64,000 nucleotides of DNA from Bryopsis sp. KO-2023 (lineage: Eukaryota > Chlorophyta > Ulvophyceae > Bryopsidales > Bryopsidaceae), in assembly GCA_030272585.1 (NCBI GenBank), contig BSYQ01000001.1:7192001-7256000 (forward strand), read 5' to 3'. Position 1 is the stretch's first letter; every line of letters starts with the position of its first letter. A model generated the notes under the pieces. That model was not told where the DNA came from. It saw nothing but the letters and a program-made list of their open reading frames with translations, and did not search any database. Both the position numbers and the translations under genes were made by a program. Shown here piece after piece: positions 1 to 64,000 of this stretch.

Positions 1-65
1 TGTACCAGAGGCCACCACCACCTAACTGCTCACTCCTGGCTACATCGTGTTTTTTTTTATGCCAG

Positions 66-230
66 GTCGAAATGATGTTCAAATCGAAGAGTCTGTTGAT
101 TATGAACAAGCGGAAGATGAAACAGTCTGACTATCCCCCGGATCGAAGCAAAGCTCCAGAGGCGTTGAAGGACACCCGACCTATCGGCAGCCAGGAGGTC
201 GAGTTGGTGGTGCCAGCCGCTCAATCATGA
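66..230 (+). CDS. 3'-terminal exon of an unidentified gene (5' part outside window)
   Basis: An acceptor (T-rich tract then CAG at 63-65) opens a short terminal exon. Two readings are possible. Phase 0 gives a 54-residue basic tail ending with TGA at 228-230. The other frame gives a short acidic tail (…DYEQAEDETV) stopping at about 129. The acidic reading looks slightly more protein-like, but the preceding exon lies outside the window, so the phase cannot be fixed. No family is recognised. Only the presence of a + strand gene end is supported, not its function. Confidence 0.35.
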   Translation, partial: VEMMFKSKSLLIMNKRKMKQSDYPPDRSKAPEALKDTRPIGSQEVELVVPAAQS

Positions 231-1136
231 CCGCAAATCCTCCCAGGATATATTCTCTTCTGAGCCAGCCTCACATGCATAATTCCCTCAGTGTACAGGA
301 AATACACACTACACCAACGATACACAGAGCAGCAGGTTCTTTGTCTTTCGTATACTCTCCCAGAAACCAATGCTGGCTTACTGACTTTTTCTGATTTTTA
401 TTCTGGGTCCAATGGCCTTGTTTAGCTCGTTTTCGCTGTGCTGTTTCGTATCTCAAAAAAATACCAAATATATATATATAATATATGATGATTATAAGCT
501 GGTATTAAAAGTAGTCCAATATGGATAAGTGTTTTCGTAGGAGGTTCAAGTGTACATATCGCCATTTTGTTTGTCATGCCCAAGGATTTTGCTCTGCTTG
601 ATTTTGCTTAATTTCTTTCTCTCCGGTTGGAAGGATTTCAATTTCTGTCTATATATTTGGGAAAGGGTTGGGTTCTGATTGGATTGCCCCGCTGTAGATC
701 TGTTCTTTCTTGAGTAAAATACAAGCGATCATGTTGTTGATCAACAGCATCAGTATAGAATTCTGGACATATGGGGTTGCATCATGAAATAATATCATCG
801 TGAACAAGATTGCTTTGCTCTTTGCACTTTTTATTTCCAGCATGCAGTGGAGTTTTACCCAGTGAACATGTTTGGAGAGTGCTGATGTTTTGGGTCATTG
901 AAAAGAAAGAATCAAAATTTGCATCTAGCATCATCCATGGATCACAGAGAAAATGAGAGGAGGGGGCGTAAATCTCATTGATAGGACCATGAAGTATCCA
1001 GCATATCGTCAATTCATGGAATCCCTCTTCAAACAGAAGTGCCAAACACTCATAATCATCTACATGAAAAGCATCTGTCTCGCTTTGTCTCTGATCAACT
1101 CCCACTGTTTGTGTATGGCGACATGAGGAAGATACA
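231..1136. other. Gene-free interval between two converging 3' ends
   Basis: AT-rich sequence with a short (TA)n tract near 465-485. It probably holds the 3' UTR of the leftmost + gene and that of the ESF2 gene coming from the right. No open reading frame here shows a recognisable domain or coherent splice signals. Confidence 0.5.
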
Positions 1137-2947
1137 TCAATCTGAAAGCCCTTTTCCATTCTGTCCACCAACAAGCATCATCACATCGGGGGCTATTTCT
1201 CCATCCGAATCTGACACAGGATCAGGATTTGCTTTTGTTTGTTTAAAGGATCGTCGCATCCTCATCTTTTTCTTTGAAGTCCCCCCTTTCGTCGCCTCAG
1301 CGCTGTCTTTTTCATCTGGATTTTGCTCAGCACTTCCATCCCCATCCTCATTCGCCTGCCAACATGCAGCAAAAACACAGGCATTTACATGCAAAATTTC
1401 CTAATATCTGTACAAAAAAATCATTTGAACCATTCAGCAGCATTCAGATTTTGCTCAGTGCTGCAAAATCTCCAAAAATCTCCTAATATTCCATGACTGC
1501 ATCGGTCAGGATGCACTCTCACCACAATGTCGCGTTCAATTCTCTTCTCTTCACGCTGTGCTTGGTTCACTTTCGTCAGATAGAATTCTTGATCTCGCTT
1601 GGCCTCAGAGAGCTCAGCTTGCAATCGATGCTGAAACACATGCTTCTGGTTCTCTATGCAACATCAATATTCAAAGCCTTAACGCACCAAAATCAGAAAA
1701 ACACATTTTACCAGTGAATGACGACAGGATTCATCATGGGCTTCTCAATAACCCTCAAGTGCAAACATACCCCACTCATTGCATTGCATTTTTTGTTCAG
1801 CAAGCTATTCAAGTACTCCCTACCTATGCCTTCCAGCAAGTTCTCCCATTTGAATTTTGGAAGATATTTTATGCACCACAGCTCATGATAAAACCGGCTC
1901 CGATGCCTTCCACCTAATGATCACATCACAAAATTATGATCTGAACAAAGTAGGGCTTCTGGATTGGTACCTCTGGACATTTGAAAACAAACCTCACCTA
2001 CCCATTGGTTCTCCATTCAGCATTCCCGCGATGCGTTTAGCAATTCTCTTATCAGCAAACTCCACCCATCCCTCAACGAAGAATTTTCTCGTATCACCGC
2101 CTTTTCTTTTCCTCTTGTGCCAATTCTTGGGATCTGCACGTTAAGGAGGTGAACTCATTAGATTACCGATGGACATGGGTCAAGAAAAAAAACCTCCACA
2201 AAAATGTGGATTGATCATGGAAAAAACAAGGGAAAACCCCCAAAAAACTGCATGTTAGCCATTCAATCCGACCAGCCACCACTAGAACCAAGGAGAGGTA
2301 GTCATACAGTGAATCAGCCTGAAACTCCCTCTTGCACCACAGCATACCTCACAGCCCTACCGTGCAATGTCTTGCACAGGGAGTCAGGAATAAAAATGGT
2401 GCTTTTCTTACAATACTGTCAGCACCAGCTTCAACCTGTTTCATTTTTATTGGTTACAATTTACTCAAATGGCATCTAAATTTTACCTTCCATCTGGAGC
2501 TGAACCCTGGTCACATCTGCATACTGGGAGAGTATTCGCTTGAGGATGCTTGGCCTCTGATAACAAATTTAGAACAGCAACCTTCACATCTGGAATACAA
2601 TACGCAGCATTTTGTCTTCCAAAAGACATTTTCCTTACCATTCCTGGGGGAATGTAGCCAAGATAGCATATCCCTGAGCAACACCCCACAACAGTCGATA
2701 AACCTCCACCGAGGACCTTGAATTATTATTATTATTTTTTAACAAACTCTTAGCCGTGCCCACCTCGCTTGTCGTAGGAGCTCTTCAATACTTGCAAGCC
2801 CTCTTTCGAAAACCTCTTTCGTTTTCTTTCCGGCCGCTCGGAGGTGGCGGCAGGGGACTTTCCATCAGCGCTGCATTCAATTTTATCCTGTTCCCCAGAG
2901 TTATCGCTCGCCGCAGCTCCATCGTCCTCCCTTCGGCTCTCCTCCAT
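1137..2947 (-). CDS. ESF2: ESF2/ABT1-family pre-rRNA processing factor (RRM protein)
   Basis: Seven exons on the minus strand join in phase: 2764-2947, 2639-2673, 2487-2556, 2002-2133, 1824-1913, 1523-1653, 1137-1355, giving 286 residues. After an acidic/basic leader, an RRM-like domain starts with [12 protein letters not shown] and continues through [12 protein letters not shown] and [20 protein letters not shown]. It then runs into [16 protein letters not shown] and the helical segment [15 protein letters not shown], which is the family hallmark. The length matches ESF2/ABT1 proteins. In yeast and animals these act in the nucleolus with the small-subunit processome in early 18S rRNA maturation. 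The start is the first in-frame ATG. The gene is head to head with the Sfi1/Kelch gene, 194 bp away. The terminal exon is low in complexity and not conserved. Confidence 0.9.
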
Positions 2948-3141
2948 CTTGCCCCGTCGATGTGGTGTGATTCCCTGGAGTTTCGCTCAAGAGAAGCCTG
3001 GCGTTGCCGTACAATTGGGGTTAATTGATTTAGATGAGATGGGTGGGATGAGGCATGCAACTCTGACGACCATGCAGATAAAATCGTCGCCAGCCTTCTC
3101 TATTCGTGGTGGGGGCTGGCGAGCAAAGTTGACCCAGTGGA
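2948..3141. promoter_or_regulatory. Short divergent promoter interval (ESF2 / Sfi1-Kelch gene)
   Basis: Only 194 bp separate the two proposed start codons on opposite strands, so both core promoters and 5' UTRs must lie here or overlap the genes. I see no clear TATA box. The role is inferred from gene arrangement alone. Confidence 0.45.
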
Positions 3142-6100
3142 ATGGCGGAGCGTACGTGGGAGTACCGAAGGAATAGAGCTCTCATTGAGCTCGACAATCA
3201 GTTGAGGGCTGCGAGGAGCTCGGCATTGCTGAGAAACAGTGGCGCTCGGGATGGGGACAGGTCCGTCCCATTTCGTTTTCTGGGGAAAACGAATGCTCCT
3301 GCTGAAGGAATGCATCTGGACTGTGCTGGATGTCTTCGTTCTCGTGTACGTTCTCCGTTCTAACCGTTTTGGACATCGAACGAGCGGGATTGCATTGGCT
3401 TTACTTCATCATGCGGTTCACAGGGTCGGGAAATCCGTCAATCCGAGCGGGATTGTCGGTGAAGAGAATGGGGAGCCGAGCCACAACGCGCTCCGATTGT
3501 TCGACCCTCCCCAAGGCGGTTGCGGGTCTTTGCAGCCGTCGGTTGGGAGGAATGATGCCATCGCTTCGCTAAGTGGCAATGAGATGCTGGCTGTTGGATC
3601 TGAGCCACGCAGCACAGATCCAAAATCTGCACTGTTGGCGCTGAGCGAGGAGGCGGAGCGACTCCAGCAAAGACTCCATGAAACAACGGGAAGAGAAAGA
3701 GTGCTTCAGGAGAACCTGGAGATCCAAAACAAACTCCATTCCGGGCAACTTGCTAATGTGGAGGTGAATGTTCGTTGAGGAAATTAGAGCTCAATGGTGA
3801 GCATTCTCGATATAGTCATTAATGGCGAACGAATTCTCATGACAGGAGGAGGCCAAGGCTGAAGTGAGGAGTTGGCAACATGCGGCGAAGAAAATGGCGT
3901 CTATTGTCAACCCAAAACGCCTCCAGAAACTTGCTTTTGCAGTGCTCCAGCAGCGAGCTCGAGAATCAAGAAGTCTTGCCTTCGCAAGAAGGGCATGGGA
4001 AATCAGAATCCTGCAGAGTGCCTTTCTGGGATGGCTGGTTGAACTGAAGAAAAGAAGGTGCCGCTGAAAACGCGCAACACATATCTCCGGAGATGAAAAA
4101 CAGAGGATCCTCTGTTTTTAATTTTCCTTTGGCATATAGAAATCAACTTCGTTTGGCGCAGGAAACGAGATGCTGGGTTGCTGGCGGCTGTGATCAACGA
4201 ATGGGTCCAGGCTGTGAAGCTTGAACGGGAAGCAAGAGGAAGGGAAAACCTCCGCAAGTTGAGATCAGCTTTTGTCTCCTTCAAATTGCATGTTGAGAGA
4301 AGGCAATGCCAGAAGGCGAACGAAACGTGGACAACGACCTGGAGACAGCGCAGGTCTTTGGCATCTGCATGGAAGTATTGGAGAGAGAGCATGTATTGGC
4401 GGAGAAAGAAGGAAAATGACCGTGGTCTAGCCCACAGTTGGTGGCGGACCTCCACACTTTGCAAAGGATGCAAGGTGACTGAATATCCAGCAGTTTTTGG
4501 CCTATTTCGCGAATTATCGATCGATAGTACCTCCTGGTGGTGGATCAGGTTGGGTTGGTCCTGATCTACATGATGTGTTTCAGTTTTTGAAAAGTATCTA
4601 TTGCTAGGGATGGAAGATCACAGTGAGGCAACGACATCAGGAGCGGGAATTTCAAAGTAGAAGCCGGGCTCGCACACTGGCGACAACTTACGATCAGTGG
4701 TGCCAGTTTGTGGAAGGAAGAAAATTGAGGGAGCGCCTGTTGACCATACCGGACAAGCAACATAAATATCGAGCGGCAAGCTCAGCGTTTCGATATTGGT
4801 GCATGGTCACAGTGGCAATGCGCAACAAGCGCCAGGATCTCGAGCACAGAAGGACCCACCACTTATTGGCGACCGCCTTTGATGCCCTCGCAATGGCAGC
4901 TGAAGAAGCCAAGTATGCGAGGCATACGGAGAGGGTCTTGGTCTCTTCAATTTTCGAAGTAGGGACCCATTCAATTTGCGCAAATGTGATCCCAGCTGAG
5001 AGAGCCGTTTCAAGATTGGTTTCGTCTGTTCCAGGCTTGGATGTGTTGGACAAAGTTGTCGCTGCGACACAGAAGAGTGGCTCGCGATCACTTTCATCAT
5101 ATACAGTTGAGAATCGTCAGAAGGTGCCTCGTTTCGTGGCAGAGGAGGACTGCAGTTTCGACTGCCCTTTCCGAAAAGTCTGCGATGGCAGCCTTGGCTG
5201 CAAAAGTGAGATCCTGAAGAGCGTTTCGCTGATCTCATCCTTCGTCTGGTTTCACCCCAAAACATCCCAAAACAAATGTCCCGCATTGCTTCTTACAGGT
5301 CGACGGAATGCGTGAGACGATCGAATTCTACAAGGGACGAAACAAACTATTGCATGATGAAAAATGCCACTTGCACGAGTGCGTGGCCCAAATAAGCACA
5401 CCACCAAGAACAATTCAGTCGGCTCCCAGTGTTATTTCAGGATGCGTGTGGAGCGCGATCTCATGCGAACCACCCTTTTCCCCATTTCCAAGGATGCGGC
5501 ATTCGTCGACTCGGGTTCGCATAGATTCCAGCGATGGCCTTGATGCTTTAAGTGGGGTGGTTTTGTATGGGGGAGAGTGGGATGGTGCCTGGCTCAATGA
5601 TGTTTGGGTTTGGTTGGGATCTGTGTCAGGTGAATGTCCCTCACTGCTGAACCCCCACCCTCCCTCGAAGAGATTTCACACAGACTTGGTTTCATCCAGA
5701 CTCAACAAGAAGTGGAGGTGATCTGATATTCAGAAAGTGTCACAGATCATGCGGACGAGGGTTGGTACCGATCCCATAGCGATTTGGAGGCGGTGACGAT
5801 CACGGCGAGACGAGATTTCGCTATGTGCAACGTCGGGACAGATAAATTTATCGTGATTGGGGGTTTTGGTGGAGAGTTTGAGCTTGGTGATGTTCAGATG
5901 GCCACTCTCTCGTGGAAGGAAGCCGATTCTACGAGTGAGTAAAGCGCTGCCTTGTGCGAACACCATTTTCCGACTGGAAACAAATGACAAGAATTCGTCC
6001 TCGCAGGATCCGGTGGCCCTTGCGTTGTGTGGACAGAAGTGAATGCAAACGGGCCTCGCTTCTCTGGACGATCGCACCATTCTGCAGAATATCACCGCAA

Positions 6101-7286
6101 GAGTAACCACGTGTGCGTTTTCGGTGGCTACCAGACATCGTTTGGATGTCTGAACGAAACTTGGGTGCTTGATATGGGGCGGCAGAAGTGGAAACAGATC
6201 CCCCAAGGTAAGAAAACCCCACCATTGACAGTACCAGTCCTGGTGTTCTGATGCCGCGTTGAAGAATCAGTGCCCTACAGAGCAAAGTAACTCGAAGTTC
6301 TGTGTCAACTCAGTGTTGCGTGGAGAGCCTCCACCAAGGCGAGGACACGCCTCAGTTATCGTTGGTGATCGCATGTACATTCAAGGCGGATTTGATGGGG
6401 ATACCCATTCTTGTGACCTGTTTGTTTTCGATATGCTTCTACACAAATGGACCGAAATCGAACCAAAAGTGAGTCTTCACGCCACAGCTGGCCACCCTGC
6501 CTGTCCCTATTGTTCGAGACTAACTTGTTCTGTCGGTTGAGCAGGGAGCAGTGCCATGTGGTCGCCGGAGCCACGCAATTGAGGCCATCAACGACACTTG
6601 TATTGTGATGCATGGCGGCTTCGACGGCAAGGAGATCCTCGATGATGTGTTTGTTCTGCGCTTGGACACTCATATATGGACTAAAGTCGACATTCAAGGT
6701 GGCCTACCGATCACCACTGGAATAGGATGGTGTTAAATCGTTGCCAAAAAACGCTTTCAAGCTTGTAGTGTGGCTGGGAATCGTAGCTCAGACGATATTC
6801 TTGCATTGAAACCGAAGGTTGCCCGATACCGAGAGCCTTGCACTCCCTCGTCTTCTCCTATGATCAACTGTTAGCTTGCGGTGGGATGGGAGACGAAGGG
6901 CAAGAGAAACACATGATGGTCTTGGAGGATCAAGCACACAGAGATGTCCTCGATCGTGAAAATCGCCTGAGGGATGCGGAACGCAGAGCTTTGATGCTGG
7001 CGCACAGGTGCAACCAACTGGAGGAGGAGAATCGCAACATGGAAGAACAGGCAATGAAAATGGTGGAGCAACAAGAAAGAGCGAAGGTGGGGGGATATTT
7101 CCTGATTCAAGCAGAAAAAAGATCGGTTTTCGAAATTGCTACTATTCGATTGTGAAATATCACGATCAGTGAAAGGTTGCCTGGATCTCATAATGTTCTA
7201 ATATTAATTGATGTGGCCTTGCTATTGTGCAGGTTTCACTCCACAATGTCAAGAGAAACCTCAATATTAGAGAAACAGATATTTGA
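3142..7286 (+). CDS. Sfi1-like Trp-repeat / Kelch-propeller / coiled-coil protein
   Basis: Thirteen exons join in phase to 954 residues: 3142-3260, 3424-3763, 3846-4057, 4162-4474, 4641-4958, 4996-5205, 5299-5629, 5746-5934, 6007-6207, 6314-6468, 6545-6698, 6818-7086, 7233-7286. The N-terminal part has a short coiled coil (EEAERLQQRLHETTG). About 300 residues then carry widely spaced aromatic/Trp repeats in basic helices (e.g. FLGWLVELKKRR, AWKYWRESMYW, FQDWFRLFQAW), like centrin-binding Sfi1 repeats. Five to six Kelch blades follow (VLYGGEWDG, VIGGFGGEF, CVFGGYQTS, YIQGGFDGD, MHGGFDGKE), then a C-terminal coiled coil (RDAERRALMLAHRCNQLEEE). The first intron (donor at 3261) and the last short exon are the weakest calls. 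A centriole or basal-body scaffold role is inference from the repeats. The Kelch part could bind a partner or cargo. Confidence 0.72.
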
Positions 7287-8290
7287 TGTGGTGGAACGCC
7301 TGCAGAGTGGGTGGGCTCGGGCTTTGTAAAAATATTGACAGGGAGCATCAGTAGAACAAAATTGGGACACAAGTGTTTCAAGAGGGTGCAGCCCAAAATT
7401 TTTGCTTTCTTTCTGGTATCTGTTCACAAAAAACTGATATCCGTGACATCCCCACTTTGGTGGTGTGGGCAGATGGATCGCGTTGATAAACAAAAGTTAT
7501 TGTTTCGTTTCTGATTTGCGTCTTTGGTGCAATTTTTCTGGAAGTTTCTGGCATGGTTTGTGTCGAGTTCGACTTGGGAGGGGGCTCCATAATTTCAATT
7601 TCAATTTCAGATCTCTGCCAAGGTTTTCTGACTAAAACCCTTTCACCATCTAACCTTCTTTCCTTCGCAAGAATCACAATGGATCATTTCCCAGCGTTTT
7701 CACATGTGGAATCATTCCAACTCCCTAATTATCATGGGGACAGCAGCACAGAATGCCCATGAACCTCTGGAGCCAAATAGTGCGTGCTTTAGAAACCCCA
7801 GCCTTTTTCCGACTTTCAATCAAAGGCAAGTCACAAAAAGGGGGTTTCGGGTTGGATTGTGGTCGGAGGATAGATCAGCTTCTTATTTCGAGTTTGAGCA
7901 CCCCCCCCCCCCCCCTTCCTCCTAGAGTATGCAAGAATTGGAACTCATCTATTACAATGACCACCTTGAAAATAAACAATTTCTTACAACACAGGTAAGT
8001 GCATTTTCTGGCGTAGATACACAATATGTATGCTACATAGACAAAACCCTTTTTTCTTCTGTTCTACCCACGTTTCTTTTGTCTTCTCCCCAACTACTTA
8101 TTGCGACAATTCAAAGTCACCCCTTTTTTTCTCCAACCTGCGCAACAAAAGATGCACCCCAAGTTTTCCCAAAAAAGAAAAAAAAAAAGAAAAGAAAAAA
8201 AGTGATGAGAACCCCAGAAAACCCCTTTGGTAAATTCAAGATAAGCAAAAACGAAATAGGGTGTAACGAAAAAACCACTAGAACCATCCA
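7287..8290. other. Gene-free interval between converging genes, with a poly-C run
   Basis: No coding signal was found on either strand. The interval holds presumed 3' UTRs of the Sfi1/Kelch gene and of BTA1, a C homopolymer near 7902-7915, and A-rich tracts near 8165-8205. Confidence 0.5.
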
Positions 8291-11200
8291 TTAATCCGTG
8301 TGCTCTTTTTTGATGGCCACATAGAAGCTGTTGTACATGTTCACGCGATCCATGAAATAACAATCTTTACGGTCCGCTCGTTGCAGACATTTGACATCGA
8401 AACCAGCATCGGCGATCATGGTGGTGTAGGGTGGACAAAATCCGGCCGAGCGCCAGATTACGCGGCCGCCCGGCAGAACCTGATCTTTGAGAATCTTCGC
8501 GACTTCTCTTGCTTGATCTTTGTCCATCCAGTCGACGTGGTCCATCAATATGACCTGAAATGAAGGGCAAATGTGTCAGGCCTTTCGGTAGCTATAGGAT
8601 TAATCATGGGAAATCCTGTTTTCTTGACTGGAACAGGCACAGGCCCCCGATACCGGTTGATTATTTGGGTAAAACCTTTAATAAAACAACATTTTTTTTT
8701 GTTGAATAGACCAACCACCTGTATGGTGACTCAGCTACTATAGATTTCGTCATGTCCTTTCCATATTCAGCCACTCCCATAAGAGAATCAGCATATCAAT
8801 GGCCTCCAGCTCATGTTTTCTTTTTTCAAGCCTGTCCCATGAATACATGCTAGAAAAACATATTAAGACATATGTTTTAACGTATTAAACATATTATTTC
8901 AATAATACTAAGTTACATTTACACGGCCAAACCCATTGTTGCTCATGGAAAAACGATTTCCTGTGATTCAACCCCCCCCCCCACACACACACACACTCAC
9001 CTTCGTGTATTTCCTGGCCATCAATTCCCCATTGAAAGTGCCAGACACGACGTTCAGCCCATCAATACGACCAGCTTTCAGCCGGTGGAAGTTTTCGGGC
9101 CTCAAGAATGCGGGACAATTGTCCCTTAAATAATGGCCATTCAGGCAATTGTAATAAAAGTAATTCTCCGACTTCAGGTGGGAAAATCTGGCGATGCCAT
9201 CGAACGTCCTGGCCGCTGATTGCGCCACAGATATCCCACTCTTGGTGATCAGATTGTATTGCTTGCAAGGAATGCCTCCGCCAAACCACAGGCAGAAGCG
9301 ATTGAAAAAGATTAGAGTCAGGAATTTGACCACAAGGTAGACGATAAGCCTCGGGCCGTTGAGCAGGAACCTGATCAGCCAGATGCTTTCCCATACGGCG
9401 ACCTGTTCCTGTGTTTGCAAGCCGATAATATTTCCCACGAGTGAGCAACGAAACAGGGAGAAACGTACAACTTCGCAATTTCTTTCTTTTTAAATAGACA
9501 ATTAATAAAAATTGGATAGAAAAAAAATCAGCAGAAAAGAAATCAAAAAGGATAAAAAATCAGTGGCCAGAATTTTCATAGACTTCCACATATTATGCCA
9601 GTGGATTTGGGTTTTTACATATTTGGACGACACATGCATGGAAGAAATGGAGAAAAATATTTAAGATAAATATTTTATTTTTATATTCTTTACTGATTCT
9701 CAGAGAGTTTTTCTTTTCAGCTACCTGGAGTGTAGCAGCATGCGAGAGTCGGTACATGGTTCCAGACGTACCCGTCAAAGCCGATAGATACTTGTGCAAA
9801 AGACACACTTTCCCCTACAGCACGAGAACACAAAACATGCAACTGAGCAAAAAAACAAGCAGAACAAAACCCATTCTGCAACAGCTGGTCCACCGAAACA
9901 AATTCCCACCAAGAACTATTTTGTGCTCACCATGCTTCCTGCGTAATAGAGACCCTTCTTGAAATGGTAGAGTTTTTTATCCCAAAAGTCGATGGATTTT
10001 TGACACATGACGGGGGCCAAGTAGTGTTCGTAGAGCTGCTTGATGTCGGAATGTTTTCCTTCTCCGAACATTTTCCACGTGTCCTCGAAGTTCAGTTCTC
10101 TGATGGCAGCAGCTTTCATTTCCAGAAGCGCGCTCTGTGCAGGGTTGCAGTCGACAGAATATACCTGCCGTTTTTTCGGGTGGAGAAAAAAACACACAAA
10201 GATGTTACAAAAGAAAAAAACCTCCGGCGCAGGAACCAGAAAATAGCAAACTTTTTTTTCCCCTTGATACCATGACTCATTTTTCTCACATAACCTGACA
10301 GCTTCTTAGAGAAAGGTGGTGGATGGCAGAAGAAATGTGCTGGACGATTCGAGATGACTTTCTTGTCGATTTTGGCTGCTCACCTCTTTGGCACCCTCGA
10401 TCAACAGGTTGAGGGAATTGCAACCTCCGCTCGTCAATGTCAAACAGACATCCTTCTCGTTTATATCGAGGACATTTTGGTCCACGTCAGGGTCCTCCCA
10501 AGACATTGTGTACAGAAAGGTGGGGGGAAACATGGCTGGTGCCTCCACTTTCACCTCATGCGAAGCCGTATCTATTCAAAAACAAGGAAAAAATTCCATT
10601 TCGTTGGAATTTCCGCCATGAACACATCCAGAAGCAATTGACAGATTGATGAGCGCCCACAGATAATGGAAACCATGGTGTTTAGCAAATCAGGCACAGT
10701 GACTGATATTGGGAGGCAACCCCTGGCATGCTGTCAAAGAAACAAACCGCGCGTACCTCCGTTGGCTACTTTCTTTTGCCCAACCCATGCATACCATGGG
10801 GCCTTGACGAAAGGCACATACGGAATGGAGCCCTGAAATAAATTTTAACGAAGCGATTCAACTCCCTTCTCTACAATGTTACACGGCTGACAAAATAAAA
10901 ACCACCACCACCACCGCCGCCAATGGTTGGTTTGAGCACAAGAAAAACAAGAATTAAAAAAAGATCAAAAAAATATACGAAGGCTGTCACCTCGCTGTTG
11001 AACTCCCACACACGCTCCAAGGTGTGATCTAGATAGTTTCGTCTTTCCGGGCCGATGTCGATATTGTCCATGTCAAAAATCGACCTGAATGGAAGAAAAC
11101 CTTTGCCTCAGTGCGTTCCTCGACCACACCATATTACCGTTTGAGATTGCCGGTTAGGACTTTTCAAGAATTTTCTGGCGGAAGTCGAAGATGGGATGTT

Positions 11201-12555
11201 CTCACCTCCAGAAGAACCTCCTTGCCCACACCATTTGCCTCATCGGCAAATCATATTTGCCAGAAACGTAGAAGTCTGCCACTCCAAGATATCCATCCTC
11301 GGAGAGAATGTTCATCGCTTGATCGATGGCATCATGAAACGGTGGGATCACTATATCACAAAACAGGGCATGTTTTCGGAACCAGCATCTTGCAACAGGC
11401 GAAGATTCTACTGCCATGCCATTCACAGCATCCAGACATCTCTCCATCAATGTTCAATCTCTTCTTCCTCGTCATGTTGAAATAGGCCCCAAATGCAGAG
11501 GAATATTTTTGAAATCTTTTTTTTTTCAATTTTTTCGAAAGTTATCTCTGCAACGATCGATGGGCAGCGCTTACTCGAGAGGGAGTACGAGAAGGTGACC
11601 AAGGTAACCGAGGTGCCTGGGTCGAACTTGCATGCATCCGCCTCCACGATTTTGACGTTGTCCCAGTTGTTCTGCATGACTTTCAATTTGGCTTGCTCGC
11701 ACAGCGAATGGCAGAGGTCCACCACATAGATGGCTTTGAAGTTCTTCCGAGGCAGATATTCGAACATCATATCCACATTTTCCTGCACAACAGAAGAATT
11801 CCTTGTATCACTGTTGTCGATTGCATGAATGAATTGACATCTGACCGATGAAATCCTTGTCAGGGGGGTTCATGGCCTTTGATTTTCAGTACACCCAGCA
11901 CTGACCCGCAGTCAGACATGTGGACAAATTCCGAGAGATGCAACGTGAAATGAATCCACGTCTTGATAAATCGGAAGAGTCATCCCAACGACCACGAAAT
12001 CAACAGGGCCGTAGTGTGGACAGAAAACCGACGGGGGTTGAACAACCCCAAACACGGTTTCAAATTCATCTCGTGATTTCGACACAAGTACGAGCGACAG
12101 CTGTGCTTACCCCGGTTCCACCTCCCAAGTCCACCCAGACGATATTCTTTTGCCCACGAAGACGCGAGGCACAGGCCGCCAACATAGGCCTTCGTCCCCA
12201 CAGAAAGTTCGCACGGAACTTGTCATCTGGCGAAGGGCCAAACGAAAACGATGTATCTCAGTCTACAGTTCAATGCACAACCTTTCGGGATAAAAACTCC
12301 ACCAGAGGGAAGCAGCTTTAACGAAACGATGTGGCCCGTTCTTCTCAGGCAAGCGAGGAGTAACCTACAGGCGTGTGCCTGGGGACTATAGAAGGACTCC
12401 AGACGATCCGCGTGGCTCTCCCCGCTCGCTTTTGAAAACCACATGGTCTTCAGGCACACCAGGTCCTGCTTGACGTTTCCGCCGATTGTCTTCAGTCGAT
12501 CGAACGAAAACGACCGTGGCAAAACCACGGAGCTTCCGTCCCCTCCTCGACCCAT
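8291..12555 (-). CDS. BTA1: Betaine lipid (DGTS) synthase, BtaB-BtaA fusion
   Basis: Eleven exons join in phase to 674 residues: 12369-12555, 12111-12226, 11575-11782, 11206-11350, 10991-11084, 10757-10832, 10384-10571, 9931-10164, 9772-9814, 9001-9470, 8291-8554. The N-terminal third is an SAM methyltransferase (motif I VWVDLGGGTG at about 92-101) like BtaB, which N-methylates the head group. The remainder is BtaA/DUF3419, the 3-amino-3-carboxypropyl transferase acting on diacylglycerol: YTMSWEDPDVDQ, TLTSGGCNSLN, YSVDCNPAQ, GLYYAGS, ENYFYYNCLNGHY and VILMDHVDWMD are all present. The product is diacylglyceryl-trimethylhomoserine, a phosphorus-free lipid probably made at the ER. The 43-bp exon 9772-9814 (GKVCLLHKYL) was needed to keep frame. 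The start ATG is the first in the frame; a longer 5' leader is possible. Confidence 0.93.
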
Positions 12556-13326
12556 CGTTCACAGATACTCAGGAAACAGGGCTCGATCGAGTCCGTGGAC
12601 GCGGATCTGGCGATGTGCGGGTGAACCGTTTCGAGGAAAAGCCAGGGGAGCCTTATGTCCTGGGGGACGACAATCGACGGCAAGGGGAAAACATTCGAAC
12701 ATGCGAACATTACAGGCGAAGATGCGGCCCAGGAGATTCTTTTTCGGGGCATCTGTCATGAGCCTCACAACAACAAACGGTTCGATAAAAGATGCCTCCG
12801 CTTCAGGTCCGAGGTATGAGGGGGGATTGTGGATGGCGTGAGCTTGGGGGGATGTTTCTCGGACCAGTTCTGAGCGAGGCGAATTGTTCATGATCGCGAC
12901 CTTGAGGTGACAGGATTGCGGCGGAGGTCCTCCGAACCGTTCCCCCAGGTTGCCAACTTCGATGATCAGCGTAAGACGAGAACGGTTCATTTCGTATTTG
13001 TGCTTAAATTCAAACAAGGCCCCAACATACCGATCGTTAGAATCAATTCAGCCCGGCTCCAGCGACCACGAGGCGTTGTGGCGAGATGATTCATTGAAAT
13101 CATGCAAGAACTCTCTATTCTGCTGCATGGCCAAAAAACAAAGTGGCAACGAGCTTGTCACCTGATTCTTTCCCCCACCCCCTCCCTTCCAAAAAAAAAA
13201 AGAAGAAAATAGAAAAAACATCATCCTTCAAATGCTTCATTCCTTCCAAAAATGCTGCTAGCCAAAAATGGTTCCCCCACAGGGAGAAAAAACAACGACG
13301 AATTGGTCTCCACCTGCATTCACAAA
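12556..13326. other. Interval upstream of BTA1 with a long minus-strand open frame
   Basis: This stretch lies between the stop of the ViaA-like gene and the BTA1 start, both on the minus strand. It should hold the ViaA 3' UTR and the BTA1 promoter and leader. A minus-strand frame of 152 codons (13017-12559) ends just 3 bp before the BTA1 ATG. It resembles no known family and could be a chance frame or an upstream ORF. A-rich tracts lie near 13190-13220. Confidence 0.4.
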
Positions 13327-16300
13327 TTAATGCTTCTTTCCCTTTTTTTTCTGTTTTCCTTCCAGCCTCAATCTTTTCATTTCCGCTTTCCGCAAGGCCT
13401 CCTGTCTTAGCCCGGCCATTTTCCTTCGGGTGTCCCCTTCAATATCATCCCAGTCGAATTTCATGGAATCGTCTTCCTTCACCGACGCCCAGTTTTCGAA
13501 TTCTTGGATCCTTATCTCAGTCTTCCCATTTGATAAGTAGTTTGTGCATAGCGACCTTCCAAGTGGGATGGAAAAAAACAGCAAAAACAAAAGAAATCAT
13601 TACTCCAAATTCTTTGGAAATATGGCTTTTGCTTCCTCAATTTCACTTCGTTGTACCACATATGCCAGACAGTGTCTAAATGCCTATGAAAATGATTGTC
13701 ATTTAAATTCTAGAATAAAACAGCCCATTGGACAGCACAAATCACGCACCTCAGCACAGCAGGATCGGACCGCCTCTCCTCAGGGGATCCAATGATCAGT
13801 CCATGTACTCTCAATCCAAGCTTTTCCTTTGCACCGGCCAGCTTCCTCATGATTTCTTGACCGGGTTGTCGAAGCTCCCCGTCAGACACCAGCAGGATAT
13901 CCGAGTTGGCCCACTTCGCATCTGTCAGCCTGTCCAAGCACCTCTTCACGGGTTCGTTGAAATCGGATCCACCATTGAAAACCTTCTCCAGGAAATCCAG
14001 AAGATTGTTGACGCTTTTCATATCCTGATTCAGCTCCAACTCACGCACCTACATCGAGAGCACCAAGATTCGATTTGACCCCAAATCCTTACAATTGCTT
14101 TAACTGGAAGGCACTCCATCTGGAGCCAGCGAGGACATCCCAGCATCGTCCATTCTCTGTCTTTCTTTTCAGTCTATGTGGAATACCAAATGATAGAATT
14201 CTATTTTCTTATGTTTTGGTTTCTTATTCCCTCAATGAAACTTCATCGTCTTAACTCTCGACAGAAGTTATCACACTTGTGTAGCAGCTCACCTCCTGGG
14301 GCCCCGAAAAGGCAAACACATAGCATCCCCTCTCCTGTTCCTTGGCTGCTCGCATGCATTCCAGTGACAGGGATTTGGCAACCGTTTCCCTGGGTCCCCT
14401 CATCGACCCAGACGTGTCCACACAAAGCAAAATTGGACCCCGATCCGCAGTGGGCCTAATTTCCCTCCTTTCAGGAATGATGTTGGTGGGGAAGTCTCCC
14501 CATCCATCCCTCTCATAGGTCGCCAAGGCTTTCTCCGCAAGCTTGGCAAAAAACAGCAGCTTTGCCTGTCGGATTTCCCTGCCTCTGGCCAGCAGCGCCG
14601 ACTCTGATGGCAACAGTCTGGAAATGTCATCCGATCGGGTCAACCCTCGAGTTTCTTGCTGCTCCAGCACAGTTCTGAGGAGTCCATCTCGACCTTTCAT
14701 GTCCAGATACTGCACGGGAGCTCGCCGAAGCGGACCCCAGCCGCCCCCCCTACCGAGGGATCGCACCAAATCTCGGAGCTCTTTGAGATCTTCGAGTTTT
14801 TGTCGGAGTTCGTCCATTTGGGCCCAACCTTTCCTTTCCCAGAGTTGGCCCCCCAAATCGAACTCCCCAGCTCGACCCCCACCAAGCAAGCTCTCCAGCC
14901 CCTCGAAAGCTTTTCCTGCCTGCTCAACCACAATCACCAGCGATGACTCAATCTATGCCAAATGCATCACAAGAACAGTGTCCATGCAGCCTTTGGGTCA
15001 AATTTAACACAAATGCTTCCTGCAACAAGAATCCAAGCAAGAACAACGAAAGCTGTTTCTTTTCAGGAGAGCGATCTTTCAGTGTATATACACCCTGACC
15101 GTCTCAGATTTCCTACCTTTGATAGGGCTTGCATAGGTGCTAACCACATCTTGAACAGTTCTCTCGTCACCTCCACAGCTGTTCTCTTGTCCAGAGGTAA
15201 CCCAGCCAGCGGATCTTTTTTCACTTTCTTTTTCTTCTTCTTTTTCTTCTCGCTCGCAGCAAGCTCCTCCGCACTAATACCTTGATTCATCCTCACTGCA
15301 AATATTCGAGCCCACCCCTTAATCACACCCATTCAAGCTTTCCAAACCATTCAGGCCACCCAACCACAACCTCAAACAAAAGATCGCACAGAACGGGAAA
15401 AAAACACCAAAAAAACACTGTGACAGACCCCCTCCAGAAACTTTAATTATTGTTCCATATTTTCCTTCCAAACCTAGACTTGAAAAGGGTTTTTTGACAG
15501 GGAATTCTTACCAGCTCTGGCTCTCGCCTCTTTCTCCTTCAGCTCGGCTATCGTTTCGTATCGATTTCCATCGAAATCAGTCGCCCTCTCTGTCGAGACT
15601 TCCTCCTCCTCCCTACCACAACCAGGATGCACAACACGATTCAACAGACCTGACAATTTGCAAGAAAAGAAACAGAAACAGAAATTACATTTCGCGAAGG
15701 TCCAATCCGCCCTCAAAAAAAATTAAAAAAATTCCAAAGGACCTATGCCCCCCCCCCCAGCATTCAAAAATCGCAGCAAGATTTGGGTGTGCGATGTCGA
15801 ATGTGGAATCTTACCCAGCCAAGACCTTGTGGTACTTGCACACAGTCGACAGAAGACTCATGATCAGTGCCTCCCTCACACCGGAGTACTTCTTAGCAAA
15901 CCTCGCGACATCCAGCCTTGACATTCCCCTGATCAAAGTCGATCTCAACGGCTCTGCGGGCCACTGCAACTCAGACACGCTGCGGCCTGCAGCGAAGAGC
16001 TCCCCGTCCGCCTTCAGCTGGCTGAGAGTGTTGTCATCTGGCAACAGGCCACGCTCCAGAGCGGCCTGCACTCAAAAACATTAAAACAATTCACAAAGCC
16101 ATTCAGGAAAGTATATTTTACAGGCGGGTAGTTAAGTACCCAACAAGAAGCATCAAATGAGGTCACCAAGAGCAAAACAATAAAAAAAATAAACTTTTAT
16201 AAAATTTGGGTGCAGGCCTACCTGCCACACAAGGAGACCTCTTGCACTTTCTTGAAGGGCTTCAGATGAATCTCCACCTTCCACTTTTGCCCTGCAAGCA

Positions 16301-16619
16301 TATATCCCAGCATTGGGTAATTTTTTTTCATAATCAATGACCAACCCAGCCGCGCTATCAAGGCATACATGAATACATGTATTGCTTTCCTCAGTTTTTT
16401 GAAAACAAGGGTCATGTAATGCAATAATACTTGACCCATGCTCCTGGAAAATCAGTGGAGTTTTTGAAATTTTTCCTGATATTTAATTTTCACAAAGCAA
16501 TGGCGCTGGAGAGTGCATTGATGTCTATCCCCACCTCACATGAGCCAAACGGAGAAGCCAAGGAAGGTGCCTTGCAGAAACATCCCCCATTTCTCCCAGC
16601 CCTTGCAGAATCGCCACAT
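13327..16619 (-). CDS. ViaA-like VWA-domain protein, partner of the RavA ATPase
   Basis: Eight exons join in phase to about 622 residues: 16540-16619, 16222-16291, 15815-16065, 15512-15612, 15117-15295, 14293-14952, 13750-14048, 13327-13555. The N-terminal half is helical (ALERGLLPDD…, ALIMSLLSTVCKYHKVLAG), with a charged, lysine-rich linker. The C-terminal half is a VWA domain with MIDAS motif CVDTSGSM at about 404-411, then GGSDFNEPVKRCL and ILLVSDGEL, and a basic tail. The order and motifs match E. coli ViaA (YieM), which binds and stimulates RavA. The family also resembles CoxE-like VWA proteins. It lies head to head with the RavA-like gene. The first exon (ATG at 16619) is the weakest call and does not look like a typical transit peptide, so a different 5' exon may exist. 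Confidence 0.85.
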
Positions 16620-17081
16620 GGCTGCCCTGCTCGATTTCTGGACTTGCTACTGCCGAGAGGGATTGAATGGGGTGTCGGGAGGATGTTCTGTAATGGAGGG
16701 GGGGGATTGGAAAAAAAGGCCTGTTGCTCCCAGAACTGGGTCTATTCAGGGAGCCAGCAGCCAACACAGGCTTTCCAGGATGGCAACATGGTGAGGAGAC
16801 GCGAAACACGTGCATTCTGTTGGGGTAGGGGCAAAAAAACGGAACAAAAAAAACCGGGTGGGTTCGGAGGGACGGACACCGCCCTGGGGTGAAACAAAGG
16901 TCGAGGAAAACGTCACACTAAAAAAGATTTGGATTGCGATGAAGATTCTCCACGTAATTCTGATGTGATTTCCAGAAACGACAGAAGACCACTTTTCTGT
17001 GCTTTTTTTTTTACCCTCAGGGTTGCTCTTCCCTTCGCCACTCCGTTTTCGTTTTCGCCCCGTGTTGGTCCCCCAGCAACG
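16620..17081. promoter_or_regulatory. Divergent promoter region shared by the ViaA-like and RavA-like genes
   Basis: The 462 bp between the two proposed start codons must contain both core promoters and leaders. It includes a G-run near 16699-16706 and pyrimidine-rich stretches near 17005-17030 just upstream of the RavA ATG. No canonical TATA box was recognised. Co-regulation is inferred from the arrangement and from the known partnership of the products. Confidence 0.5.
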
Positions 17082-20000
17082 ATGAACACCATTTACTGCA
17101 AAGCGCCGGCTCGCGCTTCCGTTTTATCAAGGCCGAGAGCGGCGCGTTGCTCTGGTGTGAATCCTGCGAGGATTGCTTCTCGTCCTTTATGTCCTGCCTT
17201 CAGAGACCTTCCCTGCGTGCGAGATGTCGGCTTGAAAGCCGTGAAGTCTCAGGACGCTAGCGACACCTTGGACGCAGCAACGGTTCAGTTGATTGCTGAT
17301 CTCACCGCTGGCGTCGACGCCAGCGTGAAGGAGGTTGTCGCGAAACACGCCGAAGAAGCGAAGTTGGAAGGCGTGATGGAGGGTGTGGACAGCATTCTCC
17401 GCAAAAAAGTTCTGAAGTCTATCCACGAACTCCAGGCTGGACTGCTCGAGAGGGAAGTCGAGGTAACTGAAGCTTGAAGTGTGGTTGGAGCGTGGCTGAC
17501 AGAAACACCCCCACAGCTCGATCAAGGGGAAGTCCTGTGAGTTGAGTGTTGTGTGTTATTATTAGGTCCGGTTGCTTCTGTTGGCTGCCTTGTGTGGAGA
17601 GCATCTGCTGCTGTTGGGACCTCCAGGTGATGCTCCTTTCTAACAAATCAAATGGATCAGACAGTGGCGTGGTTGAAACCCTCAGAAAGGTGGAATTCAC
17701 CCGATCCTTTACAAAAGAGGGGAATTTGTTGTGTTTAATTCGTGACATTTGAAAATTCAATATTTTTTGTGGCCACAATCAGGAACTGCAAAGTCGGAGC
17801 TGTCTCGCCGTCTCAGTGGGCTCTGTGGAGGAAAATATTTTGAGAGGCTGTTGACCCGATTTTCAGTTCCAGAGGAGCTCTTTGGGCCTCTTTCGATGAG
17901 AGGTGATTCTTGAACGACTAATATAGAAGATGATATGTGGTCAATTTCATATCTCATTCGGAAAAATCAGTTTCCTTTTCCTTGCTGAAGATTTAGTATT
18001 TATTTATTTTATATAGTTTCCCCCTGCAACACATGCAACAGTTTCGAGGCTCAGGTCACTCACAGGCAAGGGTTTTGTCCGATTATGGAGGAGTTATTCC
18101 TATATTGCATTGAGCTCAACACAACAATGGTCCCATGTGTTTTTTTTCTTTTGTTGGGGAAGGATGGAAGCCCGCAGAAAAGAAATTGATTTGAAAATAA
18201 CCGGTGGAAAACTTTTCCCTGCATTCGATTAGGGTTGGAAAACGACGTGTACGAGAGGAAAATCGATGGATATCTCCCAACCGCTGAGGTAGCTTTCATC
18301 GACGAGATCTTCAAGGCCAACTCTGCGATTCTGAATGCCCTGTTGACTTTGCTGAACGAGCGTCTCTTCGACAACGGAAACGAGCGATTGGAGGCACCCC
18401 TTCTGTGTTTGGTCGGTGCTTCCAACGAGCTCCCCGAGAGTGAAGAGCTGGATGCCCTGTACGATCGATTTTTGATTCGCCGCCAAGTGGCGCAAGTGTC
18501 CAGCGGGCAATTATCCAAACTTGCGAGATTGGCGGCCGGCAGAAAAGATCTGGCTGTGGAGGAGCTCAGCTCGGATTCCAATGGGGGTCCGGTGGACCTT
18601 GATGTCGAGAAAATAGCAATGGAAGAGTTCAGGTAATCAGGAAATGGTGGGCATGTTGGCAGCGCAGAAATTCTCTTTCTGCGTGTGGAATCTGACATTC
18701 AATCCTACTTTGGGAAAATGCGATGGGCGCTGTAGAAAAATAAAAAAATACTTACTCCGTCCCAGAATAACTGTCCACTAACATTTAAGGTTACAGTTCA
18801 TCAGTACGATATCCATTTGCTCTGAAATTTTGTGGGCAGCATCTCTGATACACATAGATGAAGCCCACAAAATTTCAGATCCATTAATCGAGAGGTTATG
18901 ATGCAGTGACTCCAATACCAGAAACGAAGCGAAAACTGGATTTTCACCTCCCTTATGAGCGTTTTGACACGTTACAAGTTCATCGTTTGCCTCAAAATTT
19001 TGTCAACACATGCCTCAGATGTTCTGTCGTGAGCTCACAATATTTCGTAGTAATTGAACCAGTGAGTAAAGCATGATGTCGTCGTCTAGTAAATCGTGAC
19101 GACTATAAAACCGAGGAAAGTCGACCTCTGAAACCGAAAATAGCGGCGCGGTGCGCGAACTCCACCTCGACCTCGCAAACGTCATAAACGCAACTCAAAA
19201 GACCTTTGCGCGCCAGTTCGCTTGAAAATAGGAGCGACAGTCACCAAGCTGCCTATAAAATGGGACTTTGACACGGAATGCCAAGCGCATTATACGAGAG
19301 GCCAGGTGGAATTTTCAGAGCAAATTTTGGGGATACACTATACAAAGTGTATATTGTTGCTTTATAAAAGTATCTTACAATTTTGGATTAATTTTAGTAT
19401 GCAAATTGTAAAAGTTGTCGAAGTGAAAATCCAGTTTTCGCTTCGTTTCTGGTATCGGAGACACTGCATCACAACCTCTCGATTAATGGATCTGAAATTT
19501 TGTGGGCTTCATCTATGTGTATCAGAGATGCTGCCCACAAAATTTCAGAGCAAATGGATATCGTACTGATGAACTGTAACCTTAAATGTTAGTGGACAGT
19601 TATTCTGGGACGGAGTAAGTAGAATTTTGGCATCGGAGCAATGAGTCAAGGATTGTCAGGATTTTTCTCAGAAAGAGATAATAACAATTGACTGTCTCTT
19701 TCTGATGATGGATGGAATTAAGAGAACGATAACGAGTGCGGTTAAAAGATCGTTGTGCATTTGAAAGTGTGTGCAAACTTTTTCTCTCTTTTTCTTGCAG
19801 GACAGCAGCTGAAAATGCCTATGCTTCAGTGGATGTGCCTGAGTCTGTCGTCGATATTCTCACGAGTTTGAGGGACCATCTCCAAGACAAATGTGAACCA
19901 CCTATCTACGTATCAGATCGTAGATTCATGAAGGCAATCCAATTACTGCAAGTTGCTGCCAGTGCAGATGGTCGGAGTCAGGTGGAAATCTGTGCACAAC

Positions 20001-21137
20001 AGAGGATCAAAACTGTTTGGTTTTGCCCTTCAAAGACTAGGGTTTGGAAAGAAACAGAAACAGAAATTACAAGTTTCGTAGTGCAAAGCTGCTCTCATTG
20101 AGGGTTTTCTGGCCACTCTCACTCCCTGCAGTTTTTTTGAACTTTTCTGATTTTCTGGCGAAGGTCAACGAGTACGACTGCTTGTTGCTGGAGCATGTGT
20201 TTGGAAATCGACCAGATGATGCGCAGAAGGTCAAGAGCTTTGTGGTGGAAACCATTGCGTCTGACCCTGGCTTGCAGCAATCTGCACTGGTGTTCTTGGG
20301 ATTGTTCGGAAGAGCCTGCAGAGTGCTGGGTAAGACACACCATCCCTGCTGTGCCGTCATTAGTCATTTCCTCAGAAGATTGTCAGTGCCAACTTTTCGC
20401 CCACTAACATTTGGTCTATGAGCTGAGATTCGAGGCAAGGTGATGTTCATTTTCCGACTGCGATCTCTCTCGTTCTTGTTTTTTCAGACAATCCAACTGA
20501 TACCGAGATTGCTGAGGCAACAGAGGAGGTATCGGCTCTGGTTAAATTGTTGGAGGCTCGCCATGGTGGGATTGCCCAAACTCTGGATGGTGAATTCCCA
20601 GACCTGAGGGCGACCATCTGGCAGAGCGAGGGAACTGTGCAGGCTGCCGTGCAATCTTTGACACCACAGATGACAGAGAACAGGAAAAAGGTAGGAGTGG
20701 TTAGAAAAACCCCTTCGAAAACAGAAGTCAGACTCCTGTGCATGTGTGTGTTTGTGTTTATTTTCCAAAGATATACCCTGACATTTTCCCCATCCCTTTG
20801 GGAATTCATCTAAACTGAGTGTGCAGCCATTTCTGGCAGGAGGTATTTCTGGTGAGTCGACTCAGTTTGTTTGTAAAGGAGCAACACGAACACTGTGTGC
20901 AAATGTGTGAGAGATGTAATTGCATCAAAAAAAGAAAAATAGGTTGGTGCGTTTTTATGCATGAAAATTTGATATATGTATATACATTGGTGATGTGCGT
21001 TTTAGGTGGTTGATCTTTTGCGGGAAGCTAAGCTGGTTGAAGCTTGCCTCAAGGAAAAAACGGAGGCCAGCGTCCTCGAGAGATTGCTCCCAAAGAGATT
21101 CAAGCAATACAAAAAGGGAATCTCTGGGGCTGCTTAG
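17082..21137 (+). CDS. RavA/MoxR-family AAA+ ATPase with plastid-type leader
   Basis: Eight exons join in phase to 547 residues: 17082-17462, 17566-17626, 17783-17902, 18233-18632, 19801-19981, 20164-20329, 20488-20690, 21006-21137. The first ~55 residues are Arg/Ser/Ala-rich and lack acidic residues until a late Asp, like a chloroplast transit peptide. The AAA+ core shows Walker A GPPGTAKS (145-152), [15 protein letters not shown], Walker B AFIDE (208-212), [18 protein letters not shown] (sensor 1 and arginine-finger region) and [17 protein letters not shown]. These match bacterial RavA motif for motif (E. coli RavA is 498 residues). RavA hexamers work with ViaA as a chaperone-like machine. 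The C-terminal part is only weakly conserved. Intron 4 (18633-19800) is enlarged by a transposon-like insertion. Plastid location is inference. Confidence 0.93.
18751..19619. mobile_element. MITE-like element with 197-bp terminal inverted repeats and TA duplication
   Basis: The left arm 18751-18947 and right arm 19423-19619 are near-perfect reverse complements. Both ends read inward from CTTACTCCGTCCCAG, and each end is flanked by TA (18749-18750 and 19620-19621). The terminal sequence and TA target resemble Stowaway/mariner-type MITEs of plants. The central ~475 bp has no transposase-like frame, so the element is probably non-autonomous. Each arm itself contains a smaller palindrome built around TGAAATTTTGTGGGC. 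It sits in intron 4 of the RavA-like gene and leaves the splice sites intact. Confidence 0.85.
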
Positions 21138-21734
21138 ACGATCAGGAAATCGTCTGGCCACCTAGGTGTTTCGTTTTTTTCTCTTTCCTGTTTTCCAACT
21201 AACGAGTAAGAAAAGCATGAATTGCCGTTTTTGAAAAAATGAATCTCTTGTGTAGAGTAGGTAGGTTGAAGGTGAAAATATGGAGTTTTGAAGATGCAGG
21301 CAGATTTTTGTTTCTTTTTTGCCTTTCTTTTTGGTTGCTTGATCTCCATTAACAGGTTTTTTAAGGGGGGAGAGCGAAGGAATAGTGGGTGGTGAGGTAT
21401 GGTTTGGATGGAATCTTTGTTGGTTGCTTTTTACAATCTTGTCTTGAAAATTTTGGGCTGAAAATCCAGTGGTGGAGCAATGACTCAAATCAGGGAAAGT
21501 GAGAGAAAGTGTGAGGATTCGATTTCACCAACACCTCAGCTCGATGTTTAGACAGAAAACCTGATTCTGTCAAAGCGGCCAGTTTCCACCCTGCCTTCCC
21601 TAGACCCACAACCCGAAGGCCTCTGCTTCTCCACAAACTACTTCTCGTGAACTGAATCCCCGTTTTAAAGGTCGGAGCCACCCCACCAAAACGTTGTATT
21701 AAAACCTATAAGGAGGGAATCGAGGTCGAAAAAC
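21138..21734. other. Gene-free interval between RavA-like and copine-domain genes
   Basis: It holds the presumed RavA 3' UTR and the promoter of the downstream + gene. No coding potential was seen. Pyrimidine-rich tracts lie at 21170-21190 and 21310-21335. Confidence 0.5.
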
Positions 21735-22682
21735 ATGGGTGCGGGGGGGAGCAAACCGGACAAAGAGTCACAGGTGTCCACGTTCGAAACAATTTTGGAC
21801 TCCTACGAGACGCTGGAGGACGTACAGGGGGCCCTCAGGCAAGCAGGCTTAGAGTCGTCGCACTTGATCCTCGGACTCGACTTCACCAAGTCGAACGAAT
21901 GGACGGGCGTGAACTCGTTCGGTGGGCAGTGCCTGCACGCCGTCAACGTCGAGATCAATCCGTACCAGGAAGCCATCTCCATCATCGCTCGAACCTTGGC
22001 GTCGTTTGACGACGACCATCTGATTCCCTGCTACGGTTTTGGAGACGCGACCACTGGGGACACCGGAGTTTTTTCGTTTTACCAGAATGACGTCCAAGCC
22101 CACGGGTTGGACAGCGTTTTGCAGCGATACAAGCAGATGGCACCGTTCGTGCAGTTGGCGGGCCCCACCTCATTCGCACCGCTCATCAAGCAAGCCATGA
22201 AGGTGGTGGTGGACAGCGGAAACAAATACCACATTCTGGTGATCGTTGCAGATGGCCAGGTGACACCAACTTGCCTCAAAGACACAATCAATGCAATTGT
22301 GGCAGCAAGTCACCTGCCCCTTTCGATCATCATGGTGGGGGTTGGAGATGGCCCATGGGAAACCATGCAAGTTTTCGATGATCAGCTCCCTGTTCGGAAA
22401 TTCGACAACTTCCAGTTCGTGAATTTCCATGAGGTGAAGGCCCAAGCTGCGGTGTATTCCGAAATGAAGAAGAGGGAGGCTCATTTCGCACTGCATGCCC
22501 TCATGGAGATCCCTTTGCAATACCGGACCATCGTGAAGCTGGGGTTGTTGCAGAGCTCGAAATCTAAAGGCCATTTGAAAGGCATGGAGCCGAACCTGAT
22601 GCCACCCCCACCCGCTGTGATGCAAGCGGATATGATGGCTATGGCGGGGACAATGAACCCCTCTGCTCCTCCTCAAATGTGA
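21735..22682 (+). CDS. Copine/VWA-domain protein related to RGLG, without RING finger
   Basis: A single uninterrupted frame of 315 residues. It begins MGAGGSK, a good N-myristoylation signal for membrane attachment. A copine-type VWA domain spans about 25-275, with the metal site DFTKSNEWTG, then YGFGDATTGD, GPTSFAPLI and IIMVGVGDGPW. Plant RGLG proteins have this myristoylated copine domain followed by a C-terminal RING ubiquitin-ligase domain. Here the protein ends after a Pro/Met-rich tail (PPPPAVMQADMM) with no Cys/His pairs, so ligase activity is not expected. Metal-dependent membrane or partner binding is inferred. It is intronless, unlike most neighbours. It could equally be called a short copine-like protein. 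Confidence 0.9.
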   Translation: MGAGGSKPDKESQVSTFETILDSYETLEDVQGALRQAGLESSHLILGLDFTKSNEWTGVNSFGGQCLHAVNVEINPYQEAISIIARTLASFDDDHLIPCYGFGDATTGDTGVFSFYQNDVQAHGLDSVLQRYKQMAPFVQLAGPTSFAPLIKQAMKVVVDSGNKYHILVIVADGQVTPTCLKDTINAIVAASHLPLSIIMVGVGDGPWETMQVFDDQLPVRKFDNFQFVNFHEVKAQAAVYSEMKKREAHFALHALMEIPLQYRTIVKLGLLQSSKSKGHLKGMEPNLMPPPPAVMQADMMAMAGTMNPSAPPQM

Positions 22683-23363
22683 TTGGCTCAGCTGGGGAAG
22701 ACTATCGATCGCCGAGTTGGCACCACGATCTCCCACGACCTGTTTGGAATGTGTCCTGATTGAGGGAGCGAATGGTGAACGTGTGTAGCAACAAGGGCAT
22801 TGAATGCATCGGGCTGTTGTGGAGGAGGAGGGGGCAGAGGAGAACAGCAACAGTGGAGCGAAATCTGGACTGGATCTTTTTCACCTACATGTAGAAATGT
22901 GCATGCGGCATGGATGGACTATTCTGAAGTAGAAATCATCTTTCAACAGATTCTTTTGTACATCGATTGTTTTTGGGGGTTTTCATGGGATGCGATTGAG
23001 GTTGCCATGCCTATGGTTGTGTTTTGGCCTTCGCTGGAAGATGTTTGGGGGAGTGAACGACCGGAGAGTAGGGTGGCCAGCAACACCTCTTGATTCTTGA
23101 ATTTTATGTGTTTTGTGAGTTTGATGTTTACCATGGATAGGTAGGTTGGGAAAAGAAATAAGGCTATATTTCTGTATCGTTGACATAGATATCTCCTCGT
23201 GGGTAGTGCTGGAGAGAAACAGTGAGAATGGACAATGTTAATATACGGCGGGTTTGGTGGAGCGTGAAGTGGCCAAACCCGTTTCACTTGTCAATTAGCT
23301 GTAAATTTGACAAGGATGTTGCAGAAGAAATTTGTCAAAAACGGGAGGGGGCCCCAAACAGCC
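22683..23363. other. Gene-free interval between converging 3' ends
   Basis: It lies between the copine-domain gene (+) and the CSTPP1-like gene (-). The longer frames here are short and show no domain; it most likely holds the two 3' UTRs. Confidence 0.5.
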
Positions 23364-24365
23364 TCAATGCGTTTTCCCTCTGGTCCCTTTTTTGCGGTTC
23401 CTTGGTGTTTCCACCTGCCGATCTTCTTCGTTCTTGCCATTATGTCCCTTGTTGCTCGGATTAGCATGATTATGTCGATTGGACCGAGTGCGTAATTTCT
23501 TTTCCTCTTCTTCCAGAGCGTTTCTCAGATCCTTGTGACATGAAAGGGCCACCACCAGTTTCCGAAATTCGAAGCCAGTCTGTTTGCCGAACGAGGATGC
23601 CTCCAGCACAGCAGCCTCCAAAGATGTGATCGGAGGAACGGGCCACCCAGAAACCTCTTCCCTCTTGCTTGCATCGCATATTTCCCTTTTCAGCTCGCTG
23701 AACTTGATGCATCTCTTGGATGCATCAAAAAACTTCTTCCTGAGGTCCATCAGGTACCTTTCGTAAGAAAAGGTGATTTCGAGACAAGAAAAAAAGGCGG
23801 AAAAGGGTAGCCTTGCTGCTTGGTGGGCTTGTTGAGATGGCTCCCAGACCGTGTCCGAAGAATCGATGTGGATGGCCAGAGCTGTGTTCCATGCATTCTT
23901 GATGGGGCCCAGTGGGAAATCTGGACAGACCATCCTCAGCATGTTGTGGCAATCAGCCATAGTCATCGGACCTGAATGAAAGCCTGGTGTTTTTGAGGGC
24001 GATCCCAACCAAATCCCACTCTGTCAACAGAAGTATTTTCAGAAAAGTAACTGGTACACATCCCAGATTCTGACATGCAACATGCAGAACATCCCATTGA
24101 AGATTGAGCTCTTACCAGCTTCGGACATTGATTGGAGAACATCTTTCGTTACATTCAACAAGGCTCGTCGGTTATAGGGGGTGGCAGAAACATAGGCGAA
24201 GTCACGATTGAGCACATGGTTTCCTACGAGCACTCCCGACAGGTAGTCCAGCAAGCAATCGGCTGGATTGTCGACTTGGGAAGACACGAGATGGTTCACA
24301 GCATCGTTCAGGTACACGGACAAATGATGCTTTCGCAAGTAAGCTTCGGAGGACAAGGTTTCCAT
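23364..24365 (-). CDS. CSTPP1 (C11orf49)-like centriolar-satellite protein
   Basis: Two exons, 24116-24365 and 23364-23971, join in phase to 285 residues. The N-terminal block EAYLRKHHLSVYLNDAV…NPADCLLDYLSGV…GNHVLNRDFAYVSATPYNRR, followed by MADCHNMLRMVCPDFPL, resembles the animal protein CSTPP1/C11orf49. That protein regulates the tubulin polyglutamylase complex at centriolar satellites. The first segment also recalls dimerisation folds at the start of several ciliary proteins. The C-terminal ~60 residues are highly basic and low in complexity. The start ATG is 189 bp from the start of the divergent FAM221 gene. The assignment rests on recalled motif similarity, so a search is needed to confirm orthology. 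A role in tubulin modification is inference. Confidence 0.6.
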
Positions 24366-24554
24366 TCTTTAGCGAACAATATCCTCGGCAGAGTGCAAAA
24401 GTCGTCAAACTGGAGGGGGGGGGGGGGATGTGTTGGTCTGTGAGTTACGTAACGACAGCGTGCGTTAAAACGAGAGAATTCGACAATCCGCCATCCGTCC
24501 GCTTGGAAACCATCAACGCAACGCAGAGAGTGGAGCATCGCGAATCAGCAAGGC
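24366..24554. promoter_or_regulatory. Short divergent promoter interval (CSTPP1-like / FAM221)
   Basis: The 189 bp between opposite start codons contain a G homopolymer near 24415-24428 and little else of note. The promoter role is inferred from gene arrangement. Confidence 0.4.
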
Positions 24555-25595
24555 ATGGCTCCCATGCCCAGCCAGAATCAGAACGAAGGTGACGATTCCC
24601 TACAACCGAGCGGTGATAAGAGAGGATCGGTTGTGCACGATCCGTTGTCTCGTAACGATTGTGATTGGCACGTTGTGCCATTGGGCTCCGCCTTGCAGAT
24701 CCCTCTGGAAACTTGCCCTACAAGCAGGTGGAGGCATTGGCATGGGTTTGTCAAGAATGTGAGCAGGAGTGTGTTCAGATTCGATCCGAATCGAGGTGCA
24801 TTTGCGGACACAGGTTGAAGGAGCATCACCGAGAGGATGAGACAGGATCACACAGGTGTGCATGACATAGCAATCTCTATTTGGAACTCGGTACTGATTC
24901 ATTATTGTCCTCTTCATTCCAGGGTTCTAATTCAAAGAAGGGTCATGTGTGCAGGTGCAAGAATTCGAAATGCTCATGCCCATCGTTTTTCCTAATTGTG
25001 GCAGAGGGATCATGGATTTTGAGATGCAGATGCAAGCATCGGCATACGGACCACGAACCGACCACACATTCGTGCAAGAAACCGTCTTGTCAGTGCGACA
25101 AGTTCGACAGTCCGTGGGTCTGCAATTGCGACCATGCATGGGCAAATCACAAGCAAATGATGGTCAAGCGACAGGTACATGCCCCATCCCCCTATTTCTG
25201 GAATCTAGAATTTGTTTACACTTGACTTGGTCGCTATGGCTATACACCTGGGGGCTGTTTCAAGTCTCAATTGATGAGCTGTTTCTACTTCACCATTGGT
25301 TCTGTCTGGTGATTTTTTCCATGCTCCAGACGCATCTGATCATATTTGGGGTTCACATATCCCAATAAGTCCTGTCAATGTCCAAAGAGTGTGTACTGTT
25401 CCTATCCTTTATGGGAAAGGTTGCTTGAGAGTGAGCATGCCGCACTCTTTTACATATTTTTGTGTGTGCTTGGGAAAGGTTGTGGATATGTCAGCCCTTG
25501 TGGGGCAAGCATCTTCAATCGACCAAGTTACGATTCAAGGAGGAGCCGCAGTTGAAATCAATCGATGGGATCTGATCAATCGTGGGCAAGAGTGA
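24555..25595 (+). CDS. FAM221-family cysteine/histidine-rich protein
   Basis: Four exons, 24555-24588, 24699-24855, 24955-25174, 25479-25595, join in phase to 175 residues. The core shows the regular Cys/His spacing of the FAM221A/B family: CICGHRLKEHH, CKNSKCSCPSFF, LRCRCKHRHTDH, CKKPSCQCDKF, WVCNCDHAWANH. These alternate CxC and H…H pairs probably bind zinc. The family is widespread in ciliated eukaryotes but its biochemical role is poorly known. The short first exon is supported by a consistent GT-AG phase and by a match of the joined sequence (NLPYKQVEALAWVCQECEQ) to the family N-terminus. The last exon is the least certain, and another exon could lie in the 304-bp gap before it. Confidence 0.78.
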
Positions 25596-25857
25596 CTTGT
25601 GCTTTGAACCAAGCTGTAACGCTTGCATGGTTTCCAACTCTCAAACTTAAAACCTGCTTGCCTGGTTCTCAGTTACATCGTTTCAAAGTGGATATTGCAA
25701 TATTTCTCCCCTTTTTCTTTGCAACCAGTCTATGCCCCCGTCCCCTGGAAAAGGCTTCTTTCGAAAAACAATCAACTCACAATCCTTCCAACAATCCAAT
25801 GCCCTCCTGAGTGTCTAAATTCAACTACCCAACCTGGCGAGAATGCCCAACACAAAC

Positions 25858-28517
25858 TCATTTGAAATTGATCTTCGTCCTGGATGATCCCCCAGTCGCC
25901 TGATCGTATGATGAGCCGCCACCGGCAGCCTTCATGCCGCCCCGTCGGCCCAACTGTTCCAGAGGATTCGATCGTTTAGAACCTGCTTTGCTGACAAACT
26001 CGTCCAATCCGAAAGGATCTGCAGCCACAGATTCAAACTCCACCGGTCCACTGCGACCATCCTTGGTAGGTTCTCCAGCCCCCTGTTCACACAATGATGC
26101 ATACCACTTTCACATCCATCAAGATCATGCAAGATGAGTTCACCGGTACAACTATGCAACAACATTGTCTCTGGGCCATTGATCGTAGTCTTGGCCACAA
26201 TTATACAAAAATTGATACAACAAGTGACGTGTGAATGGTGAAATCTTGGCATTCACCTGGAAGGTCTTGTCAGCCTTGAATCTCTCTGTTCGAATGCCTT
26301 CCTTCTCGCCACCACCATACACTTCGTCATCCTGGGTTTTCTTCGGTTTGTACAGCCCGCTTCCTCGTTCCGCAAACAAGGGTTTATCATACAAGTTGTA
26401 AGAATCTTCGTCTCCGAAGCCTGTGGTCATTCCCTTGTCCTGGTTGAACAAGCGAGTATCATACATAGCCTCTCCGCCGTTTCTGTCCACGTGCGCCATC
26501 CCCAGAGCCACCTTCTCGGTGACATCACGTTCTCTATCTCTCGTAATTTTGCTCTTCTTAGCCCCCTTTGCATCTCTGGCCTCCAGTCTGACAACCAGCA
26601 ATCCCGTTTCATTCACTCTTCCAGCCAAGAATATCTCAAGATTACAGAGTTACAATATCTACTTTCAAAAGAATTTTCCATAAGTTCTTGATACAGCCGG
26701 ACTACTTCCAGGACTGTTTGCAAATCATGCGACAGCTTGAAATCACCGAAAAACGCATTCCACCAAGCACATAATTTCATGTATATTTTGGTACCTTCTT
26801 TCCCTTTCTCTTTCTCTCCGCCGCTCCTCACGGATCTCGTCCCTTCTCTTCCGTTCGTCCCTGTCCCGACGTGACTCCCTTTCTTCACGAGGAGCTGCTG
26901 GTGGGGGTGGCGGTGGGGAATCAGGGACTGCAGATGCAACTCCAACAGGATTTGCTCCAGAAACACCTGAACAGCCATTCCCATGAATGCTCTCATGCAC
27001 ATGTGTTTCAAATACTATCCAAAAGAAATTGGTCCACACATTGTCGACCGATGATGCTCTCCTCTTGGATCATTGAAAATTCATGATCCATCCAGCAGCG
27101 ATGCTCTCCACTTGATAACGCAAGAATACAGCAAAGGGACAGCTTCCACTCACCGTCAACACGAGCACTCAGCGGCAGACCACCATGTTCCATCCTTGCT
27201 CTCTGAGCCAATTCGCGAAGCTCCTTCTCTTTCTTCTTCTTTTCCCTCGCCAAAACCTCTTTCTGCACCTTATTCCTCATGTGCAACGCTTCCCTGGCCT
27301 TGTGCTCCGCTGTGTACAACGCCTCTGTGAAAGCGGCGAATCTATCGCTCACTGCCGTTTCCTGGAGCCCCCTCCCATCTGCAGCCAGCCGACTGTCCAC
27401 AGGAATTGTGTAACCCTTGGGATTCTTCCAATTACTGATGCATGGAGGGATCTTCCAGTCGGCTTGATCTTTCGCAGTCACTGGTCGAGGTGGTGAATGC
27501 ATGATGGGGACCGGGGGATCCCCTGGACCTCGAGGAACTTTCTTGTGTTTAAATTTCGGAGGCTCGAGAGGATCTGCCGGCATATCTTGCAACTTGATGA
27601 TACGCTGCTCGGCTCCAGAAGCAAACTGGCAAGAACAGAAAAGACATGGTGCCAATACTAGTTCAATCTCCCGTAATGAATGCAAGGTAGAAAATCCACG
27701 AGCTGCACATTCTGTCCCACCTGGGCGCCTTGTTGGGAGGGTGTGTACTTAATGTATTGAGCAGGACCTGGCCTGGGACCTAACGTTTTGGGTTGTGCTG
27801 CTTGGATTTTCATGTCCACCACTCTTTGCAGAGCATCCCATGTTTCTTTGGCTGTTTCATCGATTTCCTCCTGATCTGGCTTCTGCATCATCGACTGACA
27901 AACAAAACCCCAACCCACAACCCCAACTCAAAATTGTGACCTCAACAGTGGATCTGCTGCCCATTCCACCTTGCCATTCAATTTCTTTCATCGTGCATTT
28001 TCATCTGAGAAAAGAAAGAAAATAACAGTTGGATTGTTGAGATGAATTAGAAAAGTTGTGGAAGGCAATTCTTAGTCATCCATAAAGAAAAAACCAGCAG
28101 CTCCTTTTTTTTCTGTTTTCTATTCTCCAGAAGACCAGACACCTCTTTGTCCATCTCGTCCACTTTAGGCATGAGATCCTCGTGCCTCGTGTAAACGATT
28201 TTGTCCGAGTTTTTCCCCTGCTTGACGATCGCATCAAAATTTATCTCCCCGCTCGTTCCTACAGTCACGGCCAACGTCTGTGCCTTTTCCGACCCCCCCG
28301 ATTTTTTGCCCATGTCCAGAGGATATTGCGCGACGTGGACTTCCGGAAACGCTCCTCCATCACCGAAATCCTCCTGCTTTCTGGGAACGAACCCCTTGCG
28401 CCGGAGATATCTCGGTGGTTCCTTCACGACCACAGCTGAGGATGCCGGGGTCGTCGGAGTCGTGGGTGCCGCTGGCGCATAGTTCCGTGGCGCCGGGAGA
28501 GAGTTCAACATGGACAT
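25858..28517 (-). CDS. SKIP: SNW-domain spliceosome/transcription cofactor (SKIP, Prp45)
   Basis: Six exons, 28143-28517, 27721-27894, 27154-27625, about 26795-26966, 26257-26587, 25858-26082, join in phase to about 582 residues. Family landmarks appear in order: PPRYLRRKGFVPRKQEDFGD near the N-terminus, PAQYIKYTPSQQG, QRIIKLQDMPADPLEPPKFK, the SNW core ISNWKNPKGYTIPVD with RLAADGRGLQ, a long Arg/Glu-rich helix (ERKRRDEIREERRRERERER), and the C-terminal MYDTRLFNQDKG…GFGDEDSYNLYDKPLF. SKIP/SNW1 belongs to the activated spliceosome (Prp19-associated) and also acts as a transcription cofactor in the nucleus. Length is within the normal range (about 540-610). The start is the first of two close ATGs (28517). 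Head to head with ataxin-2. Confidence 0.95.
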
Positions 28518-29120
28518 GGTTCCAACCACACTGACGTATCCAGCAGGCAACGGAAGAATGCAGGTATCGAAACAAAGGAGGCAGAAAATTCCAATTATCG
28601 ATATTGTATCGATAGTCTGAGTTTCACTTTACGTTATTTGGGTTCCCAGCACAGAAGCCGACTGGAAATCACCTGAACAGAATCAGAATGAGTTCGTTGG
28701 AAAAGGAACTGGGGGGTTTTGCATCCTTCTCAACAGGTTATGAAAGGAAAAAACGAACCCCATGTTCCCAACCTATCAGGACAGGCATGTGGATGGAGCG
28801 GTGGGACTGCGTGGTTCGCGACGTCCGGGAAAAACGTCGTTGGACGCCAGACTCCACCTCACGCCCATGTGTTGTTAACTTTCCTGGAATTTCCCGACAT
28901 GTCACATCGACTCGAGATCACCCAATGATCGATGGCAGCCAAATATTGAACCCCCCTCATTCAGCTTGTTCTTCCTTTTCGACAGGGAGGAAGTATAAAC
29001 ACGTCCACCATCCCTGAGAGTGTGTTTTAGCCAGCTCAATTCCTTTTTGGGTTAGCCTTGCTGAACTCTATCGAAATTTTCTCCGGGAAGCTCCCAGGGA
29101 CGTCTTGAGGAACCTTGGGT
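28518..29120. promoter_or_regulatory. Divergent promoter region (SKIP / ataxin-2)
   Basis: About 600 bp between opposite start codons. It contains a short palindromic stretch near 28597-28612 (TATCGATATTGTATCGATA) and GC-rich sequence towards ataxin-2. A + strand frame starting at 28688 shows no family match and is treated as chance. The promoter role is inferred from position. Confidence 0.45.
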
Positions 29121-32100
29121 ATGCCTGCCCCAAGATACGTCGACGCCGCTCGCAATGGTGCACGTGAGGATAGACGCCCGCCTAGAGGCAGAGGTCCAGG
29201 GGGATGGGGAACTGCTGGGCGCGGTGCGGGAAGGGGATCCCAAAAACCTGCGGAAACGCCGATGCGGTCATCAGTAGTGACGTTGCCGCACGACCCGCGG
29301 TTTGTCTTTCCGTTCGCCGTCTCGGTCAATCGGCGGGTCACTGTTCAGGTACGAGTGGGGGGAAGGATCGCTTGGGCTATTTAGGACATGTAGGCGAACG
29401 TAGTTTGATCGTAGCTACCACTCCTGCCAGAACAACGAAGGTTCGTCTTCGTTATTGGTGGGATGTCAGACGGGGGTCAGTTCTAACCGTTTGCGGTAAT
29501 GCCGTTATTCTGGCCGGGGGGAATAGAGCGGAAGCGAAAAGCAGAGCGTCCATTCTATACGTTTTGACCTCGTCCTGTTTGCCCTCCGGTCCTGAAGTTC
29601 CGGGAGTTCATCGGGCTCTGTATTTTCCGTCACACCTTCGGCCGCACCGTTGCCGTTGAGCTCTGTGTATTCCCCCGAACTGTCCTTCGAAGCCAGAGCC
29701 CTCTCGAGGAACGCCTGGCGCTGCGGTTGGTGTCCTGCTCTCTGCTCGACTTTCTTGATGTTTTCCCTGGACGACTTTCGGACGACAACAAGCGCAGCGC
29801 GTCGATTCGTCCATATGCATTTTTCTGTTGACTTTGCCTCGCGAAACACGTCTATCGGTCAAAGAAAAGCCACGTGCTCTTGATGCGCGCACCAGCTTCC
29901 GTGCTTCTTGGGGACGCAGTGTTCGGACTCGGGGGGTTGATTAGGCGCTGCCAACCTGATCGCTTTCTTGAAAGGTCCAACTTTTTGATGAGATGAAATC
30001 AATTATTTCGGTTCTCTGGGGGAACTTTGTCATGTTGGGCACTGTATACCCTAGGGTCTCCTGCAGCAGTCCTGCAGCACAAAACACTGCTGCAGGGTTG
30101 AGCATCAGCTTGACCATTCTGGTTACATGCCATCAATAGGACAATGAGAATTCTTGTCACATTTCTTTGAACAGAACAATCCTGTGAGCCCCACTATGGA
30201 GAAGAGCCTGATTGTCTGAATGTTGTGCATGCAGCTGAAGAACGGGAGTGAGTTCGAGGGGACCTTCCACGGGCCTGTCCTTGGTGGAAAACACCTCCAC
30301 GTGGTGTTGGACGACGCCAGGAAGGTCAAAAACGCTCGGACGGAGCGAGGACCGATCTCCAGCAAGGTGATCAAGTCCATGGTCATCCCTGCACTGGACT
30401 TCGTGCAGATGAAGGTGAACGGAGTGGCCGTGGACCACGAGAGCCACCCTCCAGCTGCAAACGGGGCGGCCAGGAATGCTGGGTAAGCCGAGTTCTTGTG
30501 TTGCTCTTGTGTCGCTTGGCTTGAATGTGCTGCAACAGTGGTGAAGTGAATTGTCCATATGTGGTGTGCAGCGAAGCTAGTGGGAGTGGCCTCTCGGAGG
30601 AGGGAGCCTACGAGGACCGGATGGACTCCATGGAGTGAGTGGTTTGCAAAACTCATAAACCAAAACTTGAATCAACATTTGTGTCCTTCCAGAGAATATG
30701 GAGAACTTTTTCTGCGGATATTTTTGCACATGGCTGACAGTGTGGTTTGACTTCAGGGTGGTGGAGAAGGCGATGGAGGTCAGGGACAACGGGGATGATA
30801 TAGAGGCGTTCGAGGGGGACAGGGACAAGCTGAAGAACAGCAACAAGGGGTAGGTGATGTGAAATGCTCAAATTCTCTCAGCAGTCTTTCTAGTGTATTT
30901 GAGATTGAGAATCATTTGGCTGTATGGACTCTCATGTTCCAACCCGACACGAGGAATTGATTGGAATTTCTGTTGCAATCACCTTAGGTTGATCGGAAGG
31001 GATCTGGTCAAATGGGATGACGATGGAGCTGAGCCAGACCAGCTTACCCTGGAGGAGAACGGGTCCCACAAGCCGTTCGATCAGTTCAGTGGGAGGTCGT
31101 CCACGTTCAAGTGGGATGCCTACACCTCAAAGCTGGATCCCTCCAAGTCAAAGTACAGCGTGGCTGAAGCTGCTCAGATCGCAGCTGAAATCGAGCGAGA
31201 TGATGTCGGCAGAGGGAACGTTCACGTCGCTGCCGAGAGAGGACGAAATGTGTACGATGACTCAGGGGTGAGTCCTTTAGTTTTGATAATTCTAGTACCG
31301 AAAAACGTATCGTCTCCTGGCTTGAATGCCTGTGCTATATACCTGCTGTTGTGATGGAAATGTGTGTCCCGACAGCTTGATGAGGAAACCTTGCATTCGG
31401 CTGTTGCGGATCCCCCGGAGCGGAAGGGAGGTCAAATAAGGCCACCGGCGAAGAACAAATCATGGGCCGATGCGGTTCGAGGTATCAAGCGAGCGCCCGC
31501 CCCTGCTCAAGAATCTCAGCAACCACAGGCCCACATGCGACCAGCACCTCAGCAACCTATGAGATGGGGACCAAGGCCAACGGCAGAACCGGAACAAGAA
31601 GAACAGACAACATCAATGAAGACCTTGTCTCTACCATCATCCATGATCGCAAGGCAGCATCGGACCCAAGTCGATCGTTCACTTAATTCGTACGCCGGCA
31701 GAATGGTTGTTGAGGATGATGGTTCCCGAGCAAATGGTCAGCACCAGAGTCTCCCTGCTCGTGATGCCCCTCAGGCCAGTCGCCCCCGGGATGCTCCTCG
31801 ATCTGGTTCAGCATGGGATGACCCTCCGTCGGCCCGTTCTGGCGACCCATCTCGACCTGCCCCCTCAAGGGAGGTCCCTCCACGAGCTGTACAGTCACGG
31901 GATCCTTCTCGCTCAATACCCCCACGGGATGCTCCACATACCATTGCCCGAAACGGCACTCAAGAGACACCACATGATGCAAGCCGTCCTGGATCCCGTG
32001 GTTTTAGCCCACCAGAGCCTCGAGAAGCTAAAAAAGTCACCCTGAACTACAGGGCTGCAGCCATCGGAAACACTGTCCAACCGCAGAGATCTAGAGTAGC

Positions 32101-34973
32101 CCAGGCAGATGCCAAGCCTGAGCGTGGCACCATGAATAAAATGGGAATGAGTAATGGACATGCGAGACAAGACCGTGTCCAAGTTCAAAATGCAAGGGTA
32201 CAGGATTGGGGTGACGATTCAGATGACGATGGATTTTTTGACAAACCTGGCGCAAGGGTTGTGCGAAAACGGGAGCCTCCATCGGGATGGAAGGTGGAAA
32301 CCAAGGAGCAAGACATTCAGGTGGAGCTGGGCTCCAGGGATGAAACAACAGTTGAGGTTGAAGAGGAAAAAGTCAATACTTGCGATGCGGAGGTCCAATT
32401 TTCTGGGGAAGAGGTGCCTCTGAAAGAACCCGAAGTTGTGCAAACAAGTGAGATGCATGTTCAAGTTGAGGAAGTTGATCTGGAGCCATCACCCGTCCGC
32501 ATGTCTATGGAGAAGGAGAAGGTCACGAGGGTGAATGTCGAGGTGGAGACTGAAACCAGTCAAAGATATGAAAAGCCGCAAGCTTCAAAACCAACTGGTT
32601 CCCACATGTCTTACCGTGGGGCGCTTGGATTGGGGGAGAAGAAACCAGTTGTGGCTCCCAGTCGGGCAGTTGAGCGCCCAGTTGTGGCTCCCAGTCAGCC
32701 AGTCGAACGACCGGTTGTGGCTCCAAGCCGACCAGTCGAGCGCCCAGTTGTGGCTCCAAGCAGGCCAGTCGAGCGTCCGGTTGTGGCTCCAAGCAGGCCA
32801 GTCGAGCGTCCGGTTGTGGCTCCAAGCAGGCCAGTCGAGCGTCCGGTTGTGGCTCCAAGCAGGCCAGTCGAGCGTCCAGTTGTGGCTCCAAGCAGGCCAG
32901 TTGAACGTGCGGTTGGGGCACCTGGATTGGGGGAGAAGAAACCAGTTGTGGCTGCAAGCCAGCCAGTTGAGCGCCCAGTTGTGGCTCCAAGCCAGCCAGT
33001 TGAGCGCCCAGTTGTGGCTCCAAGCCAGCCAGTCGAACCACCAGCCACAACTCCCACTGCTTTGCCACAACGTGTTCGTCAGCCAAGCAGGAGCTCGGTA
33101 CCTCAACAGGCAAACCAGCAGCAAGAACGACCGGCACCAAAACCCGTGGCACAGCCGCCAAGATCGTCTCGGGTTCAACCAGGAATGTCATGGAGTCAGA
33201 GAATCAAGGAAAGCATAGCCAAGTCGCAGGCACAACAGCCTCGACCCCAGCCACCTATCAGGAAGCAAGTGCCACCGCCTTCACAGGCTGCTCCTCAGCC
33301 TACTCCACAGAAGGCAGCCGTCGTCCCACCACAATCCAATCCAGTGGGGCAGCCAATGGCACAGCCAGAGCCACTGTTGAATGTTGAGCCTGTTGTGAAT
33401 GTCCCTGAGGCCAGCCCAGCCCCTGTGACATTTGTTCCTCCAAGGGAAGACATGGTAGCTGGAGCGATGCCCTCCAAGTCAGGAGCTCTGCCAAAGGATC
33501 CATTCTTTGCTCCCATCGCAGCAAACCCAGTGGCCCCAAAAGTGGATGAGAGTCTCTTCTCAATTCAAGTCCCTGCTCAAAATTGTGAACCTGCAGCTGA
33601 ATCTGTGGTGGCAAATGTGTTGGATGATATCATGGGGGCGCCAAAATTGACTCCCTCCCTTGACATGGGTGCTCAAGCCATCAAGGAGGCTGCAGAGGCG
33701 AAAGTAGCAGATGCCCTGCAAGCTTCAACTTATCCAGTTTTTGGATCGCCTTTGAATCCTGGGCTGGTTACTGATGTTAGTGGTGGAAACTCACTGGCTG
33801 TTCCCTCAGATGTCGTCAAGGTTGCACCCCAGAGATCTCGTAATGTTGTTCCAGGGATGATGAAGGGGTAAGTGTGCCCATGATGGCCTCCTTGCAAGCA
33901 CTGCTTTTGGTAGCTTTTGGTTGCTTATCTGTATCAATTTTTGTGGTATGAACAGCCCAATGCCCCCATCTCACCCACATGGTCGGGTAGATTCTGTGAT
34001 GGAGCCCCGACGTCATGTTCCAAGAATCAGCAGGCAGCGACGAGAGAAGCAACTGAACCCATTTGCTCCTCCATATCAGCCCATGTTTGCTCCCTACCCA
34101 TTCGGAATGTATGACCCCATGCAAATGATGTATATGAATGACATGGCGATGAGCATGAACAGCATGGGTCATGCTCACCTTGGGGGAGCCTTCCGACATC
34201 CTGCCCCTCACCATCCACGAAATGACAGCGGGGAACCAACACAGACGCAAAATTCATTCTTCCAACCGCCGGCACAACCACACCCTTCGAATGTGCTTCA
34301 GCAGCCAGGTCAGCAAGGAAGAGTTCCACCTCCTCAGGCACCATCTGGGCCCCCTGCCCCACCTGCCCCTCCGAGTGCTGTAGGCCCACAAGTGCCCATA
34401 GGTCCCCCAGGCCCTCAACCCCCCCCAGGCGTCCCAGGACAAGCACAAGGACCGAACGCACCTCAAGGTAACAACCAGAACCAAGAAGGAGAGAGTGTTG
34501 TCACACCATGGCCTTCCTTCCCCGGAACGGGAGTTTGGCATTCAGGACAACGGGCAATTGGTGGACAGAGTGGTATGATGAACACTTACATGCCTGGCAT
34601 GCCAGGGCCTTTCCCGATGTGGCCAGGAATGCCTTATGTGCCGGCTTCACAACAAGACGCTGCTATGTGGGCGAGAGCTGCAATGAACCCAATGGGTGGC
34701 ATAGCTGATCCTTCTCTTGGGATGGCAGGAATGAACATGATGTGGGGAGGCAACTATTTTCCTCCACAGCAGCCTACCAGGCATTGGCCGAGCAGGGCGG
34801 GAAATTCTTATCGTGGCCGAGGAAGAAACTTCAATCGTGACTCCAGAAGACACCAGCCGGCTCAAATGGATCACCAGTCCACACGTCCAATCATAGGTGG
34901 TGGTAGGGGTGCCCCGAGGGCTGCACCGCCGCCTGCCCAAATGGCCGGTGCTGGTGCTCGTGGGTTTGAGTAA
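29121..34973 (+). CDS. Ataxin-2 homolog (Lsm + LsmAD + PAM2-like)
   Basis: Seven exons, 29121-29348, 30235-30482, 30572-30634, 30757-30849, 30988-31267, 31376-33867, 33956-34973, join in phase to 1473 residues. A Gly/Arg leader is followed by the Lsm domain, split across the first intron (NRRVTVQ joined to LKNGSEFEGTFHG), then FVQMKVNGV. The LsmAD region follows (HKPFDQFSGRSSTFKWDAY…AAQIAAEIE…DEETLHSAV). A long Pro/Gln-rich tract has about eleven 11-residue VERPVVAPS repeats (about 725-858). Near the C-terminus QLNPFAPPYQP (about 1167-1177) resembles a PAM2 motif, which binds poly(A)-binding protein. The tail is Gly/Met/Pro-rich with RGRGR. Ataxin-2 proteins act on mRNA in cytoplasmic granules, stabilising or repressing transcripts. 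The acidic segment before the repeats is not conserved. Confidence 0.9.
32638..33035 (+). repeat. 33-bp coding tandem repeats in ataxin-2 (VERPVVAPS units)
   Basis: About eleven 33-bp units encode variants of (R/Q)PVERPVVAPS. The set is interrupted once by a larger duplicated segment that again begins GLGEKKPVVA. Nucleotide identity between central copies is very high, indicating recent expansion or homogenisation. Confidence 0.85.
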
Positions 34974-36180
34974 AAGAAAATCATTTTTGAATTCACCGTA
35001 TGGCACTGAAAGGGAACGAAAGCAATTGGGATTTGATGGAGTTGGAATCAATCGTTTTGGGGGAATGTCAGCAAAATGCAAAAGGGGGTGTCAAGGATTT
35101 GAGTGGAACAAACAGGGTCTTGTCACCTGTGGTAAGAGGGGGAGGGAGGGACTTGCTTGCTTCTGGCATTCATTTCATGACGATTGTAAAAGGATATTCT
35201 TCCATTCCAGAAGTCTTGTTTCTGTTGATTTTTCTAAATTTTTTTTTGGAATTGGGATCGTTTGTTTTATCCATTCCAAGTGGCTGGTATCGATGGATCT
35301 TGTTGTACTGACATATGAATCTGGATTTTACTATGACTCAGTTGGAGGTGCTCCTTTTTGATTTGATTTTGTTTGGGGGGAGGGAAAAGAGGGGCCTCTT
35401 CAGGGTGACAGGTTGCGTTTGTTTTTTTGAAAAGGGGGTCTGCAATCGGTTTTTCGACAAGCCTCCCTTGGTCTTATGTGGTAATCTGACTGGCTGGCTG
35501 TTTCGGGAGCCTGTGATTTTGTGTTTTTTGTTGAGAGAAGATGTGTATTCTGGGTTGCGAAAAGGGGAGGTACAGGACAAATGGTGGATGTAGCAGGAGA
35601 AAAAAGTACATTTCATCTTTGCCTGCACCTATCTCATTAGGGAGGTCACCTGAGACAATCCTTATCAGGTGGCTTGATGAAAATTTGCCTTTCCAGCATG
35701 CAAGCAAGGCAAGATGCATGCATGTAATGTAGATTAATCGTGGATGTTGTGAATCTTGATCATATGATCCATTATGCATATCTGTCAATGAATGTTGCAA
35801 TGGATATGTGCAGCATGATTCTCCCAAGTAATTCATTTAACCACCGACAGCCATTTTTGATGTGGGAAGGAACAATTATATCCTGGAGACCCTGTTCTGG
35901 TAAAAATTCCTGAAGTAACCGTTGCCATTTGGATCATGGCTGTTGAAAAAATCACCAGTACACCATAAGAGATGGGAGTAAAGTCAGGGGAATGAACTAT
36001 CCATGACCACCAGGCAGTTCAGTTCAGTTCAATCAGGGGGAAATCATCCAAGAGTTGATTTTATGTGTTCATGTTTTCAAAGGTATCAGAAAGGGTGACA
36101 GCACTCTGCAAGAACTGTTACAATCCGTGACGGCCGCGTACAGATACACAGCAAAAAAAGAGAGAGATACCCAGCTGCAG
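34974..36180. other. Long gene-free interval between converging 3' ends
   Basis: About 1.2 kb after the ataxin-2 stop with T/G-rich + strand sequence, consistent with a long 3' UTR. No domain or coherent splice pattern was found on either strand before the PIG-Y stop. Confidence 0.45.
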
Positions 36181-37082
36181 TTATGAGTTGTGTTTGAAGA
36201 ATTTGAGGCTGAACCAGCTGACGATGGCCTGCACAAACAGCAACAGCGTCATAATTGTGGAATTATAACGAAGGAAATTGTGTTTTCAACACTTGCTTTC
36301 ATCATGCCCACACAGTAAATTGGTCAGATAGAAGGATGGCTCACCGCAAAGATTGATGCTGGGATTGTGAGCGGCACCAGAAAGCAATAGAACCTGGAGT
36401 AGGAGATGCAGAAATGTGGAGGTGGGTCACACCATCAGCCAAGCCACTAAATTGAATCAGCAAACTTACCAGTCATCATGCATCCATTGCAGAAGCTTGG
36501 GAACATTTTCTCCCTCTGGCAGCCCAACAAACTTCGCCTGTGCAACGAGACAGGTCTGAATTGTCGATTCTTGTCGCAACTCTCTGGTGCATCAGTAACG
36601 AATTGAAAAGTGTGATACATATCAATCGTTTGGGGGGGGGGGGGCTGGAGTGTTCTTACCACTACGGACAGAGCAACGAAAAGAAACAGCCCCGACGATA
36701 AAACAAGCAGGGAGCCCCTGCAGCACAGACTTTCTCAGATCACGCCTTACGATAAGACAGCGAGATCACACGAAAGCACGTCGAAAACTCACCCTACGAG
36801 AAGAAGGTCTCTCCTGTCGACCGCAGGTTGGCTGTCTGTATCCCTCAGCAAGTCCTGTGTGCGGAAACCGAAAAAGAACGAGACTGGTTCAGTAACTGAA
36901 CAACGGCAACGCTTCCATCGATCCAGCGCTTGTCAGGTGATTGCTTTAAGAAAGCGGCCGACCTCCAAATTGTGTGTGGAAGCAACGCGCCTCCATCGAC
37001 GTTGCAGAGACGAGCGAGAGCGACGACTCGAGCCCACCATTCCCTCTGCGAATGACGACCTGCTGGGAGCCCAGCCGTCCAT
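36181..37082 (-). CDS. PIGY: PIG-Y: subunit of GPI-GlcNAc transferase
   Basis: Six small exons, 36963-37082, 36793-36854, 36660-36717, 36470-36537, 36345-36393, 36181-36228, join in phase to 134 residues. Two membrane segments are visible: LLVLSSGLFLFVALSVV and YCFLVPLTIPASIFAAIVSWF. The protein ends with LKFFKHNS, matching the conserved end of PIG-Y (human …LFRHN; plant …MFKHA) after the typical YYCFLVPLT-like stretch. PIG-Y regulates the first step of GPI-anchor synthesis in the ER membrane. The four 3' exons are well supported by conservation. The first exon (ATG at 37082, Arg/Ser-rich leader) is supported only by phase and splice sites. The start lies 105 bp from the divergent WRAP73 start. 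Confidence 0.75.
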
Positions 37083-37187
37083 GTCTGTCTGTGCTCAAGA
37101 AAATCACACTCACTATCTCGTCAGCAGCGACGACTTGAAAAATCCAGTAGTAATGCCTCAGGGAAACCACTCGCCGTGTTGCTGGCA
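37083..37187. promoter_or_regulatory. Very short divergent promoter interval (PIG-Y / WRAP73)
   Basis: Only 105 bp separate the two proposed start codons, so the promoters necessarily overlap the leaders or first exons. No TATA-like element is seen. The inference is from arrangement only. Confidence 0.4.
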
Positions 37188-39102
37188 ATGGACTTCAGCG
37201 AGACGTATCGATACTCGGGCCCCAGTCCTGCGTTTTCCCCGGATGGTAGATACATAGCGGTGGTGGTGGAATATCGACTTCTTGTTCGCGACTGGCAAAC
37301 ACTGCGTGTGGTCCAGCTGTACTCCTGTTTGGATAAAATCCAGCACTTCGAATGGTCGTCAGACTCGAATTACATCTTGTGCGGACTCTATGATAGAGCG
37401 ATAGTACAAGTTTGGTCGGTGGAAGACCCGGAGTGGACGTGCAAGATCGACGAAGGTCCAGCGGGGATCACCGGCGCCAGGTGGTGTCCGGACGCGAGGA
37501 GCATATTGGTGACCGCGGATTTTCAGCTGAAGGCGACGATATGGTCGCTGACGGACAGACAGCGCGTTTACATCAAGGGACCCAAGTTCGCTGACAAGGG
37601 AATTGCGTTCAGTCCAGACGGAGAGCACCTCGTGGTGACGGAGGTAACTCGGTTTGCCGTGACGTTTGTGGTGTTGTGGCGGGGAGGCACAGTTAGTGAA
37701 GCGCGGGAAAATCTGGCCAATCACTAAATTAATAAAGAAACAAAAAATCTCACAGGGCCTCACATCATGATTTCAGAAGCAATCCATGCAATGATCCTGT
37801 CAGATTTAAGCTGTTCTTTAGAGGTCTTCAGCTGGGTTGCTTTTTTTTTGCCAATAAGTGAACCATAAATGCAAGGAGAGGCAGGATGCTCAAACTGATT
37901 GATTGAACCCTTTCTGTTGAACCCTTTCTGAACATGTGATTGAGATTGTTGGGTGTTTGTAATAAGAGGAAGGACTGCAAGGACTTCTTGATCATCTTGA
38001 CCTGCAGCGATTGGAAAGCCAAGATTCGGTTCCAGGTGGATACCTTTGACTTGTCGAACGTAGCATGGAGCCCCCGAGGGGATGTGCTTGCAGTTTGGGA
38101 CAATTCCCTGAATTACAAAATTCTGCTGTACTCCATGGAGGGCAAGAATTTGGGGACGTATAGCGCATACGAGGGGGCCCTCGGAATCAAATCGGCGTCC
38201 TGGTCGCCAGCTGGAGAGTTCATTTCGGTTGGGAGTTTCGATCAGATGCTCAGATTGCTCAACAACGTTTCTTGGGAACCCACCCTGACTTGCCCGCATC
38301 AGCATGTAGTCAGCTCTCCCGCTTCGGTTGTGGTCTACAAAGAACTGGAGGAAATTGTGCCTGGTGTGAGCCGAAAATCAACAGCAGCGAAATATGTGGT
38401 GTCCGATGTACCAGTCTCGATTCCAAACGTGAAGCCTCCCATGGACAAGCCAGATCCAAAGCTGGGGGTTGGTGAGTCTGAGAGGAAGGCAAACCCCTAG
38501 CTTTTTCAAGAATTCATGTCGGGGTTTTATGTTTTGCAGGACACTACAGGATTACCTGTGCAGATGCTTTTCGAGACCATGGCTGGCTTCATTCCCAGCA
38601 TTTCGATAAACCGTTTTCTAGTTTTCCCACCAAATTCCACCTGCACCCTGATTCTTCTTAAAGAGCTTTAAGACTTGGAGCAACACTAGCTCGACTCCAT
38701 TATGTCACATTTATGTGCAGTTATAAGAGAGATTGAGTTGAACGGACCTCTGTTTCAGGGCTGCAAGCTTGGAGCGGCAACGGAAGGTACCTGGCAACTC
38801 GAAATGATAACATGCCTTCGGCGATCTGGGTATGGGAGCCCGCAGAATCCCACCTGGTCGCTGTTCTCCTTCAGAAGCACGCTGTGAAATGTTTTGAATG
38901 GGAGCCGGAATCAGAAAATCTGGCTGTTTGCTGTGGGACTTCGAGGGTATACATGTGGTCACCCGCTGGCGCTTCTGTGGTTCACATTCCTTTGGACAAT
39001 TTCCAGGCGGTGGGAATCAAGTGGAGCCACTCTGGGTCTGGATTCGTTATGACTGACGCAGAATCCTTCTGTGTGGGTTACATTATGAATGACGATGAGT
39101 GA
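37188..39102 (+). CDS. WRAP73: WRAP73 (WDR8): centriole/spindle-pole WD-repeat protein
   Basis: Three exons, 37188-37643, 37967-38471, 38759-39102, join in phase to 434 residues. The start MDFSETYRYS…FSPDGRYIAVVVEYRLLVRD, then LYSCLDKIQHFEWSSDS, WSVEDPEWTCKIDEG, RKDCKDFLIILTCSDW, LLYSMEGKNLGTYSAYEGAL, WSPAGEFISVGSFD, YLATRNDNMPSAIWVWE and VYMWSPAGA, follow human WRAP73 closely through the whole length (human about 460 residues). WRAP73 is a WD40 propeller protein that works with SSX2IP/Msd1-type partners at centrosomes and spindle poles, and in ciliogenesis in animals. The start is the first ATG and matches the family N-terminus. No missing regions were seen. Confidence 0.92.
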
Positions 39103-40501
39103 AGTTTGGTGTTGGAGCAGATCCAATGGGGAATGAGGGAATGGCAGTTGTAGTAGACTGGGGATGAATTGCTGGTCCCTAGATAGATTAGAGCAGTGTA
39201 TGGGGGGAATAAGTGTGGAGTCGGAGAATATGTAAAGTACTGGACTTGGGAATGAACAAGAAATGTGGATTCGTTCCAGCAACATCTCCATTTGGAATCA
39301 CAACAATTCCTCTCGGTTTATTCTGTGAAGCGGCCGAGATCACAGCCTGCGTTTTCCTTCAACACATTCATCTGCAAAACCCAAACGATAGTGGAGGTTC
39401 ATCAATCCGGAAAGCAACTGCGGCGCCGCCACACCGCGTTCACCCAAACAAAGAAATCGTTGGCCTTGAGAGTTGTTGGCATTGTTGCTGGACGCTCATA
39501 GGAGTTGTTTATGCAACTACAGGGTCGCTGTGGTGTTCGTAGCTGATATATACCAGATGTATACGTGCGTCGGGCCCATAATCCTTGTTTGGGTGCATTC
39601 CCCTGTCACGCCGCCATGCCCCGAATTCTCTCGCGACAAGAAGCTCGCAAACGTTGGATCCATAGACGTCGCGCCCTTCAACAGCAGATAATTGCTGGGA
39701 AGAACGCACGCGGCTCTGTCCGTCCGTTTATCAGCACGATTCTGGCAGTTCCAGAACAACCAGAGTTCGTTGAATTTCAGGAGACGATGTGGGCGCTATT
39801 GTGTCTCAATAGATCCCATTACACGGGGAATCGGTCTTCATTCTGGACTTGTGATCGCCAGAGTGGGTCAAGGGGGTCCCGTTTGGGTCGGGTTGAACCT
39901 CGAATAGCACAATGAACGAGTCCATGACTTGCGCAAGAAGCAGGAGATACCGATGGAGCAAAGCTGCTCGTAAAGTGCGCGTGGCCGAGTCGGACCTTCC
40001 AGCGTGCACCCCTGCGCTTGTAAGTGTTTCTTTGGAGAGAAAAGCGTTCTTGTTTTGGCGCGCGCGAATTCTCCGAACCAGCGGGTGGTTCGTCGAAGCC
40101 GCCTCTTTTCCTTTTCTGTCTATTTTTTGGAGTGTGTTGAAAGTCTCCTGGACGTCTATTTCCAACGTCCAGGGATTGCTTTCGCCCCACATACATCCCT
40201 CCTTTTCCTAACTGGGTTGCCTTTGCGGTGCAGGCGAACGACGAAGGTGAAAACGAAACTGCTTCTGCGAGTTGTGTCGAAACACGAAACGCGCGCGCGT
40301 CCAAGCCCCCCCCCCCGGAAATTCGCTAGCGATTGATCATGATGTCAGATGCCCCATGTCCACATCTCCCTTTCGACATGAAAGGCAAATTTGGACTTCT
40401 TGAGTTTTGGAAAAAATCCAGGGTCTGACCTGATAAAAGAAAAGAAACTCAACAACTGCATATCATGAAACGAAGTTAGTTTGCTTTTGGGTGTAAAACA
40501 G
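39103..40501. other. Interval upstream of the EDM2-like gene; may contain its missing 5' exons
   Basis: It holds the WRAP73 3' UTR and, probably, the promoter and unresolved first exon(s) of the EDM2-like gene. A + frame from about 39616 (MPRILSRQEARKRW…) and a strong donor-like GTAAGT near 40020 suggest an upstream exon, but no phase-consistent join to the exon at 40502 was found. A GC-rich alternating CG stretch lies near 40290-40310. Confidence 0.35.
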
Positions 40502-43500
40502 AGGGACGGAACGAAACCGAAGAGGAGGAGATTGGCCTTGGCCTTGTGTGTGCGACATGTTTCGGAGCTGGTCGAGGAGTGATCGAATGCTCCGAGTGCC
40601 TTCGTGGATTCCATGCACATGGTAAGAAAAAACAGGCTCTTTCGTATACCGAGTTGCACCTCGACTTCAGGAGATGTCCAGCTGTTCTCAAGCCTTTAAA
40701 AGGGGTTCATGCGTACAGGGGATTTGCTCATGATAGTTTGTGATTTGTGGGGAAATACAGGAGGACATGGGTGCAACCCACTACACCTTGATCCTGAAGA
40801 GGCGGAGGCGGTTCTGGCGTCAGACTCGTTCAAATGTCCAAATTGCACAGCAAATCGAGACCAATGCCACAGCTGCAAGAAGGAGGGATTGTGTGTGGAG
40901 CCCAACGAGACATTGTTCATGTACGTGTTGGAGCATGTGCATGGTTCATATTCTCTTTGAATTTTGATTGCAACCTTGCCACTGTGTGGTGACCCTCGGG
41001 TGAAATCGAGGACTAAACAGCATTGGTCTGGGGCATGGATCTTTGTTGGAAGGATCAAGCATACTGATAGAAGCATGTGTGTTGCGATGGTGCCAGTCCT
41101 TGCACTCCTAATCGACTCTGCTTGCAATGATATGCAGGATGAGCACCAGAAAAATATCATGTGTGTGTCCTGCTGGTTTCAGGTGTTTGTTGTCGAATTG
41201 CAATCTGATTCACTGCGGTGAATGCCAGAGGGGAGAACATCGGAGGACCATTTGCCCTCGCCATTTGTGTGCAGGGTGCAAGCAGACTTCCAACGGATCC
41301 GCCGCCTTGCTCGAGTGCGAGCGGTGCTCCGTGAGTTACCACAGGGATTGCCTGCCAGATTCCTTGGTTTTGAATGGAAGGGTGCGACATGAAGAAGGGA
41401 AATTTATCTGCACCAAGCATCAAGCGGGCGATCGAAGAGAAGGAGTCCGATTTACGGATGATGTGCTTGCACAGTGGAGGCAGACCACACTCAAGGAAAT
41501 AGGAGGGGTGCTGTCCCGAAAGCGAGTTCACTTGAAGGTAAACGACGTTCGGCACTGGATGGCTGGAAATAGAGGAGAGTGACACAGCAATGGAAAGGAG
41601 CGTGGAAGGTTTCCGAGAACCTGAGAATTGTGGGGCTCAGAATTTCTTTAAAGAATTTCTCCGTGACTGGTGGTGTTGTTGTCTGGTGTTCTGCAGAGGC
41701 GCGTCATTCCATTGGAGGGGACAGGGAAGCTCCTGAAACCATCATATTATTCTGACGAACCTGCTGTTCCAGACTCCAACCTGGATCGCCCCACCCTTCG
41801 TTCCTCGAAGCATTTTGCGGATACCAGAACTGAGAAAAGAAAAATAGTGTGGGAAGCGCCCCCTCGATCATCAGCCAAAAGGCGAGCGTCCACCGAAGCA
41901 CTGGAGGAGATCGACGATGACTACTTGTTTGGGTGCGATGGGCAGTTCGAGGCCGAGATCAGGCAACAGCTTCTAGCGAAGCGAAATGTCAAGAATCGGT
42001 TGAAAGTGTTCTACCCCCATGACAGCGATCCTCCCAGACCTGTGAATTGGAGCCGGTTGAAAAATTTTGAGAGGCTGAAAAAGGCCAGAAATAATGGGCA
42101 AGTGGAGCCGCACGTCTTTGCCATGGTGAGAGATACTTCCTCGAAATCGCATCGCTACTATGACCATTATTATTACTGTTTTGCTGCAGTTGAATTGTTT
42201 TCTTTTCTCTTACGGGAAGTTTTGACCGGCGGTTGCAGGAAGTGGATCGGTTCGTTCCCATTCAGCAAACGATCGAGCGTTATCTTGGGCCGATCCTCCA
42301 TGGCGATAGGTACACTTCGTTTGGTCGGCATTTCACAAAGGATGAGGTTATGAGCAAGGTTGTGGATCAAGTGATATCGCATGCTGCCCACGGAGATATG
42401 ATTGTCGACATGACGTGCGGTGCCAATACATTCGTCCCAGCAGTGAAAGCAAGAGCAAGTCAACTGGGTGCAAAGGCAAGTCGAAACATAATTGTTTTTT
42501 TTAACAGACCATGGCGGACAAAATCCTATAACAAGTTTGTGGAAAGGTCCTTTCAGCGATGGATGGGCTGTGTGAAACTTTCGGCATCGATGCCAGAAGA
42601 ATGTCAAGCTGAAAGAAAGACATTCTCTTTCCCTGTAAATCTGATCAGCATTCAACGAAGGGAAAACGGTGTTGAAAATCACTTTTGCAAGCAGATTGTA
42701 CCTTCCAGCAAGGGGTGTTCTAACCACCTTCTGTGGGTTTTAGATGACTGGGAAGTCCTTTGATGTTATCGTCCCATACAACGCGGAGGATTGGGTGCAA
42801 GAGTCATGGTTCAACGTAAGAAGCGAGGATCTCTGCACAGACATCGACCATTTGATCATCGGGATCAACCCACCCTTTGGAATGAATGGAAACTTGGCGG
42901 GGAAATTCGTACAACATGCCGCCGATCTGGAAGCCAGGTTGATCTTCTTGATCGTCCCACCAAAAACCAAGAATCCTTTGGGCTACAAGGTGATCTATGA
43001 GGACGACCAGCTGTGCAGAAAGAAAGGATCCAGAGGGCACAGGGAAAAAGGGTGAGTTCGGAACGGAGTGGGGTGTTGTCTGAGAGAATCTGATTTGGAA
43101 AATCAAGATCCATTTTTTGCTTCTGAAGGCGCTTATGAATGTGTCCATTCGGGCAAAACCATTCAAACAATCGTGTGTGGCATTTTCAGGGCTGCGTTTT
43201 ATCTCCCCTCCAACAGACTTGAATCATGGAGCGCAGTGACACCACACTTCAGAATTTTGGAGAGGGTGGATCCTCCCGTGGTCACAAACCTTCGATATAT
43301 ACAGCAGCCCACGCAGTCTCCCAGCCCCATGCACTTGTTGGGTAGCATCGACTATCGACCCTTCCAACAAAACAACAAGATATCCGAACTTCATGCTCCC
43401 ACCCCGCTGGATCAACGCACTATGAAACCGCCTGTGCCTTTATTCAATGCTCCGAAGATGGCTGTGGTTTCTGGGACGGGTGGCTTGGGGGGTGCTGGTC

Positions 43501-44099
43501 ATCATGGGGATTTCGTGCCGATGCCAACATTTTTGACACCCGCTACGATAGATCGGCCTTTCAGAGTGATTGCGGAAAGACCTGTCAACTGTGATCCGAT
43601 GCCGGCCTCATTGGATGCCTTTCCTCGGACACCTTCCACGAAACCCTCCTCGAACAGCCCTTCCAGCAATCCATTCCGAGCAGACGGCGACAGAACAAGA
43701 GAGTACAGTCCGGACGGGTGCGGCACATTGACGCTTTCCACTGTCTGGGGCGCCAAAGCTTCGAACCCATTGCATGGGCGTGGTTTGAAAGGGATGAAAA
43801 CTGTGGATTTGAGGACGCAGAGGGTTGGATCCATGGGGTTAATCCCGGCACCCGTCGCTCAAGATCGACCGCTGGCCCCTCCTCGACAGCACCAGGTACA
43901 GAACAATGCAACCACGGCTGCTCCGTACTGTGGCACAACTCGCATCGAGAGAAGGGAAACCACAGGTTTGGTCGGCCAGCCGATGCACACGATGAGTTTG
44001 CAGAACATCGGCAGGAAGACGAGGGAAATTCGGACGATGGAGGTGATAGAGTATGAAAACAGGGATGATGATGAGCCGATGCCAGGAAAGCTGCGATGA
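40502..44099 (+). CDS. EDM2-like protein: PHD fingers plus methyltransferase-like domain (5' end unresolved)
   Basis: Seven exons join in phase: 40502-40621, 40761-40920, 41183-41537, 41697-42125, 42239-42475, 42744-43051, 43190-44099 (about 840 residues plus an unknown start). The PHD-type Cys/His cluster includes CATCFGAGRGVIECSECLRGFH, CPNCTANRDQCHSCKK and CERCSVSYHRDCLP. The C-terminal half matches EDM2: YLGPILHGDRYTSFGRHFTK, GDMIVDMTCGAN (SAM-fold-like), LIIGINPPFGMN, RLIFLIVPPKT, IYEDDQL, AFYLPSNRLESW. In Arabidopsis EDM2 is a chromatin protein recognising histone marks and controlling intronic heterochromatin, alternative polyadenylation and transposon silencing. The intron 42476-42743 uses a GC donor (AAG|GCAAGT). 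The last 250 residues are Pro/Ser-rich and not conserved. Methyltransferase activity is unproven. Confidence 0.85.
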
Positions 44100-44666
44100 T
44101 GCATTGGTTGGTCGAAGAGTTTTGTGGGGAAGCCTTATGTATTTTTAGTGTACAGTGCATCATCTTTTGTTTTGGGGGGTTCCATGATGACCGTACGAAA
44201 CTTGATTCATACATTTTTTGGGGGGGGGATTTGCGTTCCAACTTTTCTCTTAACCTTACAGATAGGTAGATAGGGGATGGGTGGGTGGGTGGGGGTGGTG
44301 GTGGTGGGGTACTGTTTGCCAATCCATTATTTTTTGGGGGAGGGGGGGTAGATTGTGGCTGGGGAGGGGTCTGTAGAAGTGGATTTGGTGTGTCTGTCAA
44401 CAACGAATATGTGTGTGGCTCCTCCAACTATGACTCTTCTGCTTCTGCGCATTCCCTGATCACACAACACTCTGCAGAAAACAATGCTTGTCAAAGTTTT
44501 TGGCTTGAATCATCGCCAGAAATGTGGCAATCCACGAATATTTTAGGTCCGGTCATTCCTCTCTATCCAAACGCAAACAGAAATCTACATTCCAGAGGCG
44601 TTCATAGCTCTCCCCTGACGTCTTAACTCCAATAATCGTCGCGCCACTTTGTCCGTATCTGGCGCA
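44100..44666. other. Gene-free interval with G-rich runs
   Basis: It holds the EDM2-like 3' UTR and the promoter of the next + gene. Several G-runs and GGT repeats lie at 44220-44350. No coding signal. Confidence 0.5.
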
Positions 44667-47134
44667 ATGAGTATCGAGAACTGCAGGCCACCTCTTATGG
44701 ATGTACAAGCCCCGGACTCACCGAGCCAAGGTGTGAATTTGCCCGATCAGCAAAAGCAAAAACGGGCACCCACAGCTCCAGTCAGACATGGAAGTGCATT
44801 GCAGGTGTTTCGTCCATGGACTATGAGAGGTTAAAAAAGGAGGTTAAAAATCTGAGGACAGAAAAAAAGGAAGTGCTCAGAGTCAGACAAGCAAAGAAAG
44901 AGGTGAATCAACCAAAGAAAAAACAAGAGCGAACGAGTTGTCAATAATATGTTCGATTTCAGCGGACACTCAATTAACTCAACATATAAGTCAGGATTCA
45001 TGTGTTGAACTTTATTCAACTCGTGGTGAAACTTTTCTTCCAACAATTCCCAATGCCACCAGCATTTGATTGAAGTAAAACTTCAGTGTTTTCTTATTTC
45101 TTTTTGTTGGGCCAGGTTGCTGCTCAAAATGCAATTGCAATGCGTGAAGACTGGGAGGCCAGGCTTGCTGTGCAGGAAGCCACCATCAACAAATTGAAAG
45201 CTCACCTCAATGACACCAACCAGAGGTCCAGCAAAATGAGAACACACTACGAAAGGTGGGGAGGACACAGAAATCAAAGAAAAAGAGATACTTCCAGAAA
45301 CGATAACGGCCCGTGTTCTTTCTTATCTGGGTGTCAGTCTTTTCTATCTTTTTTTGTTGTTTTTTTTGGGGGGAGGTGCATTTCAAGTAAAGGCTGAGTT
45401 TTCTTGCTCAGGAGAGATAAGGCGGCCACAATAAAGTATGAAAAATCCTGTCGGTCCCTGGAGGATGAAAGGCTTAAGCATAGAAACGAAATCGAGGAGC
45501 TAAAGAAGGGATTCGAAACCAAATTAATCTTCGAAAGGAAAAATCGAGAAGAGCAATTGGAGGAGCGCGACAAGGCCATGGTGGGATGGTGCGATTTCAG
45601 GCATCTTTTTTCTGCTGTGTTTTCTTGGTTTCTGGTGGAAGAATGCCAGCTCTGCCGAATTGCTTCATTGTGCTTGATAATCAGCTGCTATTTTTTTTTT
45701 CAGTGTGATGTACACATTCTCTAGAGAAAAAGAAAGAAATGACACACACTCACAGCTGTATGGATTTGCATGGATTTCTGAATCCTTTGCACCATCACCA
45801 TGTTTTTCGAGATCATTTAACTGATGTTATTTGTTTCTTTTCTCCCCATGTTTGCAAAGGATGCTCTTCGAGAAAGGGTTGAGTTGGAAAAGGAAGTAGT
45901 CGTTCAGGAGATCGTAAAAGAATGCGAAGAAAAAGTCAGCGCCATGAAAGATAAATGCTTGGAAGCTACAAGCCGATTGAACGAGGTGGAAAACAACTGG
46001 TGGGTTTTAAAAACTGAAACCTGACCAAAAAAAAATTTGGAGATCGATAAGCAGAGCAGCTATTGGTGTCACTTCAGACTTGATACCAGGAGGGGTTTAA
46101 AAACGCAAGGTTCAAAAGAAGGTTGTTTTGATCTGGTCTGACAGGAGGATGTCATACGATGCTCTGAAACTGAAGAGAGAGGCAGCATTGGAAACTATTC
46201 ATGATAAAGATACTCATGTCAACTTGGTAGGTCAAATCAGCTGGAAAGCATCTTATATATATAAATATAATATATATAGATATATATAATTAATATTCTT
46301 AATGATTGGTCATAATTGCACAATTGGATGTTTAGTTTTTTGTACTTCTCTGGGAATTATAAGATGCTGGTAGCTAGAATTCAATTCAACTGAAATCATG
46401 CTGCTTGCAGCTGGAGGCGACCATCCAGCAGCTGCGCAAGGAAATCGACCTTTTGGAAGATAGACGTGAAAAGGACAAAGCAGAAATCAAGGCGGCAAAG
46501 GAGGATCTCGAAAAAGAACAGCTGAGTAACCAAGCTGAGGTTTGTTCGCTCAGAGAGCAGCAGGAGAAGCAGGTCCGAAAAAATGAATACGCACTGTTGC
46601 AGAAAGGAGGAAATTGGTGTGTGCTTTCAGTTATTCAATGTGGTGGCGTGTGCAAGGGGTCCTCATGAACTGTTCGTCCAACAATATGGTTGATTATTTT
46701 TTTCTTTGATGTGGTTTTGGACAACACTCTCTGACTGGAAGTCGTTTTGGTTTTTTCCCCTTGCCTCCAGATGGAAATGGTGAGGGAGCAAAGATCGAAG
46801 GAACTGCAAACCATCCAGTCTCAAATAGAAAGTGTTCTATCCTCAAAGAATGAAGCCATACAACAGTTGACAAGAAAGTTGAAGGTACTCCATTTCGGGG
46901 TCACTCCTCAAAAAACAAAACAAAAAAAACAGAAACCTCCCGATGTTGAAGTTCTTCAAAATTTTCAGCATTGCCTGAGCAAAAAACCCAGAAAATTGAC
47001 CGATGCTTTGCCGACGCTCGACTGAGGGACATTAAAGAGGGGGGAAATGTGTGAATGTGCAGGAATCGAATTCGGCAGCCAAAGCTCTGGAGGCGAAAAT
47101 GGAACAGTGGAAAACTCAGCTGAAAGAATGTTGA
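44667..47134 (+). CDS. Long coiled-coil protein, possibly centrosomal
   Basis: Nine exons, 44667-44730, 44805-44902, 45116-45255, 45412-45580, 45860-45999, 46145-46226, 46411-46572, 46771-46884, 47063-47134, join in phase to 346 residues. After a short Pro-rich start the protein is almost wholly helical coiled coil, with heptads such as VAAQNAIAMREDWEARLAVQ, LRKEIDLLEDRREKDKAEI and ESVLSSKNEAIQQLTRKLKE. No other domain is visible. The pattern recalls the C-terminal coiled coils of centriolar proteins such as CEP131, but coiled coils attract false matches, so I do not assign a family. Local context (WRAP73 nearby) makes a cytoskeletal role plausible but unproven. An AT-rich (TATA)n tract lies in the intron at 46255-46290. 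Confidence 0.68.
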
Positions 47135-47454
47135 CAAAGTTCGTCCTCTTTCTTTTTTTTTTGTGAGATTTTTTTCTTGGGAATTGTTCGGGTTATTTAC
47201 ACAGAAACACTCATTTTTTTTTCAAAATTATGTTTAAAGACGAAAACACTTCATGTAAAAGGGGATTCAATGAGTGCTCGAAGCGATTGGACTCTCAATC
47301 ACGCTACCCATGGTGTCCAATCGCCCTACCATCAGCGCGCACGTATTCGCTGACAGAGGGCGAGCCAGCATGAGCGCACCCACACTGGCCAGGGCAACTG
47401 CTCGATTCAGACGAATCCACGCAAGCATTCAAAGATAGTGTTCCAGCTACCACC
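47135..47454. other. Short intergenic interval upstream of enoyl-CoA hydratase
   Basis: 320 bp with a T-rich 3' UTR-like part and a GC-richer part just before the next ATG, presumably the promoter. No other feature seen. Confidence 0.4.
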
Positions 47455-48345
47455 ATGCTTCGACAGTTGTGGAAAAGGGCGACGCCCCTCTCTGTTTCGC
47501 GAAGTACCTCGTTGAACAAGTGGGTCGATCGCATAGAAGCGCGCTGGGTATCGCAAATGTCGCTCCCTGATGCGTTCGAAACCATCGAGTTTACCAAGCA
47601 GGGTGGTGTGGGCCTGCTGACTCTGAACCGCCCTGACAGTTTGAACGCGGTGTCGTCGCTAATGACTCGCGAAATCTTTACCGTCTTGCGAGGCGTCGAC
47701 GGCGATCCCAAGATAATGGCCACGGTGCTGACAGGTAAGGGGTCCGTGTTCTGCGCTGGAGCGGACTTGAAGGAAATACAAGCTTGGGTTGAGAGCGGGG
47801 ACAAGGAACAGAGCGGCCTTGGCGAGTGGAAGCGTTTCGGAGAGATCCAAAAGCCAGTAATAGGGGCCGTCAACGGGGCTGCACTAGGCGGTGGAAGCGA
47901 GATCGCGATGATGTGTGACGTTGTCGTCGCGAGCGAAAACGCTTACTTCGGCCAGCCAGAAGTGCAGGTGGGGCTTATCCCAGGAATGGGAGCTACCCAG
48001 AGGCTGATCAGAGCCGTCGGGAAGTCGAAAGCGATGGAAATGATACTGACGGGAGAGAAACGTGGGATGAAAGCGGAGGAGGCTCTGCAACGAGGGCTGG
48101 TTAGCAAAGTCGTCAAGACCGGCGACGTGGTGTCGGAGGCGATGAAAATAGCGGATAGAATCAGCCAGCTTTCTGTTCCTGTCGTGATCAAAGCGAAACA
48201 GTGCGTGAAGGCGGCTGAACCAGATTTGACGGAGGGTCTGCGTCTTGAATACGAGATGTTCTTGTCGTGTTTCGATGTGGAGGATTCGAAGGAGGGGATG
48301 CGCGCTTTCTTTGAAAAAAGGAAGCCCGTTTGGAAGCACGAGTGA
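47455..48345 (+). CDS. Mitochondrial enoyl-CoA hydratase (crotonase family)
   Basis: One uninterrupted frame of 296 residues. The first ~30 residues (MLRQLWKRATPLSVSRSTSL) are basic and hydroxylated, a typical mitochondrial presequence. The crotonase core is complete: GVGLLTLNRPDSLNAVS, oxyanion-hole segment FCAGADLKEI, AVNGAALGGGSEIAMMCD with the first catalytic Glu, and AYFGQPEVQVGLIPGMGATQ with the second, then MEMILTGEKRGMKAEEALQRGLV. This fits the short-chain hydratase (ECHS1-type) that hydrates 2-enoyl-CoA in beta-oxidation and branched-chain amino-acid breakdown. Ser replaces the usual Cys before the catalytic Glu, which should be tolerated. It is intronless in an intron-rich neighbourhood. 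The enzyme could also be an isomerase/hydratase of broader specificity. Confidence 0.9.
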   Translation: MLRQLWKRATPLSVSRSTSLNKWVDRIEARWVSQMSLPDAFETIEFTKQGGVGLLTLNRPDSLNAVSSLMTREIFTVLRGVDGDPKIMATVLTGKGSVFCAGADLKEIQAWVESGDKEQSGLGEWKRFGEIQKPVIGAVNGAALGGGSEIAMMCDVVVASENAYFGQPEVQVGLIPGMGATQRLIRAVGKSKAMEMILTGEKRGMKAEEALQRGLVSKVVKTGDVVSEAMKIADRISQLSVPVVIKAKQCVKAAEPDLTEGLRLEYEMFLSCFDVEDSKEGMRAFFEKRKPVWKHE

Positions 48346-48577
48346 GCTTTCTCGGATGTACTGGAGGATGGCCGATCACGTGGGGTCAGGGAGATGGAAT
48401 TCCGATGAGTGAAATGTTGGATTGATGGACCGGCTTCTTTGGAAGCTCAAGTTTTGGAGGATTAGAACCGACATTTTGTGCTCTTTCGGTGAAGGGGTGG
48501 TTGGGCTTTTCCAGCAAGCACAAAATTTTGTATACTTTCTTTTTCGATTTTAGCATCGACTGTAATCGCAGCTCGTT
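48346..48577. other. Interval between hydratase 3' end and a possible small minus-strand gene
   Basis: Presumed 3' UTR sequence; no coding signal recognised. Confidence 0.3.
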
Positions 48578-48771
48578 TCAAGCCAGAATTTTCCCTCGCA
48601 GAGGTCGATTCACCAGCTGGCGAATCGAAAAGAGGAAAAGGTGGTAAAACCCCGTGGAACAAAGGGGGCTCCATAACTCACTTTTAACCTCCCCGTGCGC
48701 AGATTCTGTACGTTGTCCGACATGCGAGCTTCCAGCGACACGACTTCTGAGAAGTTTCGAATACTTTCCAT
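48578..48771 (-). CDS. Possible small two-exon protein, unknown
   Basis: Two minus-strand exons, 48682-48771 and 48578-48616, join with a good donor (AAA|GTGAGT) and acceptor (CGCCAG) to a 42-residue peptide beginning MESIRNFSEVVSLEARMSD. The first exon is amphipathic and looks coding, but no upstream in-frame ATG or family match was found. It may be part of a gene whose other exons I could not see, or a chance pairing of signals. The proposed start lies 225 bp from the Pumilio start, in divergent orientation. Confidence 0.25.
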
Positions 48772-48996
48772 CTCATTGTGCAAGGTGTCTTGATCTTTCA
48801 CCCCAGACCTCGATGCCAGCGATCCTCCCAGCTGGTTTTAATTGACGCCGCCGTTATCGGGAGTCTTTTTCCGCCACCTCCCCCATCATTTACACGTTCT
48901 CTTCAACAGTTGGGAGGGGCCAGCCCGAGTCACTTTTTATTAGCGAAGCGAATACTTTAATTTTCAAAACTGGATAGGGTCGGTGGCCGGCCGAAC

Positions 48997-50548
48997 ATGG
49001 TCGATATGTACACCTCGGTTAACCAACACGAGGGAACTGGAGATCAGCTCGGGGGTCAGTCGATATGGTGAGAAGAAGCGTCCCAACATTTTCCGGAAGC
49101 TTGCTCCAGGATTTTCGGTTGGCGTGTCAAGACCGATGTTATGACATCTGTTGAAAAACCTCTGGTTTCCCAGGAGCAACGAGTATGATAAGGACTTTTC
49201 GAAATTGTTGGACCCCGGGCTGTTCCAGCAGCTGGAAGACTTGCCTCGGGCAACGTCCGCACCACCACATTTACAGGACCGTCTCGCCACGGTGAGGACG
49301 TGTGACGTGCCTATGAACGGGAAAAAGAAAAGAAGGGGGGGGGCTTTGTACGAAAGCAACGGCATGAGAAAGCGTGTTTTGCTGGAAGGAGACGAATTCT
49401 AACTCGTAACGTGAGACGTCCGCTGTCTGCAATTCACCTGACCTGATTGCGACGTGTGGGCTTTAGGCTTCCGGAGAGGTTCCTGGACGTGCGTCGCGCT
49501 TGGCCCCTGGAGAGAGCTTCGGGGACATTCGCTTCGACGAAGATTATGCTGCTTTCTACGAACTCAACGCAGGAAGGGGCAACCTTCCCCCACCCATTGA
49601 CAGCAGCACAACAGTGTACACAGACCTTCAAGCATACGCCCAACAAGTGAAAGACGCATCCCTGCTCCAAGGACAAGCCTCGCGCTTGGGTCTTGGAACT
49701 TCTTCCACCCCTGGCTTATCCAGTCTGACCGGCAGCTTGAACTTGGGAGGTGGGGCAGAGCAGCATTTCCTCACCTTTTTTCTGTCTTTGAAATTATGAG
49801 CACCCCTGGAGTTTTTTTGAAGCCTTTTTTTCTATTTTTTTTCGGGGGGTTAGGACTGGAAACTGTTCAAGAAGCACAGACAAGCGCCCGCAGCGGAGGC
49901 CATGAAAGCATGTTGCAAACCCTGAGCCAGTTGCAGCTCGGAGCTGGCTCACCTGCACCGAGGCCAGGCTCCCAGCCTCCCCTGTTTGGTGTACATGGCT
50001 TGTCGCCTTCACCAGGTCCACTCGGACCTCACCCCTTCGAAGGTACATTTAACAGAAAACAACCAACTCGCCAAGTGAACCCTTAACATTTCTTGGTTTT
50101 ACGTAACGTAACATTTTAGGACAGTGACTAGCCCTGGGGCTTTTTCCGAGAAGAAAATGGAGTTTGAATTCATATGGGGACCGAAAAACTCTTTGTTGGA
50201 ATTTTCTCAGCTGCAATCGCTGCTGGTGCTGGAGCAAACAGGAGCGCATCAGCTTTCGCAGCTGTCGGCACGGTCCCAACCCCACCCCCGATTTGCCCAA
50301 GCCCCCCCATCCACGCAACTTCAAGTCCAGCGCCGCAAGTGGCCAACCTCAATGCGATGCTGCAGTCATCTAACGCCAATTTCAGAACCAACAGCAACTT
50401 TGTTCCACAAAATGCTGGGGGTAATAACCTGGGGGGTGGAGCCGTTCCTCTGGCAAACACGATGGAGTACCAGGCCGCTTATCAAGCAGCCTACCAGGCT
50501 GCATTGCTGCAGCACCAATCCCAACAGCAGCAGCAACAACAACAGCAA

Positions 50549-50598
<50 letters not shown>

Positions 50599-52830
50599 AC
50601 AGCAACAGCAGCCTTCGGCCCCAAACAGTTTCCTGTTGGCTCAGCAAAACGTGAGTGTTTTTTGTCGGTGACCCTGGGGGGTGTTGGGCTTCTTTTCTTT
50701 AACTTCTGGGGATGCTGAATTTTGGATTTTGTTTTCTCTCAGCAGATGGCTGGACTTGGAGGAGGTGGTGGTGGCCTTGGACTGTCCGGACAAAATTTGC
50801 AACAACCTGGTGAGCAGCCCTAGAACACAAAGAGGTCACCTCTCCGTCAGTTTGAGAATTTTCATGATTTAACCCCTGTGGAAATGATGCAGGATACAAT
50901 GCTGGCAATGCAGCAGTCAATGCCGCTGCCACAGCCGCTGCTATGGCCGCAGCCGCAGCTGCCCAAGGTAGCAAACGCTCCAAATTACTTTTCACCCGTT
51001 TTATTTTAATTCATATAAAACCAAATGATAACCATCCTCAAAAAGAAATGCTCTTGTGACCGTTTGCATGTCATGTCGGACTGACATGCATCGGTGTGCT
51101 TGGTCAGTCAATCGGTTCGACGGAGGTGAAGGTAACTTCGACAAGGAGGACCGAAGGGGAGGCAAACGCTATCCTCGCAACCGCGACAGGGAACGTGACA
51201 GAGACCACCACTTCGATTTCTATGACAGTCAATACAACAGGTTCACATCTCTGGACGAAGTCGTTGGGCAAGTCATGCAAGTTGCCCAGGATCAAAACGG
51301 ATGCAGATTCTTGCAAAGGAAGTTCGATGAGGGAGGTGCTCAGGCTGTGGCTGTCGTTTTCGACGAGATCCAAGAAAACATTGTAGATCTGATGAAGGAT
51401 CCTTTCGGAAACTATCTAGTGCAGAAGCTTCTCGACAGGTGCTCTGAGGAACAGCGGACTCAGGTACAGGCTGATGAATGAGCAAGGAAAGAATAGGGCA
51501 AAGTTCACCGTAACATTGAATGTTCGACTCCTGTCACCTTCTCTAACATCAGCTGAATGGATGGTCGAGCTCTGAACCAAATTCTAAATTGCCTCGTTGA
51601 AAGACCACAATCGCAATTCACAACCCTGGACTGCCAAGGTTAAAAAACCAAAAAAGCAAGAAATCAACACTTTTTTTTAAAATTTGTTGAATCAAGGCCG
51701 ACTGATGCAGCCCATTGAAAGGGTGTCGTGCGACTTTTGTTTCTTGGTGGTGACCAATAAAATAACCTTCACTCAAAGCATCATTCATTTTTTTTATTTT
51801 TTGTTCGTGACCCCAGGTTGTGAAGACTGTTGCTGCTCGAGGTGAACTCGTATCTGTCGCCCTCAGCACTCACGGAACTCGTGCAGTCCAAAAGCTCATC
51901 GAAACGTTGTCCACCAAGGAGCAGCGCCAGATGGTGATCGAGGCTCTCAAGCCGGGTGTCGTTGCCCTCATCAAGGACCTCAACGGAAATCATGTCGTTC
52001 AGAGGTGCCTCCAGAGGCTGGGCCCTGAGGACTCGCAGTTCATTTACGATGCCGCTTGCATGTATTGTGTGGAGGTAGCTTCGCATCGCCACGGATGTTG
52101 TGTGCTTCAGAGGTGCATTGACTTCGCTACTGCTCAGCAGAGGCGCAGATTGGTGGAGGAAATTGCAAGGAATGCTCTCGTGCTGAGTCAGGTAACTGAC
52201 TTTTTGTTGAAAGAAAAAGTTCAGCGGATGGGCATGGATGCCCATCTTGATTGGTTAGCATGGGGGGTTTTGCATCGAAACCTGAAATTGGTTTTTTCGA
52301 CAAGACTGTTTTTGTAAAGTAATGTACAAGCTGAGGTAGAATCCTTGTTTCAGTCGCTGGGTCAAGTTTTCGCTTCTTACTGGTGGTTTTCTGCCTCACA
52401 GGATGCATTTGGGAACTACGTGGTGCAGTACGTTCTGGAATTGGGTCGTCAAGAATCCAGTCAATCCATCATGCTCATGCTGCAAGGCCACTATGCCGAG
52501 CTGGCCATGCAGAAATTCAGTTCGAACGTCGTGGAGAAATGCTTGAAACTCGGGGGCCTGGACGATAACCGTGAACGCATTGTTCGCGAAATCATGCTGT
52601 CCGCGGGGTTGCCGAGACTATTGCAAGATCCTTATGGGAACTATGTGATTCAGAGTGCTTTGACTGTCACCAGCGGGCAGCTGCACCAAGCCCTGGTTGA
52701 TTGCATTCGACCGTACCTCCCTTCGCTGCGGGGAACTCCGCACGGGAAGAGAATTCTGCAAAAGGTGGATGGTATGCTGAAAACGATGGAGGGAGATCCG
52801 ACATGGAGAATGATCGGTGGCAGGATTTGA
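48997..52830 (+). CDS. Pumilio/PUF RNA-binding protein (plant type)
   Basis: Ten exons, 48997-49067, 49174-49291, 49467-49749, 49854-50042, 50211-50650, 50743-50809, 50893-50967, 51108-51463, 51817-52191, 52402-52830, join in phase to 800 residues. The N-terminal half is disordered, with a plant-Pumilio-like segment (ATSAPPHLQDRLA, YELNAGRGNLPPPI), a ~30-residue polyglutamine run and an Ala-rich stretch. The C-terminal ~350 residues hold the PUF repeats, e.g. VAQDQNGCRFLQRKFDEG, DPFGNYLVQKLLD, STHGTRAVQKLIE, LNGNHVVQRCLQ, HRHGCCVLQRCID, DAFGNYVVQYVLE, KFSSNVVEKCLKL, DPYGNYVIQSAL. Repeat residues such as NYxxQ, NHxxQ and SNxxE set RNA base choice and fit the canonical UGUA-type code. PUF proteins repress or localise mRNAs through 3' UTR sites. 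The start was chosen because it joins in phase to the family segment. Confidence 0.93.
50522..50611 (+). repeat. CAG/CAA repeat encoding polyglutamine in Pumilio
   Basis: About 30 consecutive CAG or CAA codons, mixed in order, inside the Pumilio disordered region. The CAA interruptions should reduce slippage. Confidence 0.9.
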
Positions 52831-55194
52831 TTGGAATGGGGGCGAGCGAAAATCAAACCAAAAAAAAAAAAGGAGCGAACCTCGCATGTTTTTGTTGATG
52901 GGGAGAGAGAGAAAAAAAAAGACGAAAATACCCATAGCAAAACAATATGAAACACAGGAAGTGTTGTCTAGGTACACTTTTCTTTTTCTTTCTTTCTTTT
53001 TCTTTTTTTTTTCCCTTTTTTTTTCTCTTTTTTTTTTTTTTGTTCGGTTTAATTTCATTTTTTTTTCCTTTTTGTAATTTTTGGCTTCTTAAGAGTGTGG
53101 TTTTTCAGTCCAGCAGGAGGGAAAAAAAAGAAGACAGCAATATATAAAAAAAGGAATTTAAAAGGAGAAAAAAAAAAAATCCAGAAAAATCGGTGAATTG
53201 GGGGTGCACCCTTGGGGGCAGGGGATTTTTTCGAGGGGATATGAACTGCCGTATACATTCCCCGAGGCATGGGGGTATAGAAATCAGCAAATCAACAGTT
53301 GTTCAAGGTTTGCAGGGGAATTTTGATTTTCTATTTGTTTAATCTTTGCGGTTTTTTTCGCATGTCTTTACGTCCGGGGATTTGTCGGCGGAAAACTATT
53401 CCGTCACTGTGTTAGAAAAAAAGAACCCCCCAAAAAAAACAAGGAAAACTATGTAATGGGGTGTTTCTGGATCTTGCCGGGGTTCTATGCATGCATTCTT
53501 ATTGTCAGCTCTTTTTAGTTTGGATTTGGAGCAGATTGTATTTCTTTTACGATCCTTCTTGCCCCAATACCTGCATCAGAAGAGAACCAACATTTGAGAG
53601 GGGGGAAAAAGCAGAGGAGGGAGAGCCCCCCCAAAAAACCCCATGAAAATCATCATTCAAAAAAGAAAAGAAGATATTGGGGGCTCTAAGACGTCCGAGG
53701 ATTAAAATCGTACCAGAGAAAAAAAATGGAAAGGAAAGAATTAGTGTTCGCTGTGGAAGGAGGATTGTTATTCGATCGACCCTAATGATATTTTTCGTGG
53801 TGGCTGTTGCGTTTTGTGTGCGAGGGGTGGCTGTTTGGGGGGGGGGGGGGGGAAGCAAAACTATATTCATGAAAGCAGGGGGAGAGTGTTGGCAATTGTC
53901 TTATGTTCGTTGGGTTATCGTACCCAGCAAATTTCTTTTGGATCCAAACAGAGAGAGATAGAGAGAAAAAAAAGGCCAGCTTTTTTTGTGGTTCTGTCCG
54001 TTTCGGAAAAAAAAAAGAAAAAAAGAAAGTCATGAAAAAAAAAATGCAAACATGTTATTGGTTAGATGTTCTGTTGTCTTCTTGTGTGTGCATGTGTGGG
54101 AAGAAGGATAGCCTATATTGAGGATAAAAACAAAAGAAGTTTGGGGGGTTTGGGGGTTTTATCGGGGTGTTTTCTTGGTGGGATTGGGGCTGGGAGAGTA
54201 TTGCATCATCATGGGTGTTTTTGTGGTTGTCACAATGGGGGAACGATTCGGTATGTGTGTGCGTTTGTATGGCTGGTTTCCCTCGACTCCGTTTGGTGTT
54301 TGGTAAAAAAAACGGTGCTCGATGCAAGGAAAGAGGGTCGTTCATATGATGGCTGGGGGGTTGAACAAAAACAAAACAAAAAAACAAAGCAGAAAGAATG
54401 TGTGCGTTTGTGGTGCAGTTTGCGTGTGTCCTGGAAGGTTGCATTTGATGTGGGATGGTTGGTATATTTGATGGTGTGAAGATCTTTCCCAAGCCTGGGG
54501 GGCTTCCTCGCCAGACTGGGATTGCTGTATTCTTGTTGTCTTGCAGCCTAAGGGCGTTTTGTAATGATGTAACCACTGTTCATGAGATGTAATGTCAGGT
54601 TAGCTCTATGAAACTTTTCACAATCTCCACCTGTGGTGGTATTCTGGGGGGGTTGGGGAGTGCTCCATTCTTTCCGGAACAATCTCCTGGAACAGAAGTA
54701 TATGGCAGTAGTCACCAGAGACGTGGGTGTCATATCCAAATCCAAACACTTGTAACTGGTCAATACGCCACTCTTTTGTGGACTGCTGCTTTTCTCTCCA
54801 GCATGGGGTGTCGTGAGCTCTTGCACCATGTTCATCCACTAACCTTTGAAAAACGACACTACCAAAAACATTGCATCGTAGTTCTAGCCGAATGCTAACC
54901 GTTCCTGATGGGCATTCGGCTAGAACTACGATGCAATGTTTTTGGTAGTGTCGTTTTTCAAAGGTTAGTGGATATGCACCTTTCCAGAATTGAAACACAC
55001 CGCACACAAACACTAGATATTCTTAATTTCCAGCATCAACCTGCCCACAATAAGTGCATTCACAGCACCACAATCCCAGTGGAACCCCACCCTGACACTG
55101 CTTCACTACCAATCAATTTTTGTCTATTTATGCCGGTTCCAATTACAGCCAAAATGTCTACAATAAAAGAATCCCCATTCCCACCCTCAAAGAG
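52831..55194. other. 2.4-kb gene-free interval rich in homopolymers
   Basis: Downstream of Pumilio, with poly-T/C tracts at 52978-53065, A-rich runs near 53150-53180, a G-run at 53829-53842, and T/G-rich + strand sequence to about 54500. It probably contains a long 3' UTR and then non-genic DNA. It includes the perfect inverted repeat at 54835-54972. No gene with supportable exons was found. Confidence 0.5.
54835..54972. repeat. Perfect 61-bp inverted repeat with 16-bp loop
   Basis: The arms 54835-54895 and 54912-54972 are exact reverse complements as read here, separated by 16 bp. The ends are TCCACTAACC and GGTTAGTGGA. No target-site duplication is apparent next to the arms. An RNA from either strand would fold into a 61-bp hairpin. 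It could be a young foldback element, a small-RNA hairpin or a sequencing/assembly artefact. Confidence 0.9.
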
Positions 55195-57698
55195 TTACAT
55201 ATCTTGCAAAAGCAATGCTTGGATCAATTCTGTTTCGTCCACGAATGCACCTCCTGGGGGTGCAAAGTGGTGATAGGATGGTGCATCCATCCTTCTGCTC
55301 ATTTGACGATGGGTGGTATGTCCCTTGTCCAACAAATCTTCAACCTGAAACGAACATCACACCAAACCAAACAACTACACGTTCAAAGAACGCCCCACCA
55401 AAACACCATCGGGAAAGAGAAAAGGAACGCACTTGCAAAAAACACACACACACAAACATCCAAGAATGCAGGGAGGATGCTCTTTGCATTTTTGTTACAT
55501 ATTTTTTCGGCCTCTACCTCGGACACCAAATCCATAAGAGAAGCATCGAATTGGCTTTCTTTCTGAGAAGCGATTCCGTGAGGACCGGAGCCTTTTTGAT
55601 CGTCTGCATGATCTCCAATATGTCTGACTTGCATTCCGGACGATGGGGGTGGGGGGCTGGGACTGATGTGGACGTGATGGTGAACATGAATGTCAGATGT
55701 GGATCCTGTTGGGAGACTGTCCTTGACAGGGGATGTCAGAAGCAGGGGCACACCTAAATCAATCAAGATGGCCAAACTCGTCATGTGGAAGAACTTCTGG
55801 ATGAAGCACTTCCTTTATCTAGGAAAGGAACGAGAAGAATCGGCCATTTTCTTCTGCAGTTTATCAAAAAACCCGGTTCACCTTGTCTGACCAATGGTCT
55901 TTCCTTCAACCCCCCTCCGAAAAAACTCAACTTCCGGGGCTGTTCACCTACCTTTTTTTTGGTCACTTTCTTCGTTTCTTTTTCGACCATCCTCGACTTC
56001 AGGGGGCAACGATGAATGTTGAGATTGGGATATACGTTCCGTACAAACGTCACCTCTCCCTTCGGAGTGGATTTTTTCGTCCATATCGCAGACCCCTGGC
56101 TTCAAAAAGAACGATCCTTTCGGACCTGCACCAGGATCGAAACTGATCATAGGTTTGCTGGCTTCCACATCAATATCACAACCCAAGCTCCCATCACTGA
56201 TGCTGGAGTCTGACTTTGGCATTTTCACATCCACTCTCTTCTCCCTCGGAGCCCGATTGACGGTTTGTGATGCAATTGAATCAGAAGACTCTCCACCATC
56301 ACCAGTTGATCGATTTGACGTGGCAGCTAATGCTTTTTTCTGCTTCAGTCTCTTTTTGATGATGTCCCCCAGGAGTGATGTGGCGTCTGACTCACACTCA
56401 GACTCCATGCTGCATTTGGCCAACTCGCTGCTGAACCCGCTGAGGGTCGCATCACTGGCAGTCCCATCGCTAATCACCGACCTTTGGTCAAATTCCACGT
56501 TGGTTGCTTTAGTCATCCTCTCTGTGCCATCCGCACAATCGGTTTGAACGGCTGCATTCATTCTCCTCTCACTGTCAGATTTCTCAGCATTCCCCCCCCC
56601 AGTCACATCTTTGACATCCCCAGGCTTGTTGCTAAGCAGCATTTTGGAATCGGAGGCTTTCTCGGGTTGGATGCCAGGCGATGTTTGGCACGCAGTCTCT
56701 GCGGATTGTGTCAGCTCCCCAACATCCTGCCCGCCTTCGATGATCACTTCCAATCCACTATCTTGTGAGTTTGCAGTTTTTTTGGTTGAGCTTCTGCTGG
56801 GTGGCAATTTCGGCATCGAAATCTGGTCTGTGATTTCATTGGATTGCTTCAGTCTTTGGCTGACCTCAATAGCCCGGACCTGGTCCAAAGACGAAACAGA
56901 CAACCACAAAATTCTTCAAAATTCGTTCCCCAGACGCCAGCAGAACCACTCTTATCGTTACTGTTTCAAACAAAATCTTCAACCCTGTGTGGTGTTTTGA
57001 TTGATGTCGATGGTTGTTGAATCCCTTTCTCCGGAACAAAGCCTCCACTCACCTTGTGCTGATATGTTCGCACCATGGCCAACGCTTGAAGAAGTTTGGA
57101 TTTCAAGCTGCTCAAAACAACGAGGACCTTGGTTCAACTCTTTGTCAATTTAAGGCAACAAACACCAAAAAAAAAGATGTTCACTCAAAAAGACTTCCTT
57201 TTTTTACCCAGATGTGTGGTTGGCACCTTGCGTTCTCTCTGATCACCTCTTTGTTACGGTCGTTCATTTCTTTCAATCGCCGCTGAAAGTCCAGGTGTTC
57301 CTACAAGAAGGGAAAAAAAAACCCAAACGATTCTTACATGTTCTTATACAAAGATATATTTGAAAGTACTTTTTTTATGAACCGAAATTCCCCATTTTTG
57401 ATGATCACCTCCTTTCTGATTTTCTGGTTCCTGTCTGCATCTTCCTTCAGCGACACCACCTGTGAAAAACAAAACAAAACAATGAAACATGATAGGTTTC
57501 AGTAAGACAGAGGCTGCCTCGACCTCTCCCTGGAAGAACCCACCCCCCCCCCCAAAAAAAAAGTTGAAAACGAAAGACGTCCACCTGTTTGATGATGTTG
57601 GCCACTTTCTGCTTATCGTCAAAACAAAGCTCCTTGAGGGTCCCGCTGCGACGAGAGGATCCCTCTCGTGCTTGCAGCGGTGATTTGCCCAGGTCCAT
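55195..57698 (-). CDS. Hinderin (KIAA1328)-like coiled-coil protein
   Basis: Seven exons, 57585-57698, 57409-57459, 57247-57300, 57053-57127, 55952-56879, 55518-55753, 55195-55344, join in phase to 535 residues. Near the N-terminus RSGTLKELCFDDKQKVANII strongly resembles the hinderin signature (…SLKDLC.EDKRRIANLIKEL…). A coiled coil follows (KEDADRNQKIRKEEHLDFQR, SSLKSKLLQALAMVRTYQ). The long 309-codon exon is Ser/Asp/Glu-rich and disordered. The last two exons contain a His-rich stretch and a compact end (DETELIQALLLQDM). Hinderin is a poorly studied animal coiled-coil protein, and function in algae is unknown. The family assignment rests on one recalled motif, so it is moderate. All splice phases agree. 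Confidence 0.68.
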
Positions 57699-58009
57699 TT
57701 CTTGAAAGATCAAACGCCAGTCGACGGCAGCTCAGGCCCAAAGGCGTCAATCGATTGAGAGGATCATTCGCACTCTGGGCGGTGGAGTGAGAGGGGGTCG
57801 ATACGATTTTATCAGAGAAAAACTGTCGGACTCGCTTCAGTCGTCCATCGGTTTTTCAAGTTCCGTGGGAAGGAATCGACTCAGGTGAGGATCGGGCCAT
57901 CTTGACAGGAAATGATGATGATGGCTTCAGGTGCTCCAACGACTTCTCCCGAGTTTTTGCGACCTAGTGTGATTTTTGGTGCACCCGACGCCTACAGCAA
58001 CAGTCGAAA

Positions 58010-59074
58010 ATGGCAAACACCGCGCTCACAAGCACGCCACCAGCACCAGCACTGGATAATACAACAGCCACCCGTCCAGCCTGGGTGGAGACGATGATGA
58101 CGAACGGCCTTGACGACTTTGCGATGCCAGCAACGCCAGTGCCTTTCGCGAAACACTCGTGGCGAATTGTCGCCGCCGTCACGACTGAAACTTGTTCGAA
58201 GAGGCTTTGCGGACACTGCGATAGCATCGGCGCACTTTTGCTTTTGCTTTTTCTGTCGTGCCTGGTTGAGCGAGCGATGTTTTGGGTTCGGAAAGGGACC
58301 AAACAAGAGAGTGATATACTAAAGAAGGAGCTCGATGCCCTGAAGAGGAAAAACGCAGCCTACGCGAAAAGAATCGACATATTGGAGGTCGCGTGGTTTG
58401 AGGAGAAAACCGAAAAGGAGCACTTGAAGCATAAACTTGAAAAACAAAAGGAAAGCAGCAGGTTGGCGATAAAGGAAGCAAGAGAGAGGGCGGAGGTTCT
58501 TCTGGAAGGAAAGGGATCATCAGAGAAGGCCTTTCTGGAGAAAAGAATAACCAAATTGGAGGGGGACTTGCTCGAGGCGAAAGAAAGACTGAGGAGCGCT
58601 CGAGAAGCCAGAACAAGAGTAAAAAAGCGAAATGCGAAAGATGTGGTGGATATGGTGTCTGTGATGGAGGTCGTGGAAAAGATCAACAATGGCACAGGAG
58701 GGGAAGAGGAGTTTTCGGAGAAGGTGAAGGGAGCAATTATGGACCTCTCTGACATGAGGAAGACCTCTTACCTAGCCAGATATTGCCTCATCTGTCTGGG
58801 GGATTTCTTTTTGAAAGTGAGGGATGCTATGATGATGTCCAAGCGTGTGAAAGAAATGGAACGAATCGCCCGGGTGCCTGGTGTGGTGTGTGTGGCTTTG
58901 GAAAAGGGCAATTCTGTGAAAGAGGGCCGGTACATTCATATTTCTGACCCCAGATTAGCGGAGTGGAGCATTCAAGCTTGCTGCAACGCTGAGGCACTGG
59001 ATATCGTATGGTGTCGAGAGGGGTTTCCTGTCCCTTCATCTTCCTTGGGTGCTACTGAGGATGGCGAGAATTGA
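58010..59074 (+). CDS. Membrane-anchored coiled-coil protein, unknown
   Basis: An uninterrupted frame of 354 residues. A Pro/Thr-rich start is followed by one short hydrophobic segment (IGALLLLLFLSCLV, about 73-86), then a long charged coiled coil (about 98-230; e.g. EKEHLKHKLEKQKESSRL, KRITKLEGDLLEAKERLRSA) and a globular-looking C-terminal part (YLARYCLICLGDFFLKV…VVCVALEKGNS…YIHISDPRLAEWSIQACCNA). No family is recognised. The layout suggests a tail exposed from a membrane through a single anchor, possibly a tether, but this is inference. Another in-frame-shifted ATG lies upstream at 57912; I chose 58010 because it opens the long frame. Divergent from the hinderin-like gene, 311 bp apart. 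Confidence 0.65.
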   Translation: MANTALTSTPPAPALDNTTATRPAWVETMMTNGLDDFAMPATPVPFAKHSWRIVAAVTTETCSKRLCGHCDSIGALLLLLFLSCLVERAMFWVRKGTKQESDILKKELDALKRKNAAYAKRIDILEVAWFEEKTEKEHLKHKLEKQKESSRLAIKEARERAEVLLEGKGSSEKAFLEKRITKLEGDLLEAKERLRSAREARTRVKKRNAKDVVDMVSVMEVVEKINNGTGGEEEFSEKVKGAIMDLSDMRKTSYLARYCLICLGDFFLKVRDAMMMSKRVKEMERIARVPGVVCVALEKGNSVKEGRYIHISDPRLAEWSIQACCNAEALDIVWCREGFPVPSSSLGATEDGEN

Positions 59075-61611
59075 GCCCAAAAGAAATCATGTAGGGATTA
59101 TTATTACACACCTCTTCTAATTGAGGGATGATGGAAGTGGAAGGCAGGACACCCATCGCACACAGGCCGAAAATATTGTCCAGAAGAGGTGTGTTTTCTT
59201 TCCCCTGTGTGCCAGACTATGGTCGAAAACGTTGCATTCGTCTGGAGAGTTTCCATCAGGGACGTGAAGGAGCCACAAAGGGGTTCTGTTGCAAAGATAG
59301 GGCAACACTGAGGTGCAAATGTGAATGCCTGGAGGAAAACGATGTTTGCCAGAAGGGAAAAAAAAGCGATTTTTTCCTCTCTGGTTATGGAGAGGTGGGA
59401 CGAACCTGTACCGACCAAGTCAAGTGAGATGCTCTTCTAAGAGAAACGAGGGATGACCAGAAAGTGCAAGGGGCAACAGAAAAGGAACCTGCATTTACAT
59501 TTGTGAATGGACTCCACGTCAGGACACTCAGGCCAGAGTGAAAATTGAGAGGGCATTTTTGCACAAAGCTATGACTTTTGGTTGAAGTCGGAATGGGATG
59601 TATTATGACTCTCCTTCATTTTTGGAAAGGAGATACTCCGAACCTCTGCAGATATTCCCAGTTGAATATGTCTCAACACACAAACAACCGATTATTTTGC
59701 ATCGCTTTTTCCACTAAGATTCTGAGGCTGCTGAGAGTCAGGGAGGACGGAGGAACAGTGCATGCACTGGTGGGCTCACTCGGTTTTGATTGAATGTCCT
59801 TCCTGACCATCTTATTCCGTGAAGCGAAGTCTTCTCTTTGTGCTATTTTTGTAGAGTGGGGCTGTGGTGATTAGTAATATTATTCGATTTAGCAACGAAT
59901 GTAAGACAGACTCTCGTCGCAGCGCAGCGATTCGTCGTCGACGAGGACTAAAATTTAATTCTGGATTTTGGGGATCAAAATCAAATCGAATGATCGGATG
60001 ATCCGTGTGCGTCGGGAAATCGCATCATTCCGCATGATCCCGCACGAAACCGAAAACGTCAGGAGGAAAAACGTAATATCTAATCAATCAAGCGACCCGT
60101 TCTCACTAATCATGGTCAATCAACTTTCCGATACGTGCGCTCGAATCGATCTCGCCAGGTCCTTGCGTCATGTAGCTCGCTCCTCTTTCTGGGTGTAAAG
60201 AGTCGACGGGAGTTCGAACCCGGCAAGTTATAAGGACCGACCCCCCGAGTACCTTGCACTCCCGCTCCGGCGGCCATAGTGAGCCCATTGGAAAAAGGCG
60301 AGAGGCTATAATCACCGTGAAACCGGTTAGCCGTCAAAAAGTTTCCGGGCGAATGATCGATAATTGGGGATAGGAAATGCGGGGTCCATCCAAACGTCTC
60401 GGCCCTTCGGAGGGGCACCCTTGTGGTGTGGTGGTTCGAACCCACCTCGGGATAATTCACGAGTTCATTTCGTTTCGTTGTCTTTCCGTTGAGGGTTTGT
60501 GAAAAGCTTTTCTTTCGCGTGATATTTTTCCTTGGTTCCGTGGAACGGAATGTTTTCTTCACGTGCTTTTTTTTTTCTTGTGTTTTCGAGTTTTTTGAGC
60601 CTCGTTCACTCGGTTCAAGCTTTCAAGCGACGTTTGTTAAAATGAATAGCTTTTCTTGCTAGTATCAGCGCTGTGGTATATTCTTCTTCTTTGTGTGCTT
60701 ATGGTATTGAGATCATGACCCTTTTCTCTCGTTGGTTGATACCGAACTTTCTAAAGAATTAAAGGTCTGTTTGGTCCATCTCTCCATAGTGTACTAGGAT
60801 TATTGTACCTTACCCCCCCCTCTGAGGGGCTATGAATTCAAACATTTTAGGTACAGTGCAAACCCTCCATGAAATCTGCTAATCCCACCAGATAGCATTC
60901 TGTGTCCGCTGGGTTCTCCAACAATTCAACAAGCAGGGGTCGTGGTTGTGGGCGAGGAGCTCACAGATTGTGCCAAAAAAGAACATTCATCAGGGGTCTG
61001 GAAACGTTTTAATGTTCACAATCTAATGTGGTCTATTGCTGCATCCCCTGTAGCTCAGCACAAACGACGATGGTGGGCGATGCACCACACAGCATGTTGC
61101 ACCCACACAAGAAAACACACAAGGGCCGCACTGATCACTTTGATGAGGACCTTGCATCGTTCATTTTTCCTCTCTCTCTCACTCTTTTTCCCCTTATCAA
61201 AAGACTACACAAAACATGTATGTGTGTGAATATATATTCCTTTTCTTTTCAAACCGATGAAAGCCCGACGCACACAACACACCTGCAAAATTCATGCGAC
61301 CGGATTGCATGAGAGCATATCATATCATATTTCAGGGGTTTTTTCTTTCTTTTTTCTTTCTTTTTTTTCCAACCCCCCAAAAGTCTGTGGTGGGTGAATA
61401 CATTTCCCATCATCAAACATCGACCTACACCCTAGCGTTCTCCCTTAATCTTTACCTTTTTTCTTATAAACCCACAAGCCGCTTTCTGGCACACTTCCAT
61501 CAAAAGGAAATCGTATCCTCTTTTTCACTCTGAAATCAAACCAATATCGATATATATATCCAGCACCACAACAAAAAATCACACGCGCACGCACCCCTGT
61601 CCTAATGAATT
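59075..61611. other. 2.5-kb gene-free interval with an unexplained GC-richer block
   Basis: It runs from the coiled-coil gene stop to the stop of the PPR gene. Several short frames (for example 59128-59427) show no domain. The block at about 59960-60480 is GC-richer than its flanks, with hairpin-forming segments and two tRNA T-arm-like motifs (around TTCGAAC near 60212 and 60434). No complete tRNA cloverleaf could be drawn. The rest is T-rich or microsatellite-like. Confidence 0.45.
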
Positions 61612-64000
61612 TCATTCCACTTTCTGTTCTCCTGTTCCTGACTGCGCCTCTGTAGATTCTGAAGGAGGGCCGGGTGCAGGAAATCCAGCATCTGCTGCTG
61701 GTGGAGGTGTGATCTGGACTTCTTGTGGCATTGGCCCTGAGTACTGGTCTGGAAACACAGGAGGTCCCTGTTGATCGCTGGGAGCTGCACCAGCATCACC
61801 CCCCACCTGACCAAGTTGCTGAACCGGAGGGCCGGATGGACCTGGGGGAGTGCCTGCAAACAAAACAAAACAACACATCCTCAACACACCACGCTTCCAT
61901 TGCGCCTCTCCGCACCTTTGAAATCAAACCCTATTCGTGAGGGGAGGGTGGGCAAGATTGCGGATCTATGAAAGCACTCTGTATCAATGAGTGAGTGCGA
62001 GCACCCTACCTCCCTGGTAGCTTCCTTGGTAGCCGCCCTGGTACGACCCATCAAAACCTCCCTGGAAACCCCCCTGATTTCCTCCTTGATATCCACCTTG
62101 ATTTCCTCCTTGATATCCACCTTGGTATCCTCCTTGGTAGCCGAAGGTATTCTGATATCCACCACGACCTCCGCCTCGGCCCCGGCCCCTTCCACGATAT
62201 CCCCCTCTGAAACCTCCCTGGCCACCGTCTGGACCAGGGTTGTAGCCCCCTGCACCTGGATTATCAACTACACCGGGAGAGGTCGGCCCCATGGAACCTG
62301 GCTGACCACCACCACCTGGAGACTGAGGTGCTGTGAATGCCCCAGGATTAGGATTCTGGTTGTAGTTTTGGTAGCCCCCTCTACCAGCACCTCGTCCACC
62401 TCTGCCTCTGAATCCTCCCCGACCTGGTCCGCCTTGATATCGTCCCCTGACCTGAAGAGAGAATCTGTAGCCGGCTTGCATCATCTCACGTCTGATCAGT
62501 TGCTTTGCTTGGACATCGTTGAATCTCTCTGCGCATTGGAAAGCTCGCTCCAAGACTTTCAGGGTTGGCATGAAACCTTCTCGTCGTGTGATGGTCAGTG
62601 CATGGGTGATCCCTGATGTGTCACCGTTGTTGATATAACCCTCGATGATCTGTGGCAATCCGAGAAAGGCGCTGATCACAAGAAGCGAGCCCAGCATTGA
62701 TATTCAAAATTCGGCATCTTCTTCTCAAACTTGAAAACTCCCTGTGCAGGGTTTCCTAACCCCCTGACAGACATACAGCGACAGACAGTGCATTTCAACT
62801 GTTGTAAAAACTTAAGACTGTACCTGCATGTATGTGTCCACGTTTGGTTTAACTCCTGCGGTAGCCATCTCTTGCACAAGCTTCATAATGACCTCCACCT
62901 GAATTCGATCAAACAATTGCTCATTGCTCGAGCCACGCAAGGAGCCTGCTTGCTTCACAATAACATCAGGAAATCCACAACGATCGAAATCACTTTCAAC
63001 GGCAACGAAGGCGGAAACTCACTTGTCTGTTCTGTGCACAGACTTCCATCAGTGAATTGTATGAGTCAGATCTTTGCTTGATGCCGAGCCTTTCGTAGGC
63101 CTCGAACGTCTCGAAGGCACGATTGGCATCCCCCATTCTGGAGCATGCAGCCACCACGACGTCCAACATCGGGGTCGTCACTTTGTGCTCACTTCCTTTA
63201 TGCCACTGATCAAGCTGCGTGAAAGCAGGCACCCCCCCCCAAAAAAAGTCAGTAAAGAAGAGTCACAGAAACGAAGACTTATCTTCCGGTACTTACCTGG
63301 AAGAAAACGACTGCTAAATACATCTATATTACAACTATTATCTCATTATGTTATCATTATATATATTGTAACTCCTGCGAATTCTGTAACTTACCAAATA
63401 GAAGGCTTGGTCGACGGTGTTGGCATCCTTTGCCAGTTCATCAGCAAGCATGCTGAGACCTTGACTGGCCGATAGACATTTTTCATTGTCGGGATAACGC
63501 TCCTCGAGTTCCCTGACAGCATCGAAAGCCTTCTCGATTTCGCCCCCCCTGGCCTGAGCTTCGATGTAGGCATGGTAGCATGCGATCAAAGGAAACCGGT
63601 CTGACAATAAAACGCCAAAAAAGCCACCACTGTTAAAAAAACAAATAGACGGAGCAGATTTCAGCCATAATTAGAACACCGTGTTTCAAGTGACAGATCA
63701 GAATCGGTGAGATGTCGTCCCTCTTCCCACCTTTGTGCAATTTATCGTCCAGAATATCCTCCCAGCTTTCCGACACCTCTGATGGATGAGGGGCAACTGT
63801 GGCTTCCGCAGGTCGACCCCCATCTCCACCAGCCTCAGTATTAGTTTGGTCGGTCAGTGCTGAGTCCTCTTCATGGATGTCATCGTCAGCAGCTTCGGCA
63901 TGATACTGTACAAACAGTCAGTCATACAGCAGCAGAAAAAGAACCCCCCAAAATACACACACACAACAATACATTCGTAGCATTTTCCAACAAAAGCAAT
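61612..64000 (-). CDS. PPR protein with RGG/GYQGG-rich tail (5' end beyond window)
   Basis: Minus-strand exons, from the 5' side: about 63731-63906 (acidic linker …SESWEDILDDKLHK), 63394-63600, 63005-63213, 62826-62911, about 62010-62649, 61612-61853. The joined protein carries degenerate pentatricopeptide repeats (CYHAYIEAQARGGEIEKAFD, VVVAACSRMGDANRAFETFE, MATAGVKPNVDTYMQIIEGY, RREGFMPTLKVLERAF), as in plant At1g26460-type PPR proteins. After the last repeat comes a Gly-rich domain with RGRGG blocks and about ten GGYQGG-like units, then a Pro/Gln-rich end. PPR proteins usually bind organellar RNA; RGG regions also bind RNA and promote condensation. More exons, including any transit peptide, must lie right of 64000. 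Exon edges are approximate. Confidence 0.83.
62010..62160 (-). repeat. Coding repeats (GGYQGG / GGNQGG units) in PPR tail
   Basis: About ten tandem 12-15-bp units of the form TACCAAGGAGG encode Gly-Tyr-Gln-Gly and Gly-Asn-Gln-Gly blocks. They are easily visible on the + strand as repeated CCTCCTTGGTA-like words. Confidence 0.8.

Follow-up and report, generated by a model that had tools for sequence, protein, structure and literature searches.

The window analysed here, a stretch of 64,000 nt, contains two divergent genes that we call ATPase1 and VWA1. When the predicted models are spliced at GT-AG boundaries, both genes give uninterrupted frames: ATPase1 occupies 17082-21137 on the plus strand and encodes 547 amino acids in eight exons, and VWA1 runs from 16815 to 13327 on the minus strand and encodes 689 amino acids, also in eight exons. 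The divergent arrangement with about eight exons per gene agrees with the original prediction, while the interval of 462 bp given there does not; the measured distance between the predicted start codons is 266 bp (16816-17081), with the VWA1 start taken as the first ATG in the open frame of exon 1 (16815), and 462 bp implies another start. The 266-bp interval could possibly act as a shared divergent promoter.

Exon 1 of ATPase1 (17082..17462) carries the start codon and a leader-like N-terminus, as judged from the spliced ORF and the leader composition. The Walker A motif begins in exon 2 (17566..17626, GT-AG), and its remainder, GTAKS, lies in exon 3 (17783..17902; spliced ORF and GT-AG). Exon 4 (18233..18632) contributes a 20-residue stretch and exon 5 (19801..19981) the AAA lid and YVSDRR, both placed by the spliced ORF and Pfam. 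Exon 6 (20164..20329) is defined by the spliced ORF and GT-AG sites, exon 7 (20488..20690) encodes the C-terminal region according to the spliced ORF and a comparison of residue spacing, and exon 8 (21006..21137) includes the stop codon of the spliced ORF. Intron 4 of ATPase1 also harbors a TIR element (18742..19628) with 209-bp arms that are 97% complementary, which is no part of the machine; genome-wide, it gives 41 scored matches, a count that includes both of its arms.

On the minus strand, exon 1 of VWA1 (16535..16815) contains the start codon and a leader-like N-terminus, on the same two grounds as for ATPase1. Exons 2 (16222..16291), 4 (15512..15612) and 5 (15117..15295) are defined by the spliced ORF and GT-AG sites, and exon 3 (15815..16065; spliced ORF) encodes the WPAEPLRS region, common to a second VWA protein described below. 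CVDTSGSM lies in exon 6 (14293..14952; spliced ORF, NCBIfam match and alignment), GGSDFNEPV and LLVSDGE lie in exon 7 (13750..14048), and a lysine-rich tail and the stop codon lie in exon 8 (13327..13555), the last two exons resting on the spliced ORF and the alignment. The tail does not align with eight of the nine other alignment rows, and the Azoarcus row carries its own. Mini-exon candidates picked by eye in the last VWA1 intron and before ATPase1 exon 8 were dropped, since they either disrupt the frame or insert a single codon. Rfam and tRNA scans within the 64-kb window give no matches. We rejected bacterial contamination: both genes contain introns, the contig is 11.4 Mb long, and the assembly also encodes PsbO and RbcS. 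The host is a photosynthetic eukaryote.

We next examined the family identity of the two proteins. ATPase1 matches the Pfam families bpMoxR (206.5 bits; cut-off 27) and AAA_lid_8 (76.9 bits; cut-off 22.8), and these scores and the aligned motifs show that the AAA+ core and the RavA-type lid are present. Its best NCBIfam family is RavA at 237 bits, below the equivalog cut-off of 681, and its best solved structure is E. coli RavA (E 2e-57), all three matched solved structures being RavA. For the Thiomargarita relative, an AlphaFold model with a mean pLDDT of 85.2 hits RavA structures at E 7e-28, versus 2e-11 for the next entry. The alignment shows that GPPGTAKS, F[IV]DE, GASNELP, YDRF and SDRR, to which we ascribe Walker A/B, sensor and arginine-finger roles, are retained in both ATPases of the alga. 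The algal ATPases are RavA-like MoxR AAA+ proteins, not RavA equivalogs. For VWA1, ViaA is the sole NCBIfam family at E up to 0.1 (130.5 bits; the equivalog cut-off of 500 is not reached), and Pfam VWA_2 scores 39.2 bits (cut-off 27). The VWA domain is on the C-terminal side, with the MIDAS-type motifs DTSGS, GGSD and SDGE aligned; DxSxS is retained in both algal VWA proteins, and VWA1 carries Ser (GGSD) at a position occupied by Thr in the rows of E. coli and Thiomargarita (GGTD). A RavA-type ATPase with a ViaA-type VWA protein had been proposed from the motifs, and in the broad sense this is borne out: all six motifs quoted are found in the products, along with Pfam, NCBIfam and structure matches that greatly exceed what chance would give.

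The algal ATPases are shorter than E. coli RavA in one region. From the lid to a conserved C-terminal column they have 84-86 residues, compared to 187 in E. coli RavA, indicating that the insert at this position, which we take to be the LARA/LdcI-binding (decarboxylase-binding) domain within the C-terminal helical domain, is missing. Consistently, PF12592 has no match in the ATPase1 protein or anywhere in the genome. Most gammaproteobacterial and myxococcotal members have ~110 extra residues in the C-terminal helical region that are absent from the alga and are strand-rich in the Thiomargarita AlphaFold model. The rows of cyanobacterial plasmids, Bacilli, the Thorarchaeote and one phage also have the short insert-free form (79-111 residues), so the alga looks unlike its nearest relatives in this trait, and its lineage may never have possessed the insert. 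The lack of an insert at the LARA position suggests that the algal proteins have a client other than that of RavA in E. coli.

A second full pair is encoded on the same chromosome by ATPase2 (561 aa) and VWA2 (650 aa), whose genes are ~0.86 Mb apart. The two regions of this pair span 2.043-2.047 and 2.906-2.910 Mb of contig C1, and pair 1 lies at 7.205-7.213 Mb. ATPase1 and ATPase2 have one intron at an identical position and phase, VWA1 and VWA2 have no intron position in common, and the two algal pairs are sisters (100/100) in a joined ATPase and VWA tree. Because the second pair is unlinked, linkage is not general in this genome, being kept in one of two pairs, and that of pair 1 could be secondary.

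In bacteria, the ATPase and VWA genes are operon partners: in 76 of 80 genome loci, a VWA frame on the same strand overlaps the ATPase frame or lies at most 2.3 kb away. To describe the neighbors of 79 bacterial loci, flanking frames of at least 150 aa were grouped by single linkage, and one representative per cluster was scanned. The clusters include DUF364 (14/79), DmsB/DmsC-like proteins (11/79), a molybdoenzyme (8/79) and a sigma-54 activator with an RtcR-like representative (4/79), and no client common to the loci was found among them; adjacency to the pair was read only for the DmsB/DmsC frame of locus L026. One flank cluster of 10 loci resembles shadow frames. Defence-system models give no match for the Thiomargarita pair.

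The ATPase, VWA and joined trees are concordant. In the joined tree, which comprises 38 of the 88 extracted loci (L100 by annotated coordinates) and four further plasmid loci (L120-L123), the algal pairs join proteobacterial and myxococcotal operons of the RavA/ViaA-like kind at 100/98. The same clade receives 96 (starred) in the ATPase tree, with L096 and L098 omitted (cut off) and the viral loci L017 and L018 not extracted, and 99 (starred) in the VWA tree, which also lacks L027 and L062 (no VWA detected), the partial locus L050, and L038, where the ATPase and VWA hits lie in one frame. A later ATPase tree of 31 of the 88 loci and 17 of the 20 loci L124-L143 (L126, L130 and L135 omitted as repeats) gives 99/96; it replaces a first tree with extra genome loci, which missed minus-strand loci and had the clade node at 91/94, unstarred. 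The nearest relatives among the matches listed are Gammaproteobacteria (Thiomargarita, Parabeggiatoa), Lujinxingia and Myxococcota. Among the rows sampled, both members of the pair thus fall in one bacterial operon clade and do not trace to different bacterial sources. The AU test rejects a clade of E. coli, two Bacteroidota and the alga (p 0.0014) and is borderline for the alga with the two Thiotrichaceae alone (p 0.041), so we name no donor family; nor do we name a donor, given the long algal branch and the unresolved bacterial backbone in the later ATPase tree. The pair was apparently taken over together from bacteria other than the sampled cyanobacteria and later doubled.

All four algal N-termini have 0-2 acidic residues among the first 50, compared to 7-9 expected from the rest of the protein, and contain Arg. 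They extend past most of the bacterial rows shown, whose frames run from stop to stop. By their composition, the four N-termini appear organelle-like, either plastid or mitochondrial.

We weighed four alternative explanations. That the pair belongs to another MoxR system (CoxD-CoxE, CbbQ-CbbO, NorQ-NorD or YehL-YehP) is very improbable. VWA1 does exceed the cut-off of Pfam VWA_CoxE (30.1 bits vs 26.4), a broad model, and the trees were built without reference members of CbbQ-CbbO, NorQ-NorD or CoxD-CoxE. However, no NCBIfam model named for any of the four systems, where the library has one, matches at E up to 0.1, YehL and YehP give no match at E up to 10, ATPase1 scores 198 bits with RavA in a comparison set of RavA and YehL, and the next-best ATPase match in the Thiomargarita genome has 25 bits vs 293. 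It is also improbable, though less so, that the pair descends from the cyanobacterial ancestor of the plastid, with orthologs in present cyanobacterial chromosomes, as the cyanobacterial derivation in the original prediction would have it. The photosynthetic host and the leader-like N-termini would suit such an origin, Synechococcus elongatus matches the broad RavA family to some extent, though below the cut-off, and four cyanobacterial-plasmid rows are insert-free like the alga (79-103 residues). Nevertheless, no match to the ViaA family is found in S. elongatus at E up to 0.1 (4 of 14 control genomes matched, S. elongatus not among them), and the ATPases of two cyanobacterial-plasmid pairs are 31-41% identical to that of the alga, compared to 54% for Thiomargarita. 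None of the best 80 genome loci is titled cyanobacterial, three being titled just 'bacterium'. Grouping of the alga with four cyanobacterial-plasmid pairs is rejected with an AU p of 2e-8, these four homologs being the cyanobacterial rows of the trees and the AU test, with cyanobacterial chromosomes and other eukaryotes outside the sample. A cyanobacterial source of the pair is thus unsupported.

The head-to-head arrangement could be a chance or secondary neighborhood without co-regulation, which we consider rather unlikely. Such a neighborhood would fit the separation of the paralogous genes, with no partner relic in 20 kb around ATPase2 or 10 kb around VWA2, the other short divergent neighbor frame of VWA2 (seen by eye), which shows that close divergent starts are not unique, and the bacterial order of ATPase then VWA on a single strand; any divergent ATPase-VWA adjacency is, however, expected by chance in only ~3 of 10,000 cases, an estimate that assumes ~15,000 genes and four pairings. 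A somewhat stronger alternative, quite possible although the lesser chance, is a mitochondrial rather than plastid machine that assists respiratory complexes, a role proposed for RavA-ViaA in E. coli. Interactions of the E. coli proteins have been reported with Nuo (PMC3893208) and with fumarate reductase (PMC10585395). The leaders, with Arg present and acidic residues nearly absent, would be compatible with this, and the DmsB/DmsC-like flank cluster (11 of 79 loci, gammaproteobacterial or unassigned by title) has as its representative, from L026, a DmsB-DmsC-like Fe-S/anchor fusion. On the other hand, leader composition does not tell plastid from mitochondrion, and the Thiomargarita locus is outside the 11.

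Our preferred reading, which we regard as likely, is that the pair consists of a probably organelle-imported RavA-type ATPase and a ViaA-type VWA/MIDAS adaptor, both derived from a single bacterial operon whose lineage is represented today in Proteobacteria and Myxococcota, and duplicated early into a linked and a split pair. It builds directly on the family, the conserved motifs, the gene structure, the second pair, the absent insert and the bacterial source clade shared among the rows sampled. Both genes would have entered together from one operon, and duplication early in the host ancestry, ahead of most intron gains, would have produced two pairs, one head-to-head and one split. We infer that the two proteins form a complex. 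After import into an organelle, the ATPase would assemble as a hexamer that, powered by ATP, pulls on a client complex or remodels it, and the VWA protein would dock via its MIDAS metal site and pick the client. A fuller version, to which we give nearly an even chance, is that a complete RavA-ViaA-type operon from a non-cyanobacterial bacterium, insert-free, gained introns and organelle leaders and was duplicated, giving two paralogous two-part MoxR/VWA machines that act in an organelle on a new client.

In bacteria, MoxR ATPases with VWA partners serve in the maturation or repair of metal-containing and respiratory enzymes. If the preferred reading is true, the duplicated RavA-ViaA-like pair of a photosynthetic eukaryote would bring a further chaperone class into organelle biology, and the two members of a bacterial operon would have passed jointly into a eukaryote. 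Because the insert is missing, the choice of client by RavA family members can be tested directly. According to a 2024 paper, no MoxR ATPase had been detected in eukaryotes (PMC11432383), and we found no eukaryotic RavA-ViaA pair in the literature searched.

The algal pair can be compared with several known systems. Midasin carries AAA+ and VWA in a single polypeptide. VWA8 is described in the passages cited as a MoxR-type AAA+ coupled to a VWA domain in one polypeptide (PMC7159879, PMC10743472). Both share the MoxR-type AAA+/VWA coupling with the alga, where, in contrast, it is divided between two separate genes on opposite strands. The rubisco activase CbbQ-CbbO is likewise a MoxR ATPase with a VWA adaptor and targets Rubisco (PMC5437159), but no CbbQ or CbbO model is among the algal NCBIfam matches. 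E. coli RavA-ViaA (3nbx, 4upb; NF010054, NF008230), the best curated family and best structure match, has the same AAA+ core with AAA_lid_8 and a VWA partner with MIDAS-type motifs, and its genes are adjacent, whereas the algal pair is divergent, intron-bearing and leader-bearing and has no LARA/LdcI-binding insert. The RavA/ViaA-like operons of Thiomargarita (L021), Parabeggiatoa (L025), Lujinxingia (L022), Myxococcota (L051) and Betaproteobacteria (L010) fall in the same clade as the alga for both proteins; their ATPases are 48-54% identical to the algal ATPase over 275-320 residues, and the algal VWA protein can be aligned with that of Thiomargarita over ~500 residues, but unlike the algal genes, these operons are single-stranded in arrangement and leaderless.

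The two genes of the window are complete, and GT-AG splicing divides each into eight exons, in agreement with the original prediction. ATPase1 (17082-21137, plus strand) encodes 547 aa, and VWA1 (16815-13327, minus strand) encodes 689 aa. ATPase1 matches the Pfam families bpMoxR (206.5 bits) and AAA_lid_8 (76.9 bits), and VWA1 matches VWA_2 (39.2 bits) and VWA_CoxE (30.1 bits). The top NCBIfam families are RavA for ATPase1 (237 bits) and ViaA for VWA1 (130.5 bits), with both scores far from the equivalog cut-offs (681 and 500, respectively). All three solved structures matching ATPase1 at E ≤ 0.001 are E. coli RavA, and E. coli YehL and YehP show no matches to the algal pair at E ≤ 10. The catalytic-type motifs of the ATPase and the metal-site motifs of the VWA protein are conserved in the alignment, and presumably have the functions assigned to them. 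The Pfam, NCBIfam, and structure-sequence matches confirm that these are a RavA-type ATPase gene and a ViaA-type VWA gene. Judged from sequence, this is a eukaryotic version of RavA-ViaA that lacks the insert and occurs twice in the genome; the original interpretation is supported in part. According to a 2024 paper, MoxR ATPases were undetected in eukaryotes (PMC11432383), and two others give midasin as a eukaryotic MoxR-vWA case (PMC7159879) and describe VWA8 (PMC10743472). Titles and abstract openings in the open-licence literature yielded no eukaryotic RavA-ViaA pair, and annotations in relatives may well exist.

The divergent start codons are 266 bp apart, with the VWA1 start predicted as the first ATG in the open frame; the 462 bp proposed earlier differs from this figure, and the gap hinges on the VWA1 start codon chosen. 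The 1168-bp intron 4 of ATPase1 harbors an 887-bp transposon-like element (18742-19628) with 209-bp terminal inverted repeats that are 97% complementary, the ends of which we take to be like Stowaway/mariner-type termini. One end has 41 scored matches genome-wide, including the element's own two arms. A long open frame immediately 3' of ATPase1 (21735-22682) has a copine/RGLG-type look by eye.

Family-model searches of the genome (assembly G000; 91.09 Mb in 28 contigs, with the window at C1:7192001-7256000 on the 11.4-Mb contig C1) identified one further gene of each kind, RavA-like at C1:2.045 Mb and ViaA-like at C1:2.909 Mb. Both were modelled as complete and leader-bearing: ATPase2 (G000:C1:2043775-2046712, minus strand) has 561 aa and nine exons, and VWA2 (G000:C1:2906096-2909593, plus strand) has 650 aa and 11 exons, with one splice acceptor uncertain by a few residues. 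The two ATPases are 47% identical across 509 aligned positions and have one intron in common at the same position and phase (of seven in ATPase1 and eight in ATPase2). The two VWA proteins are 32% identical across 677 aligned positions, and VWA1 (seven introns) and VWA2 (10) have no intron positions in common. ATPase2 and VWA2 are unlinked, so one of the two algal pairs is linked, and no partner relic was found by tblastn (E ≤ 1e-3) within 20 kb around ATPase2 or 10 kb around VWA2. A GNAT acetyltransferase-like frame, recognized by eye at the VWA2 locus (L019, ~2434-2925, minus strand), starts divergently ~170 bp from VWA2, indicating that short divergent intervals are not peculiar to the window pair.

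The host is a photosynthetic eukaryote, since its genome encodes PsbO (two loci) and RbcS (matched at about seven sites across contigs C3, C8, and C10, with leaders of the MAL... type). Its description as an alga follows the original prediction, and RbcS features suggest the green line. The RbcS match at G000:C10:4795689-4796126 contains two TGA codons in frame and may include an intron or be a pseudogene. The algal N-termini of the RavA-ViaA-like proteins reach past most bacterial rows in the alignment, and their first 50 residues contain 0-2 acidic residues versus 7-9 expected; the chloroplast location proposed for the pair is unsupported here.

A genome-contig scan with an alignment of four ATPases returned at least 566 relatives. 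By title, the best 80 of these are mainly Beta- and Gammaproteobacteria and Myxococcota-type bacteria, together with one alphaproteobacterium, four Bacilli, two Methanosarcinaceae, one Thorarchaeote, one Bacteroidete, and three named only 'bacterium'; none has a cyanobacterial title. With frames taken stop to stop, a same-strand ViaA-like frame overlaps the ATPase frame or lies ≤ 2.3 kb away in 76 of these best 80. It was not found in the other four (L027, L062, L096, and L098), the last three of which end near the ATPase. At locus L038, both matches fall within a single open frame (725-3157), possibly a natural fusion. ATPase1 matches at E ≤ 1e-40 occur in 132 of 377 genomes from the phylum of Lujinxingia and in 32 of 398 from that of locus L029. 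On four contigs classed as viral (L013-L016), a VWA gene lies 0.2-1.9 kb downstream of a MoxR-like ATPase gene.

In quick trees of the ATPases (88 rows) and VWA proteins (84 rows), the algal paralogues are sisters (support 100 in both) and join a clade of Proteobacteria and Myxococcota (96 and 99, respectively), not different bacterial sources. A careful joined tree (45 rows) recovers the two algal pairs together (100/100) and their union with this clade (100/98), and places E. coli RavA-ViaA on the opposite side of that branch with Bacteroidota, Bacilli, archaea, a phage row, and four cyanobacterial-plasmid rows. A careful 50-row ATPase tree with extra Myxococcota gives the same union (99/96; 91/94 in its incomplete forerunner) and leaves the backbone unsettled. 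The rows were chosen by similarity, and the algal branch and several others are long. The AU test rejects uniting the alga with E. coli/Bacteroidota (p 0.0014) or with the cyanobacterial-plasmid rows (p 2e-8); the trees represent cyanobacteria by plasmid rows and eukaryotes by the alga alone, and the cyanobacterial source originally predicted finds no support in them. Uniting the alga with two Thiotrichaceae alone gives p 0.041. After the paralogue, Thiomargarita and Parabeggiatoa lie closest to the alga by path length, whether the tree is of ATPase, of VWA, or of both joined. With ATPase and VWA placed in a single clade, the most economical account is that one operon was acquired once and duplicated later.

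By analogy, an ATP-driven hexamer of the RavA-like ATPase with its VWA adaptor would remodel or mature a protein complex. Two papers report E. coli RavA-ViaA with Nuo (PMC3893208) and with fumarate reductase (PMC10585395). We clustered the flanking frames at 79 bacterial loci and named families from the cluster representative. A DmsB-DmsC-like iron-sulfur/anchor fusion flanks 11 loci, gammaproteobacterial or unassigned, and overlaps the ATPase frame at L026; a formate dehydrogenase/nitrate reductase-like molybdopterin oxidoreductase cluster occurs at eight, and a DUF364 cluster at 14, mostly betaproteobacterial. These neighbors hint that the machine matures metal-containing redox enzymes in bacteria. 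No flanking protein is common to the whole clade among the 79 loci. L026, L037, and other gammaproteobacterial loci carry a candidate molybdoenzyme maturation operon. One cluster of sigma-54 activators flanks four loci (L031, L011, L021, and L061); the one at L031 resembles RtcR (337 bits to the NCBIfam RtcR model, under its cut-off).

AlphaFold models the Thiomargarita ATPase (mean pLDDT 85.2) with an AAA+ core, one helix, a stretch at ~320-430 that contains strands, and a pair of long helices. RavA entries take the top four places among its PDB matches (E 7e-28 to 3e-25), and the next entry scores 2e-11. In the alignment, the insert region spans 182-206 residues in most gammaproteobacterial and Myxococcota relatives, 158-169 in three Vibrio-group rows, and 124-141 in nine Betaproteobacteria rows, including L010. 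Short forms occur in four cyanobacterial-plasmid rows (79-103), two Bacilli (110 and 111), a Thorarchaeote (108), and a phage row (99), which argues against simple loss of the insert in the alga. A search of the algal genome for PF12592 found it absent. E. coli RavA has at this place an insert, which we take to be the lysine decarboxylase-binding LARA domain, and the region spans 187 residues, whereas the algal ATPases, with 84-86 residues, are without it.
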